From: Flavobacterium sp. KS-LB2
GTDB taxonomy: Bacteria; Bacteroidota; Bacteroidia; Flavobacteriales; Flavobacteriaceae
Direction: 5' to 3'
DNA: 64,000 bases
Assembly: GCF_036895565.1 (NCBI RefSeq)
Contig: NZ_CP145904.1
Coordinates: 2,790,001 to 2,854,000 of the forward strand
Positions 1 to 64,000 of this stretch are shown here, piece by piece. The notes under the pieces were generated by a model. The model ran no database searches and was not told the DNA's origin. It was given only the letters and a program-made list of their open reading frames with translations. How positions within the stretch are numbered: position 1 is the stretch's first letter; every line of letters starts with the position of its first letter. Position numbers and translations under genes: made by a program.

Positions 1-1213
1 TTTCCATAAAAGGGAATATTGCTTTACTTCTTCTTAATTTTTCTTTCAGCTGCTTTAAATGAAAATTATTTTTTAGGTCTGAATTTATATCTAAATTCTC
101 TTTATGGTTAGTCAACTCAAATTCCCATTTATTTATAATATTTTCAAATGAAAAATTATTGTTTATAAATTTATATATATCAAAATATTCATTATTCCCT
201 TTTTCTCTCTTAAGAGATTTAATTATGAAACTTGCTAATTCTCGTTCATCATGATACAGAAAATTAGAAGGATGTACAGTATCAATATAACCCGGGCATT
301 TAATTGTAACGATCTGACAACCCATAAGTTGCATCTCTACAGCACCTATACCAAATGTTTCTGTGTTTCCTGAGGGATTTGGAACACCAACTTTACAATC
401 TCTTAGGATGTCAATTTTCTCAATTCCCATTGTTCCTAAGAAGTGTACTGATGGTAATATATTTTTATTTTTATCAGTGACAAAATCAATAAATTTATTC
501 TCGTAGCTTTCTTCAGCTATTCCATACTTACCCAACTTACTAGACCTATCGTATAATTTACCATTTCCGATAACATAAAGTTGTGCATCTGGAATTTCGC
601 TTAAAATTTCTTTCCAAGCTTTAGCTAGCAAATGAAACCCTTTTACTCTAACTAAACTACCTAAATATACAACCTTATTTTTTCTCTCTTCGTTTGGATT
701 AAATTTGTCCAAATAAAATTTCGCTTCCTTTACTGGTACTCCGTTATAAATACATATTGACTTATAAATAGATTTATGATCCCGATATAAATCGAGGGAT
801 TCTTTACTAACATGCACTAATCTTACAACATTCTTTTTTGAAGCAAAATATTTCAAATCTTTATAAGTCACAAAATTATGAGCCCAAATAAAGTATTTAA
901 GACTGTTATTTGATTTGTCAATAATGTCTTTTACATGATGTTTATAATCAACAACTAATATCTCAACATTGTCTTCTGAACAATTATTTACGCAGTTTTC
1001 TAAATCCTTAACAACTCTATAATATATATCAGGAAAAAAGCCTTCTTCTTCAACATATAAAATAACATCAATATCATTATCACGCAAAGAAAGTAAACAC
1101 GAGATACACAAGATTTCATATTCAGATCCACCAATTCCAGGATTTGCTTCTAATACAGTTGATGTATCTATATCAGAGAAACCTTTGTTTCTTAAAAAAA
1201 AACCAACAGTCAT
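1..1213 (-). CDS. Glycosyltransferase family 4 protein, C-terminus cut off by the window edge
   Basis: The frame is open from an ATG at 1213 to the left edge, giving about 404 residues with no stop. The N-terminus has the GT4-type acceptor-domain loop NPGIGGSEYE. The C-terminal half has a GT-B nucleotide-sugar site: GSLVRVKGFHLL, then an E-x7-E motif in NTETFGIGAVE. A soluble or membrane-associated retaining transferase adding one sugar to the polysaccharide repeat is inferred; donor and acceptor cannot be read. It starts 8 nt after the flippase stop, so it is almost certainly co-transcribed with it. The last visible residues are basic and helical, so the true end is probably near. Confidence 0.85.
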   Translation of the reverse strand, partial: MTVGFFLRNKGFSDIDTSTVLEANPGIGGSEYEILCISCLLSLRDNDIDVILYVEEEGFFPDIYYRVVKDLENCVNNCSEDNVEILVVDYKHHVKDIIDKSNNSLKYFIWAHNFVTYKDLKYFASKKNVVRLVHVSKESLDLYRDHKSIYKSICIYNGVPVKEAKFYLDKFNPNEERKNKVVYLGSLVRVKGFHLLAKAWKEILSEIPDAQLYVIGNGKLYDRSSKLGKYGIAEESYENKFIDFVTDKNKNILPSVHFLGTMGIEKIDILRDCKVGVPNPSGNTETFGIGAVEMQLMGCQIVTIKCPGYIDTVHPSNFLYHDERELASFIIKSLKREKGNNEYFDIYKFINNNFSFENIINKWEFELTNHKENLDINSDLKNNFHLKQLKEKLRRSKAIFPFME

Positions 1214-1221
1214 AATCTATT

Positions 1222-2745
1222 TTATTTTATAAACCTCTTCAAATCTATTATCGTAGTTTTCACAAATTTTTTCTCTGAAAAATCTAATCCAACAAAATAA
1301 ATTACAATTATTGATGATATAACAGAAACACCACTAACAACGAAAAATGAATATAAATGATCACTTAATGTAAACTTAAGATATAATGGTAAAGGAATAG
1401 ATAAAGCAATTACAAATAAACATTTAAATATTACTTTAAACACATACTCTCTTATGGAAAGATCGATTAATTTTCTAATAATTATTAGTCTCGCTATATA
1501 TGCAATTATTTCAAAGAAAATATGAACTATAAAAACTGTATAAGGTTCTCCTCCTAATTTTAGGATTAAATAAGATGAAGGTAATATTAATAAAAAAATA
1601 CTGGAAACAATTATTTCAAACATTTTAACTTTTCCAGTAGCCATTGCAGAAATAATTATCGGATTAGAAATTGCGTCAAATATTGATGTAATAAGTATTA
1701 ATCTTAAAAAAACAACTGTATATAAAGGCACATCTTTTAACCAGATATCTAAAATAATGTTAGTTTCTAAAAACACAGGAACACAAAGTACATATAATAG
1801 AAAGAAAGTAAACTTAGAACTTCTAAATATTAAACTATACATGTATTGAAAATTTTTAGAAGCATATGATTTAGTTATTTGTGGATTAATTGCCATCTGA
1901 AAATTCACGGTAAACTGACTAATAACACCTTGTACCATTGTTGCAATACCCCTAGCGGCATTTACAACCGGACCGAAGAAAATATTTAACAATATATTAA
2001 TACCTTGAGAAAAAGTAATATAAGAAAAGTTGCTCAATAGATTCCATCCTGCAAAAGAGGTCATTTCTTTAATTAAAGTCGCATCATATTTAAATCTTTT
2101 GATTTCTGTACCTTGAAAATTTTTCTTACAATAAATAATGTAAATAAAACGAATAGCAAATTGAACTATAAAGTACAAGAAAGAATATAAAATTAAATTA
2201 TCAAATGATGAATAAGCTAATAATACTACAATAAGAAGTTTGAAAAACACCTCAGCAACAGAAATGTATGTAAATACTTTCATTTTTTCGTGTGCAATAA
2301 TCATCGCATAATATGGCACACTAATTATTAATACAATCATATTTAAGATTGCAAATTGATATACCCAAACTGCGGCCATAAATCTATTGTCAGGGATATT
2401 CATTTGTGTATTAAGAAACCATAACCCAATTGTTTCACCTAAAATTAGAATACTTAATCCAATTATTACATGAATAAATAAACTTATAGAAAACACAACT
2501 CTTAGTTTTTCATTATCTCCTGCTTCTAATTCAAAGGTTAAATATCTTTGCGTAGAAGAAGCCATTGCTCCATTTAAAAATGAAAAAGTGGATACTATGC
2601 CCCCAACAACATTATATATACCAAAATCCTCTACTCCCAGATACATTAATACTAACCTACTAGTATAAAATGAAATGGCCATTACAAAAAACATCCTAAT
2701 GTAAAGTAGAAATGTATTTTTAGCTATCCTATTGTTATTAGACAT
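1222..2745 (-). CDS. Polysaccharide flippase (Wzx-like, MOP/MATE superfamily)
   Basis: The 507-residue protein is almost entirely hydrophobic, with roughly 12-14 predicted membrane segments and short polar loops, the usual size for Wzx/RfbX-type exporters. The N-terminus (NTFLLYIRMFFVMAISFYTSRL) and the following LGVEDFGIYNVVGG are characteristic of the Bacteroidota lipopolysaccharide/EPS flippase group. Its role would be to move undecaprenyl-PP-linked repeat units across the inner membrane. It lies between gmd and a GT4 gene in the same direction, as expected in a Wzx/Wzy-type locus. A 194-nt gap separates it from gmd, so it may have its own promoter, but I saw no clear box. Confidence 0.88.
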   Translation of the reverse strand: MSNNNRIAKNTFLLYIRMFFVMAISFYTSRLVLMYLGVEDFGIYNVVGGIVSTFSFLNGAMASSTQRYLTFELEAGDNEKLRVVFSISLFIHVIIGLSILILGETIGLWFLNTQMNIPDNRFMAAVWVYQFAILNMIVLIISVPYYAMIIAHEKMKVFTYISVAEVFFKLLIVVLLAYSSFDNLILYSFLYFIVQFAIRFIYIIYCKKNFQGTEIKRFKYDATLIKEMTSFAGWNLLSNFSYITFSQGINILLNIFFGPVVNAARGIATMVQGVISQFTVNFQMAINPQITKSYASKNFQYMYSLIFRSSKFTFFLLYVLCVPVFLETNIILDIWLKDVPLYTVVFLRLILITSIFDAISNPIIISAMATGKVKMFEIIVSSIFLLILPSSYLILKLGGEPYTVFIVHIFFEIIAYIARLIIIRKLIDLSIREYVFKVIFKCLFVIALSIPLPLYLKFTLSDHLYSFFVVSGVSVISSIIVIYFVGLDFSEKKFVKTTIIDLKRFIK

Positions 2746-2939
2746 TATATGTTTTTGATATGTTTTAAATAAAAATTGTCACTATGCAAAAAGCAGAGAT
2801 AATTAAAAGTATACCCTAACTAGAGTTAGAGGTCACAATGTGGCTTCCTTAAAAAAAAGAAATTATTTATGGAAGTACCAAAGAATAAAACTACCGACAT
2901 TTGTGGTAATGCCTCCGTCTTTGAAATACCGTTTTTAAC

Positions 2940-4022
2940 CTACAACAATCTCAAATCACTCGCCACCATCTCTTTCACCATTGCGGCTAAGTCATATTGT
3001 GGCTCCCAACCCAATTGTGTTTTTGACTTCGTAGGATCTCCAATCAATAAATCAACTTCAGTAGGACGGTAATATTCTGGATCGACACGAAGCACCACTT
3101 TACCTATTTCCAACTGATACAAAGGATTTGAACAGGCAGCTACTGTAGCCGTTTCATTTTCTTGTTCTCCATCAAAAGTCAATGTAATGCCTACCTCAGC
3201 AAAAGCCATGATTACGAAATCTCTGATATAAGTTGTAACACCTGTTGCAATTACATAATCCTCAGGAATATCTTGTTGTAAAATACGCCACATTGCTTCT
3301 ACATAATCCTTTGCATGTCCCCAGTCTCTTTGAGAATTCAAGTTTCCTAAAAATAGACAATCTTGTTTTCGTTTAGCAATAGCAGCGACTGCCATGGTGA
3401 TTTTACGGGTAACAAATGTTTCACCACGTCTTGGAGATTCGTGATTAAAAAGAATACCGTTACAGGCATACATATCATAGGCCTCACGGTAGTTTTTGGT
3501 AATCCAAAAACCATAAATCTTTGCTACACCATACGGGGAACGTGGATAAAATGGAGAGTTTTCATCATAAAACCCTTTTTCATTTTTATTTTCTGCAAAT
3601 CCACCATACAATTCAGAAGTGGAAGCTTGATAAATTCTAGTTTTTTTTGCTAAACCTAATATTCGTACGGCCTCTAATATTCGTAAAGTCCCTATCCCAT
3701 CTACATTAGCTACATATTCAGGAGAATCAAAAGACACCTTCACATGCGACATCGCTCCCAAATTATAAATCTCATCGGGTTGCACTTCCTGAATGATTCG
3801 TATAATGTTAGTAGAATCAGTTAAATCTCCATAATGCAATTTAAAATTAACATGTACTTCATGCTGGTCTTGATAGATATGGTCGATACGCTGCGTATTA
3901 AAAGAAGAAGCGCGGCGTTTAACACCATGAACCATATATCCTTTTTCTAATAATAATTCTGCCAGATAAGATCCATCTTGTCCTGTAATTCCTGTTACTA
4001 ATGCTACTTTATGAGTTGCCAT
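2940..4022 (-). CDS. gmd: GDP-mannose 4,6-dehydratase
   Basis: This is an extended short-chain dehydrogenase of 360 residues, the normal Gmd length. The Rossmann motif GITGQDG is at residues 11-17, the Gmd signature [15 protein letters not shown] at about 34-48, and the catalytic Tyr-Lys pair at Y164 and K168 in [26 protein letters not shown] is another strong Gmd signature. It converts GDP-D-mannose to GDP-4-keto-6-deoxymannose, the first step to GDP-L-fucose. The next step is encoded just upstream in the transcript by fcl (50-nt gap), and the GDP-mannose supplier manC lies 2.2 kb away. Confidence 0.97.
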
Positions 4023-4072
4023 GATTCTATTTTTTTAATAATAATTAAGCCTCTAAGGACTCAATAAAATAA

Positions 4073-5023
4073 TTATAGTTTTATTTTTTTTACGTTTTCG
4101 ATATTCTCCAAAAACCAGTCATAGGTTTTCTGTATTCCTTCTTCCAATTGCACCTGATGCTTCCATCCCAATCCATGCATTTTGGAAACATCCATCAATT
4201 TTCTTGGTGTTCCATCCGGTTTGGTACTGTCCCAAATGATTTCTCCTTGGTGTCCCGTGATGGTTTGAATGGTTTCTGCTAATTGTTGAATCGTTAAATC
4301 CTCTCCCGTTCCTACATTGTATAAATAATCCGGTAATTTGTTCTCCAAAGCAAATACCACAGCCTGTGCCATATCGTCTACAAATAAGAATTCTCTCATA
4401 GGAGTTCCACTTCCCCAAAGGGTCACCGGAGCATTATTATTTACCTTGGCCTCATGAAATTTTCGCATCATCGCCGGCAGAACGTGCGAAGAAGTTAAAT
4501 CGAAATTATCATGGGTACCGTATAAATTCGTCGGCATTAAGCTTACGTAATCTTTATTAAATTGTTTCCTAATAGCTTCACAGGCTTTAACCCCAGTAAT
4601 TTTTGCTATTGCATACCATTCGTTAGTCGGCTCTAAGGAATCCGTAAGCAGGTATTCTTCTTTTAAGGGTTGAGGCGCTAGCTTTGGATAAATGCAAGAA
4701 CTTCCCAGAAAAATAAACTTTTCCACACCGGATTGCAGTGCGGTATCGATTAGATTATTTTGGATTTGCATGTTTTCCATTATAAATTGATAAGGAAAAT
4801 TATTGTTGGCCAAAATACCTCCTACTTTTGCAGCAGCATCAATAATCACTTCTGGTTTTTCGGCAGCTATATAGTCCTTTACTGCTTGTTGGTTTTTTAG
4901 ATCTAATGTTGCACTGGATGCACCAATTAAGTTCGTATACCCCTTAGCCAAAAGTGTTCTCCAGATAGCGCTGCCCACCATGCCGTTATGTCCTGCTATA
5001 TAAATTTTAGTGTTTTTATGCAT
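4073..5023 (-). CDS. fcl: GDP-L-fucose synthase
   Basis: This is a 316-residue SDR-family epimerase/reductase (WcaG/Fcl). The NAD(P)-binding motif GHNGMVG is at residues 11-17, AAKVGGILANN follows, and the active-site Tyr-Lys is in WYAIAKITG. It converts GDP-4-keto-6-deoxymannose to GDP-L-fucose with NADPH, working directly after Gmd. The frame is open to an in-frame Met at 5050, but the Met at 5023 begins the conserved MHKNTKIYIAGHNGMVG and gives the family's usual length, so I chose it. Immediately upstream lies the hairpin-repeat array, which separates fcl from manC. Confidence 0.96.
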   Translation of the reverse strand: MHKNTKIYIAGHNGMVGSAIWRTLLAKGYTNLIGASSATLDLKNQQAVKDYIAAEKPEVIIDAAAKVGGILANNNFPYQFIMENMQIQNNLIDTALQSGVEKFIFLGSSCIYPKLAPQPLKEEYLLTDSLEPTNEWYAIAKITGVKACEAIRKQFNKDYVSLMPTNLYGTHDNFDLTSSHVLPAMMRKFHEAKVNNNAPVTLWGSGTPMREFLFVDDMAQAVVFALENKLPDYLYNVGTGEDLTIQQLAETIQTITGHQGEIIWDSTKPDGTPRKLMDVSKMHGLGWKHQVQLEEGIQKTYDWFLENIENVKKIKL

Positions 5024-5087
5024 TGTATTTTTTCTTAACTGTACTTTCAAAAAGTGATTTTGTATATTTTTAAACGAAGTTACCGAA

Positions 5088-5490
5088 ATTTCTCATTTAA
5101 AATAATTTGACTCCCTTTAGGGCAGGGGAAAACAAATTATTTGTATTAGGTTAAACTTTGTATCAAACTAAATATTCTCGTTTCAAAATAATTTGGCTCC
5201 CTTTAGGGTTGGGGAAAAACAAATTATTTGTATTAGGTTAAACTTTGTATCACACTAGATATTCTCGATTTAAAAAAAATTTGACTCCCTTTAGGGCAGG
5301 GGAAAACAAATTATTTGTATTAGGTTAAACTTTGTATCAAACTAAATATTCTCGTTTCAAAATAATTTGGCTCCCTTTAGGGTTGGGGAAAAACAAATTA
5401 TTTGTATTAGGTTAAACTTTGTATCACACTAGATATTCTCGATTTAAAAAAAATTTGACTCCCTTTAGAGCAGGGGAAAACAAATTATTT
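5088..5490. repeat. Array of five hairpin repeats, left flank of the DUF559 gene
   Basis: The core CTCCCTTTAGGG recurs at 5111, 5197, 5285, 5371 and 5459 (the last reads CTCCCTTTAGAG). Spacing alternates 86 and 88 nt, so two subtypes alternate with a 174-nt super-period: one has GACTCCC and GGGCAGGGG, the other GGCTCCC and GGGTTGGGG. Each core is framed by complementary arms AAATAATTTG and CAAATTATTT (first unit 5100-5109 and 5133-5142), so each unit can fold as a roughly 43-nt hairpin. Linkers of about 43-45 nt separate the hairpins. On the minus strand the last unit resembles a terminator, with a T run after the stem just past the nuclease stop. Confidence 0.95.
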
Positions 5491-5495
5491 TCAGA

Positions 5496-5885
5496 TTATT
5501 CTTTGCAACATTCTCCAATTTTCTCCAAAACAGGATCTATTTCAGTTAGCACTTGTTCATTAGTAAAACGAATAACCCTTAATCCTTGAAAACTTAAAAA
5601 ATCTGTTCGTTCTTGATCCTTTTCAACTTGTTCTAAAGTGTTATGATATTCTCCATCTAATTCAATAATTAATTTATGCTGATGACAATAAAAATCAACA
5701 ATATAAATACCAATGGGATGTTGTCTTCTGAATTTTAATCCATGAAATTGATTTGATTTTAATCTTTGCCACAAATAGACTTCAGCTTCTGTTAAAGTTT
5801 CCCTTAAGGATTGAGCCTTCAAAAATCCGCTAGCGGGAGCTCCCTTCCACATACTTTCATCATACTGCAAATCCTTCTCTTTCAT
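5496..5885 (-). CDS. DUF559 (Vsr-like, PD-(D/E)XK fold) endonuclease-domain protein
   Basis: This is a small basic protein of 129 residues. After a short leader (MWKGAPASGF, residues 12-21) comes the DUF559 core: a helical LRETLTEAEVYLWQRLK, the basic GLKFRRQHPIG, then the nuclease-like strand IVDFYCHQHKLIIELDGEYH. D64, E75, D77 and H81 are candidate metal/catalytic residues. The family belongs structurally with Vsr and restriction-type nucleases; its biological role is not established. It is wholly enclosed by the hairpin repeats, which end 5 nt after its stop and resume about 55 nt before its start, so gene and repeats look like one unit inserted between fcl and manC. DNA nicking or cleavage is an inference. 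Confidence 0.88.
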   Translation of the reverse strand: MKEKDLQYDESMWKGAPASGFLKAQSLRETLTEAEVYLWQRLKSNQFHGLKFRRQHPIGIYIVDFYCHQHKLIIELDGEYHNTLEQVEKDQERTDFLSFQGLRVIRFTNEQVLTEIDPVLEKIGECCKE

Positions 5886-5939
5886 TTTGATTTAACTAAA
5901 CGTAATTAACAGCTTTTGTATTTCATCATTTTATACTTT

Positions 5940-6216
5940 ACGCTAGATATTATTCTCGATTTAAAAATAATTTGACTCCCTTTAGGGCAGGGGAAAACAA
6001 ATTATTTGTATTAGGTTAAACTTTGTATCACACTAGATATTCTCGTTTCAAAATAATTTGGCTCCCTTTAGGGCAGGGGAAAACAAATTATTTGTATTAG
6101 GTTAAACTTTGTATCACACTAGATATTCTCATTTAAAATAATTTGACTCCCTTTAGGGCAGGGGAAAACAAATTATTTTTTGTATGCCTGTTTATGGTCT
6201 CCCTTTAGGGTCGGGG
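5940..6216. repeat. Array of four hairpin repeats, right flank of the DUF559 gene
   Basis: Cores are at 5976, 6062, 6147 and 6199. The first three are spaced 86 and 85 nt and keep the complementary 10-nt arms. The last is only 52 nt further on, has lost the A/T arms and reads CTCCCTTTAGGGTCGGGG. The left edge at about 5941 (CTAGATATTATTCTCGATTT) matches the linker tail CTAGATATTCTCGATTT seen inside the left array. The nuclease gene therefore occupies the place of a normal linker between two hairpins. Confidence 0.93.
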
Positions 6217-6249
6217 AAAAACCAAGAACCGGCACTCCGTCTTGTTGAT

Positions 6250-7254
6250 CTAATCCAACAAATCCGAATTTTCTCTTTCCAGCTGATTGTATACATTTTT
6301 AACATCCTGAGAATTATCTTTTTGCAAAATGAGATTAGCTGTATCAGTATATACAAAAATGGTGTTTTTAAGTCCGATAAAAGCAGTATAATTATCAGTA
6401 CCAATTACCATATTCCCGTTTTTATCGACCGGATGCCCCGTAGAGACTAGGTAATCATATACGGATTCAAAAGACCCTAAATCCGACCAATCAAATTGAG
6501 AAGATACTACTTTGATTTTTTTACTTCGTTCCATTACCGCATAATCAATACTTATGGAAGGAATATCCATAGAAAGCTTCAAATCTAAATTTCCATTGGT
6601 ATTATTTTCCCAAGCCAATTTTGATTTTTCGTATACCTCTGGAGCATACATTTTTAGCTCGTCCAAAAGCACTCCTGCTTTAAAACAGAACATCCCGCTA
6701 TTCCAAAGAAAATTCCCTTTGGCAATAAAATCACGAGCCGAAACCTGATTTGGTTTTTCTCTAAACGAAACCACATTGTCTCCTTTACGTTCAATATAAC
6801 CATAACCGGTTTCCGGTTTAGTGGGAACGATGCCAAAAGTAACGATGTATCCGTTTGCCGCTTTCTCGACCGCTTCTTGAATCGCTTCTTCATAACACTC
6901 CATTTTGCCAATAATATGGTCCGATGGAGTGACTATTAAAATATCATCTGGTTGCGAAGCAAAAGCCGCAAAAGCAATCGCCGCAGCTGTATTTCTTGGA
7001 GTAGATTCAATTATATCTACATATTGAGTATTCGATTTTTCTAAGACATTTTTACTCAAATGACAGTTATCAATATTACCGACAACCATTACTTGATCAG
7101 CAATATTACGATTGCGATCTACAGTCATCTCAAACAAGGATTTACCATCAAAAATATCCAGATATTGCTTGGGTTGGCTTTTACGTGATAACGGCCATAA
7201 GCGACTACCAACACCTCCAGTAAGGATGACATGTGTAATTGAATGCTTTTCCAT
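6250..7254 (-). CDS. manC: Mannose-1-phosphate guanylyltransferase (short form)
   Basis: A 334-residue nucleotidyltransferase with the GDP-mannose pyrophosphorylase signature GGVGSRLWPLSRKSQPKQYL at about residues 14-33, ESTPRNTAAAI, and TPSDHII. It makes GDP-mannose from GTP and mannose 1-phosphate in the cytoplasm, supplying Gmd/Fcl and possibly a mannosyltransferase. It ends after the nucleotidyltransferase and short left-handed beta-helix part and lacks the phosphomannose-isomerase domain of longer ManC proteins. This is common in Bacteroidota and probably not a truncation. It lies 26 nt downstream of the cytidylyltransferase gene. Confidence 0.95.
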   Translation of the reverse strand: MEKHSITHVILTGGVGSRLWPLSRKSQPKQYLDIFDGKSLFEMTVDRNRNIADQVMVVGNIDNCHLSKNVLEKSNTQYVDIIESTPRNTAAAIAFAAFASQPDDILIVTPSDHIIGKMECYEEAIQEAVEKAANGYIVTFGIVPTKPETGYGYIERKGDNVVSFREKPNQVSARDFIAKGNFLWNSGMFCFKAGVLLDELKMYAPEVYEKSKLAWENNTNGNLDLKLSMDIPSISIDYAVMERSKKIKVVSSQFDWSDLGSFESVYDYLVSTGHPVDKNGNMVIGTDNYTAFIGLKNTIFVYTDTANLILQKDNSQDVKNVYNQLERENSDLLD

Positions 7255-7280
7255 ATTTTATTTATACAAGGTTTAAAACC

Positions 7281-7706
7281 CTAAATTACTTTTCTTAATT
7301 CTTTTTCGGCCACTACTTTACGCAAACTGCTACTTGAAAATCGATGATCCCGCACATTGAAATACAATTCAATTCCTTTTTCTTCGCAGTAGCTTCGACC
7401 AGTGAAGTTTTTTTCTCTATACTCCTCTCCGATAATACGGACATCCAATTTAAAAGACCGTAAAATATCTTCTAAATCCTGTTCTGTGGCATAAGGAACA
7501 ATTTCATCCACATGGACGCATCCTTTAAGTTGTATGTATCTTTCTACCACCGATTGCGTCGGTCTGTTTTTTTCAGGACGATCAATTGTTGGATCAGTCT
7601 GTAAAGCAACAATTAAATAATCACATTGCCTTTTTGCATCTTCTAACATTTTTACATGCCCCGCGTGTAGTAAGTCGAATGCACTGAAAGTAATTCCTAT
7701 TCTCAT
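7281..7706 (-). CDS. Cytidylyltransferase-like protein (glycerol-3-phosphate cytidylyltransferase type)
   Basis: This is a single-domain nucleotidyltransferase of 141 residues. The nucleotide-binding HAGH motif is at residues 14-17 within FSAFDLLHAGHVKML, and the second motif appears as HRFSSSSLRKVV, in place of the RTxGISTT motif of TagD/GCT enzymes. It probably activates a phosphorylated alcohol or sugar phosphate with CTP (or ATP). CDP-glycerol or a related polyol donor for the surface polymer is the likeliest reading from context, but the divergent second motif leaves the substrate open. It is packed between manC (26 nt) and the TviB-like gene (31 nt). Confidence 0.8.
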   Translation of the reverse strand: MRIGITFSAFDLLHAGHVKMLEDAKRQCDYLIVALQTDPTIDRPEKNRPTQSVVERYIQLKGCVHVDEIVPYATEQDLEDILRSFKLDVRIIGEEYREKNFTGRSYCEEKGIELYFNVRDHRFSSSSLRKVVAEKELRKVI

Positions 7707-7737
7707 TTTTTGGTCGGTAATTTAATTGTTTTCTTAT

Positions 7738-9021
7738 TTATAACCGTCCATCAGCTACATCACCTAAAACCCCTTTCACATCATACAATAAACTAGTAGA
7801 TTTTTGTAATATGGATAAATCTATATCCAAAAATTGATGGTGAGCAACTCCTAAAATTACAGCATCAAACTGCTCCTTAGGTATTCTATTTGTAGTCAAT
7901 AAGTTATATTCTTTTTGCACTTCAAACGGATTAGCAAGAGGATCATAAATAGTAACTGTAATTCCATAATCTGTCAAAGCAGCTATTACATCGACAATTT
8001 TTGTATTACGAACATCAGGACAGTTTTCCTTGAAGGTAATACCAAGCATTAAGACAGTTGCCCCATTAACTGAAATCCCTTTTTTAATCATAAGCTTCAC
8101 TACTTGAGAAGCTACATATTCGCCCATACTATCATTCAATCGCCTTCCGGCTAATATAATTTCAGGGTGATACCCAAACTCTTGCGCCCGCTGAGCTAAG
8201 TAATAAGGATCAACGCCTATACAATGCCCACCAACTAATCCGGGTTTAAAAGGCAGAAAATTCCATTTGGTTCGTGCTGCTTCTAAAACGGCCTGCGTAT
8301 CTATATGCATCAAATTGAATATCTTAGACAACTCGTTTACAAACGCAATATTAATATCTCGCTGAGAATTTTCGATTACTTTAGCAGCTTCGGCTACCTT
8401 TATAGAGGGCGCTAAGTGCGTACCTGCTGTAATAACAGATTGATATAGTTTGTTTACTTTTTGTCCAATCTCAAAAGTGGAACCTGAAGTAATTTTTAAA
8501 ATTTTTTCTACGGTGTGTTCTTTGTCTCCAGGATTAATTCGCTCAGGCGAGTAGCCCGCAAAAAAATCAACGTTAAATTTCAATCCAGAAACGCGTTCTA
8601 AAACAGGGACACATTCTTCCTCTGTCACTCCAGGATAAACAGTTGATTCATAAATAACAATATCTCCTTTTTTTAAGACTGCACCTACCGTCTCACTGGA
8701 TTTGTATAACGGGGTTAAATCGGGCCGATTATTTTTATCAACTGGAGTTGGAACGGTTACGATATAGTAATTGCAATCCGTAATATCAGCAATATTAGTT
8801 GTACAATACAAACCAATTGCATCACTTGGTTGCTCTAATAGCACTTTTTGCAGCGTGGCATCATCTACTTCAAATGTTGTATCAGTACCTGATTTCAAAG
8901 AACTAACTCTAGATTGATTGATGTCAAATCCAACAACAGCATGCTTAGTTGCAAACAATCTTGCTAATGGTAAACCTACATAACCCAAACCAATTACAGC
9001 TATTTTTGCTTTAGAATCCAT
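7738..9021 (-). CDS. Nucleotide-sugar dehydrogenase, TviB/VipA-like (UDP-HexNAc to UDP-HexNAcA)
   Basis: This 427-residue protein belongs to the UDP-glucose/GDP-mannose dehydrogenase family. The NAD motif IGLGYVGLPLA is at residues 10-20, the YSPERINPGDKEH signature at about 155-167, and the catalytic Cys in GLVGGHCIGVDPYYL. From memory the sequence closely tracks TviB of the Vi-capsule pathway, so oxidation of UDP-GlcNAc or UDP-GalNAc to the uronic acid is more likely than oxidation of UDP-Glc. A second, unrelated-type UDP-glucose dehydrogenase is at 10705-12096. A perfect -7 box lies about 98 nt upstream of the ATG, so this gene may begin the distal transcript. Confidence 0.88.
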   Translation of the reverse strand: MDSKAKIAVIGLGYVGLPLARLFATKHAVVGFDINQSRVSSLKSGTDTTFEVDDATLQKVLLEQPSDAIGLYCTTNIADITDCNYYIVTVPTPVDKNNRPDLTPLYKSSETVGAVLKKGDIVIYESTVYPGVTEEECVPVLERVSGLKFNVDFFAGYSPERINPGDKEHTVEKILKITSGSTFEIGQKVNKLYQSVITAGTHLAPSIKVAEAAKVIENSQRDINIAFVNELSKIFNLMHIDTQAVLEAARTKWNFLPFKPGLVGGHCIGVDPYYLAQRAQEFGYHPEIILAGRRLNDSMGEYVASQVVKLMIKKGISVNGATVLMLGITFKENCPDVRNTKIVDVIAALTDYGITVTIYDPLANPFEVQKEYNLLTTNRIPKEQFDAVILGVAHHQFLDIDLSILQKSTSLLYDVKGVLGDVADGRL

Positions 9022-9118
9022 TTTTTGAACTATTAGAAGTAATTATCGGTAACTTTATTCTACCGCTTCGCGATTCACACCCACAGAAATGAGCTGAAAC
9101 GAGAATAATTTAAGAGGG

Positions 9119-9126
9119 CAAATATA
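9119..9126 (-). promoter_or_regulatory. Candidate -7 box for the TviB-like gene and downstream genes
   Basis: Read on the minus strand this is TATATTTG, a perfect match to the Bacteroidota TAnnTTTG element. A start site near 9112 would give a leader of about 90 nt to the ATG at 9021. I see no good TTTG element at the -33 position, so support is partial. Confidence 0.4.
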
Positions 9127-9638
9127 GGTACAAAATGCCAATTTTTTACCTATTATTTATTGTTCGAAATAGCAATACGCTTCCTAAAAAGCGACACAAA
9201 ATCATAAACAACTGAATGACAGATAACAAAACAATAAAAAACCAACTTAAACTACTATAAAAAATCACCTAAATTGGTGATAAAAAGCAATAAAAAAAGG
9301 TGCTAAACTAACCTTAATAGCGTTAAAACTTCTAGCTGAAATTTACGTAAATCTAACGCCCTTAAATTACACAGTAGAGTAGCAAATGTCAGGGGATGGC
9401 AAAAAAGAAAAGGAGATATTGAGCACAGCGAAGTCGAAGTTCCGTGAATTCCATAAAAATAGTAACGCACGAATAGTTTTTTTGTGGCATTCGAAAACTA
9501 ATTTAACTAACGAGGATGTGTAAACTTGATTTTTTTGTTCTCACCACCCGCATTGGAGTCGAAGGATTCATCAAGCAAAATTAATTTAAGGACAACTCTT
9601 AATTCAAAATCAAAGTCGATTAAAATCAAGAGGGTAGT

Positions 9639-9683
9639 CTGAGCTTATCGAAGACCTTCCCAAAAACACTTCGACAAGCTCAG
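9639..9683. repeat. REP-like inverted repeat (CTGAGCTTATCGAAG / CTTCGACAAGCTCAG)
   Basis: The arms at 9639-9653 and 9669-9683 are complementary over 15 nt with one mismatch and enclose a 15-nt loop. The right arm continues into TGTGACA. The CTTCGACAAGCTCAG motif is a widespread palindromic intergenic repeat in many bacterial genomes. In RNA this would be a strong stem-loop. Confidence 0.85.
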
Positions 9684-9732
9684 TGTGACAAATGCATTAC
9701 GATGCGTTATAAAAACAGAATTACACCAAACG

Positions 9733-9767
<35 letters not shown>

Positions 9768-9857
9768 CAGTTGGGTGAAATTATTAAAAACATCAGTTCC
9801 GTTTATCCCGAACTTGTTTAGGGAAGTGTTTTTTTGTGTAGTAAAACAGAACAAAAC

Positions 9858-9899
9858 TTCTCGATACGCTCCGCTACTCGAAGTGATGTGTATCGAGAA
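9858..9899. repeat. REP-like inverted repeat (TTCTCGATAC / GTATCGAGAA)
   Basis: Perfect 10-nt arms lie at 9858-9867 and 9890-9899, with GCTCCGCTACTCGAAGTGAT in the 22-nt loop. Further degenerate CTCGATAC and CTCGAAGC pieces follow to about 9970. It looks like a second palindromic repeat family beside the one at 9639-9683. Confidence 0.85.
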
Positions 9900-10031
9900 C
9901 CGTTTTTATTAAAATTTTCCGCTGTTCTGACTTTTATCGAAAGGCTCGATACATTTTCTTCTCGAAGCATCGGAAAAAAAACACTCAAACTGACGAAGAA
10001 TTACCATCAAAAACCAATACTACCAATGGGT

Positions 10032-10048
10032 TAATAATAATAATAATA
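10032..10048. repeat. Short second TAA microsatellite
   Basis: Seventeen nt of pure TAA repeat, about 270 nt from the longer tract and about 30 nt past the stop codon of the NusG-like gene (which is on the minus strand and ends at 10081). Confidence 0.9.
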
Positions 10049-10080
10049 CACAAACTCGAAATTAATAAAAATTAGAAACC

Positions 10081-10545
10081 TTATTTATGTTTCATTTTCA
10101 ATACACATCCTAACGATTCCAAAACCAACACATAATGTGTATTAGTAACCTCTTGAACAATTGCTTTTTGGTTAGAAAAAGGTCCTGATTCTAATTGTAT
10201 AGCATCTCCTACTTGAAATGAGTGTATTGAAACATCATTACTCTCGGAAGGATCCATCCATTTTTTGATAATACTAATCTCTTCATCGCGAACTACAGCT
10301 GGTTTTCCCAACCAAAATAAATAACGCACCACTCCTACTGATTGAAATACAGCATTCCGTTCAGAATCGGGTAACTGAACAAAAACATAAGAATTAAAAA
10401 GTGGCACCTCAACTTTTTTCTTTCTATCTGACCATTGTCTAACTTGTGTAACCAAAGGGCAATAGCACTCTATTCCTTTATTTTTTAATTGTTCTGCAAC
10501 TTTTTTCTCCCATTTGGGCTTTGTGTAAACTACATACCAATTCAT
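10081..10545 (-). CDS. NusG/RfaH-family transcription antiterminator, UpxY-like
   Basis: This 154-residue protein has the NGN domain (WYVVYTKPKWEKKVAEQL at residues 3-20, PLFNSYVFVQL, VGVVRYLFWLGKPAVV) and a C-terminal KOW-like segment (FQVGDAIQLESGPFSNQKAIV). Specialised paralogues of this kind (UpxY, RfaH, LoaP) load on RNA polymerase and allow reading through long polysaccharide operons. The general NusG is normally longer and sits beside secE and rplK, which are absent here, so a locus-specific role is favoured. It precedes the 1 kb non-coding spacer and the sugar-nucleotide genes. Confidence 0.87.
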   Translation of the reverse strand: MNWYVVYTKPKWEKKVAEQLKNKGIECYCPLVTQVRQWSDRKKKVEVPLFNSYVFVQLPDSERNAVFQSVGVVRYLFWLGKPAVVRDEEISIIKKWMDPSESNDVSIHSFQVGDAIQLESGPFSNQKAIVQEVTNTHYVLVLESLGCVLKMKHK

Positions 10546-10704
10546 TTTTTTGTTTTTATATGGTACTAAATTAGTTTTTAGTAACGGTGTTCAAAGTAAA
10601 CTTTTAGACATAACAATATGGACTGCGCTTTATTATAAAGACGCTATTCTTTTTTTCCTTATTGCCGATATCTAACGCAACTCCTTTGACTTAACAACCT
10701 ATTT

Positions 10705-12096
10705 CTATGACCCTATCGCTTGGTATACAAAACCAATCGCTTCTAATTCTGCTGCATTCAGTAAGTTTCTGCCATCAAAAACAAAAGCAGGTTTCTGCAT
10801 TGAATCATAAATTTTTTGCCAATCATATTCGACAAATTCATCCCATTCCGTAAGTACAGCTATCGCGTGAGCATTATGACACGCCTCATAAGGAGAATCA
10901 AATGAGCTAATACTATTCGTGTTTAAAGTAGCGCTTCTCGTTTCTAAATAATTCAAATCATCAAGAATCTTTTTATTGGAAACTTTAGGATCATAAACCG
11001 CTATTTTTGCATGTTCATTTATCAAATCATCAGCCACATAAATAGCTGCAGATTCCCTAGTATCATTAGTGTCTTTTTTGAAAGCCCAACCTAGAAAAGT
11101 TATTTTTTTATCAGAAACTGTATTGTATAGCGTTTGAACAATATTGTTTGAGAATCGTCTTTTTTGATGATCATTCATTATAATTACCTGCTCCCAATAA
11201 TCAGCCACTTCATGCAACCCATACGATTTTGCAATATAAACTAAATTCAATATGTCTTTTTGAAAACAAGAACCTCCAAACCCAACAGACGCTTTAAGGA
11301 ATTTTGATCCTATTCTGCTATCCATTCCTATAGCTTTCGCCACTTCATTCACATCTGCCCCAGTTTTTTCACAAAGTTCAGACATGGCATTTATCGATGA
11401 AATCCGTTGTGCCAAAAATGCATTTGCAGTAAGTTTAGACAACTCTGAGGACCAAACATTAGTAGTTAATATTTTATCAGCGGTAACCCAATTAGAATAT
11501 ACATCAACAAGAGCTTGAATCGCTCTTTGTCCTTCCTCAGAAGAATCGCCTCCTATTAATATCCGATCCGGATTTAATAAATCTTGAACAGCAGTTCCCT
11601 CAGCAAGAAATTCAGGGTTTGATAAAATTTGAAACTGTACGCCATTCCCGGTATTATCTAAAATACTTTTGATAGCTTCCGCTGTTCTAACAGGAAGTGT
11701 CGACTTCTCTACAACAATTTTATTGTCTTTGGCAACTTTGGCAATTTGCCTCGCACACAATTCAATATATTTCAAATCAGCAGCCATACCTTTTCCTTTT
11801 CCATAGGTTTTAGTAGGCGTATTAACCGATATAAATATAATTTGAGCTTCGTCTATTGCTTTTTCTACATCAGTAGAAAAAAACAAGTTTTTTCCTCTTG
11901 ATTCGGCAACAATTTCGCTTAAACCGGGTTCGTAAATAGGTATATTATTTACATTTTTATCATTCCATGCAGCAATTCGCTCTTCATTTAAGTCTACTAC
12001 TGTAACTTGTATTTGTGGACATTTTTGAGCTATAACCGCCATCGTTGGGCCTCCTACATATCCAGCTCCAATGCAACAAATTTTTGTAATTTTCAT
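10705..12096 (-). CDS. ugd: UDP-glucose 6-dehydrogenase, eukaryote-type
   Basis: A 463-residue enzyme oxidising UDP-glucose to UDP-glucuronate with NAD+. The Rossmann motif GAGYVGGPT is at residues 10-18. Other landmarks are [40 protein letters not shown] and the catalytic Cys in [10 protein letters not shown]. These segments read almost word for word like animal UGDH rather than the shorter bacterial Ugd. No mutated active-site residue was seen. It stands alone with 159- and 66-nt gaps to its neighbours, and a -7 box at 12116-12123 (TATATTTG on the minus strand) may give it its own promoter. Confidence 0.95.
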
Positions 12097-12162
12097 TTAT
12101 TTAAATTTTAATTTGCAAATATATTTTAATTTGATGTATATTTTTTTCTACCGAAAAAACTT

Positions 12163-13146
12163 TTATCTAAGATTATTCCAATACCACTGTACTGCTTCTT
12201 TCAATCCTTCTTGCATCGAATATTTTGGATTATAACCCAACAATTCTTTTGCCTTGTCGATACTTGCCAAAGAATGTGGAATATCGCCTGCTCTATTAGG
12301 GCCATATTCTACGGGAACAGCAGCAATTTTTTGATCGTATTGAGCTAAAAATTCTTTCAAATACGTCACTAAATCATTCAACGTATTCCTGTCGCCATAG
12401 GCTGTGTTGTATATCGTATTGATTGATTCTGGGTTATTGGTTAGCATAGCCAACTCATTCATTTGAATTACATTATCAATATAAGTAAAATCACGTGAAT
12501 AGTTTCCATCCCCATTTATTTTAGGGCTTTGTAATTGCATCAATTGCATTACAAATTTAGGAATGACCGCAGCATATGCTCCGTTTGGATCTTGCTTCCG
12601 ACCAAAAACATTAAAATACCGCAACCCAATTGTTTCTAAGCCATAAGTCCTACTAAAGATTTCAGCATATAATTCGTTCACATATTTTGTTATAGCATAA
12701 GGCGAAAGCGGCTTTCCAATTACTGCTTCAACTTTAGGCAAAGCTTCAGAATCACCATAAGTAGAAGAGCTTGCTGCGTATACAAATCGTTTCACTTTAG
12801 CATCCCTTGAAGCTACTAACATGTTCAAAAAACCAGCAACATTTACATCATTTGTTGTAACAGGATCATTTATAGATCTTGGTACAGAACCCAATGCTGC
12901 CTGATGTAAAACATAATCTATTCCTTGTACTGCGTTATGACATTCTATAGCATTACGAATATCCCCTTCTATCAAATAAAAATTGGGATGATTTATGAAA
13001 TCCTTTAAATTATGCCTATAACCAGTTGCAAAATTATCAAAACAAACTACTTTATAGTCTTTCGACAAAAAATACTCACATAGATTCGAACCTATAAATC
13101 CTGCACCTCCAGTAATTAAAACGGAACTCTTTGTTTCTATTTGCAT
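12163..13146 (-). CDS. NAD-dependent epimerase, UDP-GlcNAc C4-epimerase type (WbpP/TviC-like)
   Basis: This is an extended SDR of 327 residues. The GGAGFIG motif is at residues 13-19, then FDNFATGYRHNL, HQAALGSVPRSINDP, AASSSTYGDS and the catalytic SPYAITKYVNE. The SVPRSIxDP and YGD features match the WbpP/TviC group, which interconverts UDP-GlcNAc and UDP-GalNAc or the corresponding uronic acids. With the TviB-like dehydrogenase it would give a Vi-antigen-like route to UDP-GalNAcA. It starts 20 nt after the wzc stop, consistent with one operon. Confidence 0.87.
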   Translation of the reverse strand: MQIETKSSVLITGGAGFIGSNLCEYFLSKDYKVVCFDNFATGYRHNLKDFINHPNFYLIEGDIRNAIECHNAVQGIDYVLHQAALGSVPRSINDPVTTNDVNVAGFLNMLVASRDAKVKRFVYAASSSTYGDSEALPKVEAVIGKPLSPYAITKYVNELYAEIFSRTYGLETIGLRYFNVFGRKQDPNGAYAAVIPKFVMQLMQLQSPKINGDGNYSRDFTYIDNVIQMNELAMLTNNPESINTIYNTAYGDRNTLNDLVTYLKEFLAQYDQKIAAVPVEYGPNRAGDIPHSLASIDKAKELLGYNPKYSMQEGLKEAVQWYWNNLR

Positions 13147-13166
13147 CTGTTTTTATTTTAAAACAA

Positions 13167-15635
13167 TTACTTCGTTTGTTTATTCAAAATTTTCTGTGCT
13201 ATCCTTTGATAGATGCTTTTAGGTTTTCCTTCTTCATAATATCCATTTGCATAGGTTCCATATCCATAACCGTACCCATAACCGTATCCATAACCCGTAC
13301 CATATTTTGCTTTATTCACTAATCCATTCAAAATAATACTAGTATTATTCAACTCCCCGCGTTTCACTCTGTTATTTAATAGCGTAATCATTTCTTTTTT
13401 AGTAAAGTTTTGTCTAACTATATATAAAGTAACATCACAATATTGTGCTAACTCCAAAGCATCTGATACCAGTCCTACTGGTGGCGTATCCAGAATAATA
13501 TAATCGTATTTTTTCTTTAACTCTGCTATTAGTTCTCCCATTCCTTGACTCATAATCATTTCAGCAGGATTGGGTGGAATAGGCCCTGACAAAATAACGT
13601 CTAGAAAAGGTATGTGTGTTTGATTGATGATTTCATCAATTGTTTTTTGTTTGATTAAATAATTAACCACCCCAATTTCATTCGACAAATTAAATTCAGC
13701 AGACAGTTTTGGCTTTCTTAAATCCAAACCAATAACCACTGTTTTTTTCTCGCTAAGAGCAAATACCGTAGCAATATTGATGGAACAAAATGTTTTTCCT
13801 TCACCACTCACAGAAGAGGTAATCATTAGTGTCTTTGCTCCGTCTAAATTTTGTTGTTTATATAAAAACTGAAGAGAGGAACGAATGGCTCTAAAAGATT
13901 CTGACAAAGCTGATTTTGGTTTATCAAAAACAGCTAAATTGGTATTTTCTTTATTAACTCCTACAACACCTATTAAAGGGATTTTTGTCATTTTACTAAT
14001 ATCCTCTGCATTTTGAACCGAATTATTGATAAAGAACACTGCAAATACAAAAACCAATGGAAAAAGTATCCCTAGAAATAAAGCCAATACATAATTAACT
14101 GATGTTTTTGGACCTATAAGTCCTCCACCAACATCTTTTGCTGGATCTATAAAATGAACATCTGATAGATTTGCCGCCTTAACAATATCTGCTTCACTTC
14201 TTTTTTGAAGAAAAGTACTGTAAATATTATCACTTAAATCATATTTCCTTTTGATTTTAATAAGCTCTTGTTGATCCTCCGGAAGTTGCTTTATAGTACT
14301 TTCAGTCTCATTTATTTTGCTACTCACCATTGCCAAATCATACTGAAGAGAAGATTTAGCAGTTGCTATATTTTCTAACAAGACGTTTTTGACAGCTTCC
14401 ATTTGGTTGTCAAAATCTTTGAATATCTTATCGCTTTTTACAGCATAAGCCATCTCAGATCTTTGGGCTGATAATGCTATCAACTTCGAAACATTTACAA
14501 CAATATTTGGGTCCTCTATTCCTGCAACAGAGGGAGCTGGAAGCTTCGCATAGTTTACACTACTTTTTAAATATGATTTCAAAGAATTATAGTACGCCAT
14601 TTTACGATTTACTTCGTCTTTCTTGACATCAAATTCCAATATTTTTTCAGAAAATTTAGCCCCACCCTCTTCAATATCGTATATGTTTTTACCTTTTCTA
14701 AAGGTTTTCAACTCATTTCCAGTTTCCTTGAGTTGAGATTCCATCGTTACTAATGTACTGTCAATAAATGCTATGGTGTTCGTAGCAAATTGATTCTTAC
14801 TGTCCAATTGTCTTTTTATCAACATCTTAACAGTCGCATTCAAATACTCTACCATTCGTGCTTTATTAGTTCCTTGCATACCTAAGGTAATTATAGAACC
14901 GCCTTTATCATCTGAACTTACATTTATCCCTTTGTATGCTGATACCGTTCCGTTAAAATCACTAAAAGACACAAAATATTCATTTCCTTTATAGAAACCT
15001 GGATTTTCATTTATTTGCAACTTCCAGTTTAAGAAAGGTAAAGAAACTTTTTCACCTACTTTGTATTGCTTTACAAAATCCCCAGTCTCAACTGCTGTAT
15101 TGCTATATGAGTTGTCCGAATAGGTTATTACAGAAACATTTTGACTCTGAAACGGAATTCTAATTTCATAGGTATTTTCATTTATAAACTTAATACCGAT
15201 TAAAGTCCCCGCTAATTGCCCTTTTGATTTATCAATATTGACATAAAAAGGAACTGACCCATAGGCATCTACCAGCTTATATTCGCCTTGAACTAAATAA
15301 TTAATGTAGTACTGTAATTTATCTACAACTAGTTCATTATGAGACCTCGACTGCAAAGTCGTTGAAATAGTCTGAACTTGATCTGAAGTACCTCCCCAAT
15401 TAAACACTAAACTGGTATTTGAGGTAAAAAGAGGATTGCTTTCTTCTTTGACAGAAATAAGCGTTTCCATACCGTAAATTTTTTCTTTACGAATATTTAC
15501 TTGATATGCAATCGTGAAAGTAATTAATAAACTTATTAAAAACCACTTCCAATAACTTCCGATTTTTATTAAGAAACCTTTGAAGTCAAAGCTTACTTGG
15601 TTTTCAAAAATCGAAAAATCTTTTATATCTAACAT
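13167..15635 (-). CDS. wzc: Polysaccharide co-polymerase with tyrosine autokinase domain (Wzc-like)
   Basis: An 822-residue inner-membrane protein. A first membrane helix lies at about residues 30-50 (WKWFLISLLITFTIAY), followed by a large periplasmic Wzz/GNVR region with coiled-coil stretches, a second helix at about 500-530, then the cytoplasmic BY-kinase. Kinase landmarks are Walker A SSVSGEGKTF, Walker A' VIGLDLRKPKL and Walker B YDYIILDTPP. The tail holds ten tyrosines within a run of Tyr-Gly repeats, the expected autophosphorylation cluster. It controls polymer length and export together with Wza, encoded 16 nt upstream. Confidence 0.95.
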   Translation of the reverse strand: MLDIKDFSIFENQVSFDFKGFLIKIGSYWKWFLISLLITFTIAYQVNIRKEKIYGMETLISVKEESNPLFTSNTSLVFNWGGTSDQVQTISTTLQSRSHNELVVDKLQYYINYLVQGEYKLVDAYGSVPFYVNIDKSKGQLAGTLIGIKFINENTYEIRIPFQSQNVSVITYSDNSYSNTAVETGDFVKQYKVGEKVSLPFLNWKLQINENPGFYKGNEYFVSFSDFNGTVSAYKGINVSSDDKGGSIITLGMQGTNKARMVEYLNATVKMLIKRQLDSKNQFATNTIAFIDSTLVTMESQLKETGNELKTFRKGKNIYDIEEGGAKFSEKILEFDVKKDEVNRKMAYYNSLKSYLKSSVNYAKLPAPSVAGIEDPNIVVNVSKLIALSAQRSEMAYAVKSDKIFKDFDNQMEAVKNVLLENIATAKSSLQYDLAMVSSKINETESTIKQLPEDQQELIKIKRKYDLSDNIYSTFLQKRSEADIVKAANLSDVHFIDPAKDVGGGLIGPKTSVNYVLALFLGILFPLVFVFAVFFINNSVQNAEDISKMTKIPLIGVVGVNKENTNLAVFDKPKSALSESFRAIRSSLQFLYKQQNLDGAKTLMITSSVSGEGKTFCSINIATVFALSEKKTVVIGLDLRKPKLSAEFNLSNEIGVVNYLIKQKTIDEIINQTHIPFLDVILSGPIPPNPAEMIMSQGMGELIAELKKKYDYIILDTPPVGLVSDALELAQYCDVTLYIVRQNFTKKEMITLLNNRVKRGELNNTSIILNGLVNKAKYGTGYGYGYGYGYGYGTYANGYYEEGKPKSIYQRIAQKILNKQTK
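13257..13292 (-). repeat. Hexamer repeat encoding the Tyr-Gly tail of the Wzc-like kinase
   Basis: Six consecutive hexamers (plus-strand forms TCCATA, ACCGTA, CCCATA) encode six Tyr-Gly pairs. In pairs they make an imperfect 12-nt repeat. Gain or loss of a unit would keep the frame and only change the number of phosphorylatable tyrosines. Confidence 0.9.
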
Positions 15636-15650
15636 TTTTTGAGTGCTGTT

Positions 15651-16442
15651 TTAATTTTTTAATAGTAAAAAAGTAGTTGTCGCTAAAGATAACAATGTGA
15701 TAATCGTTCCCAAAGATTCAATACCAGTTTTTCCAGTACCCCAAGTTTTTTGCTTGAGTGGTTTTATATAAATATAATCATTTGGTTGCAAATAGAAATA
15801 AGGCGATTGCATCACATTTATATCGGTAAGATCTAAATCATGCATAACAACCCCGGTTGGTGTTTTTCGCATAATGGTAACTGCTTTTCTATCTCCGGTA
15901 ATCGTAATGTCACCAGAATTTGCAATAGCCTCCATAATAGTTACTTGCTCTTGAAACAAAGTTTTAGTCCCTGGAGCACTTATCTCTCCATTAATGGTAA
16001 ACCGTAAGCCAGCTAATTTAACCGTAACAAAAATATTAGCTTCTTTATTGAAATATTCTGCTAACAATTGCTTTTCAACTTTAACTCTAATTTCCTCCAA
16101 GGTATAGCCTATAACATTTAATTCTCCCAAAACAGGAATTCTTATATTACCATGATCATCCACCGTAAATCCGTCAAAATACAATCCTGACTCTGATTTA
16201 CCCGCAGCAACACCTTCATTTGAAGGACTAAAAATAGCAACTAATTTAGGATCAATTGCTTTTATGGTAATACTCAAAACGTCATTAGTTTGTAACCTAT
16301 ATGGCTTTGACTCAACAGGCGCTATCCTATTTTCAGCATCTGAATTGTTCTTTTTCTGAAGGTAAATTAAATCTTGAGTTGGAATACAAGAAGAAAACAA
16401 CACACTAATAAACAACAACAAATAGAGTATGGATTTGCTCAT
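15651..16442 (-). CDS. wza: Polysaccharide export outer-membrane lipoprotein (Wza-like)
   Basis: The frame is open further upstream to a TTG at 16463, but the Met at 16442 gives a proper lipoprotein signal (MSKSILYLLLFISVLFSSC, Cys19 in an LFSSC lipobox), so I chose it: 263 residues. A Poly_export/SLBB core follows (PYRLQTNDVLSITI, GNIRIPVLGELNVIGYTLEEI, FTINGEISAPGTK, LQPNDYIYIKPLK). The protein ends in a hydrophobic helix (TIITLLSLATTTFLLL). It would form the outer-membrane exit pore, partnered with the Wzc-like protein. It appears to be the first gene of the locus. Confidence 0.93.
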   Translation of the reverse strand: MSKSILYLLLFISVLFSSCIPTQDLIYLQKKNNSDAENRIAPVESKPYRLQTNDVLSITIKAIDPKLVAIFSPSNEGVAAGKSESGLYFDGFTVDDHGNIRIPVLGELNVIGYTLEEIRVKVEKQLLAEYFNKEANIFVTVKLAGLRFTINGEISAPGTKTLFQEQVTIMEAIANSGDITITGDRKAVTIMRKTPTGVVMHDLDLTDINVMQSPYFYLQPNDYIYIKPLKQKTWGTGKTGIESLGTIITLLSLATTTFLLLKN

Positions 16443-16460
16443 TTTAAATATTTTTAATGA

Positions 16461-16468
16461 CAAATATA
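16461..16468 (-). promoter_or_regulatory. Candidate -7 box for the wza/wzc polysaccharide operon
   Basis: The minus strand reads TATATTTG, a perfect TAnnTTTG match. Transcription would begin near 16455, about 13 nt before the chosen wza ATG. The -33 region is only T-rich. Confidence 0.45.
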
Positions 16469-16513
16469 GCTTTTCATTTACTATTTAAAAAACATCACTA
16501 TTCATTAAATGGA

Positions 16514-17134
16514 TTAATTATTTTTAAACGACTTTTCGAAAGGTACTCTTTGCAAAATACTCCTTCCCAAGGTAACTTCATCAGCATATTCAAGCTCATC
16601 TCCTACCGAAATCCCTCTTGCTATTGTTGACATAGTTATTTCACAATCGGCAATTTGTTTATAGATATAAAAATTAGTGGTATCGCCTTCCATTGTAGAA
16701 CTTAATGCAAAAATCACTTCAGTTACACTACCTGATTTCACCTTATCGACCAAAGTATTAATATTCAACTGACTGGGACCAACTCCATCAATAGGAGAAA
16801 TTTTACCTCCTAAAACATGATAAATCCCTCTAAACTGTCCCGTATTTTCAATAGCCATAACATCCCGAATATCCTCTACAATACAAATAATCTGGTGATT
16901 CCTACTCTGATTGGCACAAATTTCACACATGACACTATCCGAAATATTATGACAGCTAGTACAATACTTAATATCTTCACGCATAGCCACCAAGGCTTGG
17001 GATAAAAAACCAGTTTGCTCTTTAGGCTGTTTTAACAAATGTAATACTAATCGCAGTGCGGTTCGTTTGCCAATTCCCGGCAACTGAGACATTTCATTAA
17101 CTGCTTTCTCTATAAGTTTTGAAGAAAATTCCAT
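16514..17134 (-). CDS. recR: Recombination protein RecR
   Basis: The standard RecR start [26 protein letters not shown] is at 17134, giving 206 residues; an in-frame upstream Met at 17152 would add six unconserved residues. It has the helix-hairpin-helix [12 protein letters not shown], a four-Cys zinc finger ([16 protein letters not shown]) and a Toprim domain ([25 protein letters not shown]). With RecF and RecO it loads RecA at gaps. It is a monocistronic housekeeping gene at the right border of the polysaccharide locus, with 71 nt between its stop and the wza start. Confidence 0.97.
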
Positions 17135-17139
17135 AAAAG

Positions 17140-17147
17140 CAAAAGTA
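17140..17147 (-). promoter_or_regulatory. Candidate -7 box for recR, 5 nt before its ATG
   Basis: The minus strand reads TACTTTTG (TAnnTTTG). An approximate -33 element (ATTG) lies 19 nt further upstream at 17167-17170. The first transcribed base would fall at or next to the ATG at 17134, implying a leaderless message. Confidence 0.5.
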
Positions 17148-17166
17148 GTCAATTAGTTTATTTGTT

Positions 17167-17223
17167 CAATCGGTTATTTGTTTAATCGAATCTGTGATTT
17201 TCCCATATACAAATAAACGATTA
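17167..17223. repeat. Imperfect inverted repeat between recR and the symporter gene
   Basis: CAATCGGTTATTTGT (17167-17181) and ACAAATAAACGATTA (17209-17223) are complementary at 13 of 15 positions. The left arm is also partly duplicated directly (TTTGTTCAATCGG, then TTTGTTTAATCGA). Related sequence occurs upstream of rarA. Confidence 0.6.
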
Positions 17224-17263
17224 AGCAAAAAATCGTATTTTGGCTTCGAATAAAAAAAACACA

Positions 17264-18772
17264 ATGACTCCCAGCACCATTCTAATCCTCATAATCGTTT
17301 ATTTTGGAATTTTATTTTACATCTCTCATGCTGTAAGTAAAAAAGACAGTGGAAACGATGCTTTTTTTAAAGCCAATAAAAATTCTAAATGGTACTTAGT
17401 AGCTTTTGGAATGATTGGAACGGCACTTTCTGGAGTAACTTTTATTTCTGTTCCAGGAGAAGTTGGGGCGCCAAATGGAGAGCAATTCAAATACTTTCAG
17501 TTTGTATTAGGCAATGCTATCGGCTTCATTATCATAGCAAAAGTATTACTTCCGCTGTATTATCGAATGAATTTGACCTCAATTTATGGTTATATTGAAC
17601 AACGGTTGGGAATTTATTCTTATAAAACTGCTGCAACTATTTTCTTGATTAGCCGAACCATTGGATCAGCATTCCGATTGTATCTTGTTGTGATTGTTTT
17701 ACAGCGTTTTGTATTTGACTTTTATGAAATTCCTTTTGCTGTTACGGTTTTAATTTCATTAGCTTTGATATTTGCTTACACCTATCGAGGCGGATTAAAA
17801 ACGATAATTATTACGGATACTTTACAAACTTTTTTCTTAGTAACTTCCGTTTTCCTGACCATTTTCTTTATTTGCAAAAGTTTAAATTTAAATGCTTTTG
17901 AAGCCTTTGAGGAAGTGAAAAACAGCAATTATTCTAAAGTATTTTTCTTTGAGGATTTTATATCGAGTAAGTTCCATTTTGTAAAACAAATTCTGGGAGG
18001 AATTTTTGTAACCATTGCCATGGTAGGTTTAGATCAGGACTTAATGCAGAAAAATTTAAGTTGCAAGAACATAGGCGAAGCACAAAAAAACATGTTCACT
18101 TTTACAGGAATATTTGTACTAATCAATATTTTTTTCCTCAGCGTAGGTGCTTTACTTTACATTTATGCTACTAAAAATGGGATTGAAGTTCCAACGGATT
18201 TAGTAACAGGCAAACCCAGAACAGATTTACTTTTTCCTGAAATTGCCTTTAATCATTTGGCTTTGATTCCGTCTGTTATTTTTTTATTAGGATTAACAGC
18301 CGCAACGTTTGCTACAACGGACTCTGCATTAACAGCACTTACTACTTCCTTTTGTGTGGATTTTTTAGGAATGGATAAAGCCGAAAACCTAAATAAACCA
18401 AATGTAGTACGAACCAGACATTTTGTTCATATCGCCTTTTCGATACTAATGTTTTTAGTCATTATTTTCTTTAATGCCGTAAATGACAGTTCTGTAGTGG
18501 GAATGATTTTTAGAGTTGCCTCTTACACGTATGGCCCGCTTTTAGGATTGTATTGTTTTGGTTTGTTTTTAAGGTCAAAAACAGTCAAAGACAAGTTTGT
18601 ACCAATTGTATGCTTGTTATCTCCAGCTCTAACTTATCTCATAAGCGAAAATTCGAAAACATTATTTTTAGGATATGTGTTCGATAACGAACTGATAATC
18701 GTAAATGGGCTAATCACTTTTCTAGGGTTAATGTTAATTAGCAAGAATGCCACTTCGGAAACACGATTCTAG
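17264..18772 (+). CDS. Sodium:solute symporter (SSS family)
   Basis: A polytopic inner-membrane protein of 502 residues with about 13 hydrophobic segments. The frame extends upstream to a TTG at 17240, but the ATG at 17264 begins just before the first membrane helix (MTPSTILILIIVYFGILFYI) and is preferred. SSS features include GMIGTALSGVTFISVPGEVG near residues 50-70 and GLTAATFATTDSALTALTTSF in the middle, matching the sodium-site helices. The substrate cannot be told; no catabolic genes are adjacent. Sequence of a dispersed structured element begins 5 nt after the stop. Confidence 0.93.
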   Translation: MTPSTILILIIVYFGILFYISHAVSKKDSGNDAFFKANKNSKWYLVAFGMIGTALSGVTFISVPGEVGAPNGEQFKYFQFVLGNAIGFIIIAKVLLPLYYRMNLTSIYGYIEQRLGIYSYKTAATIFLISRTIGSAFRLYLVVIVLQRFVFDFYEIPFAVTVLISLALIFAYTYRGGLKTIIITDTLQTFFLVTSVFLTIFFICKSLNLNAFEAFEEVKNSNYSKVFFFEDFISSKFHFVKQILGGIFVTIAMVGLDQDLMQKNLSCKNIGEAQKNMFTFTGIFVLINIFFLSVGALLYIYATKNGIEVPTDLVTGKPRTDLLFPEIAFNHLALIPSVIFLLGLTAATFATTDSALTALTTSFCVDFLGMDKAENLNKPNVVRTRHFVHIAFSILMFLVIIFFNAVNDSSVVGMIFRVASYTYGPLLGLYCFGLFLRSKTVKDKFVPIVCLLSPALTYLISENSKTLFLGYVFDNELIIVNGLITFLGLMLISKNATSETRF

Positions 18773-18776
18773 TTTT

Positions 18777-18876
18777 TAGCCCATCCCGAAGTTTCGGGAG
18801 TCAACGATATCCTTTTCTTATTCCGTTTTTTTTAACGGAACAAGAAAAAATATAGCGTACAGTTGGAATAACTCCT
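18777..18876 (+). ncRNA. Dispersed structured element, copy B (possible RNA or REP-like)
   Basis: It begins TAGCCC and ends TTGGAATAACTCC. Possible pairings are CAAC 18802-18805 with GTTG 18862-18865, GGAG 18797-18800 with CTCC 18872-18875, and an inner hairpin CCGTT 18833-18837 with AACGG 18844-18848. An extra hairpin (CCCGAAGTTTCGGG) is inserted near the left end. Related copies are at 27856-27920 and 62363-62506. It lies between two convergent genes and could also serve as a terminator. It may belong to a known flavobacterial RNA class such as Flavo-1, which I cannot verify here. Confidence 0.5.
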
Positions 18877-18883
18877 AAAAAAT

Positions 18884-19252
18884 TTAATATTGATTTGTTG
18901 CCAACATAACTAAGGTACAAGCTATCTCGACTTTGATGTCATTTAATTTCAATAATTGATAAAATTCTGGATTCTCAGTACCGGGATTAAAAATAACACG
19001 TTTTGGTTGTGCCTCAACAATATAATTATAGTAATCGCGCTGGCGCAAAGGGTTTAGATAAAGAGTTACTGTGTCAACTTTTTTTAACGGAATTGCTTTC
19101 GTTTGGATTTTCACTCCTGCTACTTCTCCTGCATTTTGACCGATAGCAAGAACCGAATGTCCTTTCTCAACCAATTTTTCAATTGCCATGAAAGAATATC
19201 TCGCTGGTTTTGTAGATGCCCCAAGAACTAGCGTTTTTTTATTTTTTATCAT
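18884..19252 (-). CDS. CoA-binding domain protein
   Basis: A 122-residue single-domain Rossmann protein of the CoA_binding_2 (YccU-like) family. The N-terminal LVLGASTKPARYSFMAIEKL and the later VIFNPGTENPE and ACTLVML are typical. Family members bind CoA or related nucleotides; the physiological role is not known. It is a single gene with a candidate -7 box at 19272-19279 (TACTTTTG on the minus strand) and converges with the symporter gene. Confidence 0.9.
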   Translation of the reverse strand: MIKNKKTLVLGASTKPARYSFMAIEKLVEKGHSVLAIGQNAGEVAGVKIQTKAIPLKKVDTVTLYLNPLRQRDYYNYIVEAQPKRVIFNPGTENPEFYQLLKLNDIKVEIACTLVMLATNQY

Positions 19253-19396
19253 TTTATAGAATTATATTTTACAAAAGTAATAAAAAAGGTCCATGAGTAT
19301 AGCAATTATTAGGTTTAGTTATAAACGTAAGAAAAAACATTAGCCTAACATTAAAAAGCAAAAAAAGAGTATTTTTACAATCTTAAAAAACAAAAT

Positions 19397-20029
19397 ATGG
19401 ATTTATTTATTTACCTCTTTGTCGCGCTTTTTTCCGTTTTAAATCCTATTGGTACCGTTCCAATTTTTGTAGGGCTCACACAAAATGACACCAAAAAAGA
19501 GCGCTCCAGAATTTCTTTATGGACGGCAATAAATGTATTTATTATTCTTATCGTCTCGTTTTTTATTGGACAGTATGTATTGCTTTTCTTTGGAATTAGT
19601 ATTGATGCGTTAAGGATTGCTGGAGGAATTATCATTGTAAGCTCTGGTTTTTCATTGCTTTCTGGTAAATTCACTAAGAAGCGAGGTATTAATAAAAAAG
19701 CCGAAACTGACGCTCAGCAAAGAAATGATATTGCCTTGACTCCACTTGCAATTCCTATGCTTGCTGGTCCGGGATCAATTTCATTACTTATAGCTTTTTA
19801 TCAGGAACACAATACTACTATGGAGATTATTATTTCTTCAATTGCTATTCTTGCCATTGCTATTACCATTTTTATCATCCTTAAAAGCGCCCATTATTTG
19901 GCAAAAATACTTGGAGCATCTGGAATTATTGCGATTTCAAGAATTGTGGGATTCATTGTAATTGCTATTGGAATTCAATATATTGTAAGCGCTATTATCA
20001 ATATAATAAAAGGGAACCTCTCCTTATAA
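19397..20029 (+). CDS. MarC/YchE-family integral membrane protein
   Basis: The 210-residue protein has about six hydrophobic segments. The conserved N-terminal FVALFSVLNPIGTVPIF and the central TPLAIPMLAGPGSISLLI with its Pro/Gly-rich loop are MarC family signatures. The family was once linked to multiple antibiotic resistance in E. coli, but this was not upheld and the transported substrate is unknown. It is a monocistronic gene ended by a bidirectional hairpin terminator shared with ctlX. Confidence 0.93.
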   Translation: MDLFIYLFVALFSVLNPIGTVPIFVGLTQNDTKKERSRISLWTAINVFIILIVSFFIGQYVLLFFGISIDALRIAGGIIIVSSGFSLLSGKFTKKRGINKKAETDAQQRNDIALTPLAIPMLAGPGSISLLIAFYQEHNTTMEIIISSIAILAIAITIFIILKSAHYLAKILGASGIIAISRIVGFIVIAIGIQYIVSAIINIIKGNLSL

Positions 20030-20039
20030 AAAAGAAAAA

Positions 20040-20078
20040 AAGCGGATACGATTTACAATCATATCCGCTTTTTTTTTT
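20040..20078. terminator. Bidirectional terminator between the MarC gene and ctlX
   Basis: AAGCGGATA (20040-20048) pairs perfectly with TATCCGCTT (20062-20070), with an A run before and a T run of about nine after. It therefore works on paper for both converging genes. Confidence 0.92.
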
Positions 20079-21012
20079 AATTTCTTGGCAAGAAAATTTC
20101 GGCCATCATACATCGGGCACTTCCTCCGCCGCAAGCCTCAATGGTGTCTAAACTAGAACTCAAAATTTCAGCATGTTTCTCTAATTGTTCTACTTGTTTT
20201 GGTGTTAAGACTTGATGCGCAGCGGCACTCATAACCAAATAGCGTTTATCATTTGCTCCACGAACTTCAAGCATATTACCTGCAAAATTATTCATTTGGG
20301 CCTCGGTGATTAAAATCACTTCTTTTCCATTTTCTTTCAGATTATCTAGAACCATTTTGCGTTCTTTCTTATCATCGATACAATCCGAGCAAATTACCGC
20401 AAAGGTTTCTCCCAAGCACATCATCACATTAGTGTGATAAATAAGCTTTCGCTCTGAATCTACCGTTTGAAACGCTTCAAAAATTACTGGTGCATAATCA
20501 AAATCTTCACAGAATTCGATAAACAATTCTTCATCCGCTCTTGGAGATAAGGCGCAATAAGCTTTAGCATTAGCTCTATCCAAAAGTAAACTTCCTGTTC
20601 CTTCCAAGAAAAAACCATCTTCTTCAGCTGATGTATAATCAACGATATTGTTAATCACAAAACCTTTATCTTCTAGAATATCTAAAATATCTTCCCGACG
20701 TTCTGCTCGGCGATTCTCAGCAAACATTGGATACAAAGCAACATCTCCATTCTCGTGAAAAGAGATCCAATTGTTTGGAAAAATACTATCCGGAGTATCA
20801 GGATCCAAGGTGTCTTCAACAACAGTAACATCTACACCCACTGCAGTTAGTTTTTCTACAAAAGCATCAAATTCTTGCTGTGCTTTGGCATTTACAGTTG
20901 CTGGCAAAAGCCCATCTATTACTTTTTGATAATAATTATTTACTGCCGTTTGTTCGTTCATTCTAAACGCAACCGGGCGAATCATCAATATAGAATTTGT
21001 CGTTTGTTTCAT
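20077..21012 (-). CDS. ctlX: Citrulline hydrolase-type guanidino/ureido hydrolase (CtlX-like)
   Basis: A 311-residue member of the amidinotransferase/arginine-deiminase superfamily. Motifs are FPNNWISFH (residues about 76-84), FFLEGTGSLLLDR, the active-site His in YHTNVMMCLGE, NFAGNMLEVRG and the C-terminal catalytic Cys in GGGSARCMMAEIFLPR. CtlX-type enzymes have been connected with citrulline breakdown; hydrolysis of a ureido or guanidino group through a Cys thioester is the family chemistry. It lies 75 nt downstream of a second superfamily member in the same direction, suggesting a shared route. Confidence 0.85.
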   Translation of the reverse strand: MKQTTNSILMIRPVAFRMNEQTAVNNYYQKVIDGLLPATVNAKAQQEFDAFVEKLTAVGVDVTVVEDTLDPDTPDSIFPNNWISFHENGDVALYPMFAENRRAERREDILDILEDKGFVINNIVDYTSAEEDGFFLEGTGSLLLDRANAKAYCALSPRADEELFIEFCEDFDYAPVIFEAFQTVDSERKLIYHTNVMMCLGETFAVICSDCIDDKKERKMVLDNLKENGKEVILITEAQMNNFAGNMLEVRGANDKRYLVMSAAAHQVLTPKQVEQLEKHAEILSSSLDTIEACGGGSARCMMAEIFLPRN

Positions 21013-21087
21013 ATTATTTTTAGTTTAAAGTTTACTCGTTTAAAGTTTAATGCTGAGTAACATTAAACTTAAAACTTAAACAAATAT

Positions 21088-22002
21088 TTAATTTCTAATT
21101 AAGGGCAAGGTAGAACATCGTAATAATCCTTCTTGTTTTGCAATTTCTGCGTATGGAATTTCTTCAACAACAAAACCGCTTTCACGCAACCAATTATTAA
21201 GTCTTGTGAAGTTTCTTTCTGAAACAACAACATTTGTGTCAATAGAAAAAATATTAGAATTCATATGATACATTTCGTCTCTCGTAATATGAAATAAATT
21301 TTCTTTTCCAAAAAGATGTACCAGAAATAAATAATCTGCCTCTTCACGGAAACCATTTTTATAAATAATCCCTTTATCTTTTCCTACGGGTTGAAAACAA
21401 CAATCTAAATGCAATGCGTTGTCACGAGCTTCAATTTTAGATTTAACCAAATCAAATTCTTTTACAATTTTATTTGGGAATAAATCTTTAATATACTGAA
21501 CTCCTTGCATATTAGTTCTTGCAGTAATGTAATCTTTATAGTCGCTTCCTTTGTATGTTCCAATGAAAACATAATCATCCCACAACATCACATCACCACC
21601 TTCTATATGAGCTTCCTCTGGAGGACGAACTACTTTTTTAGGATCAATTTGGTCAATTATATATTGGATTGCATCCAGTTCCCGTTCTCTGTCTGGTAAA
21701 ATATTCGATTTTACAAAAACATCATCAATTACAAAACCAATATCTCTTGTAAATATCTGATTGTAATTTTCAATCATTTCCGGACGATAAACGGTCACAT
21801 TATATTTTTTTAGCACAGTATTAAATGCTTCCATTTCATTCACCATGTCTTTCTCCTGCGGATAAGTGCCTGCTAAAATATGTTCTAATGATTTTGGATC
21901 ATAGGCATCTTCAACCTTTGGTATAGGTCCATTATTAACTGCTGAACCCAGAACTACAGCTCTAAGCCTAGAAGTTTCATTCTTTATATTTAACTCTAAC
22001 AT
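21088..22002 (-). CDS. Arginine deiminase / dimethylarginine dimethylaminohydrolase-like protein
   Basis: This 304-residue protein belongs to the same fold class as its neighbour. Visible landmarks are IFTRDIGFVIDD (about residues 87-98), EEAHIEGGDVMLWDD, ALHLDCCFQPVG with the active-site His, and the C-terminal Cys in LLRCSTLPLIRN. It probably hydrolyses arginine, methylarginine or agmatine to citrulline or a related ureido compound, which the CtlX-like enzyme could then use. The exact substrate is open. A -7 box (TATATTTG, 22020-22027 on the minus strand) abuts the gltA terminator just upstream. Confidence 0.82.
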   Translation of the reverse strand: MLELNIKNETSRLRAVVLGSAVNNGPIPKVEDAYDPKSLEHILAGTYPQEKDMVNEMEAFNTVLKKYNVTVYRPEMIENYNQIFTRDIGFVIDDVFVKSNILPDRERELDAIQYIIDQIDPKKVVRPPEEAHIEGGDVMLWDDYVFIGTYKGSDYKDYITARTNMQGVQYIKDLFPNKIVKEFDLVKSKIEARDNALHLDCCFQPVGKDKGIIYKNGFREEADYLFLVHLFGKENLFHITRDEMYHMNSNIFSIDTNVVVSERNFTRLNNWLRESGFVVEEIPYAEIAKQEGLLRCSTLPLIRN

Positions 22003-22028
22003 GTATTTTTAGCTTTTGGCAAATATAA

Positions 22029-22058
22029 AAAAAGCTTCACTAATTAGTGAAGCTTTTT
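22029..22058. terminator. Terminator after gltA: perfect 30-nt palindrome
   Basis: The sequence is fully self-complementary around CACTAATTAGTG and has flanking A and T runs. It lies 10 nt past the gltA stop and directly upstream of the next gene's promoter box. Confidence 0.93.
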
Positions 22059-22067
22059 AAACTGATT

Positions 22068-23351
22068 TTATCTTTTATCTGTTGGCACAAAATCCCTCAA
22101 AGGGTGCCCAGTATAAACTTGTCTTGGCCTTCCGATAGGCTCCTTATTTTCACGCATTTCTTTCCATTGTGCGATCCAACCCGGTAAACGACCTATTGCA
22201 AACATTACTGTAAACATATCGGTAGGAATTCCTAAAGCTCTGTAAATAATTCCAGAATAGAAATCTACATTAGGATATAAATTTCTTGATTTGAAATATT
22301 CATCTTCTAAAGCGGATTCTTCTAGTTTTTTTGCAATTGCAAGAATTGGGTCTTCAACTCCTAAAGTTGCTAAAACTTCGTTAGCCGCTTTTTTAATAAT
22401 TTTTGCTCTTGGATCAAAATTCTTATAGACTCTGTGACCAAAACCCATCAAACGGAAAGGGTCATTTTTATCTTTGGCTTTAGCCATATACTTGTCAGCA
22501 TCACCACCATTTCTATGAATTTCTTCTAACATTTCCAGAACTGCTTGATTTGCTCCTCCGTGTAATGGTCCCCAAAGTGCAGAAACTCCAGCAGATATTG
22601 AAGCAAATAATCCTGCATGAGAAGAACCTACCATTCTTACGGTAGACGTTGAGCAGTTTTGCTCATGATCACCGTGAAGAATAAATAATTTATCCAATGC
22701 ATCTATGACTACAGGATTTGCTTTGTATGGTTCTGTAGGCAATTCAAACATTAAACGCATGAAGTTTTCTACGTATCCTTTAGTATTATCATAATAATTT
22801 AAAGGATAACCCATACTTTTTCTGTACGTCCAAGTTGCAATAACAAGGAATTTACCCATTGTTTTACATACTGCCTCATACATTTCTTTTTCATTTTCAA
22901 CATTCACCGATTTAGGGTTAAATGCCGTCAATGCACTTGTCAAAGCAGCTAATACACCCATTGGATGTGCCGTTTTAGGAAACCCATCAATGATGTTTTT
23001 CATTTCCTCATTGACCAAGGTGTATTTTCTAATATCATTTTCAAATTGCACTAACTGAACTTTAGTTGGCAACTCTCCAAAAATCAGAAGGTAAGATACT
23101 TCTAGAAAATCTGCTTTTTCAGCTAAATCCTCGATTGAATATCCTCTGTAGCGAAGGATTCCAAGCTCTCCATCTAAAAAAGTAATATCACTTTTACAAG
23201 AACCTGAGTTTTTATAACCGGGATCAAGCGTAATTACACCTGATAAATCACGTAATTTGTTAATATCAATGGCAACTTCATTTTCACTTCCTACAATGAT
23301 CGGTAGTTCAAATTTTTTACCATCAATTTCTAATGTTGCTATTTTTGACAT
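22068..23351 (-). CDS. gltA: Citrate synthase
   Basis: A 427-residue type II-length citrate synthase condensing acetyl-CoA and oxaloacetate at the entry of the TCA cycle. Catalytic landmarks are the His in LHGDHEQNCSTSTVR, the His in LWGPLHGGANQAV, and the Asp in NVDFYSGIIYRALG, plus GFGHRVYKNFDPRA. No residue appears lost. It is transcribed alone from a candidate box at 23390-23397 and follows eno, a typical flavobacterial arrangement. Confidence 0.97.
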   Translation of the reverse strand: MSKIATLEIDGKKFELPIIVGSENEVAIDINKLRDLSGVITLDPGYKNSGSCKSDITFLDGELGILRYRGYSIEDLAEKADFLEVSYLLIFGELPTKVQLVQFENDIRKYTLVNEEMKNIIDGFPKTAHPMGVLAALTSALTAFNPKSVNVENEKEMYEAVCKTMGKFLVIATWTYRKSMGYPLNYYDNTKGYVENFMRLMFELPTEPYKANPVVIDALDKLFILHGDHEQNCSTSTVRMVGSSHAGLFASISAGVSALWGPLHGGANQAVLEMLEEIHRNGGDADKYMAKAKDKNDPFRLMGFGHRVYKNFDPRAKIIKKAANEVLATLGVEDPILAIAKKLEESALEDEYFKSRNLYPNVDFYSGIIYRALGIPTDMFTVMFAIGRLPGWIAQWKEMRENKEPIGRPRQVYTGHPLRDFVPTDKR

Positions 23352-23389
23352 AATATAATTGAAAATAAACTTTTAAAATAATAATTTCT

Positions 23390-23397
23390 CAAATCTA
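23390..23397 (-). promoter_or_regulatory. Candidate -7 box for gltA
   Basis: The minus strand reads TAGATTTG (TAnnTTTG), about 38 nt before the ATG. I see no clear -33 element. Confidence 0.4.
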
Positions 23398-23459
23398 AGG
23401 AATTAAACAGTAATTAAAAAGAGAATAACACAATGAAATTGTTAAATATTACAAAAAAA

Positions 23460-23484
23460 AGCCACCCACATTAAGTGAATGGCT
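23460..23484 (-). terminator. Probable terminator after eno
   Basis: On the minus strand AGCCA and TGGCT pair, with an inner CAC/GTG pair, and a T run of eight follows. It lies about 24 nt past the eno stop. Confidence 0.75.
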
Positions 23485-23507
23485 ATCCTATAAAATATTA
23501 TAAGAAA

Positions 23508-25196
<1,689 letters not shown>

Positions 25197-26534
25197 ATGG
25201 AAGCATTAAAAAACCTTAACAATTTAATGAATTCTAGTGAAATTGCAGCATTATTGAATAAAACGGCTTCTTCTCTGGAAAATAAAGAAGATTTAGACCC
25301 ATTAATAGACTACATAGGAGATGCAAAATATGTCCTTTTAGGTGAAGCCTCACACGGCACACATGAATATTATACATGGAGAGCTAAAATAACTCAACGA
25401 CTCATTCAGGAGAAAGAATTTTCATTTGTAGGAGTCGAAGGAGATTGGCCGGATTGCTATCGTTTAAATCGGTATGCAAAAGGATATTTAGATTCCGGGA
25501 AAGATATTTTTAGCGTTATGAATGAGTTTAAAAGATGGCCTACTTGGATGTGGGCAAATTGGGAAACAGCAGCATTCATAGATTGGCTCAAAGTTTATAA
25601 CGAAAGCTTTTCTGCTGATAAAAGAATAGGATTTTACGGATTGGATGTATACAGTTTTAGGGAATCTATGAATTCGATCATTCAATATTTAGAAAAAAAT
25701 GATCCAAAAGCACTTGCAGTTGCTAAAACAGCCATGAAATGTTTTGAACCCTACAATAAAGACGAAGGGCAATCTTATGCCAAAGCCTCTTCCTACGTTC
25801 CAGAATTATGCGAGAAAGAAATCCTGCACATGCTTACGGAAATTATTAAAAATGCACCCAATTACAACCACGATGCAGAAAATGTTTTAAGCACAGAACA
25901 AAATGCATTTATTGCCAGAAATGCTGAAAAGTATTATCGCGCCATGATAAAAAGAGGTTCTGCCTCTTGGAATATACGTGACGAACACATGGTTTCTACT
26001 GTACAAAGACTGATGAAATTTCACGGAAAGGACGCAAAAATAATAGTTTGGGAACACAATACTCACATTGGAGATGCGCGTGCAACAGATATGGCATCCG
26101 AAGGTATGGTAAATGTAGGCCAGCTTTTACGAGAGCAATATTCGAACGAAGGAGTTATTGCAGTTGGATTTGGTTCTTACAAAGGAAGCGTGATTGCCGG
26201 TAGAGAATGGGGTGGTTCTATGCGAAAAATAAAAGTACCTGAAGCTGTTGTAGGTAGTTGGGAACATGCCTTTCACCTCGCTTCCAATGGGCAAAATAGG
26301 TTATTATTAATGAATAAAGTAAAGAATGAAAAATGCCTTTCGTCCAATATAGGCCATCGTGCAATAGGAGTTGTTTATAATCCAGAGCATGAAAGATTTG
26401 GGAATTATGTTCCCACAATATTACCAAAAAGATACGATGCTTTTATTTTTCTAGACGAAACAAGTGCATTACATCCAATACACATTCAGCCAGACGGCAA
26501 CCAAATTCCGGAAACATATCCTTTTGGAATGTAA
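25197..26534 (+). CDS. Erythromycin esterase-family protein
   Basis: A 445-residue EreA/EreB-superfamily hydrolase. The first in-frame ATG is at 25197; an immediately preceding GTG (25194) would add one residue. Family landmarks are the catalytic-site LLGEASHGTHEYY (about residues 45-57) with its His, GVEGDWPDCYRLNRY with the conserved Glu, IGFYGLDVYSF, and WEHNTHIGDARATDM. True Ere enzymes open macrolide lactones, but most chromosomal homologues have unknown substrates, so resistance should not be assumed. It sits on the opposite strand between eno and carA, as if inserted there. Confidence 0.9.
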   Translation: MEALKNLNNLMNSSEIAALLNKTASSLENKEDLDPLIDYIGDAKYVLLGEASHGTHEYYTWRAKITQRLIQEKEFSFVGVEGDWPDCYRLNRYAKGYLDSGKDIFSVMNEFKRWPTWMWANWETAAFIDWLKVYNESFSADKRIGFYGLDVYSFRESMNSIIQYLEKNDPKALAVAKTAMKCFEPYNKDEGQSYAKASSYVPELCEKEILHMLTEIIKNAPNYNHDAENVLSTEQNAFIARNAEKYYRAMIKRGSASWNIRDEHMVSTVQRLMKFHGKDAKIIVWEHNTHIGDARATDMASEGMVNVGQLLREQYSNEGVIAVGFGSYKGSVIAGREWGGSMRKIKVPEAVVGSWEHAFHLASNGQNRLLLMNKVKNEKCLSSNIGHRAIGVVYNPEHERFGNYVPTILPKRYDAFIFLDETSALHPIHIQPDGNQIPETYPFGM

Positions 26535-26547
26535 TTGTAATTAAAAA

Positions 26548-26577
26548 AAGGTTTGACTTAATTAAAAGTCAAACCCT
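26548..26577. terminator. Bidirectional terminator between the esterase-like gene and carA
   Basis: GGTTTGACTT and AAGTCAAACC are perfectly complementary around a 6-nt AATTAA loop, with A-rich sequence on one side and CTTTT on the other. Confidence 0.9.
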
Positions 26578-26609
26578 TTTCAATATCTAATTTAGGAAGT
26601 TATCCTAAT

Positions 26610-27710
26610 TTATCCTTTTATGTTCTCTATAAATTGATCAAACAAATAAGAGGAATCATGTGGTCCTGGACTTGCTTCTGGATGGTATTGAACTGAGAAA
26701 CAATTTTTGTTTTTAATTCGCATACCTGCAACTGTTCCATCATTTAGATGAAGATGAGTAATCTCTAAATCAGGATGATTATCCAGTTCTTCTTTATTAA
26801 CAGCAAAACCATGATTTTGAGAAGTTATTTCTCCTTTACCGGTAATGACGTTTTTTACAGGATGATTAATTCCCCTGTGACCATTAAACATTTTATAAGT
26901 CGAAATTCCGTTTGCTAAACCAATAACTTGATGTCCTAAACAAATTCCGAATAAAGGCTTGTCATTTTCAAGGATTTCTTTAGCAACTTGAATAGCTCCA
27001 GAAAGCGGTTCCGGATCACCAGGTCCATTAGATAAAAAGTATCCATCTGGATTAAATGCTGCTAAATCTTGGTACGAAGAATCAAAAGGAAATACTTTGA
27101 TGTAGCAATCTCTTTTGGCAAGATTACGAAGGATATTCGTTTTAATTCCTAAATCAAGTGCCGCAATTTTATAGGTTGCATTTTCATCTCCAAAAAAGTA
27201 AGGTTCCGTAGTAGAAACTTTAGAAGCTAATTCTAAACCTTTCATATCTGGAACTTTTGCCAATGCAATCTTTAGTTCTTCTATTGAAGTTTCATCAGTG
27301 CAAATGACTGCATTCATAGCACCATTGTCACGAATATAACTTACAAGAGCACGTGTATCTACATCAGAGATACAAATTAGATTTTGTTTGATAAAATAAT
27401 CTTCCAAACTCCCGGAAGCTCCTTCACGAGAATAATTGAAGCTAAAATTTTTACAAACCAAACCTGCTATTTTAATACTTTGTGATTCAACCTCTGAATC
27501 ATTTACTCCATAATTTCCAATATGGGCATTAGTGGCTACCATTAATTGTCCAAAGTAAGATGGATCCGTAAAAATTTCTTGGTAACCTGTCATTCCAGTG
27601 TTAAAACAAACTTCCCCAAAAGTGGTACCACTGATTCCAATAGATTTACCATGGAATATGGTTCCGTCACTTAATAAAAGAATTGCTTTTTGTCGTGTTG
27701 TATATTTCAT
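26610..27710 (-). CDS. carA: Carbamoyl-phosphate synthase small subunit
   Basis: The glutaminase subunit hydrolyses glutamine and passes ammonia to CarB for pyrimidine and arginine synthesis. The N-terminal domain contains GTTFGEVCFNTGMTGYQEI; the class I amidotransferase domain has the nucleophile Cys in FGICLGHQVIGLANG and the His-Glu of YHPEASPGPHD. I chose the Met at 27710 (MKYTTRQKAILLL), giving 366 residues; the frame is open to another Met at 27743 whose extra residues are not family-like. carB is not in the window. Confidence 0.96.
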   Translation of the reverse strand: MKYTTRQKAILLLSDGTIFHGKSIGISGTTFGEVCFNTGMTGYQEIFTDPSYFGQLMVATNAHIGNYGVNDSEVESQSIKIAGLVCKNFSFNYSREGASGSLEDYFIKQNLICISDVDTRALVSYIRDNGAMNAVICTDETSIEELKIALAKVPDMKGLELASKVSTTEPYFFGDENATYKIAALDLGIKTNILRNLAKRDCYIKVFPFDSSYQDLAAFNPDGYFLSNGPGDPEPLSGAIQVAKEILENDKPLFGICLGHQVIGLANGISTYKMFNGHRGINHPVKNVITGKGEITSQNHGFAVNKEELDNHPDLEITHLHLNDGTVAGMRIKNKNCFSVQYHPEASPGPHDSSYLFDQFIENIKG

Positions 27711-27784
27711 GCGTTGATTTCTATTATTGTTTAATAGTCTCATGGAACTAGCAAAGCTGGTTTCATCTGTAGTTAAATATTATG

Positions 27785-27816
27785 CAAATTTAAATCTTTA
27801 AAGCAATGGAAACAAA
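27785..27816 (-). promoter_or_regulatory. carA promoter
   Basis: On the minus strand a TTTG at 27816-27813 is followed after 20 nt by TAAATTTG at 27792-27785, a full match to the Bacteroidota consensus. The start near 27778 leaves a leader of about 68 nt. Confidence 0.7.
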
Positions 27817-27855
27817 TTTTTGAAATTTAATATAAAAAAGAAAAAAGTTCTAATC

Positions 27856-27920
27856 TAGCCCTGATGGAAACGGTTTCCTTTTGCTTTTTTTAAGCAAAAG
27901 ATATAGTGAACAGCAGGAGA
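27856..27920 (+). ncRNA. Dispersed structured element, copy A (possible RNA or REP-like)
   Basis: The compact copy, beginning TAGCCCTGATGG. The closing pair is CCTG 27860-27863 with CAGG 27914-27917; a perfect inner stem pairs CTTTTGC 27878-27884 with GCAAAAG 27894-27900. It shares TAGCCC, TCCTTTT, the ATATAG-GAACAG stretch and a closing GGA with copies at 18777 and 62363. It lies between carA and rplQ, a 312-nt gap that otherwise contains only the carA promoter and the rplQ terminator. Confidence 0.55.
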
Positions 27921-27966
27921 AAATATCAATAAATTCAAGATTTTTGCTCCAAAAAAATCAAAAAAA

Positions 27967-27994
27967 AAGGATAAACTACTAATAGCTTATCCTT
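27967..27994 (-). terminator. Terminator of the ribosomal superoperon (after rplQ)
   Basis: AAGGATAA and TTATCCTT pair perfectly. On the minus strand the stem is followed by a run of eight T. It lies about 29 nt past the rplQ stop. Confidence 0.9.
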
Positions 27995-28022
27995 GATTTT
28001 TATTGAATGATTATTTTCATAA

Positions 28023-28511
28023 TTACTCAGCAGTATCAGTAGTTGATTCAGTTTCAGCAACTGAGGCTTCAGTAGCCTCATCAGCTTTCTTAGCTTTTCC
28101 ACCACGACGGCTTTTTGCTTTTTTAACTTCTTTTTTACCACCATTGTAAAGTTCATTGAAATCTACTAACTCGATCATTGCCATATCAGCATTATCTCCT
28201 AAACGATTTCCAACTTTAATGATACGAGTGTATCCACCTGGACGGTCTCCTACTTTAGCAGCTACATCTCTGAACAAGTCAGTTACAGCATATTTGCTAC
28301 GTAAGTAAGCAAAAACGATACGACGATTATGAGTTGTATCAACTTTAGATTTTGTTATTAAAGGCTCAACGAATTGTTTAAGCGCTTTTGCTTTAGCAAC
28401 AGTAGTGTTAATACGTTTGTGCTCGATAAGAGAACAAGCCATATTAGCTAACATAGATTTCCTATGAGCTGTCTGTCTGCTTAAGTGATTGAATTTTTTT
28501 CCGTGTCTCAT
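28023..28511 (-). CDS. rplQ: 50S ribosomal protein L17
   Basis: The conserved core is intact ([44 protein letters not shown]). At 162 residues it is about 35 longer than E. coli L17 because of a C-terminal extension that is first Lys/Arg-rich ([13 protein letters not shown]) and then acidic and Thr/Ser-rich. Such tails are usual in Bacteroidota. It is the last gene of the operon, directly after rpoA. Confidence 0.98.
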
Positions 28512-28574
28512 GACGTGTTTTTTTATACTTTCATCTTGATACTATCCATTTTGGAGATCAAAATATGAAGTAAT

Positions 28575-29567
28575 TTATTCTTTATCTAGTTTGTATTTTG
28601 CTAAATCCATACCGAAGTTCAAATTTTTAACTGCAACAAGCTCATCAAGTTCAGTTAAAGATTTTTTACCGAAATTACGGAATTTCATTAGGTCATTTTT
28701 ATTGAACGATACTAAATCACCAAGTGTATCAACTTCAGCCGCTTTCAAACAATTTAGTGCTCTCACAGAAAGATCCATATCAACAAGCTTAGTTTTAAGC
28801 AATTGTCTCATATGCAATGATTCCTCATCGTATGATTCTGTTTGTGCAATTTCGTCAGCCTCGAGTGTAATTCTTTCGTCAGAGAACAACATGAAATGGT
28901 GAATTAAAACTTTTGCAGCTTCAGTAAGAGCATCTTTTGGATTGATTGAACCATCAGTTTTTATTTCAAAAACTAATTTTTCGTAATCTGTTTTTTGTTC
29001 TACACGGAAGTTTTCAATGGCATATTTTACATTTTTTACGGGAGTAAAAATTGAATCTGTAAAAATAGTTCCAATTGCAGCATTCTGTTTTTTGTTCTCT
29101 TCAGCAGGAACATATCCTCTACCTTTTTCGATTGTTAAATCGAAATTAAGTTTGATTTTACTGTCTAAATTACAGATAACTAGTTCTGGATTCAAAACTT
29201 GGAAACCTGAAATAAACTTTTGAAAATCACCAGCTGTTAATTGATCTTTACCAGAAACAGAAATAGTAACTGATTCATTATCAATATCTTCAATTTGACG
29301 TTTAAAACGTACTTGTTTAAGATTAAGGATAATTTCGGTAACGTCTTCAACAACTCCTGAAATAGTAGAAAACTCATGATCTACACCTTCAATGCGAACA
29401 GATGTAATTGCATAACCTTCTAATGCTGAAAGCAAAACTCTTCTAAGTGCATTACCAACGGTCAATCCGTATCCTGGTTCCAAAGGTCTAAATTCAAATT
29501 TACCTTCAAAATCGGTTGAATCGATCATGATAACTTTATCGGGCTTCTGAAAATTAAATATTGCCAT
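28575..29567 (-). CDS. rpoA: RNA polymerase alpha subunit
   Basis: The 330-residue subunit has the N-terminal dimerisation domain ([31 protein letters not shown]) and the C-terminal helix-hairpin-helix domain ([33 protein letters not shown]) that contacts DNA and regulators. Length equals the E. coli protein. It lies between rpsD and rplQ in the alpha operon. Confidence 0.98.
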
Positions 29568-29588
29568 AAATTTCGACTAAGTCAATTA

Positions 29589-30194
29589 TTATTTGTTGTA
29601 CAACTCTACGATTAATTGTTCTTTAATGTTTTCTGGAATTTGAAGTCTTGCTGGTACAGAAACAAAAGTACCTTCTTTGATATCGTTATTCCAAGTAATC
29701 CATTCATAAACATGACTTGAATTAGATAAAGAACGTTCGATAGCTTCTAAAGATTTAGATTTTTCACGAACTGCAACTTTATCACCAGGTTTAAGGTGGT
29801 AAGAAGGAATATTAACCACTTCACCGTTAACTGTGATGTGTCTGTGAGAAACGATTTGACGAGCACCTCTTCTAGAAGGAGCAATTCCCATTCTGAAAAC
29901 TACATTATCCAATCTTGCTTCACACAATTGTAATAAAACTTCACCAGTAACTCCTTTAGTCGCTGATGCTTTTTTGAACAAACCTCTGAATTGTTTTTCT
30001 AAAATTCCATAAGAATATTTAGCTTTTTGCTTTTCCATTAACTGGATAGCAAATTCAGATTTTTTTCCTCTTTTTTTTGCCATCCCGTGTTGTCCAGGAG
30101 GGTAATTTCTTTTTTCGAAAGCTTTATCGTCTCCGAAAATTGCCTCGCCAAATTTACGAGCGATTCTTGTACTAGGACCAGTATATCTTGCCAT
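29589..30194 (-). CDS. rpsD: 30S ribosomal protein S4
   Basis: A 201-residue primary binder of 16S rRNA with an S4 domain ([30 protein letters not shown]). The zinc-type cysteines near the N-terminus are absent; the segment reads [16 protein letters not shown]. In E. coli S4 represses the alpha operon. Here a 93-nt gap on its 5' side, toward rpsK, is the longest in this part of the operon and could hold a regulatory site, though I see no clear fold. Confidence 0.98.
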
Positions 30195-30287
30195 TTTAAA
30201 TTGTTTAAGATTGAGATTATGAATTCAGGTCTTATCCTTCAATAATCGAAGTTCAATCTAGGTTATACTATAATTTGTTTTTGAGTA

Positions 30288-30671
30288 TTAAACTCTACGT
30301 CTTTTAGGAGGACGACATCCGTTGTGAGGCATTGGAGTAACATCGATAATCTCTGTAACTTCAATACCACCGTTATGTAGGGAACGAATAGCAGACTCAC
30401 GTCCGTTTCCTGGTCCTTTTACATAAACTTTTACTTTTTTAAGTCCAGCTTCAAGAGCTACTTTACTACAATCTTCTGCTGCCATTTGGGCTGCGTATGG
30501 AGTGTTCTTTTTAGAACCTCTAAAACCCATTTTACCAGCTGAAGACCAAGAAATAACTTCACCTTTTTTGTTTGTCAAAGAAATGATGATATTGTTAAAA
30601 GTAGCAGAAATATGAGCTTCTCCCGTTGATTCAACGATAACTTTACGTTTTTTTGCAGTTGCTTTAGCCAT
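30288..30671 (-). CDS. rpsK: 30S ribosomal protein S11
   Basis: A 127-residue platform protein of the small subunit. [45 protein letters not shown], read in its parts, and the C-terminal [16 protein letters not shown] are the standard S11 signatures. It follows rpsM after 8 nt. Confidence 0.98.
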
Positions 30672-30679
30672 ATTACTTA

Positions 30680-31054
30680 TTATTTAGTTGCTTTTTTCTT
30701 GTTGGCAACAGTTTTTCTCTTACCTTTTCTTGTTCTAGAGTTGTTCTTAGTTCTTTGTCCTCTTAAAGGAAGACCAGTTCTATGACGGATACCTCTGTAA
30801 CATCCAATATCCATTAAACGTTTGATGTTTAAAGAAACTTCAGAACGTAATTCTCCTTCAATTTTAAAAGTTGATACCGCCTCACGAATTGCTCCGATCT
30901 CGTCATCATTCCAATCTTGAACTTTTTTATCTTGGCTAACTTGAGCTTTTTCTAAAATCTCAACAGCTCTACTTTTTCCTAATCCGAAGATATAGGTAAG
31001 TGCTATAACACCTCTCTTATTTTTTGGGATATCTACCCCTGCTATTCTTGCCAT
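30680..31054 (-). CDS. rpsM: 30S ribosomal protein S13
   Basis: A 124-residue head protein contacting tRNA and the large subunit. [21 protein letters not shown] at the start, [19 protein letters not shown] and the basic tail [15 protein letters not shown] are diagnostic. It starts 2 nt after the rpmJ stop. Confidence 0.98.
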
Positions 31055-31056
31055 AA

Positions 31057-31173
31057 TTATCCTTGTCTTTGTTTAAATCTAGGATTCTTTTTGTTTATTA
31101 CGTACAATCTCCCTTTTCTTCGCACAATTTTGCACTCGGGACTTCTCTTTTTTACTGAAGCTCTAACTTTCAT
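31057..31173 (-). CDS. rpmJ: 50S ribosomal protein L36 (zinc-free type)
   Basis: A 38-residue gene. The sequence opens [20 protein letters not shown] and closes [12 protein letters not shown]. Only one of the usual zinc-binding cysteines remains (C14), so this is the C-minus form that folds without zinc. It sits between infA (12 nt) and rpsM (2 nt), the classic position. Confidence 0.97.
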
Positions 31174-31185
31174 TTTGAATATCCT

Positions 31186-31401
31186 TTAATATCTATAAGT
31201 AATTCTTGCTTTTGACAAATCGTAAGGGCTCATTTCTAGTTTCACTTTATCACCAGGTAATAATTTGATGTAATGCATACGCATTTTTCCAGATATATGG
31301 GCGATTACAATATGTCCATTTTCTAACTCTACACGGAACATTGCATTTGACAATGCCTCAATGATTGATCCGTCTTGTTCTATTGCTGATTGTTTTGCCA
31401 T
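31186..31401 (-). CDS. infA: Translation initiation factor IF-1
   Basis: A 71-residue OB-fold protein that binds the A site during initiation. [38 protein letters not shown] and the final ARITYRY match the family throughout. It follows secY after 3 nt, as is common in Bacteroidota and Gram-positives. Confidence 0.98.
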
Positions 31402-31404
31402 AAG

Positions 31405-32751
31405 TTAAGCTACTGCTTTTCTATTTTTACCACTCTTCATCAAACCATCATAATGTTTATTCAACAAGTATGAATTAATTTGCTGCATTGTGTCTATGGC
31501 AACTCCAACCATAATTATTAATGAAGTACCTCCAAAAAACATTGCCCAAGATTGTTGAACATCCATAAGACTTACAACAATTGCTGGGAACACAGCTATC
31601 AAAGCAAGAAATAAAGATCCTGGAAAAGTTATCAAGGACATCACTTTGTCAAGATAATCAGAAGTTTCAACTCCTGGTCTGATACCTGGAATAAAACCAC
31701 CACTTCTCTTTAAATCATCAGACATTTTATTAGTAGGAACTGTGATTGCAGTATAAAAGAAAGTAAATACAATAATTAAAGTTGCAAATACAAAATTATA
31801 CCAAAATCCAAACATATTACTAAAAGCGCCAACGATTGATTGTGATGCATCTGATTTAGACAAACCTGCTAAGGCTGCTGGAATAAACATAATTGCTTGC
31901 GCAAAAATTATTGGCATAACTCCAGAAGCATTAAGCTTCAGAGGAATCCATTGTCTGTTTCCACCCAACATGTCTTGTTCAAAATCACCTGATGTTGTAC
32001 GACGAGCATATTGAACAGGAATCTTCCTGATCGCCATAACTAATAGCACACAACAAATGATAACTAATAACCAAATGATAATTTCAATAACCAACAACAT
32101 AGGTCCACCATTATTATTGGTAACTCTTGTTGTAAACTCTTGAATAAAAGCCTGAGGTAATCTAGCCAAAATTCCAACCATGATTAACAAAGAAATACCA
32201 TTTCCAATTCCTTTATCAGTAATTTTTTCTCCTAACCACATGGCAAAAATTGTACCTGTAACTAAAATCACTACTGAAGAAAATAAGAATTCAAATGAAT
32301 TGAATCCCAATAAAAATGCATTACTAGGTAATGTTCTATATAAATTATAGATATAAGTTGGACCTTGAACTAAAGTAATTCCTATTGTCAACCAACGAGT
32401 AATTTGATTAATCTTTTTTCTACCGCTTTCTCCATCACTTTGAAGTTTTTGTAAATAAGGAATCGCAATTCCCATTAACTGAACAACAATCGAAGCAGAA
32501 ATATAAGGCATAATTCCTAAAGCAAAAACAGAAGCTTGAGAAAATGCACCTCCAGTAAACATGTCAAGAATTGAACCAATTCCTTCTTTAGTTTGCCCAG
32601 CTAAATTACCTAACTGTGTAGCATCAATACCTGGCAGGGTTACTTGAGCCCCAAAACGATAAACTAAAAGCAAACCCAATGTAATTAGGATTCTATTTTT
32701 CAGTTCCTCGATTTTCCAAACATTACTTATTGATTCAATAAATTTCTTCAT
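31405..32751 (-). CDS. secY: Preprotein translocase subunit SecY
   Basis: This 448-residue protein has ten predicted transmembrane helices and forms the channel of the Sec translocon. The N-terminal EELKNRILITLGLLLVYRFGAQVTLPGID, the plug/pore region ALGIMPYISASIVVQL, and GGFIPGIRPG are all standard. It is translationally packed between rplO and infA. Confidence 0.98.
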   Translation of the reverse strand: MKKFIESISNVWKIEELKNRILITLGLLLVYRFGAQVTLPGIDATQLGNLAGQTKEGIGSILDMFTGGAFSQASVFALGIMPYISASIVVQLMGIAIPYLQKLQSDGESGRKKINQITRWLTIGITLVQGPTYIYNLYRTLPSNAFLLGFNSFEFLFSSVVILVTGTIFAMWLGEKITDKGIGNGISLLIMVGILARLPQAFIQEFTTRVTNNNGGPMLLVIEIIIWLLVIICCVLLVMAIRKIPVQYARRTTSGDFEQDMLGGNRQWIPLKLNASGVMPIIFAQAIMFIPAALAGLSKSDASQSIVGAFSNMFGFWYNFVFATLIIVFTFFYTAITVPTNKMSDDLKRSGGFIPGIRPGVETSDYLDKVMSLITFPGSLFLALIAVFPAIVVSLMDVQQSWAMFFGGTSLIIMVGVAIDTMQQINSYLLNKHYDGLMKSGKNRKAVA

Positions 32752-32764
32752 ATTAATTGAAAAA

Positions 32765-33217
32765 TTACATTGTTACAGCTTCTCCACCAGCAGCTTCAAT
32801 AGCAGCTTTTGCAGTAGCAGTAAATTTGTGAGCGGTTACTTTTAATTTTGCTGTCAATTCACCTCTACCTAAAATCTTAACGATTTCATTTTTAGTAGCT
32901 AAACGATTAGCAACATAAACTGTCATATCAACAGTATCTTTAATAACACCATTATCAACTAAAAGTTGAAGTGTATCAAGATTTACACCTTCGTAATCTT
33001 TACGATTGATGTTTGTAAAACCAAACTTAGGCACACGTCTTTGAAGTGGCATTTGCCCACCTTCAAAACCAATCTTTTTAGAATAACCAGAACGAGATTT
33101 TGCTCCTTTGTGACCTCTTGCAGAAGTACCACCTTTTCCAGAACCTTCTCCTCTACCTAATCTCTTATTTTGATTGTGTGTAGAACCTTCAGCAGGTTGT
33201 AAGTTACTTAAATTCAT
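32765..33217 (-). CDS. rplO: 50S ribosomal protein L15
   Basis: A 150-residue large-subunit protein with the Gly/Arg-rich N-terminal extension ([20 protein letters not shown]) that threads into 23S rRNA, followed by [18 protein letters not shown]. Length is close to the E. coli protein (144). It follows rpmD after 11 nt. Confidence 0.98.
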
Positions 33218-33228
33218 AACAGTATTTG

Positions 33229-33411
33229 TTATTTAGTTTCTTCAACAGAAACTAAGTGTTTAACTTTATTTATCATCCCAAGGATTGTAGGGTTTGAATC
33301 ATGCTCTACAACTTGTCCCATTTTACGTAGACCTAAAGCTTCTAATCCTCTTTTTTGAGTAAGAGGACAGTTGATTTTGCTTCTAACTTGTTTTACTAAT
33401 AATTTAGCCAT
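33229..33411 (-). CDS. rpmD: 50S ribosomal protein L30
   Basis: A 60-residue protein; [31 protein letters not shown] is the standard L30 N-terminal half. It is present in its normal place between rpsE and rplO; some bacteria lack it. Confidence 0.97.
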
Positions 33412-33423
33412 AATTTCCTTGAA

Positions 33424-33951
33424 TTAACCTTTAAAAACTTTTTCTAAAGAAACACCTCTTTGTTTTGCAACAGTATAAGCGCTTCTCATTTGCAATAAAG
33501 CATCAAAAGTTGCTTTTACTACGTTGTGAGGATTTGAAGATCCTTGAGATTTAGATAATACATCATGAATTCCAACTGATTCAAGAACTGAACGAACAGC
33601 TCCACCAGCAATAACTCCTGTACCATGAGAGGCAGGAATTAAAAACACACGTGCACCACCAAATTTACCTTTTTGTTCGTGAGGAACTGATTGACCATTC
33701 AAAGGAATTTTTACTAAATTTTTCTTAGCATCTTCTACTGCTTTCGCAATTGCTTCAGAAACATCTTTAGATTTTCCTAATCCGTGTCCAACAACTCCAT
33801 TTTCATCACCTACAACCACAATAGCAGAAAAACCAAAAGCTCTACCTCCTTTTGTAACCTTAGTAACACGATTTACACTTACCAAACGATCTTTTAATTC
33901 AAGACCACTTGGTTTTACTAACTCTACATTCTTGTATTTACTATTAGACAT
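33424..33951 (-). CDS. rpsE: 30S ribosomal protein S5
   Basis: A 175-residue protein with the double-stranded-RNA-binding N-domain ([31 protein letters not shown]) and the C-domain motif [16 protein letters not shown]. It takes part in decoding accuracy and helicase activity at the mRNA entry. It follows rplR after 6 nt. Confidence 0.98.
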
Positions 33952-33957
33952 ACTATA

Positions 33958-34308
33958 TTAGAATTTAAGTCCAGCCGCTCTTGCGCCTTCCGCTAATGAT
34001 TTAATACGACCGTGATATAAATAACCTCCTCTATCGAAAGTCACTACGTCTATACCAGCTTTTAAAGCTTTTTCAGCAACTAGTTTTCCAACTGCTGTAG
34101 CAACTTCAATATTCGTACCGTTACCTATTTCTTTTTCTCTTGAAGAAGCCGCCAATATAGTAACTCCGTTTACGTCATCAATAAGTTGAGCGTAAATTTC
34201 TTTGTTACTTCTAAATACAGATAGTCTTGGATTAGTAGCAGTACCACTAATTGTTTTTCTAATTCTGAATCTAATTCGTTGTCTTCTTTCAGGTTTTGTT
34301 AATGACAT
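33958..34308 (-). CDS. rplR: 50S ribosomal protein L18
   Basis: A 116-residue 5S rRNA-binding protein. [38 protein letters not shown] and the end [23 protein letters not shown] cover the family. It follows rplF after 11 nt. Confidence 0.98.
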
Positions 34309-34319
34309 AATCTTATTTT

Positions 34320-34862
34320 TTAAGCTGATTTACCTGCTTTTCTTCTTAATACTTCACCCACAAATTTAACACCTTTTCCTTTGTATGGCTCAGGCTTACG
34401 GAAACCTCTGATTTTCGCAGCTACTTGACCTAAAAGTTGTTTGTCAAATGATGTTAATTTAACAATTGGATTTTTACCTTTTTCAGATATTGTTTCTAAA
34501 GTTACTTCTGGAGCAATTTCTAAAACAATATTGTGAGAATATCCAAGAGCTAAATCTAACTTTTGTCCTTGATTTGAAGCTCTATAACCAACTCCTACCA
34601 ACTCTAAAGATTTAGTAAAACCTTCATTAACACCAACAATCATATTGTTGATTAAAGATCTATATAAACCGTGTTTTGCTCTTTGGTCTTTGTGATCAGA
34701 CGATCTATCAACTTGAACTTGACCGTCTTCAACTGTTACAGTTACGTCCGAGAACTCCTGTGTTAGTTGACCATTTTTTCCTTTTACTGTAATGATACCA
34801 TTTGCAACTTCAACAGTTACACCAGCAGGGATTACAACCGGATTTTTACCTATTCTTGACAT
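34320..34862 (-). CDS. rplF: 50S ribosomal protein L6
   Basis: A 180-residue two-domain protein near the factor-binding site. The N-terminal [19 protein letters not shown], the middle [22 protein letters not shown] and the C-terminal signature [16 protein letters not shown] are intact. It follows rpsH after 18 nt. Confidence 0.98.
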
Positions 34863-34880
34863 CTTCTACTATTTTAATGA

Positions 34881-35279
34881 TTAGTAAACGTAACAAATTA
34901 CTTCACCACCAACATTTAATTGCTTGGCTTTCTTTCCTGTCATCAAACCTTTTGATGTAGAAACAATAGCAATTCCTAATCCGTTAAGGATTCTAGGAAT
35001 TGATGAAGAACCTGAATACTTACGTAAACCTGGTTTACTAATTCTTTGGATATCTTTAATTACAGACTCTTTAGTATCTTTATCATACTTCAAAGCAATT
35101 TTGATTGAACCCTGAACAGCGTTGTCTTCAAATTTGTAACTCAAGATATAACCTTGATCGAATAAGATCTTAGTTATTTCTTTTTTTAGATTAGATGCAG
35201 GAATTTCAACAACTTTGTGGTTTGCAGCCACAGCGTTACGAACTCTTGTCAAATAATCTGCAATAGGATCTGTATACAT
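34881..35279 (-). CDS. rpsH: 30S ribosomal protein S8
   Basis: I place the start at the Met at 35279 ([16 protein letters not shown]), giving 132 residues like E. coli S8 (130). The frame is open to a Met at 35315, which would add 12 unrelated residues. The C-terminal [28 protein letters not shown] is diagnostic. A gap of about 97 nt separates it from rpsN. In E. coli S8 represses the spc operon; nothing here shows whether that holds. Confidence 0.97.
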
Positions 35280-35376
35280 GTGTATTAATTTGCGGTTATG
35301 GTTTTCATAGGACACTCATCCTATGAACCTTTAACCAATTTATAAATGTGTTTGTATCAACGCAACTAAGTTACGT

Positions 35377-35646
35377 CTACCAAGATGCTTTTTTAACACC
35401 TGGGATTAAACCGTTATTTGCCATTTCACGAAATGTTACACGTGAAATACCAAATTGACGCATATAACCTCTAGGTCTACCAGTCAATTTACAACGATTG
35501 TGCAAACGAACAGGAGAAGCATTTTTCGGTAATTTTTGCAAACCTACGAAATCTCCAGCTTCTAACAAAGCTTTTCTTTTCTCAGCATACTTTGCTACAG
35601 TTTTTTCTCTCTTAACCTCACGGGCTTTCATTGATTCTTTAGCCAT
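35377..35646 (-). CDS. rpsN: 30S ribosomal protein S14 (zinc-free type)
   Basis: An 89-residue protein with only one Cys in the region that carries CxxC pairs in the zinc form; it reads [29 protein letters not shown]. Length and sequence fit the C-minus class. It follows rplE after 3 nt. Confidence 0.97.
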
Positions 35647-35649
35647 ATC

Positions 35650-36201
35650 TTAATTCTTTTTAAAAGGTAAACCTAATTCAGCCAATAGTGATTTTGCTTC
35701 TTTATCTGTTTTTGCAGAAGTTACAAAAGATATATCCATCCCTGATATTTTGTTTACTTTGTCAATATCAATTTCTGGGAAAATGATTTGCTCCAAAACA
35801 CCAAGATTGTAATTACCTCTTCCATCAAAACCAGTAGCTTTAATTCCACTAAAATCTCTCACACGTGGTAAAGCAGATGTAATAAGTCTATCTAAAAACT
35901 CATACATTCTTTCTCCACGCAAAGTAACTTTCGCTCCGATAGGCATCCCTTTTCTCAATTTGAATGACGCTACGTCTTTCTTTGAGATTGTAGATACTGC
36001 TTTCTGTCCAGTGATCTTTGTTAACTCTTCAACTGCATAGTCGATAAGTTTTTTATCCGATACAGCTGCACCAACTCCTTTACTTAAAACGATTTTTTCC
36101 AATTTTGGAACTTCCATTACGTTTACGTATCCGAATTCCTCTTTAAGAGCAGCAATTACTCTGCTCTTATATTCTTCTTTTAGTCTAGGTATATACGCCA
36201 T
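35650..36201 (-). CDS. rplE: 50S ribosomal protein L5
   Basis: A 183-residue 5S rRNA-binding protein. The motif [33 protein letters not shown] and [23 protein letters not shown] are standard. It starts 2 nt after the rplX stop. Confidence 0.98.
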
Positions 36202-36203
36202 TA

Positions 36204-36518
36204 CTATAGTACTTGATTAGATTTTTTTGAAAATCTTACTTTCTTATCTCCTTCTACTCTAATACCTACTCTAGTTGTTTCCTTTGTTTTAGGATCAATT
36301 AAAGAGATGTTAGATATTTGTATAGAAGCTTCTTTCTTTACGATACCACCTTGAGGGCTTTTTGCACTTGGTTTCGTATGTTTTGAAACCATGTTTACAC
36401 CTTCAACAATCGCTTTGTTTTTCTCTTTGTACACACGTAATACTTTACCTTCAGCACCTTTATGGTCTCCAGCTATTACTCTTACGATGTCACCTGATTT
36501 TATTTTTAGCTTTATCAT
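36204..36518 (-). CDS. rplX: 50S ribosomal protein L24
   Basis: A 104-residue assembly initiator protein with an N-terminal KOW motif ([23 protein letters not shown]) and the [18 protein letters not shown] end. It follows rplN after 11 nt. Confidence 0.98.
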
Positions 36519-36529
36519 CTTAAAACGAA

Positions 36530-36898
36530 TTAAAGCACTTCTGGTGCTAATGATACAATTTTCATGAATTGTTTTTCACGAAGTTCTCTTGCTACCGGAC
36601 CAAAAACACGAGTTCCTCTCATTTCACCAGCAGCATTTAATAACACACATGCGTTGTCATCAAATCTAATGTATGAACCATCGGCTCTTCTTACTTCTTT
36701 TTTGGTACGTACAACAACTGCAGTTGAAACAGCTCCTTTTTTAACGCTTCCGTTAGGTGCTGTATCTTTGATAGAAACTACAATCTTGTCTCCAACAGAG
36801 GCATACCTTCTTTTGGTACCTCCTAAAACACGGATAGTTAAAACTTCCTTTGCTCCAGTGTTATCTGCTACTTTTAGTCTTGATTCTTGTTGTACCAT
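36530..36898 (-). CDS. rplN: 50S ribosomal protein L14
   Basis: A 122-residue protein beginning [43 protein letters not shown] and [14 protein letters not shown] complete the family pattern. It follows rpsQ after 2 nt. Confidence 0.98.
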
Positions 36899-36900
36899 AA

Positions 36901-37161
36901 TTATTTAGCTCTTTCTAGGATTTCAACTAACCTCCAACATTTTGTTTTACTTAAAGGACGCGTTTCGCTAATCCTTACTGTATCTCCAACGTTGCAGTCG
37001 TTCATTTCGTCGTGTGCGTGATACTTTTTAGTTTTCAACACGAACTTACCGTATAATGGGTGTTTTACTTTACGTACTTCAGCAACTACGATAGATTTAT
37101 CCATCTTGTCAGAAGTAACAACACCAACTCTTTCTTTTCTTAAATTTCTTTTTTCTTCCAT
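36901..37161 (-). CDS. rpsQ: 30S ribosomal protein S17
   Basis: An 86-residue OB-fold primary rRNA binder. [30 protein letters not shown] and [20 protein letters not shown] are conserved. It follows rpmC after 17 nt. Confidence 0.98.
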
Positions 37162-37178
37162 CTTTCAGCAGATTACAA

Positions 37179-37370
37179 TTATTGCAACTCTCTTTTAGTA
37201 AGTTCCGTAGCTAATCTTGCAACTGTTCTTCTTACACTTCTAATTTGAAGTGGGTTCTCAATTGGTGAAATAGCGTGAGCCATTTTTAGGTCGGCATATG
37301 CCTTCTTAGTCTGGCTAAGTTTTTCTTGCAACTCCGCTGCAGAAAGATCTTTTATTTCTGATTGTTTCAT
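37179..37370 (-). CDS. rpmC: 50S ribosomal protein L29
   Basis: I use the Met at 37370 (MKQSEIKDLSAAELQEKL), giving 63 residues as in E. coli. The open frame extends to 37412 but would overlap rplP and add 14 unconserved residues. L29 lies at the peptide exit and contacts trigger factor and SRP. Confidence 0.97.
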   Translation of the reverse strand: MKQSEIKDLSAAELQEKLSQTKKAYADLKMAHAISPIENPLQIRSVRRTVARLATELTKRELQ

Positions 37371-37383
37371 AATATAATATAGA

Positions 37384-37809
37384 TTATGCTTCGAAATCTC
37401 TAGCAACGACAAATTTAGTTTTTACTGGAAGCTTTTGAGCTGCAAGACGTAACGCCTCTTTTGCAACTGACAAAGGTACTCCTCCAACTTCAAACATAAT
37501 TCTTCCGGGTTTAACAACGGCAGCCCAATACTCAACTGCACCTTTACCTTTACCCATACGTACCTCAAGAGGTTTCTTAGTGATAGGTTTGTCTGGAAAT
37601 ATTTTGATCCATAATTGTCCTTCTCTTTTCATGAAACGAGTTGCAGCAATACGCGCAGCTTCGATTTGACGAGAGGTTAAGAACATTCCATCTTCATGTA
37701 CAGATTTAATACCAAACATTCCATTAGAAAGTTCATGTCCTCTTTGAGAATTCCCTTTCATTTTACCTTTTTGTACCTTACGGTATTTTGTTCTTTTAGG
37801 CTGTAACAT
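37384..37809 (-). CDS. rplP: 50S ribosomal protein L16
   Basis: A 141-residue protein. [19 protein letters not shown] at the start, [17 protein letters not shown] in the middle and [27 protein letters not shown] cover the family; it organises the A-site architecture of the large subunit. It follows rpsC after 19 nt. Confidence 0.98.
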
Positions 37810-37828
37810 TTTTCTTTAGTTTAAAAAT

Positions 37829-38587
37829 TTACTTTCGTTTACGAGCGTCTGGTTTTCCACCTTTGTTAAAAGGCTTTCTGTCTCCTCTTGGAGAATCACC
37901 ACCTTTACCACCAGCACCAGATTGTTTTTTGTCCATTCCAGCAAGTGGAGAAAGATCTCTCTTTCCATAAACTTCACCTTTCATGATCCATACTTTGATA
38001 CCCATTCTACCGTAAGTAGTATGAGCTTCAGCCAAAGCATAATCAATATCAGCTCTGAAAGTTGATAGAGGAATTCTACCTTCTTTGAAACCCTCTGAAC
38101 GAGCCATCTCTGCACCATTCAAACGACCAGAAATCAAAACCTTGATACCTTCAGCGTTCATACGCATAGAAGCAGCAATAGCCATTTTGATTGCACGTCT
38201 GTAAGAAATTCTACTTTCGATTTGACGACAGATGCTTGTAGCAACTAGATACGCGTCAAGTTCAGGTCTTTTGATTTCAAATATGTTGATTTGAACCTCT
38301 TTGTCAGTAATTTTCTTAAGTTCCTCTTTCAACTTGTCTACCTCTTGTCCACCTTTTCCGATAATGATACCAGGTCTAGCAGTAGTGATAGTAACGGTTA
38401 CAAGTTTCAAAGTTCTCTCGATGATTACTTTTGATACACTAGCTTTTGATAAACGAGCATGGATATACTTTCTGATTTTATGATCTTCGGCAAGTTTATC
38501 ACCGTAATCATTTCCACCATACCAGTTTGAGTCCCACCCTCTGATGATACCAAGTCTATTTCCAATTGGATTTGTCTTTTGTCCCAT
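37829..38587 (-). CDS. rpsC: 30S ribosomal protein S3
   Basis: A 252-residue protein with a KH domain ([23 protein letters not shown]) and a C-terminal domain with [33 protein letters not shown]. About 25 residues beyond the usual end form a Gly/Lys/Asp-rich tail. It lies at the mRNA entry. It follows rplV after 5 nt. Confidence 0.98.
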
Positions 38588-38592
38588 GCTGC

Positions 38593-39006
38593 TTAAGAAT
38601 TGCTTTGTGTGTTATTGATAGCCCCAAGCACGATTGTTACGTGATTAGAACGTTTTCTTATTCTGTGTGCTCTTCCTTGTGGCGCTGGACGAAGTCTTTT
38701 CAACATCATTCCACCATCAACACGGATTTCCTTAACAAATAAACCAGCTTCTTCCATATTAGCTTCAGGGTTTTTAGCTTGCCAGTTAGCAATTACTGAT
38801 AAAACCAATTTTTCTAATTTTCTTGAAGCTTCTTTAGAACTAAATCTTAAGATGTTAAGTGCTCTTTCTACCTTCTGACCTCTTACCAAGTCCGCTACTA
38901 AGCGCATTTTTCTAGGTGAAGTAGGGCAGTTATTCAATTTTGCGAAGGCCAAAGACTTATTCGCCTCTTTTCTTGCGTCTGCTGTTTCTCTTTTACGAAC
39001 TCCCAT
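38593..39006 (-). CDS. rplV: 50S ribosomal protein L22
   Basis: A 137-residue protein lining the exit tunnel; [27 protein letters not shown] and [26 protein letters not shown] are diagnostic. It is about 27 residues longer than E. coli L22, mainly through an N-terminal extension. It follows rpsS after 6 nt. Confidence 0.98.
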
Positions 39007-39012
39007 TGCTTC

Positions 39013-39291
39013 TTATTTTTTACCTTTATTTTTTGCTCCAGCATGACCTCTAAAAGACCTAGTTGGTGAAAATTCTCCTAATTTGTGACCTACCATGTTT
39101 TCTGTTACGTAAACTGGTACAAATTGACGACCGTTATGAACTGCGATAGTTTGTCCAACAAAGTCTGGAGTAATCATAGAAGCTCTAGACCATGTCTTAA
39201 CCACTCCTTTATTTCCACCTGCGATGTTTTCTTGAACTTTCTTGTCTAACTTATAATGAACGAAAGGTCCTTTTTTTAATGAACGTGCCAT
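39013..39291 (-). CDS. rpsS: 30S ribosomal protein S19
   Basis: A 92-residue head protein. [39 protein letters not shown] and [16 protein letters not shown] are all conserved. It follows rplB after 6 nt. Confidence 0.98.
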
Positions 39292-39297
39292 ATCTTA

Positions 39298-40122
39298 TTA
39301 TTTCTTTCTACGTTCTACGATATACTTGTTACTCGGGTTTTTCTTAGAACGAGTTCTATAACCTTTAGCTGGTATTCCATTTCTTGAACGTGGATGTCCA
39401 CCAGAAGAACGTCCTTCACCACCACCCATTGGGTGATCGACAGGGTTCATTGCAACAGGTCTTGTTCTAGGTCTTCTTCCTAACCATCTTGTTCTACCAG
39501 CTTTTCCTGATACAACTAATTGGTGGTCTGAATTAGAAACCGCTCCAATTGTAGCCGAACAAGTCAACAAGATCAATCTTGTCTCACCTGAAGGCATTTT
39601 GATTGTAGCATATTTTCCATCTCTTGCCATCAATTGAGCAAATGTTCCAGCAGAACGAGCGATTACAGCTCCTTGTCCTGGTCTCAATTCGATACAAGAA
39701 ATTACAGTTCCAAGTGGAACTCTACTTAAAGGTAATGTATTACCAATTTCAGGTTGAGATTCTGGACCAGAAACTAATTTCTGACCAACTTTCAATCCGT
39801 TTTGAGCAATAACATACGTTTTCTCCCCATCAGCATACGCTAACAAAGCGATAAAAGCAGTACGATTTGGATCATATTCAATTGACTTAACCGTCGCAGG
39901 AATTCCTTCTTTTGTACGTTTAAAATCAATGATACGATATCTCTGCTTGTGACCACCACCCGTATAACGCATGGTCATCTTTCCTTGACTATTTCTACCA
40001 CCAGAGTTTTTTATCGGCGCTATCAAAGAGCGTTCCGGCTTATCAGTTGTAATGGCGTCATAACCATTCACAACTCTAAATCGCTGACCTGGGGTAATAG
40101 GTTTTAATTTTCTTACTGACAT
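39298..40122 (-). CDS. rplB: 50S ribosomal protein L2
   Basis: A 274-residue protein needed for subunit joining and the peptidyl-transferase centre. The C-terminal [19 protein letters not shown] holds the conserved His (His229 in E. coli numbering). Length is normal. It follows rplW after 6 nt. Confidence 0.98.
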
Positions 40123-40128
40123 TTTATC

Positions 40129-40419
40129 TTAGATATTGTTGTAAAAATCAATTGTTTCTCCTTCTTGTACTTGAACAATTGCTTTTTTGATTGCATTCGT
40201 CTTTCCACTGATTAAACCACTTTTAGTGTATTTTGTAGTTCTATCCGGTCTTACGTTCATCGTGTTAACACTCAAAATAGTTACTCCATAAGCAGCTTCA
40301 ATAGCTTTCTTAATTTGCACTTTGTTTGCTTTTTTGTCAACAACAAATCCGAAGCGGTTTAAAACTTCACTTTCTTTGGTTACTTTTTCCGTTACTATAG
40401 GCTTAATTATGATGCTCAT
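40129..40419 (-). CDS. rplW: 50S ribosomal protein L23
   Basis: A 96-residue protein at the tunnel exit, the docking site for SRP and trigger factor. IIIKPIVTEKVTKESE and FVVDKKANKVQIKKAIEAAYGV are conserved. It follows rplD after 6 nt. Confidence 0.98.
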   Translation of the reverse strand: MSIIIKPIVTEKVTKESEVLNRFGFVVDKKANKVQIKKAIEAAYGVTILSVNTMNVRPDRTTKYTKSGLISGKTNAIKKAIVQVQEGETIDFYNNI

Positions 40420-40425
40420 ATCCTA

Positions 40426-41055
40426 TTATTTACTTAAATTTTCTTCAATTATCTCCAAAGAACTCTCTAAAAGCACTAAATTATTAGCGTTTAATATAGC
40501 GTAAGTACTTAGTTCTAAGCTACTTACTACGCTAGAGCCTTTTAAATTGCGTGACGACAAATATACATTTTTATTTACATCACCCAACACAAACAGGGAT
40601 TTTTTATTCTCTAACTCTAAAGCTTTCAAAACGTTGATGAAATTTTTAGTGTTTGGAGTTTCAAAATTAAAGTCTTCAAGAACGATAATGTTCGACTCTT
40701 TTGCTTTAATTGAGAAAGCAGATTTTCTAGCCAAACGTTTCAAGCTTTTATTCAATTTGAATGAATAACTTCTTGGTCTTGGTCCGAAAACTGTTCCACC
40801 ACCTTTAAACAATGGATTCTTTGCACTACCCGCACGAGCAGTACCAGTTCCTTTTTGTTTTTTAATCTTACGAGTACTTCCCGCAACTTCAGCTCTTTCT
40901 TTAGCTTTGTGCGTTCCTTGTCTTTGATTAGCAAGATATTGCTTAACATCAAGGTATACTGCATGATTGTTTGGTTCTATACCAAATACTGAATCAGAAA
41001 GTTGAACTTTTCTTCCAGTATCTTTTCCGTTGAAATCTAATACTTTTGCTTCCAT
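40426..41055 (-). CDS. rplD: 50S ribosomal protein L4
   Basis: A 209-residue protein with the long tunnel loop (KKQKGTGTARAGSAKNPLFKGGGTVFGPRPR). In E. coli L4 also represses the S10 operon; a comparable leader could only be the gap before rplC here. It overlaps the rplC stop by one base. Confidence 0.98.
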   Translation of the reverse strand: MEAKVLDFNGKDTGRKVQLSDSVFGIEPNNHAVYLDVKQYLANQRQGTHKAKERAEVAGSTRKIKKQKGTGTARAGSAKNPLFKGGGTVFGPRPRSYSFKLNKSLKRLARKSAFSIKAKESNIIVLEDFNFETPNTKNFINVLKALELENKKSLFVLGDVNKNVYLSSRNLKGSSVVSSLELSTYAILNANNLVLLESSLEIIEENLSK

Positions 41056-41672
41056 TACTTCTGAATGATTACATAAGAGTTGTTATGACCAGGAACACAT
41101 CCTTTAATAACAAGTAGGTTCTTATCAGCCACTACTTTTAAAACTCTAAGGTTTTGAACTTTTACATTGTCTCCTCCCATACGTCCAGCCATACGCATTC
41201 CTTTGAATACTCTAGATGGATAAGAAGAAGCTCCTACAGAACCTGGCGCTCTTAAACGATTGTGTTGACCGTGAGTTGCTTGACCAACACCACCAAAACC
41301 GTGACGTTTTACAACCCCTTGAAAACCTTTACCTTTAGATACACCTTGTACATCTACAAATTCTCCTTCAGAAAAAATAGAAACATCAATAAGATCTCCT
41401 AATTTTTGCTCTGTTGCGAAATCTTGGAATTCAACGACTTTTTTCTTAGCTACAGTTCCCGCTTTTTTAAAGTGACCTAAAGCCGCTTTTGTGGAATGTT
41501 TCTCGTTTTTGTCATCGAAACCAAGTTGCAACGCTTCGTACCCGTCAACACCTTTGGTTCTGACTTGGGTAACAACACATGGTCCAGCTTCGATTACTGT
41601 ACAAGGAATATTCTTCCCGTTCTCGTCGAAAATACTAGTCATGCCGATTTTTCTACCAATTAACCCAGACAT
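41055..41672 (-). CDS. rplC: 50S ribosomal protein L3
   Basis: A 205-residue protein. [18 protein letters not shown], the methylated-Gln region [24 protein letters not shown] and [17 protein letters not shown] are diagnostic. It is preceded by the longest gap of the superoperon (153 nt) with a perfect promoter box inside, so it probably begins its own transcript as well. Confidence 0.98.
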
Positions 41673-41745
41673 AAATATTAATTATTAATTATTAAATATA
41701 AAAATAGAACACATCATTTAAGTGAACCCTATTTTTAAAGTGGTG

Positions 41746-41777
41746 CAAAAGTATAACTTATTTACACACAATCCAAA
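41746..41777 (-). promoter_or_regulatory. Internal promoter of the ribosomal superoperon, before rplC
   Basis: On the minus strand TTTG (41777-41774) and TACTTTTG (41753-41746) are 20 nt apart, a full consensus match. The start would be near 41740, leaving a leader of about 68 nt. A small hairpin (CACTT 41787-41791, AAGTG 41797-41801) followed by a T run lies just upstream and might end part of the rpsJ transcript. Confidence 0.6.
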
Positions 41778-41825
41778 AAAAGTTTTCACTTAAACAAAGT
41801 GCTCTTTTTACTCTTAAGTAAATCC

Positions 41826-42131
41826 TTAAACTTTGATCTCTACTTCAACTCCACTAGGCAATTCTAATTTCATTAAAGCATCAATAGTTTTAGATGAAGA
41901 TGAATAAATATCAATTAATCTCTTATATGACATTACTTCAAATTGCTCTCTCGCTTTTTTGTTAACGTGTGGAGAACGTAGAACAGTAAAAAGTTTTTTG
42001 TGTGTTGGCAATGGAATTGGTCCTGTAACAACTGCACCGGTACTTTTTACCGTTTTTACAATCTTCTCAGCAGACTTGTCTACCAACATGTGATCGTAAG
42101 ATTTTAATTTTATTCTGATTTTTTGACTCAT
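41826..42131 (-). CDS. rpsJ: 30S ribosomal protein S10
   Basis: A 101-residue protein, also the NusE antitermination factor. [21 protein letters not shown] and [29 protein letters not shown] are standard. It follows fusA after 11 nt and is separated from rplC by 153 nt. Confidence 0.98.
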
Positions 42132-42142
42132 TTTCTTAAAGA

Positions 42143-44299
42143 TTATGCGTTTCCTTTTGCTTTTTTGATAACTGCTTCTGAAATATTAGAAGGCGTTTCA
42201 GAGTAGTGTGAAAATTCCATAGTAGATGTTGCTCTACCTGACGAAAGTGTTCTTAACGTAGTAACGTATCCAAACATTTCAGACAACGGCACATCTGCTT
42301 TAATAGTTTTAGCACCAGCTCTATCACCCATATCATTCACCTGACCTCTACGACGGTTTATATCACCTACGATATCCCCCATGTTTTCTTCTGGTGTTAT
42401 CACTTCCATTTTCATGATTGGCTCTAATATAACAGCACCAGCTGCTTTAGCTACCTCTCTATACCCCATTCTTGCTGCAAGCTCAAAAGAAAGTGCATCA
42501 GAATCCACAGGGTGAAAAGATCCGTCTAATAAAGTTACTTTCAAACTATCTACTTGATATCCTGCTAAAGGACCTGTTTTCATAGCTTCTCTAAAACCTT
42601 TTTCAACCGATGGGATATATTCTTTAGGAACGTTACCACCTTTTACCGCATTTACAAACTGCAATCCAACTGGAGCTTTACCATCAACTTCATCTGCTGG
42701 TTCCAAAATAAATACGATATCACCGAACTTACCTCGACCTCCAGATTGTTTTTTGTATGTTTCTCTATGTTGTGCTTTCTTAGTAAAAGCTTCTTTATAT
42801 TCCACTTGAGGCTCACCTTGGTTCACTTCAACTTTGAATTCACGTCTCATTCTATCAACCAAGATATCTAAGTGAAGCTCACCCATACCAGAGATAATAG
42901 TTTGCCCTGAAGCTTCGTCCGTTCTAACTGTAAACGTTGGATCTTCTTCAGCTAATTTAGCCAAAGCCATACCCATTTTATCTACGTCAGCCTTAGTTTT
43001 AGGCTCAATAGCAATACCAATTACTGGTGCAGGGAATTTCATAGACTCAAGAATAATTGGGTGTTTTTCATCACACAATGTATCTCCAGTTTTAATATCT
43101 TTAAATCCAACAGCAGCTCCAATATCTCCAGCCTCAATGTATTCGATTGGATTTTGTTTGTTAGCGTGCATTTGGTAGATACGAGAAATTCTTTCTTTAT
43201 TTCCTGAACGTGTGTTCAAAACATAAGAACCAGCATCTAGTCTTCCTGAATAAGCTCGGAAGAAAGCCAAACGACCTACGAATGGGTCAGTAGCAATTTT
43301 AAATGCCAAAGCAGCAAATGGCTCTTTAACATCTGGCTTACGCAAGATTTTAGTTTGATCTTCTTCTAATAACTCAGCATCATCAGGATGAATTCCTTCG
43401 ATACCAGCTTTATCCATTGGAGATGGCAAGTATTTACATACAGCATCTAACATGAATTGAACTCCTTTATTTTTGAAAGAAGAACCAGCAATCATAGGAA
43501 TAATAGCCATATCCATTACAGCAGCTCTTAAAGCAGTATTGATTTCCTCTTCCGTGATAGAATCTGGATCTTCCATATACTTATCAAGTAAGTTCTCATC
43601 ATAATCAGCTACAGCTTCAATAAGGATATCTCTGTATTCTTTTACTTCGTCGATCATATCAGCAGGAATTTCAACAACTTCATAAGTCGCTCCCATTCCA
43701 GCATCATCCCAAACAATAGCTTGGTTTCTTACTAAATCCACAACACCTTTGAAATCATTTTCTTCACCAATTGGCAAAGTGATTGCAACTGCATTTGATT
43801 TCAACATATCTCTTACTTGTTGACAAACCATCAAAAAGTTAGAACCTTGTCTATCCATTTTATTAACGAAACCAATACGCGGTACTCTGTATTGATCTGC
43901 TAATCTCCAGTTAGTTTCCGACTGAGGCTCAACACCATCAACAGCACTAAACAAGAAAACCAAACCATCAAGAACACGCAAAGAACGGTTTACCTCAACT
44001 GTAAAGTCAACGTGTCCTGGAGTATCGATAATATTAAAGTGATAAGGCAATGTTTCAGGTAAAATTTTACCTTGAGTTGTTGGAAAATTCCATTCACAAG
44101 TTGTAGCCGCAGAAGTAATTGTTATACCTCTTTCTTGCTCTTGCGCCATCCAGTCCATTGTTGCAGCACCATCGTGTACTTCACCAATTTTGTGTGATTT
44201 TCCAGTATAGAATAATATACGCTCTGTTGTTGTTGTTTTACCAGCATCAATATGAGCAGCAATTCCTATGTTTCTTGTATATTTAAGTTCTCTAGCCAT
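42143..44299 (-). CDS. fusA: Elongation factor G
   Basis: A 718-residue translocation GTPase. G1 [13 protein letters not shown] is at about residues 16-28, switch [15 protein letters not shown] and G4 [12 protein letters not shown] follow, then domains II-V with RVDPxx-free loop variation and the domain IV motif [24 protein letters not shown]. Fusidic-acid sites show nothing obviously altered. It lies between rpsG and rpsJ, so the str and S10 clusters are fused. Confidence 0.98.
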
Positions 44300-44309
44300 T
44301 TCTTAAGAA

Positions 44310-44786
44310 TTAAAATCTAAAGTGAGAGAAAGCTTTGTTAGCTTCTGCCATTTTGTGAGTATCCATTCTTTTCTTAACAGCTGCTCCTTCTTCTTTAGCC
44401 GCAGCTAAACATTCTGAAGCTAACCTCTGAGCCATTGATTTTTCGTTTCTTCTTCTTGAATAAAGAATCAACCATTTCATTGCCATAGAAATCTTTCTGT
44501 CTGGACGAATTTGCATTGGAATTTGAAATGTTGCTCCACCTACTCTACGACTACGTACTTCTACGTGAGGCATAACATTAGTTAACGCATCTTTCCAAAT
44601 TTCTAATGATGGTTTCTCCGCATCTTGTTTTTTAGACTCAATGATGTCAATAGCATCATAAAATACTTTAAACGCTGTCGATTTTTTTCCATCCCACATT
44701 AAGTTGTTCACAAAACGTGTTACCAGTTGGTCATTAAACCTTGGATCTGGTAAAAGTGGTCTTTTCTTTGCCGCTCTTTTTCTCAT
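44310..44786 (-). CDS. rpsG: 30S ribosomal protein S7
   Basis: A 158-residue head assembly protein. RRVGGATFQIPMQIRPDRK and NEKSMAQRLASECLAAAKEEGAAVKKR are diagnostic. A 74-nt gap separates it from rpsL; in E. coli S7 represses the str operon from such a gap, but I see no clear structure here. Confidence 0.98.
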   Translation of the reverse strand: MRKRAAKKRPLLPDPRFNDQLVTRFVNNLMWDGKKSTAFKVFYDAIDIIESKKQDAEKPSLEIWKDALTNVMPHVEVRSRRVGGATFQIPMQIRPDRKISMAMKWLILYSRRRNEKSMAQRLASECLAAAKEEGAAVKKRMDTHKMAEANKAFSHFRF

Positions 44787-44860
44787 GTCTTTTTTTTAAT
44801 AAAATGTCATACTTATACAGTTGTAATAAATTACACCTATACAAGAACTAACTTTTTAAA

Positions 44861-45244
44861 TTACTTTTTTGCTTCTTTTGGGCGTTTTGCTCCGTACTTA
44901 GATCTTCTTTGCGTTCTTCCTGCTACTCCTGACGTATCAAGCGCACCACGAACGATGTGATATCTAACTCCTGGTAAATCTTTTACCCTTCCACCCCTAA
45001 CTAATACTATCGAGTGCTCTTGTAAATTGTGTCCTTCACCAGGGATGTAAGCATTCACTTCATTACCATTTGTCAAACGTACACGCGCTACTTTACGCAT
45101 TGCAGAGTTTGGTTTTTTTGGTGTTGTAGTGTAAACACGCGTACAAACCCCTCTTCTTTGAGGACAAGAATCTAAAGCAACCGATTTACTCTTCTTAGTT
45201 ATCTGAGTTCTTCCTGTTCTTACTAATTGTTGAATTGTTGGCAT
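44861..45244 (-). CDS. rpsL: 30S ribosomal protein S12
   Basis: A 127-residue decoding-centre protein. The streptomycin-relevant lysines are wild type ([11 protein letters not shown] and [13 protein letters not shown]), so no rpsL-type resistance is encoded. It is the first gene of the superoperon, behind a promoter with both consensus elements. Confidence 0.98.
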
Positions 45245-45297
45245 AATTAATACTAAAAATTTCTTATTATATTAAATTCCCGCTTTTTACGGGGTTG

Positions 45298-45328
45298 CAA
45301 ATGTAGAAAATATTTTTTACTCTACAAA
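45298..45328 (-). promoter_or_regulatory. Main promoter of the ribosomal superoperon (before rpsL)
   Basis: On the minus strand TTTG (45328-45325), a 19-nt spacer and TACATTTG (45305-45298) form an ideal Bacteroidota promoter. The start would be near 45290, about 46 nt before the rpsL ATG. Confidence 0.8.
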
Positions 45329-45365
45329 CGTTAATCTATTAATTTTCAATAAGATTATTTTATCA

Positions 45366-45396
45366 TTTGATTTTTATAGCAAACAATAGATATTTG
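45366..45396 (+). promoter_or_regulatory. Promoter of the Omp85-like gene
   Basis: TTTG (45366-45369), a 19-nt spacer and GATATTTG (45389-45396; one mismatch to TAnnTTTG). It stands back to back with the rpsL promoter, 37 nt between the two -33 elements. The start would be about 20 nt before the TTG start codon. Confidence 0.6.
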
Positions 45397-45424
45397 CATT
45401 ACTTTTATTAAAACACACACTCAT

Positions 45425-47131
45425 TTGAAACAGTCTTTAATTTACCTTTTATTCCTATTTTTTTGCCTTACTTGTTCTGCGCAAAGTTTTCATTTAGTAA
45501 TAACTGGTAGTAACGCATTAGAAACAAAAACTATAGACTCCCTAAAATACAACTCCGAACATAAAAACCCAAAATTACTTAAAGACGAAATAATCCGAGT
45601 TTCTCAAAAATTATCCGAAATGGGATATGTAGACAACTCTACAACATCAATTAGCACAAAAAGAGACTCTACTTACATTGCTAATTTCATACTAGGAAAA
45701 AAAATAAAATACATACATATATATATAGGTACTAAAAACCTATTTACCGATATAGTAGATCAAAGAAAAAAAGACACTTTAACACTTCCTTATACCGAAA
45801 TTAATTCGTTTCTAAATCAAGCCGTTCGGAAATTAGAGCAAAACGGATTTGCTTTAGCAAGACTAAAATTAGTGAACATAAAAAGAATAGAAAACGAAAT
45901 TTACGCTGATTTAAAATTAGAATCAGATAAAAAAAGAAAATTAAACTCCATTACAATCAATTACACAGAAAACAATAAAACCACCACATTTCCGAGCGGG
46001 CACTTTGCGCAAATCAACAGGAAATACAAAAACAGCATTTTTAATCAGAAAATTGTGGATGAAATTTATAGTGACTTTGAAAAATTTGGATTTGTTAATC
46101 AAGTTAAGTATCCCGAAATTTTATTTACAAAAGACACCACAAAAGTTTACATATATCTTGAGAAAAAAAAATCCAATACTTTTGATGGCTTTATCGGATT
46201 TTCAAATACTGATAACAAAAAAATAACCTTAAACGGATACTTAGACCTAAAACTAGAAAATATCCTAGGCACCGGAGAACAATTTTCTGTTTATTGGAAA
46301 AGCGACGGAAACGATCAAAAAACATTCAACGGTAGTATTGAAATTCCTTATCTACTTAAATCCCCGATAGGATTAAAAGCGCAAATCCAATTATTTAGAC
46401 AAGACAGCACTTTTCAAAACACAAAAACCGCATTTGACTTAAGTTACTTTAAAAATTACAACACGCGATTTTATATTGGATACCAAGCCACCGAATCAAG
46501 CGACATACAAAACTCAACAACCACTTCCATAAGCGATTTTAATAATTCCTTTTTAACATTTGGTTTTAATTATAGAAAAATAGATGTAAACAATTTTACA
46601 TTTCCAATGAAGTCAATTTTTTCAATAACAGCAGGAACCGGGAAGATAGAAATTAATAATCCGCTAGAAAACAGCACAAAAAGCAATCAATTTTTTTTAA
46701 ACATACAAGCAGCACATAACTTTACCTTAAACAAAAAAAATATAATAAATATAAATAGCCAAAATTACTATCTACAAAGCGATCGTTACATTGTAAATGA
46801 GCTGTTCCGTTTTGGAGGATTTAACAGCATAAGAGGATTTACTGAAAACAGCTTACAAGCTTATTTCACAAGCTCAATTCTTTCAGAATATAGACACATA
46901 ATATCCTCTAACCTATACGTTCACACAATCTTAGATTATTGCATTTACAAAAATAAACTAGACATTACACAAAGAGACAACACAAAAAATCTTCTAGGAA
47001 TAGGCCTTGGATTTGGACTACAAACAAAAAACGGTTTGTTAAAATTCGCAATAGCAAACGGCACTACCAAAAACCAACAAATAGAAATTTATAACACTAT
47101 TTTACACATTAGTTATAATGTTAATTTTTAA
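45425..47131 (+). CDS. Omp85-superfamily outer membrane protein (BamA/TamA-like)
   Basis: This 568-residue protein has a clear signal peptide (KQSLIYLLFLFFCLTCSAQS) right at the start, so the TTG at 45425 is the likely start codon; the next in-frame ATG would remove it. The N-terminal third resembles a short POTRA-type region; the C-terminal half is a beta-barrel with the Omp85 signature FGGFNSIRGFTENSLQ (about residues 458-473) and an aromatic-ending last strand (YNVNF). A role in outer-membrane protein insertion or secretion is inferred; with few POTRA repeats it is not the essential BamA itself. It lies upstream of the susC-like gene. Confidence 0.8.
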   Translation: MKQSLIYLLFLFFCLTCSAQSFHLVITGSNALETKTIDSLKYNSEHKNPKLLKDEIIRVSQKLSEMGYVDNSTTSISTKRDSTYIANFILGKKIKYIHIYIGTKNLFTDIVDQRKKDTLTLPYTEINSFLNQAVRKLEQNGFALARLKLVNIKRIENEIYADLKLESDKKRKLNSITINYTENNKTTTFPSGHFAQINRKYKNSIFNQKIVDEIYSDFEKFGFVNQVKYPEILFTKDTTKVYIYLEKKKSNTFDGFIGFSNTDNKKITLNGYLDLKLENILGTGEQFSVYWKSDGNDQKTFNGSIEIPYLLKSPIGLKAQIQLFRQDSTFQNTKTAFDLSYFKNYNTRFYIGYQATESSDIQNSTTTSISDFNNSFLTFGFNYRKIDVNNFTFPMKSIFSITAGTGKIEINNPLENSTKSNQFFLNIQAAHNFTLNKKNIININSQNYYLQSDRYIVNELFRFGGFNSIRGFTENSLQAYFTSSILSEYRHIISSNLYVHTILDYCIYKNKLDITQRDNTKNLLGIGLGFGLQTKNGLLKFAIANGTTKNQQIEIYNTILHISYNVNF

Positions 47132-47215
47132 TATTAACAAAAATTAGTATTTCATATATTAGGAAAGTTAACAAATTATTAAGAAGTTTGCGAGACTAAT
47201 TCAAAATATTAAAAA

Positions 47216-50200
47216 ATGAAACTAAAGTTTAATGGATTCTTAGTACTACTAATAGTACTTGTGGCGCAACTAACTTTTGCGCAAGAAAGAGCTGTTTCTG
47301 GTGTTGTTTCTGATAATGCAGGATTGCCTATACCAGGCGTTAGTGTGTTAGTTAAGGGAACAAATTCTGGAACACAAACTGATTTTGACGGAAAATTTTC
47401 TATCAAAGCCTCACCAAGCCAAGTCTTGGTATTCAGCTACATTGGAATGAAAACCCAAGAAATTACAGCTAGTTCATCAACTGTAAATGTAAAATTAGCA
47501 AGTGATGCATTAGAGCTTGAGGGGGTTGTAGTAACTGCTTTAGGGATTAAAAGAGAAAAAAAATCTCTAGGTTATGCAACTCAAGAAGTAAAAGGAAGTG
47601 CAGTTTCAGATGTAAAAAGTTCAAACTTTGTTAACTCATTATCAGGAAAAGTTGCAGGTTTAGATATTAAAACATCCGGAAACCTTGGAGGTTCAACTAA
47701 TGTGGTTATACGTGGTAATAAATCTATTGGCGGAAATAACCAAGCGTTATTCGTAGTTGATGGTGTACCCGTTGACAACAACAACACAAACTCTTCAACT
47801 CAAAGAGCAGGTGGTGGAGGTTACGATTACGGTAATGCCGCATCAGATATCAATCCTGACGATATCGAATCTATCAACGTTCTAAAAGGTGCAGCTGCTA
47901 CAGCACTTTATGGTTCTCGCGCTTCTAATGGTGTGATAATGATTACTACAAAAAAAGGGAAAAGTCAAAAAGGTATTGGTGTTACAATCAATTCTAGCTT
48001 AACTTTAGGAACTGCTGACAAAACAACACTTCCAAGATACCAAAACAAATACGGAGCTGGTTATGGACCATACTATGATGACGAATCTGGTTACTTCTTC
48101 TTAGCAGATGTAAATGGTGACGGTATTGACGATTTGACTACCCCATTTACTGAAGATGCTTCTTATGGAGCTGCATTTGACCCAACAAAATTAGTTTACC
48201 AATGGAATTCTATTTATCCACAATTAAAAGATACATACGGTAAAGCTACTCCATGGGTTGCTGGAAAGAACAATCCAAATTATGTATGGCAAACTGCTGC
48301 AACCACTGTAAACTCTGTATCACTAGATGGAGGAACTGATAAAAGTTCATTCCGTTTAGGATTTACTAACTTAATCCAAGAAGGTAACTTACCTAATGGA
48401 AGTATCAAAAGAAATAGTATTAACTTTTCTGGATCACAAGAATTATCTGATAATTTAAAAGTATCTACTACTTTTAACTATGTAAAAACAGATGGTAAAG
48501 GAAGAAACGGAACTGGATATAGTGCGCAAAACGTTATGCAACAGTTCAGACAATGGAACCAAATGAACGTTGACTTCAAAGAACAAGAAGCGGCATATTT
48601 CTTAACAAGAGAAAACATAACTTGGAACCCTAACAGCATAGACAATTTAAGACCAATATACTCTGACAACCCGTACTGGACATTCTATGAAAACTATCAA
48701 AACGATACAAGATCAAGATATTTTGGTAATGTTGCTTTAGACAACAAACTTACAAGTTGGTTAAGTGTTATGGCTAGATTTTCATTTGACACGTATGCAT
48801 CAATACAAGAAGAAAGAACTGCAGTAGGAAGTTCTGACGTATCTAGATATGGAAGAACAAACAACAATAGATCAGAGTACAACTATGATTTAATGTTAAA
48901 CTTCAACAAAAATATTACTGAAAAATTAAACATAGAAGGTAATATTGGTTGGAACTTAAGAAAAAATACTGCTAATAGCATTAGTGCTCAAACCAATGGT
49001 GGTTTAAACTTAGCTAGATTATATGCACTTTCAAACAGCGTTAATCCAATTGAAGCTCCGTTAGAATACGATGCAGTTAAAATGGTTGACGGTGAGTATA
49101 TTAGAGCTAGCTTAGGATATGATAACTTCGCATATGTGGAAGGTTCATTCAGAACTGACCGTTCTTCAACATTACCTAAAAATGACAATCGTTATGGTTA
49201 CTACTCAGTAACTGGAAGTTTGGTGTTCTCTGAATTACTAAAAGCTGATTGGTTATCATTTGGTAAAGCCAGAGCAAACTACGCTGAAGTAGGAAGCGAT
49301 ACTGATCCTTACAATGTATTTAATACGTATGCTATTGGTTCTCCTTTTAATGGAAATGGAATAGCATCCAATCCGACAGTCAAGCCAAACGAAAACTTAA
49401 AACCTGAAAGATCTAAAAGTACTGAATTTGGTCTTGAGATGCAATTTTTCAAAAAACGTTTAGGATTTGATGTTTCATACTACAAAACTATAACTGAAGA
49501 TCAAATTACAAGCATTCCGTTATCTAACTCTACTGGATATTCTGCAGCAGTATTAAATGCTGGAACTGTACAAAACAAAGGGTTTGAGGTACAGTTGAAC
49601 GCAACACCAATAAAGTTAGATTCGTTTAAATGGGACATGAACTTAAACTGGACTAAAAATGAAAGCTTAGTTGTTGAATTATTAAATGGTATCGACAATT
49701 TACAATTAGCATCACTACAAGGTGGAATTTCAATAAACGCTACTCCAGGGCAGCCTTATGGAACTATTAGAGGAAGTGACTTTATCTACGCTGATAATGG
49801 TCAACGTATAGTAAATCAAACAAACGGGCGATACAACAGAACAACCGCTAACAATATCGTAATTGGAGACATCAATCCAGATTGGAAAGCAGGTTTAAAC
49901 AACAGTATAACTTACAAAAATTTCAATTTAAGTTTCTTACTTGATATGCAAAAAGGTGGAGATGTTTTCTCTCTTGACACTTGGTATGGTTATGCTACAG
50001 GTATGTATGATTTCTCTGCTGCAAACAACGACTTAGGAAATCCTGTTCGTAATCCAATTGTAGGAACTGCTGGAAATTATGGCGCAACAAGTGGTGGTAT
50101 CATATTAAATGGTGTAGCTCCTGATGGAAGTAAAAATGAAGTAAGAACCGACATGAGTAATTATGCAAACGCATTAGGTTACGTTCGAGCGCCTAACAAA

Positions 50201-50458
50201 CTTCACGTTTATGACGCAAGTTATATTAAATTACGTGAAGCTAGTATTACGTATAATTTAGATACTAAATATCTGAAAAAACTACCATTCACAAATGTTA
50301 CATTATCTGTGATTGGAAGAAACTTATGGATTATCCATAAAAACACACCTTACGCTGATCCAGAAGCTGGTTTGAGTTCAGGAAATGTTCAAGGATACCA
50401 ATCAGGTGCATATCCTTCAATAAGAGAAATTGGTGGAAGTCTTAAATTACAGTTTTAA
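47216..50458 (+). CDS. SusC/RagA-family TonB-linked outer membrane transporter
   Basis: A 1080-residue receptor: signal peptide at about 1-22 (LLIVLVAQLTFAQ), a carboxypeptidase-D-regulatory-like domain at about 24-108 (VSGVVSDNAGLPIPGVSVLVKG), plug domain at about 110-230 with IESINVLKGAAATALYG, then a 22-strand barrel ending in LKLQF. SusC proteins import glycans, peptides or other large nutrients with a SusD lipoprotein lid and TonB energy. The substrate cannot be told, because no glycoside hydrolase, protease or regulator gene lies beside it. The susD-like gene follows after 11 nt. Confidence 0.96.
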   Translation: MKLKFNGFLVLLIVLVAQLTFAQERAVSGVVSDNAGLPIPGVSVLVKGTNSGTQTDFDGKFSIKASPSQVLVFSYIGMKTQEITASSSTVNVKLASDALELEGVVVTALGIKREKKSLGYATQEVKGSAVSDVKSSNFVNSLSGKVAGLDIKTSGNLGGSTNVVIRGNKSIGGNNQALFVVDGVPVDNNNTNSSTQRAGGGGYDYGNAASDINPDDIESINVLKGAAATALYGSRASNGVIMITTKKGKSQKGIGVTINSSLTLGTADKTTLPRYQNKYGAGYGPYYDDESGYFFLADVNGDGIDDLTTPFTEDASYGAAFDPTKLVYQWNSIYPQLKDTYGKATPWVAGKNNPNYVWQTAATTVNSVSLDGGTDKSSFRLGFTNLIQEGNLPNGSIKRNSINFSGSQELSDNLKVSTTFNYVKTDGKGRNGTGYSAQNVMQQFRQWNQMNVDFKEQEAAYFLTRENITWNPNSIDNLRPIYSDNPYWTFYENYQNDTRSRYFGNVALDNKLTSWLSVMARFSFDTYASIQEERTAVGSSDVSRYGRTNNNRSEYNYDLMLNFNKNITEKLNIEGNIGWNLRKNTANSISAQTNGGLNLARLYALSNSVNPIEAPLEYDAVKMVDGEYIRASLGYDNFAYVEGSFRTDRSSTLPKNDNRYGYYSVTGSLVFSELLKADWLSFGKARANYAEVGSDTDPYNVFNTYAIGSPFNGNGIASNPTVKPNENLKPERSKSTEFGLEMQFFKKRLGFDVSYYKTITEDQITSIPLSNSTGYSAAVLNAGTVQNKGFEVQLNATPIKLDSFKWDMNLNWTKNESLVVELLNGIDNLQLASLQGGISINATPGQPYGTIRGSDFIYADNGQRIVNQTNGRYNRTTANNIVIGDINPDWKAGLNNSITYKNFNLSFLLDMQKGGDVFSLDTWYGYATGMYDFSAANNDLGNPVRNPIVGTAGNYGATSGGIILNGVAPDGSKNEVRTDMSNYANALGYVRAPNKLHVYDASYIKLREASITYNLDTKYLKKLPFTNVTLSVIGRNLWIIHKNTPYADPEAGLSSGNVQGYQSGAYPSIREIGGSLKLQF

Positions 50459-50469
50459 AAAAAAACAAT

Positions 50470-51906
50470 ATGAAAAAATTAATATTAACAGCTCTTACTG
50501 TTTTTGCTTTTGTATCGTGTCAATCAGATGACCAATATGAAAACTACAATAGAGATACGAAAAACCCTACGCAGGTTAATGCCGGTTTCCTTTTTAACTC
50601 TGCAACAAAAAGTTTGTTCGATCAAATGACAAGTACTAATGTAAACACTAATATCTTTAGATTATTAGGGCAGCATTGGACAGAAACAACTTATGTTGAC
50701 GAAGCAAATTACGATTTTAATACTCGTAGTATTACTGCCTCTCAATGGAATGAGCTTTACAGAGATGTTTTATTGGATTTAAAGTCTGCTAAAACAATTA
50801 CTGATGCTGATGCTGGATTATCTGCTGCTCAGAAAAAAACAAGAAATGCTCAAATTGAAATTCTATCTGTATATGCATGGGCAAATTTAGTAGAGAATTT
50901 TGGTGATATTCCATATTCACAAGCATTAAGTCCGGGTGAATTCGCTTTACCAACTTACGATAAAGCTGAAACAGTTTATACTGATCTTATAAAACGTTTA
51001 ACAGCTGCTATACCTGATTTAACTGATGAGGGGTTTGGTTCTGTTGATCCAATTTATTCAGGAAATACAGCAAATTGGAAAAAATTTGGAAATTCTTTAT
51101 TATTAAGAATGGGAATTCGTGTTGCTGACGTAACAACTATGAGTGCCGTTTCACAAACTGCAATTAAAGCAGCGGTTGCCGGTGGTGTTTTCACATCGAA
51201 CGCTGATAATGCAGAATTAGAATATGCCTCATCTTCTCCAAACACAAACCCTGTTTGGGTAGATTTAGTTCAATCTGGAAGATCTGATTTTGTTGTTGCA
51301 AACACATTAGTAGATGAAATGAATGCTTTAAATGATCCTAGAAGAACAAGCTATTTTGATGAGAACTTAGGAGTTGGTGTATTTGAAGGTGGTCCTTATG
51401 GTGACAACAATTCATACACAAGATATACACATGTAAGCAATAGAATTGTTGACCCTTCAAACCCAGCAAGCTTAATTGATTACGCTGAAGTTTCTTTTTA
51501 TTTAGCTGATGCTGCTGAGCGTTCTATTTCTGGAACTCCAGTTGCAGCTCCAGGTTTTTATAACCAAGGAATTACTGCTTCATTTGACTATTGGGGTACT
51601 ACAGGTGTAACTGCTTACTTGGCAAATCCAAATGTAAACTATGCTACTGCTCCAGGTACTTGGAAAGTTAAAATTGGTAAGCAATTATGGTTAGCCATGT
51701 ACAACAGAGGTTACGAAGCATGGACAGCTTGGAGACAATATGACTTTCCAGGATTTAATAAACCTGCAGTTTCTGAAGCTGATGTTCCAACAAGATTGAC
51801 TTATCCATTAGCTGAGCAAAACTTAAACACAGTGAACTACAATGCTGCTACAACATCAATTGGAGGAGACAAACAAACAACAAAATTATTTTGGGATAAA
51901 TTCTAA
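50470..51906 (+). CDS. SusD/RagB-like surface lipoprotein
   Basis: This 478-residue protein has a lipoprotein signal ending at Cys17 (VFAFVSC) followed by QSDDQ, a typical export tail for Bacteroidota surface lipoproteins. The helical SusD-like region contains NAQIEILSVYAWANLVENFGDIPYSQAL and the C-terminal NRGYEAWTAWRQYDFPGF, characteristic of the SusD-like_2 group. It forms the lid of the SusC channel and binds the same substrate. It is ended by a strong terminator 24 nt downstream. Confidence 0.94.
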   Translation: MKKLILTALTVFAFVSCQSDDQYENYNRDTKNPTQVNAGFLFNSATKSLFDQMTSTNVNTNIFRLLGQHWTETTYVDEANYDFNTRSITASQWNELYRDVLLDLKSAKTITDADAGLSAAQKKTRNAQIEILSVYAWANLVENFGDIPYSQALSPGEFALPTYDKAETVYTDLIKRLTAAIPDLTDEGFGSVDPIYSGNTANWKKFGNSLLLRMGIRVADVTTMSAVSQTAIKAAVAGGVFTSNADNAELEYASSSPNTNPVWVDLVQSGRSDFVVANTLVDEMNALNDPRRTSYFDENLGVGVFEGGPYGDNNSYTRYTHVSNRIVDPSNPASLIDYAEVSFYLADAAERSISGTPVAAPGFYNQGITASFDYWGTTGVTAYLANPNVNYATAPGTWKVKIGKQLWLAMYNRGYEAWTAWRQYDFPGFNKPAVSEADVPTRLTYPLAEQNLNTVNYNAATTSIGGDKQTTKLFWDKF

Positions 51907-51930
51907 TTATTCCTTAATTCTAATATTAAA

Positions 51931-51960
51931 AACCATCCCATTTTTTGGGGTGGTTTTTTT
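51931..51960 (+). terminator. Terminator of the susC/susD operon
   Basis: AACCATCCC pairs with GGGGTGGTT (one G-T/extra G), and a run of about nine T follows. The rlmB promoter box comes directly after it. Confidence 0.9.
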
Positions 51961-51963
51961 TTA

Positions 51964-51971
51964 TATCTTTG
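51964..51971 (+). promoter_or_regulatory. Candidate -7 box for rlmB, 4 nt before its ATG
   Basis: TATCTTTG is a perfect TAnnTTTG. A TTTG inside the upstream terminator (51944-51947) is 16 nt away, slightly short for a -33 element. The start site should coincide with the ATG at 51976, implying a leaderless message. Confidence 0.5.
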
Positions 51972-51975
51972 CACC

Positions 51976-52710
51976 ATGGAAAAAGAACATCAAATATTTG
52001 GGATTAGAGCGATAATCGAAGCAATACAAGCGGGTGCAACTGTAGACAAAGTCTATATTCAAAAGGAAGCTAGTAGCGAACTAATGAAAGACTTGATGAA
52101 AGTGATGAAGCGTGGCAACATTAACTTTTCTTATGTTCCCGTTGAAAAACTAAATAGATTGACACCGAATAACCATCAAGGTGCCGTAGCGACTATATCC
52201 CCTATTTCATTTTTCGATTTAGAATCACTAATTGAATCGGTGCAAGAAAACGGAAAAAAACCATTGTTCTTAATTTTAGATCAAATATCTGATGCACGTA
52301 ATTTTGGTGCTATCATCAGAACTGCGGAGTGTACTGGCGTTAATGGCATAATCGTTCAAAAAGCGGGTTCAGCCCCAGTGAATGGTGATACAGTAAAAAC
52401 ATCTGCCGGAGCAGTTTTCAACATTCCAATTTGTAAAGTAGAACACATCAAGGACGCCATTTTTCTTTTACAAGCAAGCGGTATTAAAACCGTAGCTGCA
52501 ACCGAAAAAACAGATCAGAATATTTATGATATCTCTTTAAACGAACCCGTTGCAATCATTATGGGATCTGAAGATCGAGGTGTGAACCCATCAGTTTTAA
52601 AAATAGTAGACGAAAAAGCTAAACTTCCTATGTTTGGAACTATCGGATCATTGAATGTATCGGTAGCTTGCGGTGCTTTCTTATACGAAGCGGTAAGACA
52701 ACGATCATAA
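51976..52710 (+). CDS. rlmB: 23S rRNA (guanosine-2'-O-)-methyltransferase RlmB-like
   Basis: A 244-residue SpoU/TrmH-family enzyme. An N-terminal substrate-binding domain (EHQIFGIRAIIEAIQAGATV, NHQGAVATI) precedes the knotted SAM-binding domain with LDQISDARNFGAIIRTAEC, IIMGSEDRGV and LNVSVACGAFLYEAVRQR. Methylation of G2251 (E. coli numbering) in the P-loop of 23S rRNA is the family function; another rRNA or tRNA site remains possible. Confidence 0.93.
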   Translation: MEKEHQIFGIRAIIEAIQAGATVDKVYIQKEASSELMKDLMKVMKRGNINFSYVPVEKLNRLTPNNHQGAVATISPISFFDLESLIESVQENGKKPLFLILDQISDARNFGAIIRTAECTGVNGIIVQKAGSAPVNGDTVKTSAGAVFNIPICKVEHIKDAIFLLQASGIKTVAATEKTDQNIYDISLNEPVAIIMGSEDRGVNPSVLKIVDEKAKLPMFGTIGSLNVSVACGAFLYEAVRQRS

Positions 52711-52740
52711 GGTTTTAATATATTCTTTATAATAATACTT

Positions 52741-52774
52741 AAAAGGAATCAAGACTTAGGTTTTGATTCCTTTT
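52741..52774. terminator. Bidirectional terminator overlapping the 3' end of the rhomboid gene
   Basis: AAAAGGAATCAA and TTGATTCCTTTT are a perfect 12-nt inverted repeat with a 10-nt loop. It serves rlmB and the converging rhomboid gene, and includes the last codons and stop of the latter. Confidence 0.9.
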
Positions 52775-53537
52775 TTTCATTTCTAATAATATGATAATTT
52801 ACAGGATAATTGGAAGTATAATATGACAACAATTCCAGTTGTTCTTCTATTTCTTCGATTTCTGGTAGGTTGACAAAATTTCCACTTTCATCAAAACGCT
52901 GCATAAATTTATCTTCAGAAGGATCAAAATCAGGATGTTCCCAATCGTATTTTAGTATTTTCTTGTACTCTGGCGTTTTATAAACTAACGAAAGAAAGAA
53001 TCCCGTAAGTAATCCTCCCAAATGACCTTCCCAAGAAATTGATTTATTTCCGGTTATCTCAGGACTTGGAAAAACATACCAAACTAAGCCACCATAAACA
53101 ACTATGACTGCAAGTGATAAGGCCACTAGTCTATTGTATTTAGTTTGTATCCCTTTAAAAAAAACGAAACTAAATAGTACATAAATAAGTCCACTTGCTC
53201 CAATGTGGTAATTGTCTCTACCAATAATCCAAGTGATACACCCAGAAAATAAAATTCCATACACAACAACCTTTAGCGATTGTTCTGCATAAAAAAATTG
53301 TAAAGCAGCCAATAAAATCAACAGCGGAATAGAATTATTATAAAGATGCTCTATGTCAGCATGAATGAATGGACTAAACAAAACACCTTGTAAACCAGAA
53401 AGAGTTCTCGGATAAATACCATTTTCGACAAAATCAAAATCAAATCGGATTTCGAGCCAAAAAATAAACCACAGGAATACCACAAAAAAAAGTGGCAACC
53501 CAATAACTGAATTGGTAAATTTAAAATGCTTTTCCAT
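52749..53537 (-). CDS. Rhomboid-family intramembrane serine protease
   Basis: This 262-residue protein has about six transmembrane segments. The catalytic Ser115 is in GASG and His172 in EGHLGG; HLYNNSIPL (about residues 64-72) supplies the oxyanion-region Asn. It would cleave transmembrane substrates in the lipid bilayer; the substrate is unknown. About 70 residues of hydrophilic C-terminal tail follow the last helix. It is a single gene converging with rlmB. Confidence 0.92.
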   Translation of the reverse strand: MEKHFKFTNSVIGLPLFFVVFLWFIFWLEIRFDFDFVENGIYPRTLSGLQGVLFSPFIHADIEHLYNNSIPLLILLAALQFFYAEQSLKVVVYGILFSGCITWIIGRDNYHIGASGLIYVLFSFVFFKGIQTKYNRLVALSLAVIVVYGGLVWYVFPSPEITGNKSISWEGHLGGLLTGFFLSLVYKTPEYKKILKYDWEHPDFDPSEDKFMQRFDESGNFVNLPEIEEIEEQLELLSYYTSNYPVNYHIIRNEKKESKPKS

Positions 53538-53623
53538 GAATAACGAGAAGTTTTATATTCTGGTTTTAATTCAAAAACTTATCCAAAAGCAATTTAATGC
53601 TATTTTGTCATAAAGGTTAATTC

Positions 53624-53712
53624 GTTAATTTGATTATTCGTTAAATCGGCAACTAGATTATGACTAAATTTGTAATCGGAAATTTATCGAATCAACGAAT
53701 AACCAAATTACC
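53624..53712. repeat. Imperfect inverted repeat around the rarA promoter
   Basis: The arms at 53624-53648 and 53688-53712 are complementary at about 21 of 25 positions, with core GGTTATTCGTTGATTCG. They resemble the inverted repeat between recR and the symporter gene. A perfect -7 box (TAAATTTG, 53665-53672) lies in the loop. Confidence 0.6.
53665..53672 (+). promoter_or_regulatory. Candidate -7 box for rarA
   Basis: TAAATTTG matches TAnnTTTG. The start would be near 53679, giving a leader of about 46 nt. There is no obvious -33 element. Confidence 0.4.
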
Positions 53713-53724
53713 GGTTAAACAAAA

Positions 53725-55002
53725 ATGGAAGCACCACTTGCAGAACGCATACGACCACAAAAATTAGAAGACTACATAAGTCAATCCCACCTTGTAGGAC
53801 CAAATGGATCATTGACGCAACAAATTGCAAAAGGAATCATCCCTTCATTAATATTTTGGGGACCACCGGGAACTGGAAAAACTACATTGGCACAAATTAT
53901 TGCACAAGAATCAAAACGTCCCTTTTATATTTTGAGCGCCATCAATTCTGGTGTAAAAGATATTCGTGATGTGATTGAAAAAGCGAAGCAAAGCGGTGGT
54001 TTGTTTACCGCTAAAAATCCTATTTTATTTATTGATGAGATTCACCGTTTTAGCAAATCACAACAAGATTCTTTGCTGGCAGCAGTAGAAAAAGGTTGGA
54101 TAACACTTATTGGCGCCACTACAGAAAACCCGAGTTTTGAAGTGATTCCTGCATTACTTTCCCGTTGTCAGGTTTATATTTTGAATGCTTTTACCAAAAA
54201 AGATTTAGAGTCTTTGCTGGAACGCGCCATGAAAACAGACGCTTATTTATCTACAAAAAATATTGTTTTAAGCGAAACAGAAGCATTACTGAGACTTTCC
54301 GGTGGCGATGGACGAAAGCTATTAAATATTTTTGAACTTGTCGTAAATGCGTCTAATGAAGACGAAATTATAATTACAAATGATCGTGTTTTTGCCTTGG
54401 TCCAACAAAATACCGTTTTGTATGACAAAACCGGCGAGCAACATTATGACATTGTTTCTGCTTTTATAAAATCAATTCGGGGAAGTGATCCAAATGGTGC
54501 TGTATATTGGCTCGCCCGAATGATTGAAGGTGGTGAAGACGTAAAATTTATTGCTCGAAGAATGCTTATTCTGAGTAGTGAAGACATAGGAAATGCAAAT
54601 CCAACTGCTTTTATTATGGCTAATAATACTTTTCAGGCCGTGGCTACAATTGGATATCCAGAAAGTAGAATTATATTGAGCCAATGTGCCGTTTATTTAG
54701 CAACTTCTCCAAAGAGTAATGCTTCATACTTAGCTATTGGGAGCGCTCAACAAATAGTAAAACAAACTGGAGATTTACCGGTACCTATTCACTTACGCAA
54801 TGCACCAACGAAATTAATGAAAGAATTAGGCTATGGTGAAGAATACAAATATTCACACGATTACAACAACAATTTTACTGAACAAGAATTTTTACCTGAG
54901 GCATTAAGCAAAACTCCAATTTATGTTCCTGGAAACAATTCCAGAGAAAATAGCATCCGGGAATTTCTTAAAAACCGTTGGAAAGATAAATACGGATATT
55001 AA
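53725..55002 (+). CDS. rarA: Replication-associated recombination protein A (MgsA/RarA)
   Basis: A 425-residue clamp-loader-like AAA+ ATPase: Walker [11 protein letters not shown] at about residues 46-55, Walker [11 protein letters not shown], sensor [10 protein letters not shown], then the C-terminal tetramerisation domain ([25 protein letters not shown]-type [23 protein letters not shown]). It acts at stalled replication forks and single-strand DNA ends. It is monocistronic with a perfect terminator. Confidence 0.96.
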
Positions 55003-55003
55003 A

Positions 55004-55049
55004 TTTCATAAAAAAATGTCTTGATTTCTCGAGACATTTTTTTATGAAA
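55004..55049. terminator. Terminator after rarA, perfect 18-nt stem
   Basis: The arms at 55004-55021 and 55032-55049 are fully complementary with a 10-nt loop, rich in A on one side and T on the other, so it can act in both directions. Confidence 0.93.
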
Positions 55050-55076
55050 CTATTTTTAGCAACAGATTTCTGAAGC

Positions 55077-55823
55077 CTAAAACTTGACAGCTACTTTTTC
55101 AGACATTAATTTATCGTTTTGATAATATTCAAAATACCACTGATTTTCTTTTAAAATTAAAGAACCTTGTACCGAACCTTTAATGGCAATAAAGGAATTC
55201 GGTTGAGAAGTTTTTAACAACTTCATAACTACTTGTGGAGTATTATCAATCAATTGATATCCAGTAGCCGTTGCTTGTGCATATAGCAAATTAGAATCTA
55301 CAATATCGCTAATTGGTTTACCCTCTGTAATAACTACTTTTTCAACCACTTTAGGAGAGGCTTGATTTTGAAGCATCATAGGTTGTGCAGGAGCCATAAC
55401 ACCACTATAAGTATAGTGTAGATCATAAATAGACTTGAATGCCTCGTTTAATGCTTCGGTATAAGCTAGCTTATATTCTTTCTCTTTACTTTTTCCTGTA
55501 ATCGATTGGAATATTATTTTTCCATAACAATCTTTCAAGGTTATAAAAAGTTTTGTGGTCAAAAAACCATTTTCTTTTACCACATCAACATACAACAAAC
55601 TACATCTTTCATTATATTCAGAGGATAAAGTTTCACTAGCATAAAACGAAACAAAACCAGCCTTGTTTAAGTTAAACTTTGTTAATGTATTTAAACGGAA
55701 TTGATTCTCCCCATTAAGAAAATCATATTTCAAAGGAATTATTACTGCTTTGTAATCGTTAACAGATTGGGAATAAGAACAACCAACGACCAATAACAAC
55801 AATACTAAGAATTGCTTTTTCAT
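55077..55823 (-). CDS. Exported protein of unknown function
   Basis: I do not recognise a family. The 248-residue protein starts with a signal sequence (MKKQFLVLLLLVVGCSYSQS); Cys15 in VVGC could be a lipidation site, or signal peptidase I could cut after SYSQ. The rest has alternating beta-strand-like segments (LLYVDVVKENGFLTTKLFITL, KVVEKVVITEGKPI) and a helix with KLAYTEALNEAFKSIYDLHY. A Pro/Met-rich linker (VMAPAQPMMLQ) divides two halves. It starts 2 nt after the stop of the YjjG-like gene and is probably co-transcribed with it. Confidence 0.75.
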   Translation of the reverse strand: MKKQFLVLLLLVVGCSYSQSVNDYKAVIIPLKYDFLNGENQFRLNTLTKFNLNKAGFVSFYASETLSSEYNERCSLLYVDVVKENGFLTTKLFITLKDCYGKIIFQSITGKSKEKEYKLAYTEALNEAFKSIYDLHYTYSGVMAPAQPMMLQNQASPKVVEKVVITEGKPISDIVDSNLLYAQATATGYQLIDNTPQVVMKLLKTSQPNSFIAIKGSVQGSLILKENQWYFEYYQNDKLMSEKVAVKF

Positions 55824-55825
55824 AT

Positions 55826-56515
55826 CTATAAATATTTTTTTAGTTCTAATAAATGATTAATTTGTTTAATATTTTGTTCTATATGTATTTTACTTTCATT
55901 AAAAAAAATAGCGTCTAATCCAGCATTAAGTGCCCCCTGAACATCAGCCTCAAAACTATCCCCAATCATTATACTATTTTCTTTTTTAGCTTTGGCCAAA
56001 TCTAAAGCATAATCAAAAATAATAGGATTCGGTTTTTTGACTCCGGCCATTTCAGAGTTAGTAACCGTTTGAAAATAACTCCCAATATTAGAATTATTTA
56101 TTTTTTTATACTGAACCTCTGCAAAACCATTTGTGATTATATGAAGATTATATTTTTGATTCAAATATTCTAAAACCTCAAAAGTCCCATCAAAAAGATG
56201 ATTGTTTTCGGGTAAAAAACGAATATAATCATTTGCAATAACATCTATTTCTTCATCAGAAATATAATAATCAAGTGCATCGAAAGAATGTTTTAACCTG
56301 TTGTAGCGTAATTCCTCATGCGTAATTTTATCATATTGATATAACTTCCAACATTCTTGGTTTATTGGAACATATTTTTCAATAAAGGATTTAGTTTCTA
56401 CTGATGGATGATTTTTATTGAAAATAGTCTCAAATGTCAACTCTGAATTTTTATCAAAATCCCAAAGTGTATGATCTAAATCAAAGAAAACATCAGTTAT
56501 TATAGTATGTTTCAT
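55826..56515 (-). CDS. HAD hydrolase, YjjG-type pyrimidine nucleotidase
   Basis: A 229-residue haloacid-dehalogenase protein: motif I FFDLDHTLWDFD at about residues 10-21, motif II IITNGF, motif III Lys in GVKKPNPIIFDYAL, motif IV MIGDSFEADVQGALNAG. The LWDFD start and helical cap fit YjjG-like house-cleaning nucleotidases acting on non-canonical dUMP/dTMP analogues; other phosphatase activity cannot be excluded. It follows radC after 8 nt in one gene string. Confidence 0.88.
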   Translation of the reverse strand: MKHTIITDVFFDLDHTLWDFDKNSELTFETIFNKNHPSVETKSFIEKYVPINQECWKLYQYDKITHEELRYNRLKHSFDALDYYISDEEIDVIANDYIRFLPENNHLFDGTFEVLEYLNQKYNLHIITNGFAEVQYKKINNSNIGSYFQTVTNSEMAGVKKPNPIIFDYALDLAKAKKENSIMIGDSFEADVQGALNAGLDAIFFNESKIHIEQNIKQINHLLELKKYL

Positions 56516-56523
56516 TTTATGTT

Positions 56524-57219
56524 TTAAAATATTCCCTCATCAACAAAACTAAAATAGTTCTTTTCAGTAACAATCAAATGATCTAATACTTTTATTTCCA
56601 AACTATCGCCTGCTAATTTTAATTTCTTTGTAATTTGTTTATCTGCTTCACTTGGAATCAAAGTCCCCGACGGATGATTGTGACACAAGATTAGTCCTGT
56701 TGCACCCATTTCAAGTGCAGTTTTAAAAACGAGGCGAACATCAACCAGTGTTCCGGTTATACCACCTTTACTTAACTGGGATTTCGAAATGACCTTATTA
56801 GAGTTATTCAAATATATAATCCAAAATTCCTCATGTGGCAATTCGCCGATAATGGGCTGTATGATTTCGAAAATTATTTTGCTGGATGTGACTTTCTTTA
56901 ATTCCACAGCTCCTTCCGCCCTTCTTCTTCTTCCCAATTCTAAAGCAGCAATAATCGAAATAGCCTTTGCCTCTCCTATTCCTTTAAAACTCATTAATTG
57001 CGAAAGTGATACTTTTCCTAATGCGTTCAAATTAGTATCTACACTCGCCAAAATCCTTTTACTTAAGTCCACTGCTGATTCATTTCTACTTCCTGAACCA
57101 ATCAAAATTGCTATTAATTCCGCATCGCTCAAGACACTTTTGCCTTTGAGCATCAGCTTTTCGCGCGGCTTATCGTCTTCGGACCAATTCGTAATAGGAA
57201 AAAAGGAATTCTCAGCCAT
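56524..57219 (-). CDS. radC: RadC-family JAB-domain protein
   Basis: A 231-residue protein with an N-terminal UPF0758 helical part (EDDKPREKLMLKGKSVLSDAELIAILIGSG), a helix-hairpin-helix (LMSFKGIGEAKAISIIAALELGRR) and the JAMM metalloprotease-like motif HNHPSGTLIPSEAD. Despite the name its role in repair is doubtful; the motif suggests a metal-dependent hydrolase. It lies between the GNAT gene (12 nt) and the YjjG-like gene. Confidence 0.95.
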   Translation of the reverse strand: MAENSFFPITNWSEDDKPREKLMLKGKSVLSDAELIAILIGSGSRNESAVDLSKRILASVDTNLNALGKVSLSQLMSFKGIGEAKAISIIAALELGRRRRAEGAVELKKVTSSKIIFEIIQPIIGELPHEEFWIIYLNNSNKVISKSQLSKGGITGTLVDVRLVFKTALEMGATGLILCHNHPSGTLIPSEADKQITKKLKLAGDSLEIKVLDHLIVTEKNYFSFVDEGIF

Positions 57220-57231
57220 TTATTTTGTTGT

Positions 57232-57690
57232 TTAAATTGGTTTCCGCATGCAAATACTATTTTCTAAACCTACATAAGGCTCGTAATTATCAACTATACT
57301 ATATCCCGTTTTTTGATATAATGCAATGGCTTCCTTTTGTTTGTATAACGTTTCCAAAACAGAAAACGAATATCCTAAATCTTGTGCCCAAAGTTCTAAT
57401 TCACGCAAAATAGTTTGGGCTAAACCCATTCCTCTTGCTTCGGGTGAAACAAACATACGCTTTATTTCAATTGTATTTTTATCGTATTTTTTAAAACAAC
57501 CACAAGCTACGGGTTTATTTTCTGAATAAAGAACAATAACATTTGGATTCAACTCGATGATATTATTACCCCAATAATCCGATTTCAATTCCGGATAACG
57601 CTCCCATAAACTTTCATCCAAAGCGGCAATCAAATTGACAAAATCTGGGTTTTCACTTGTAGTCGTAACAATTCTAATTTTGTCTTTCAT
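57232..57690 (-). CDS. GNAT-family N-acetyltransferase
   Basis: A 152-residue single-domain acetyltransferase. The acetyl-CoA-binding motif A is RMFVSPEARGMGLAQTILRELE (about residues 94-115), preceded by PVACGCFKKYDKNTIEIKR. The acceptor substrate is unknown. It starts 7 nt after the mpl stop, which places it in the mpl-GNAT-radC-yjjG string. Confidence 0.9.
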   Translation of the reverse strand: MKDKIRIVTTTSENPDFVNLIAALDESLWERYPELKSDYWGNNIIELNPNVIVLYSENKPVACGCFKKYDKNTIEIKRMFVSPEARGMGLAQTILRELELWAQDLGYSFSVLETLYKQKEAIALYQKTGYSIVDNYEPYVGLENSICMRKPI

Positions 57691-57697
57691 ACCACTT

Positions 57698-59053
57698 TTA
57701 CTTTACCAATTCCTTTACTTCTTCAAAGTTTAATCCGCCGTAATTACCCGAACTCATCAACAACAAAGCCGAATTTTCAAGATTTAAGTTGAACAAATAG
57801 TCCTTGAAATCTTTTGGATTGGTATAAATAATTAAATCTTCACGGTTAAAAGATTTAGCAATCTGTTCGTAAGTAACTTCTTCAAGCTGTTTGATTTTTA
57901 CTGCATCAGGTGAATAAAAAACTACGGCTTTATCAGCATATTCTAGTGCGCCTTCGTACTCTTTTAAAAATTCTGCATTCAAACTGCTGTAGGTATGTAA
58001 TTCTAAACAAGCTATTAAAGTTCGGTTTGGATATTGTTCTTTCACTGCTTTTGTAGTGGCAGACACTTTGCTTGGCGAATGGGCAAAATCTTTATATGCA
58101 ACTTTGTTTTTGCTTTCGGCAATTTTCTCCAATCTTTTTGATGCACCTTTAAAACTAGCTATTGCTTCATAAAAATCAGCTTCATCAACACCCATGTTTT
58201 GACAAATCCATTTGGCTCCAGCTAAATTATTCAGGTTATGCGCTCCAAAAACTTCAATTGGCATATCGCCTTCAGGAGTTTCCAGCAGGGTAACACCGTC
58301 ATTAACAGCGTATTTTGGAGTATGATATGCTAATTTTCGAATTGGATTCGTAGCAGCTTCCGCAACACGTTTTACTTCAGAGTCATCTTCGTTGTAAACC
58401 AATATTCCGCCATTTGTAATTTTATCAATAAAAATTTCGAACTGTTCTACGTAATTCTCATACGTTGGAAAAACATTGATATGATCCCAAGCAATCCCTG
58501 AAATCAAAGCGATATTAGGTTGATACAAATGAAATTTTGGTCTTCTGTCTATTGGCGAAGACAAATATTCATCTCCTTCTAAAACTATAAAATCATTTTC
58601 CTCCGTAAGATGCACCATCGTATCGAAGCCTTCCAGTTGTGCGCCAACCATGTAATCTACAGCTATATCATGGTAATGCATCACATGTAAAATCATTGAA
58701 GTAATGGTAGTTTTCCCATGAGAACCGCCAATCACTACCCGTGTTTTATTTTTGGATTGTTCGTAAAGAAATTCAGGATAAGAATATATTTTCAATCCTA
58801 ATTCTTGTGCTTTCAGTAATTCTGGATTATCAGCCTTAGCATGCATTCCAAGAATAACTGCTTCAACAGCTGACGTTATTTTTTCAGGAAACCAGCCCAA
58901 TTCTGACGGCAAAATTCCTTTTTTATCTAATCTTGATTTTGATGGTTCAAAAATCGCATCATCACTTCCTGTAACTTGATACCCTTTGTTGTGCAGTGCT
59001 AAAGCGAGATTGTGCATCGCGCTTCCGCCGATAGCTATAAAATGTGTACGCAT
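57698..59053 (-). CDS. mpl: UDP-MurNAc:L-Ala-gamma-D-Glu-mDAP ligase (Mpl), cell-wall recycling
   Basis: A 451-residue Mur ligase. The N-terminal HFIAIGGSAMHNLALALHNKG is the MurC/Mpl Rossmann part, the ATP loop GGSHGKTTITSMI lies at about residues 109-121, and FIVLEGDEYLSSPIDRRPKFHLY, with KDFAHSPSKVSATTKAV, marks Mpl rather than MurC. It reattaches the recovered tripeptide to UDP-MurNAc. MurC itself sits in the dcw cluster, which is not here. Confidence 0.92.
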   Translation of the reverse strand: MRTHFIAIGGSAMHNLALALHNKGYQVTGSDDAIFEPSKSRLDKKGILPSELGWFPEKITSAVEAVILGMHAKADNPELLKAQELGLKIYSYPEFLYEQSKNKTRVVIGGSHGKTTITSMILHVMHYHDIAVDYMVGAQLEGFDTMVHLTEENDFIVLEGDEYLSSPIDRRPKFHLYQPNIALISGIAWDHINVFPTYENYVEQFEIFIDKITNGGILVYNEDDSEVKRVAEAATNPIRKLAYHTPKYAVNDGVTLLETPEGDMPIEVFGAHNLNNLAGAKWICQNMGVDEADFYEAIASFKGASKRLEKIAESKNKVAYKDFAHSPSKVSATTKAVKEQYPNRTLIACLELHTYSSLNAEFLKEYEGALEYADKAVVFYSPDAVKIKQLEEVTYEQIAKSFNREDLIIYTNPKDFKDYLFNLNLENSALLLMSSGNYGGLNFEEVKELVK

Positions 59054-59097
59054 TCTAATTTTCAGTTTATGATTGTTTAATTCAAGAAGATATAAAA

Positions 59098-59799
59098 TTA
59101 ATCTTGAACTTTTTTATTATTATAGTTTTCTAATATTGCTTTTGCTTTTTCAGGCTCTTGCATTTTATTCTTGTATAAGCTAGCTAACTTTTGATAACTA
59201 GTCTTTGAACCACCTACAATTATAGCTTTTTTATACTGCAATTCTGCTACTTTATATCTTTTAAAATATTCCTCTATATGCCCTCTTGACAAATATCCAT
59301 CCATAGGAGACAATCGCAATAATTCATTTGAATATTTAATGGCTTTAGATTCACTTCCTCCAACAATTCCTGGCAACTGAATATACAACTCAATTAACGC
59401 CCAACGGGCTTCAATATGCTTTGGATTTAGAGTGATTGCTTTTTCGAAGGAGGACTTCACTTCATCAATCATTCCAAGGGCTTTAAACTTATTTACCTCT
59501 TTAGCTTTCATTCCTAAAGCTCCACCGTATTTATAATAATAATTAGCTTCGGATGGTTTTAGTTGCTTGAGTTTTTTATAATATCCAATTGCTTTATCCC
59601 AAGATTTATTCTGTCCTGCAATGTCTCCGAGATATTCAATCGTTTTTAAATCTGATGGATTGGACTTTAAAACTGATTCAAAAGCCAACTGTGCCTGATC
59701 ATATTTCTCTTCTTTGAAAAATTTTTCAGCTTTTTCATAATTGGACTGGGACCACATTATTATTGGTAGAAATAAAAGAATTAATAGTAACTGTTTCAT
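59098..59799 (-). CDS. Exported tetratricopeptide-repeat protein
   Basis: A 233-residue protein with a signal peptide (MKQLLLILLFLPIIMWSQS) followed by about five degenerate TPR units (NYEKAEKFFKEEKYDQAQLAFESVL, WDKAIGYYKKLKQLKPSEANYYY, VKSSFEKAITLNPKHIEARW and later ones). It would be periplasmic or membrane-tethered and serve as a scaffold; no partner is suggested by the context. It lies upstream of mpl with a 44-nt gap and has its own candidate promoter box. Confidence 0.88.
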   Translation of the reverse strand: MKQLLLILLFLPIIMWSQSNYEKAEKFFKEEKYDQAQLAFESVLKSNPSDLKTIEYLGDIAGQNKSWDKAIGYYKKLKQLKPSEANYYYKYGGALGMKAKEVNKFKALGMIDEVKSSFEKAITLNPKHIEARWALIELYIQLPGIVGGSESKAIKYSNELLRLSPMDGYLSRGHIEEYFKRYKVAELQYKKAIIVGGSKTSYQKLASLYKNKMQEPEKAKAILENYNNKKVQD

Positions 59800-59803
59800 A
59801 ATT

Positions 59804-59811
59804 CAAAAATA
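59804..59811 (-). promoter_or_regulatory. Candidate -7 box for the TPR gene, 4 nt before its ATG
   Basis: The minus strand reads TATTTTTG (TAnnTTTG). As with recR and rlmB, the start site would fall at the ATG. No clear -33 element is seen. Confidence 0.45.
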
Positions 59812-59869
59812 AGGAAATTTATACTTGAAATTCCCTAAGTATGTGAAAGGTTTAACTATTTTTTACAAA

Positions 59870-59904
59870 AAAAACCGTCTCATATATCACACGAGACGGT
59901 TTTT
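59870..59904. terminator. Terminator after obgE
   Basis: AAAAACCGTCTC (59870-59881) and GAGACGGTTTTT (59893-59904) are a perfect 12-nt inverted repeat with an 11-nt loop. Confidence 0.93.
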
Positions 59905-59926
59905 ATAATGTACTTAAAATGAAAAA

Positions 59927-60928
59927 CTAGTCATTCAACATTTTCCATAATTTATCTTTCAATTCTGTCAAACCTTGTTGAGCCACAGAAGAAATAAACA
60001 TATAAGGAACATCCTTGAAAGCAACATCCAATTCGGTTTTCAATTCTGCTTTTAACTCATCATCCAGCATATCGCATTTAGAAATTACTAGCAAACGCTC
60101 TTTGTCTAGCATTTCAGGATTGTATTTAGTCAATTCGTTTACTAAAATATCGTACTCCGCTTTGATATCTGGAGTATCAACGGGAACTAAAAATAATAAA
60201 GTCGAATTACGCTCAATATGTCTTAAAAAATAATGCCCAAGACCTTTCCCTTCAGCAGCTCCTTCAATAATTCCAGGAATATCCGCAATTACAAACGATT
60301 GAAAATCCCTGTAGGCCACAATTCCAAGATTCGGTTTTAGAGTCGTAAAAGGATAATCAGCAATTTTTGGTTTAGCCGAAGTCAGTACTGACAACAACGT
60401 TGATTTTCCTGCATTAGGAAATCCTACTAAACCTACATCAGCCAATACTTTCAATTCTAAAATCACATCCATTTCTACACCAGGCAAACCAGGTTGTGAG
60501 TATCTAGGTGTTTGATTCGTAGAACTTCTAAAGTGCCAGTTTCCTAAACCACCTTTTCCACCGCGAGATAGAATTTGTTTTTCACCATCTTCGGTGATTT
60601 CAAACAATATTTCTCCCGTTTCTTTATCTTTGACTACTGTCCCCAAAGGCACTTCAATGAATTTATCATCTCCATCGGCACCAGTGCTTCTATCTCCACT
60701 ACCATCACCACCATTACCGGCTTTAATATGACGCGCAAATTTTAGGTGAAACAATGTCCAAAGACCTTTGTTTCCCACTAAATAAACATGGCCTCCACGA
60801 CCACCATCACCACCATCAGGCCCACCTTTTTCAATAAATTTTTCTCTATGCAAATGCGTCGATCCTTTCCCTCCTTTTCCGGAAGAAACATATATTTTTA
60901 CGTAATCTACAAAATTCCCCTCTGTCAT
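59927..60928 (-). CDS. obgE: GTPase ObgE/CgtA
   Basis: A 333-residue GTPase in 50S assembly and stress control. The glycine-rich Obg fold covers about residues 1-160 ([24 protein letters not shown]), then the G domain with G1 [11 protein letters not shown], switch [18 protein letters not shown] and G4 SKCD. The C-terminal OCT domain of some homologues is absent, as usual in Gram-negatives. It is a single gene with a terminator behind it. Confidence 0.97.
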
Positions 60929-61015
60929 TTTTTTTAATTTCAGATTTCAGCTTTCGGGCTTCAGATTGAAAAACTCAAACTGTTTTGCCTTTCCTGTCGT
61001 CTATTTCTATTTTAA

Positions 61016-62287
61016 TTATTTAAGTGCTTTCACCATCACTTTATCAATCTTCACGCCATCCATATCAATGACTTCTAACTCAAATTTTTGCCAAATCAAT
61101 TTTTCTCCTTGTTTTGGAATATGAGAGAGTTCTGTCATTATTAATCCACTCACCGTAGTCACCTCATAATCATTGATTAATTCATCTAATTCAAAGTACG
61201 TCAAAAAATCATGTAACGAATAATGCCCGTCAACTAACCAAGTTCCATCTTCTCTTTCAATCAACTGAAAATCATCTTTATAAAAATCAGAAGCATCACC
61301 AACCAAGGCTTCAAGAATATCATTCAACGTTATTACACCTTGAAAAACACCGTACTCATCTGATACAAACGCATAATGTATGCCTGTTTTTTTAAAATTT
61401 TCTAAAGCAACATAAGCAGTAGTTTGCTCCATCATAAAAGGAGCTTCCGTCATTATAGCTGCTAAATTGAAACTTTCATTTTCAAAATGAGCAAAAATAT
61501 TTTTCAGATTAACAACCCCAACAATATCGTCATAATTTTCGCCATAAACCGGGTAAATAGAATGCAATTCCTTGAGCATAAACTCTCTAACCTGTTCTTT
61601 ATCAGAATGCAAAGGTAGAAAAACAACCGATTTTCTGTGCGTCATCAAGGAGTTTATTTTTCTATCTCCAATATGAAAAACACGTTCTACAATATCTTGT
61701 TCTATTTCCTGAACTTCACCTCCTTCGGTGCCTTCCTTGATAATTGCTTTTATTTCCTCCTCTGTTACTTTTCCGTCAGCTGTGGGTTTTATTTGCAAAA
61801 TATCCAATAAAAAGTCTGTTGAATGCGTTAACAACCAAATGAATGGCGCGGTAACTATCGAAACAATTTTCATAGGTAGTGCAACCGCTTTTGCAATGGC
61901 TTCTGGATGATTTAAACCGATTCTTTTAGGTAATAATTCTCCTAAAACTAAAGAGAAAAAAGTCAAAACAACAACAACTAAACCTACAGCAACTGGGTGT
62001 GCGTACGGTTTTAAAAATTCAAATCCACTTACAAAGGTTTCTACATCTACAGTTATCTTATCCCCGCTATAAATACCAGTAAGAATTCCTATTAGTGTTA
62101 TTCCTATTTGTACGGTTGATAAGAATTTGTTTGGCGAATTTGCCAAATCGAGTGCAATTTTAGCGCTTTTATTTCCTTTTTTTGCTGCAGTCTCTAATCT
62201 GTTTTTTCGTGCTGAAATCAATGCGATTTCTGACATTGAGAAAACCCCATTTAATAGTATTAGAAAAAATATTATTAGTATTTCCAA
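61016..62287 (-). CDS. CNNM/CBS-domain membrane protein (hemolysin-family, CorC/HlyC type)
   Basis: A 423-residue protein. The N-terminal DUF21/CNNM membrane domain has about four helices with NGVFSMSEIALISARKNRL and SLVLGELLPKRIGL; two CBS domains follow (about residues 200-330; MTHRKSVVFLPL, YGVFQGVITLNDILEALVG), then the CorC_HlyC domain with DGTWLVDGHYSLHDFLTYF. Related proteins are tied to magnesium or cobalt efflux; hemolysin is a historic label. It is a single gene. Confidence 0.92.
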   Translation of the reverse strand: MEILIIFFLILLNGVFSMSEIALISARKNRLETAAKKGNKSAKIALDLANSPNKFLSTVQIGITLIGILTGIYSGDKITVDVETFVSGFEFLKPYAHPVAVGLVVVVLTFFSLVLGELLPKRIGLNHPEAIAKAVALPMKIVSIVTAPFIWLLTHSTDFLLDILQIKPTADGKVTEEEIKAIIKEGTEGGEVQEIEQDIVERVFHIGDRKINSLMTHRKSVVFLPLHSDKEQVREFMLKELHSIYPVYGENYDDIVGVVNLKNIFAHFENESFNLAAIMTEAPFMMEQTTAYVALENFKKTGIHYAFVSDEYGVFQGVITLNDILEALVGDASDFYKDDFQLIEREDGTWLVDGHYSLHDFLTYFELDELINDYEVTTVSGLIMTELSHIPKQGEKLIWQKFELEVIDMDGVKIDKVMVKALK

Positions 62288-62362
62288 TTTTTTAGTTGAT
62301 TCGTTTTTTGTTTAAAATCTAATTTCTGAATTTTTACTTTCTGAAATCTGCAATCTGGATTT

Positions 62363-62506
62363 TAGCCCAGATGGTAATGAAAAGCCCAGAGTTTAAAAAG
62401 CTGATTTTTCTTGTCAAAAAAGAGCGCCCAAAGGAAGCTCCTTTTATGGCTTAGAAAAACAGCTATTTTAACGAGGACTTGAAATGTACAGCTGGAATTG
62501 CTCCTA
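62363..62506 (+). ncRNA. Dispersed structured element, copy C (degenerate)
   Basis: It begins TAGCCCAGATGG and ends GTACAGCTGGAATTGCTCC. CCAG (62367-62370) could pair with CTGG (62492-62495). The end matches copy B closely (ACAG-TTGGAAT-CTCCTA). The inner part is longer and its pairing is unclear. It overlaps the adk stop codon by three bases, so it may also end that transcript. Confidence 0.4.
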
Positions 62507-63076
62507 TAAATTATCAATCACGTTGCTTACTCTTTCTGTAATTTCAGCGATTGAACCTATTCCGTTTACGGCATAAAACTTTCCTTGCTCCTCATAATAA
62601 TTCATTAAAGGCGCTGTTTTTTCATTATATTCTTGGTAGCGATTTCTAATTTTTTCTTCATCTTGATCGTCAATTCTACCACTTGTTTTCCCTCTTTCCA
62701 ATAGGCGTTTTACTAAAATCTCGTCATCGGCTTCTAGTGCGATTGTGGCCGCAACTTTAGAACCTATTGAAATAAGAAAAGCATCTAAAGCCTCGGCTTG
62801 TGAAATGGTCCTTGGATATCCGTCAAACAAAATCCCATTAGTATCTGGGTGCTTGTTTACCTCATCAATCAGCATTTTTGTAGTGAGTTCATCTGGCACT
62901 AAATCTCCAGCATCCATAAATACTCTTGCTTGTTTGCCTAGTTCTGTATCATTTTTTAAATTAAAACGAAATACATCACCAGTTGATATATGTGTTAATT
63001 TGTATTTTTCTTTTAAAAACTCAGCTTGAGTTCCTTTACCAGCTCCTGGTTTTCCAAATAAAACAATGTTAGTCAT
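62504..63076 (-). CDS. adk: Adenylate kinase
   Basis: A 190-residue nucleotide kinase balancing AMP, ADP and ATP. The P-loop FGKPGAGKGTQAEFL is at about residues 6-20, then FDGYPRTISQAEAL and the short LID with LLERGKTSGRIDDQDEEKIRNR. The short form without the zinc-binding LID insert is normal for this phylum. It follows hpt after 15 nt. Confidence 0.97.
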   Translation of the reverse strand: MTNIVLFGKPGAGKGTQAEFLKEKYKLTHISTGDVFRFNLKNDTELGKQARVFMDAGDLVPDELTTKMLIDEVNKHPDTNGILFDGYPRTISQAEALDAFLISIGSKVAATIALEADDEILVKRLLERGKTSGRIDDQDEEKIRNRYQEYNEKTAPLMNYYEEQGKFYAVNGIGSIAEITERVSNVIDNL

Positions 63077-63091
63077 GTTGTTCTTGTATAG

Positions 63092-63622
63092 TTATTCTTT
63101 TAGTTTATATACTTCAGGTAAATTTCTTCCCAAGCCATCGTAGTCTAAGCCAAAACCCACAATAAATTTATTTGGAATTCGGATTCCAACATAGTCTATT
63201 TTAATATCTTTCTTATATGCTTCGGGTTTGAAAAAAAGTGTTGCTATTTTAAAATGTTTTACATTTTGTTTTTTGAATAATTCTTTCAGCTCTACCAATG
63301 TATTTCCGGTATCAACAATATCCTCGATTATAACTACACTACGTCCTGTCAAATCCTGATTTATACCTATTAATTGTTTCACTTCGTTTGTGGAAGAAGT
63401 TCCTTCATAGGAAGCCATTTTTATAAAAGATACTTCACATGGTTTTTTGTATAATTTCATAAAGTCCGAAACTACCATAAAAGAGCCATTCAGCACACCC
63501 ACAAATACAGGTGTTTCATGAGCAAAATCAGCTTCGACTTGCGAAACCATTTTAGCAATGGCAAAATCAATTTCTTTAGCAGAAATAAACGGAACAAATT
63601 GTTTATCGTGAAGTTGTATCAT
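63092..63622 (-). CDS. hpt: Hypoxanthine phosphoribosyltransferase
   Basis: I chose the Met at 63622 ([18 protein letters not shown]), giving 176 residues; the frame is open to 63688, but that would run through the promoter box. PRTase motifs are [12 protein letters not shown], the PRPP loop [14 protein letters not shown] and [31 protein letters not shown]. It salvages hypoxanthine and guanine, next to adk, forming a small purine operon. Confidence 0.94.
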   Translation of the reverse strand: [176 protein letters not shown]

Positions 63623-63646
63623 TATTTTCGTGTTTAAAATAATGCG

Positions 63647-63654
63647 CAAAGATA
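63647..63654 (-). promoter_or_regulatory. Candidate -7 box for the hpt-adk operon
   Basis: The minus strand reads TATCTTTG, a perfect TAnnTTTG. The start would be near 63640, about 18 nt before the chosen ATG. An ATTG lies about 16 nt further upstream. Confidence 0.55.
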
Positions 63655-63879
63655 CAGAATTCGGATTTGACAATTGATAATTGGGCATTAATTTCTGACT
63701 AACGAATCAAACAAGTTAATTACCCAAACAATCCTTACATTTAAAATTACAAAAAAAACAAACAATATACTCAAAAACAAGTAGTTAAACGATTATTAAA
63801 ATCCGTTAATCGAAAAAAAATTGTTGGAATTTTATTTATCCCTAAATTTAAGTAGTAGGATATTGAAAATCGTAAAACT

Positions 63880-64000
63880 ATGGCTTCACTAAATCCAAAT
63901 ACAGCAATTTTAGGCATCAAAAACGCTAAACATTTATTGCGAAGAGCAACTTTTGTTTATACCAAGGCCCTAATAGAACAGTACTCTAAATTAACTCCCA
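63880..64000 (+). CDS. DUF1800-family protein, only the N-terminus in the window
   Basis: An open frame from the ATG at 63880 to the window edge gives 40 residues. The opening MASLNPNTAILGIKNAKHLL followed by RRATFVYTKALIEQ resembles the start of DUF1800 proteins (the AKHLLRRATF motif). DUF1800 members are often exported and paired with a DUF1501 gene; function is unknown. No stop or partner gene is visible. Confidence 0.65.
   Translation, partial: MASLNPNTAILGIKNAKHLLRRATFVYTKALIEQYSKLTP

What the first reader, a model, noticed from the sequence alone, without database searches (positions are those of the whole stretch)
5088..6216. DUF559 nuclease-like gene enclosed in an array of hairpin repeats: a candidate self-contained element
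Nine copies of a core CTCCCTTTAGGG, most framed by complementary 10-nt arms (AAATAATTTG / CAAATTATTT), surround a single small Vsr-like DUF559 gene. The gene replaces one linker: the sequence just right of the gene (CTAGATATTATTCTCGATTT) matches the linker tail inside the left array. The arrangement interrupts the fcl-manC sugar-nucleotide string. It recalls REP/RAYT pairs, where a nuclease-type protein is tied to the palindromes it acts on, but with a DUF559 protein instead of a Y1 transposase. That the protein binds or cuts the hairpins is inference.
Basis: partly seen in the sequence, partly recalled or inferred. Interest (0 to 1): 0.72.

Follow-up and report, generated by a model that had tools for sequence, protein, structure and literature searches.

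The report
Nuclease gene bounded by palindromic repeats
A small gene for a predicted DNA-cutting enzyme sits inside an array of hairpin-forming repeats that related genomes lack at that spot, and the same pairing recurs in many bacteria, which suggests a little-noticed kind of minimal mobile element.

Summary
In detail: nine CTCCCTTTAGGG cores (0.2 expected) enclose one 129-aa DUF559 (PF04480) gene between fcl and manC. None of the 17 other fcl-manC junctions seen holds cores or DUF559; four are only 9-12 nt wide. The nuclease-palindrome link is general. In 40 genus loci palindrome cores are about 95 times denser beside the domain than far away (both sides in 31/40, pattern designed on such loci). 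In 80 loci from many phyla, chosen by protein alone, inverted repeats bracket DUF559 in 38/80 against 3/177 other genes. In relatives DUF559 also lies in frame, without an intein domain, inside MetH, LeuRS, RecG, a RecB-like helicase and, outside the genus, HsdR; one MetH site is found empty, with one hairpin, an inverted pair, or full. Copies of that related repeat track DUF559 presence. The fold's nearest characterised relative is the homing endonuclease I-Bth0305I. Best reading: a REP/RAYT-like mobile system run by a homing-type nuclease. That the protein cuts or moves palindromes is inferred. Against: arrays without the gene exist, and 42/80 distant loci lack strong inverted repeats.

The parts
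5496..5885 (-). DUF559 (PF04480) solitary nuclease gene, 129 aa
   Evidence: Pfam E 1.2e-37; AF2 model pLDDT 84.6; fold matches 3hrl and I-Bth0305I; dN/dS 0.12, 0.17 and 0.26 against L113, L116 and L125
5100..5142 (+). hairpin copy 1: arms 5100-5109 / 5133-5142, core 5111-5122
5186..5229 (+). hairpin copy 2, core 5197-5208
5274..5316 (+). hairpin copy 3, core 5285-5296 (left arm one mismatch)
5360..5403 (+). hairpin copy 4, core 5371-5382
5448..5490 (+). hairpin copy 5, core 5459-5470 (core and left arm one mismatch each); 5 nt from the stop codon of the nuclease gene
5965..6007 (+). hairpin copy 6, core 5976-5987, first one upstream of the nuclease gene
6051..6093 (+). hairpin copy 7, core 6062-6073
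6136..6178 (+). hairpin copy 8, core 6147-6158
6195..6224 (+). hairpin copy 9, core 6199-6210, different short arms TGGT/ACCA
4073..5050 (-). fcl (GDP-L-fucose synthase), one side of the invaded junction (longest ORF; the likelier ATG is at 5023)
   Evidence: NCBIfam NF047922 E 9.4e-142, below that model's cut-off; Pfam Epimerase
6250..7254 (-). manC-type mannose-1-phosphate guanylyltransferase, other side of the junction
   Evidence: Pfam NTP_transferase and ManC_GMP_beta-helix

Best explanation
The array plus gene is one copy of a minimal mobile element in which a homing-type nuclease (DUF559) is the mobility enzyme and the palindromes are its cis-acting ends. SHOWN: gene and palindromes co-occur far above chance in the genus and across phyla; occupied, hairpin-only and empty alleles exist at the same kinds of place; the protein is under purifying selection and its predicted fold is that of a homing endonuclease; copies of one repeat family rise with nuclease presence; hairpin arms differ between loci yet stay complementary. 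INFERRED: the protein recognises the palindrome, or an unoccupied target, and nicks or cuts there; repair from an element-bearing copy inserts palindrome-nuclease-palindrome; deletion and tandem duplication then leave inverted pairs, solo hairpins and arrays such as the window's. Where the hairpins are read in an open frame they give Pro/Gly-rich linkers, so one sub-lineage persists in frame inside enzymes, apparently without splicing.
For: Local association in 40 genus loci and with an intergenic control, 7.5 against 0.25 per kb. Pattern-free cross-phylum test: inverted-repeat score of 14 or more in 38/80 DUF559 loci against 3/177 other genes and 6/1200 random windows. Empty alleles: fcl-manC; MBOAT junction with overlapping stop-start in 17 of 30 loci; MetH site 1 filled in G032 and empty in near relatives at 95-98% aa identity upstream; MetH site 2 empty, solo hairpin, inverted pair, apparent internal-deletion remnant, or full. 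The filled state on the MetH tree needs 5 changes, at least 3 forced; inserts from two MetH sites intermix in one group (support 81). Copy number: 3 or more copies in 47/102 DUF559+ against 10/147 DUF559- genomes. Fold and profile: 3r3p I-Bth0305I. dN/dS 0.04-0.26 in 13 pairs. Arm complementarity above cross-locus pairing.
Against: No cutting, binding or movement is demonstrated. Arrays exist without the gene (own genome, G007), as do cores in DUF559-negative genomes (ten such genomes have 3 or more copies of the MetH-type repeat). In 42/80 distant loci no strong inverted repeat brackets the gene, so the link is not obligatory. By the same inverted-repeat score the window itself is not significant (score 11, reached by 91 of 800 controls). 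MetH inserts show some vertical signal inside one subgroup (rho 0.30, Mantel p 0.037). DUF559 clades mostly keep to their own site, compatible with old insertions plus losses. No target-site duplication was seen. The copy-number test ignores relatedness of the genomes and counts the element's own flanking hairpins, and it concerns the MetH-type repeat, not the window's.
Confidence: 0.57

Rival explanations
1. Passenger model: the palindromes are the mobile or amplifying units, spread by other machinery (another transposase, template switching, recombination between copies), and DUF559 genes are carried along because two copies happened to enclose them.
For: Arrays and dispersed cores without DUF559; the near-regular 85-88 nt spacing in the window looks like tandem amplification; different repeat types around different DUF559 clades; solitary GIY-YIG nucleases sit in other palindromes.
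Against: DUF559 is bracketed in many phyla whereas other genes on the same contigs are not; copy number follows DUF559.
Confidence: 0.19
2. Pure homing-endonuclease model: DUF559 cuts the empty host allele and is copied there by repair; the palindromes are only tolerated linkers or transcription signals, not substrates.
For: Fold relation to I-Bth0305I; clades tied to sites in MetH, LeuRS and polysaccharide junctions; filled and empty alleles.
Against: Does not explain solo and paired palindromes dispersed in DUF559+ genomes, nor why palindromes also bracket the gene at intergenic sites.
Confidence: 0.13
3. Host-function model: DUF559 is a repair or hairpin-processing nuclease (Vsr-like) kept by selection, and the palindromes regulate it or are its substrates.
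For: Purifying selection; a Caulobacter Vsr-like protein with a DUF559 domain is linked to DNA damage in cells lacking methylation of a palindromic motif (PMC12907096, passages).
Against: Patchy presence (158/398 genus genomes), polymorphic sites, in-frame copies inside unrelated enzymes.
Confidence: 0.06
4. Regulatory hairpins or terminators in a capsule-type operon with an unrelated ORF; association by chance.
For: Location among sugar-nucleotide genes; AT-rich arms resemble terminators.
Against: speak against chance; in-gene copies are translated through.
Confidence: 0.03

Closest known systems
REP/RAYT (REPtrons, TIRtrons) and REPINs
   Same: Short palindromes flank a small enzyme gene; pairs and solo copies are dispersed; some are intragenic (PMC3733652, abstract and section 16 read; REPINs recalled)
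   Different: RAYTs are tyrosine transposases with an HUH motif tied to GTAG-tagged repeats; here the enzyme is a Vsr/EDxHD-fold DUF559 protein, the hairpin is followed by a second G-run, and no GTAG occurs in the window's array
EDxHD homing endonucleases (I-Bth0305I)
   Same: Fold (3r3p, TM 0.76 by target length) and profile similarity; presence/absence at fixed sites. PMC9403480 (passage) already places a DUF559 gene in the EDxHD family; PMC3943268 (passages) describes that family
   Different: No intein domain in the MetH copy tested; bounded by palindromes; dispersed palindrome-only copies
Rickettsia palindromic elements
   Same: Palindromes inserted in frame in protein-coding genes (recalled; seen here only in a search listing)
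   Different: Recalled as carrying no nuclease gene; here a nuclease domain is part of the in-frame insert. The window's own copy is intergenic
Free-standing GIY-YIG homing endonucleases
   Same: Small solitary nucleases; in this genus GIY-YIG genes also sit in palindromes
   Different: Different Pfam family and different palindromes

Membership tests
PF04480 DUF559 | Pfam match above gathering score | tested here: met
   128.5 bits against 20.6
NCBIfam PRK09767 equivalog | score above curated cut-off | tested here: not met
   80.1 against 218 bits
REP/RAYT | Y1/HUH transposase encoded | tested here: not met
   Pfam gives DUF559 and a sub-threshold MTES_1575 only; nearest folds are 3hrl, I-Bth0305I and, weaker, Vsr
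REP/RAYT | GTAG tag beside the hairpin | tested here: not met
   no GTAG or CTAC in 5095-5495 or 5886-6230
REP/RAYT | palindromes flank the enzyme gene | tested here: met
REP/RAYT | dispersed non-autonomous copies, often inverted pairs | tested here: met
   for the MetH-type repeat in relatives; for the window's own repeat only a second array in its genome
EDxHD homing endonuclease | catalytic-domain fold | tested here: met
EDxHD homing endonuclease | active-site residues | tested here: inconclusive
   E35, D64, E75, H81 and D90 invariant in 11 sequences; not superposed residue by residue
EDxHD homing endonuclease | cleaves the empty target and homes | not testable with these tools
   needs biochemistry or genetics
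Intein | splicing (Hint) domain | tested here: not met
   Pfam on four in-frame host proteins (L027 MetH, L038 RecB-like, L042 RecG, L194 HsdR) shows host domains, DUF559 and sub-threshold MTES_1575, no Hint domain
Classical IS/MITE | target-site duplication | tested here: inconclusive
   none seen by eye at MetH or fcl-manC; not searched formally
Rickettsia palindromic element | in-frame palindrome in coding genes | tested here: inconclusive
   true of relatives' copies, not of the window's intergenic copy; sequence kinship not tested

The most novel reading that the evidence does not exclude
There is a trans-phylum class of minimal mobile elements made of a homing-endonuclease-type nuclease (DUF559/EDxHD, and in parallel solitary GIY-YIG) bounded by palindromes that it recognises. 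The nuclease drives dispersal of palindrome-only copies as RAYTs drive REPs, and one DUF559 lineage spreads as unspliced in-frame domains inside essential enzymes such as LeuRS, with the palindromes doubling as peptide linkers.
Probability: 0.4. Interest if true: 0.92.

Novelty: new variant of a known kind. Interest (0 to 1): 0.76.

Why it matters
DUF559 genes are common (167/392 genomes of the phylum sample) and Pfam still labels the family 'unknown function'. Tying them to palindromic repeats would give the family a role and supply a candidate mobility enzyme for palindromic repeats without one (PMC3733652 notes the lack for CGTC REPs, a different class). It would also expose in-frame nuclease inserts in LeuRS, MetH, RecG and a RecB-like helicase as a way for selfish DNA to live inside important genes. 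The window's copy, in a polysaccharide operon with empty relatives, makes this testable in laboratory strains.

Tried and rejected
Chance and simple terminator readings were set aside. Anti-phage defence: PADLOC gave only weak, partial hits for the window protein (DpdF 2.2e-6 over 50 residues, mREase_II 4.3e-5, HEase 1.3e-4). Intein: no splicing domain. A first inverted-repeat score inside the genus was weak for array-type loci (14 of 40 loci above the 99th percentile of 800 controls; the window scored 11 and was not significant), because arrays carry palindromes in one orientation. I then used a core pattern designed after reading the loci printed, so searches are in-sample; searches are not. 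L152 was fetched but not used. One search's core regex was mistyped and found nothing; one search replaced it. Vertical inheritance of MetH inserts: no correlation over 17 filled alleles (rho 0.01, Mantel p 0.43) but weak correlation in a 12-row subgroup, so partly vertical. In one search two short rows (L058, L166) were dropped. The 80 loci are the best 80 of 579, not a random draw. One of the 30 GIY-YIG loci (L387) lies in a 701-aa frame. Papers: one search lists 14 papers naming DUF559; for 12 I saw only the listing, for two (PMC12907096, PMC9403480) passages. Listings showed no report of a DUF559-palindrome pairing; I read none of those papers whole, and most subscription papers are not held.

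Full report
OBSERVATION. The window lies in a 3.41 Mb single-contig genome. The core CTCCCTTTAGGG occurs nine times (one with a mismatch), only at 5111-6210, against 0.20 expected. Six copies have perfect arms AAATAATTTG/CAAATTATTT, two have one mismatch, the ninth has short unrelated arms. Cores are 85-88 nt apart, except 517 across the gene and 52 before the last. Two units tested fold well on both strands. The gene at 5496-5885 (-) is DUF559; 5 nt separate its stop codon from hairpin copy 5. Neighbours are gmd, fcl and a manC-type gene.

EMPTY SITES. The fcl search covered 150 genomes; 70 matched and 30 gave loci. In 18 of the 30 loci (the window's included) fcl and a manC match lie on the same piece; none of the other 17 has a core or a DUF559 hit between them. 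In G149, G045, G003 and G010 (fcl 85-89% aa identical) the aligned ends are 9-12 nt apart; the two closest relatives, G181 and G152 (91%), have 462 and 632 nt there without cores or DUF559. So the 1.2 kb is a lineage-specific insertion, or an old one lost elsewhere. G239 (L116) has the same fcl-DUF559-manC order, and all members of the window's DUF559 clade (L113, of which L068 is a second fetch, L116 and L125; SH-aLRT 97) lie beside a manC-type gene.

SAME GENOME. G000 has one DUF559 match but a second array about 100 kb away with a related core, other arms and no DUF559 hit. It sits between an MBOAT gene and a gene of about 300 aa without Pfam match, which I call SGNH-like by eye. In seven relatives that junction carries DUF559 and cores (L119, L120, L123, L127, L130, L132, L133); G007 carries cores only. 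Of the 30 loci, 17 have the two genes overlapping stop to start, 4 have cores, 7 have a gap of 224-1259 nt without this core, one a 22-nt gap and one could not be placed. Three of the seven (L335, L346, L356) hold a GIY-YIG gene (Pfam) amid other repeats.

ASSOCIATION IN THE GENUS. The 40 loci are the window, 31 fetched as short-frame matches (two, L114 and L117, turned out to be MetH inserts) and 8 in-gene loci. Cores lie within 300 bp on both sides in 31 and on at least one in 38; density is 4.16 per kb near and 0.044 per kb beyond 1.5 kb. Restricted to intergenic DNA around stand-alone genes it is 77 in 10.3 kb near against 12 in 48 kb beyond 2.5 kb. The pattern was built on such loci. The exact core CCCTTTAGGGNNGGGG is in 18 of 150 genus genomes: beside DUF559 in G133, G010, G019, G044, G025, G186, G030 and G000 (8 of its 17 hits); no DUF559 known beside it in G007, G144, G005, G031, G051, G017, G003, G036, G166 and G181.

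ACROSS PHYLA. For 80 loci selected by DUF559 protein from GTDB representatives (best 80 of 579), the best inverted repeat between the 300 bp on either side of the domain scores 14 or more in 38, against 3 of 177 other genes on the same contigs (Fisher 1.4e-19) and 6 of 1200 random windows. Record titles include Nitrospira, Chloroflexi, Proteobacteria, Planctomycetota and candidate phyla. The recurring form is a C-run hairpin followed by a second G-run. Of the other 42, some show weaker hairpins, others (for example L231, L289) nothing.

IN-FRAME COPIES. 158 of 398 genus genomes and 167 of 392 phylum genomes have DUF559 at E 1e-10 or better, many matches inside long open frames. NCBIfam and Pfam name hosts: methionine synthase (two sites), leucine--tRNA ligase (three places: L045, L061, L043), RecG, a RecB-like helicase, a type ISP protein (L052) and, in other genera, HsdR. 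In 40 genus in-gene loci the pattern lies on both sides within 200 bp in 30, one side in 7, none in 3; by eye some of those ten carry degenerate hairpins, L050 none. At MetH site 1 the filled allele of G032 differs from the empty ones of G012, G154 and G106 (95-98% aa identity upstream, 92-93% downstream) by 134-135 codons that begin and end in palindromes read as PPTPEGG and APPSGAGG. At MetH site 2 the linker is empty in most (12-19 aa, once 29), or has one hairpin (L078), an inverted pair (L035, L072), an apparent internal deletion (L036) or the full 155-156 aa.

MOVEMENT. On a tree of 38 MetH rows (empties drawn from the nearest matches to G032) the filled state needs five changes, at least three forced. 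Host and insert identity are uncorrelated over 17 filled alleles (rho 0.01), but weakly correlated within the larger insert group (rho 0.30, Mantel p 0.037), so both inheritance and transfer are likely. In a DUF559 tree of 95 rows (113 columns, many forks unresolved) 49 in-gene inserts form one clade (95); one in-frame copy (L052) falls outside it; inserts of MetH sites 1 and 2 intermix in a group of 18 (support 81). Copies of CCCCCTTYGGGGGNNRGGGGG average 5.3 in 102 DUF559+ and 0.65 in 147 DUF559- genomes; 3 or more copies in 47/102 against 10/147. The ten exceptions reach 21 copies (G056). Relatedness was not corrected for, and the window's genome has none of this repeat.

PROTEIN. Model pLDDT 84.6, pTM 0.77. 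Foldseek: 3hrl (a Neisseria endonuclease-like protein), 3r3p (homing endonuclease I-Bth0305I) and, weaker, AbaSI/PvuRts1I and Vsr; the profile search agrees on the first two. E35, D64, E75, H81 and D90 are invariant in 11 rows. dN/dS is 0.04-0.26 in 13 pairs.

HAIRPINS. Over 102 distinct locus/arm combinations the arms' complementarity score averages 8.8 against 5.3 when left and right arms come from different loci; 41 of 102 exceed the 95th percentile. The window's AATAATTTG/CAAATTATT against L113's AATCATTTG/CAAATGATT is a two-sided compensatory change. So the paired form appears to be selected, or regenerated by template switching.

GENERALISATION. GIY-YIG genes in the genus also sit between inverted repeats of other sequence: score 14 or more in 20 of 30 loci against 9 of 450 windows. 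One (L379) looks like an ordinary terminator, so this is a lead.

JUDGEMENT. What it works like: a REP/RAYT-type pairing of an enzyme with palindromes, with a homing-endonuclease-type enzyme. Membership: not a RAYT, not an intein; the fold fits the EDxHD homing family. Cutting and moving are inference.

Noticed in passing
L335, L346, L356; L363-L392: GIY-YIG nuclease genes in the genus are bracketed by other palindromic repeats (such as GTCACCCTGAGCGCAGTCGAAG) in 20/30 loci, against 9/450 control windows; at three MBOAT junctions a GIY-YIG gene stands where others have the DUF559 array.
   Followed up: partly
L056:2190-3620 (G000:C1 about 2692190-2693620): Second hairpin array in the window's genome with two hairpin types in alternating orientation and no DUF559, at a junction where seven relatives have DUF559.
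   Followed up: yes
L113-L133 neighbourhoods: Window-type DUF559 genes recur at a few junctions of polysaccharide-type genes (manC; rfbB-like; rfbD/rfbA-like; MBOAT; some neighbours named by eye).
   Followed up: partly
window 9733-9766: A perfect trinucleotide microsatellite, (ATA) x 11.3, between genes of the same cluster.
   Followed up: no
L117 (G181:C44), L131 (G181:C46): Draft contigs end within a few hundred bp of DUF559 copies, as expected if the repeats break assemblies.
   Followed up: no
L043 (G016:C58): A leucine--tRNA ligase frame with two DUF559 inserts.
   Followed up: no
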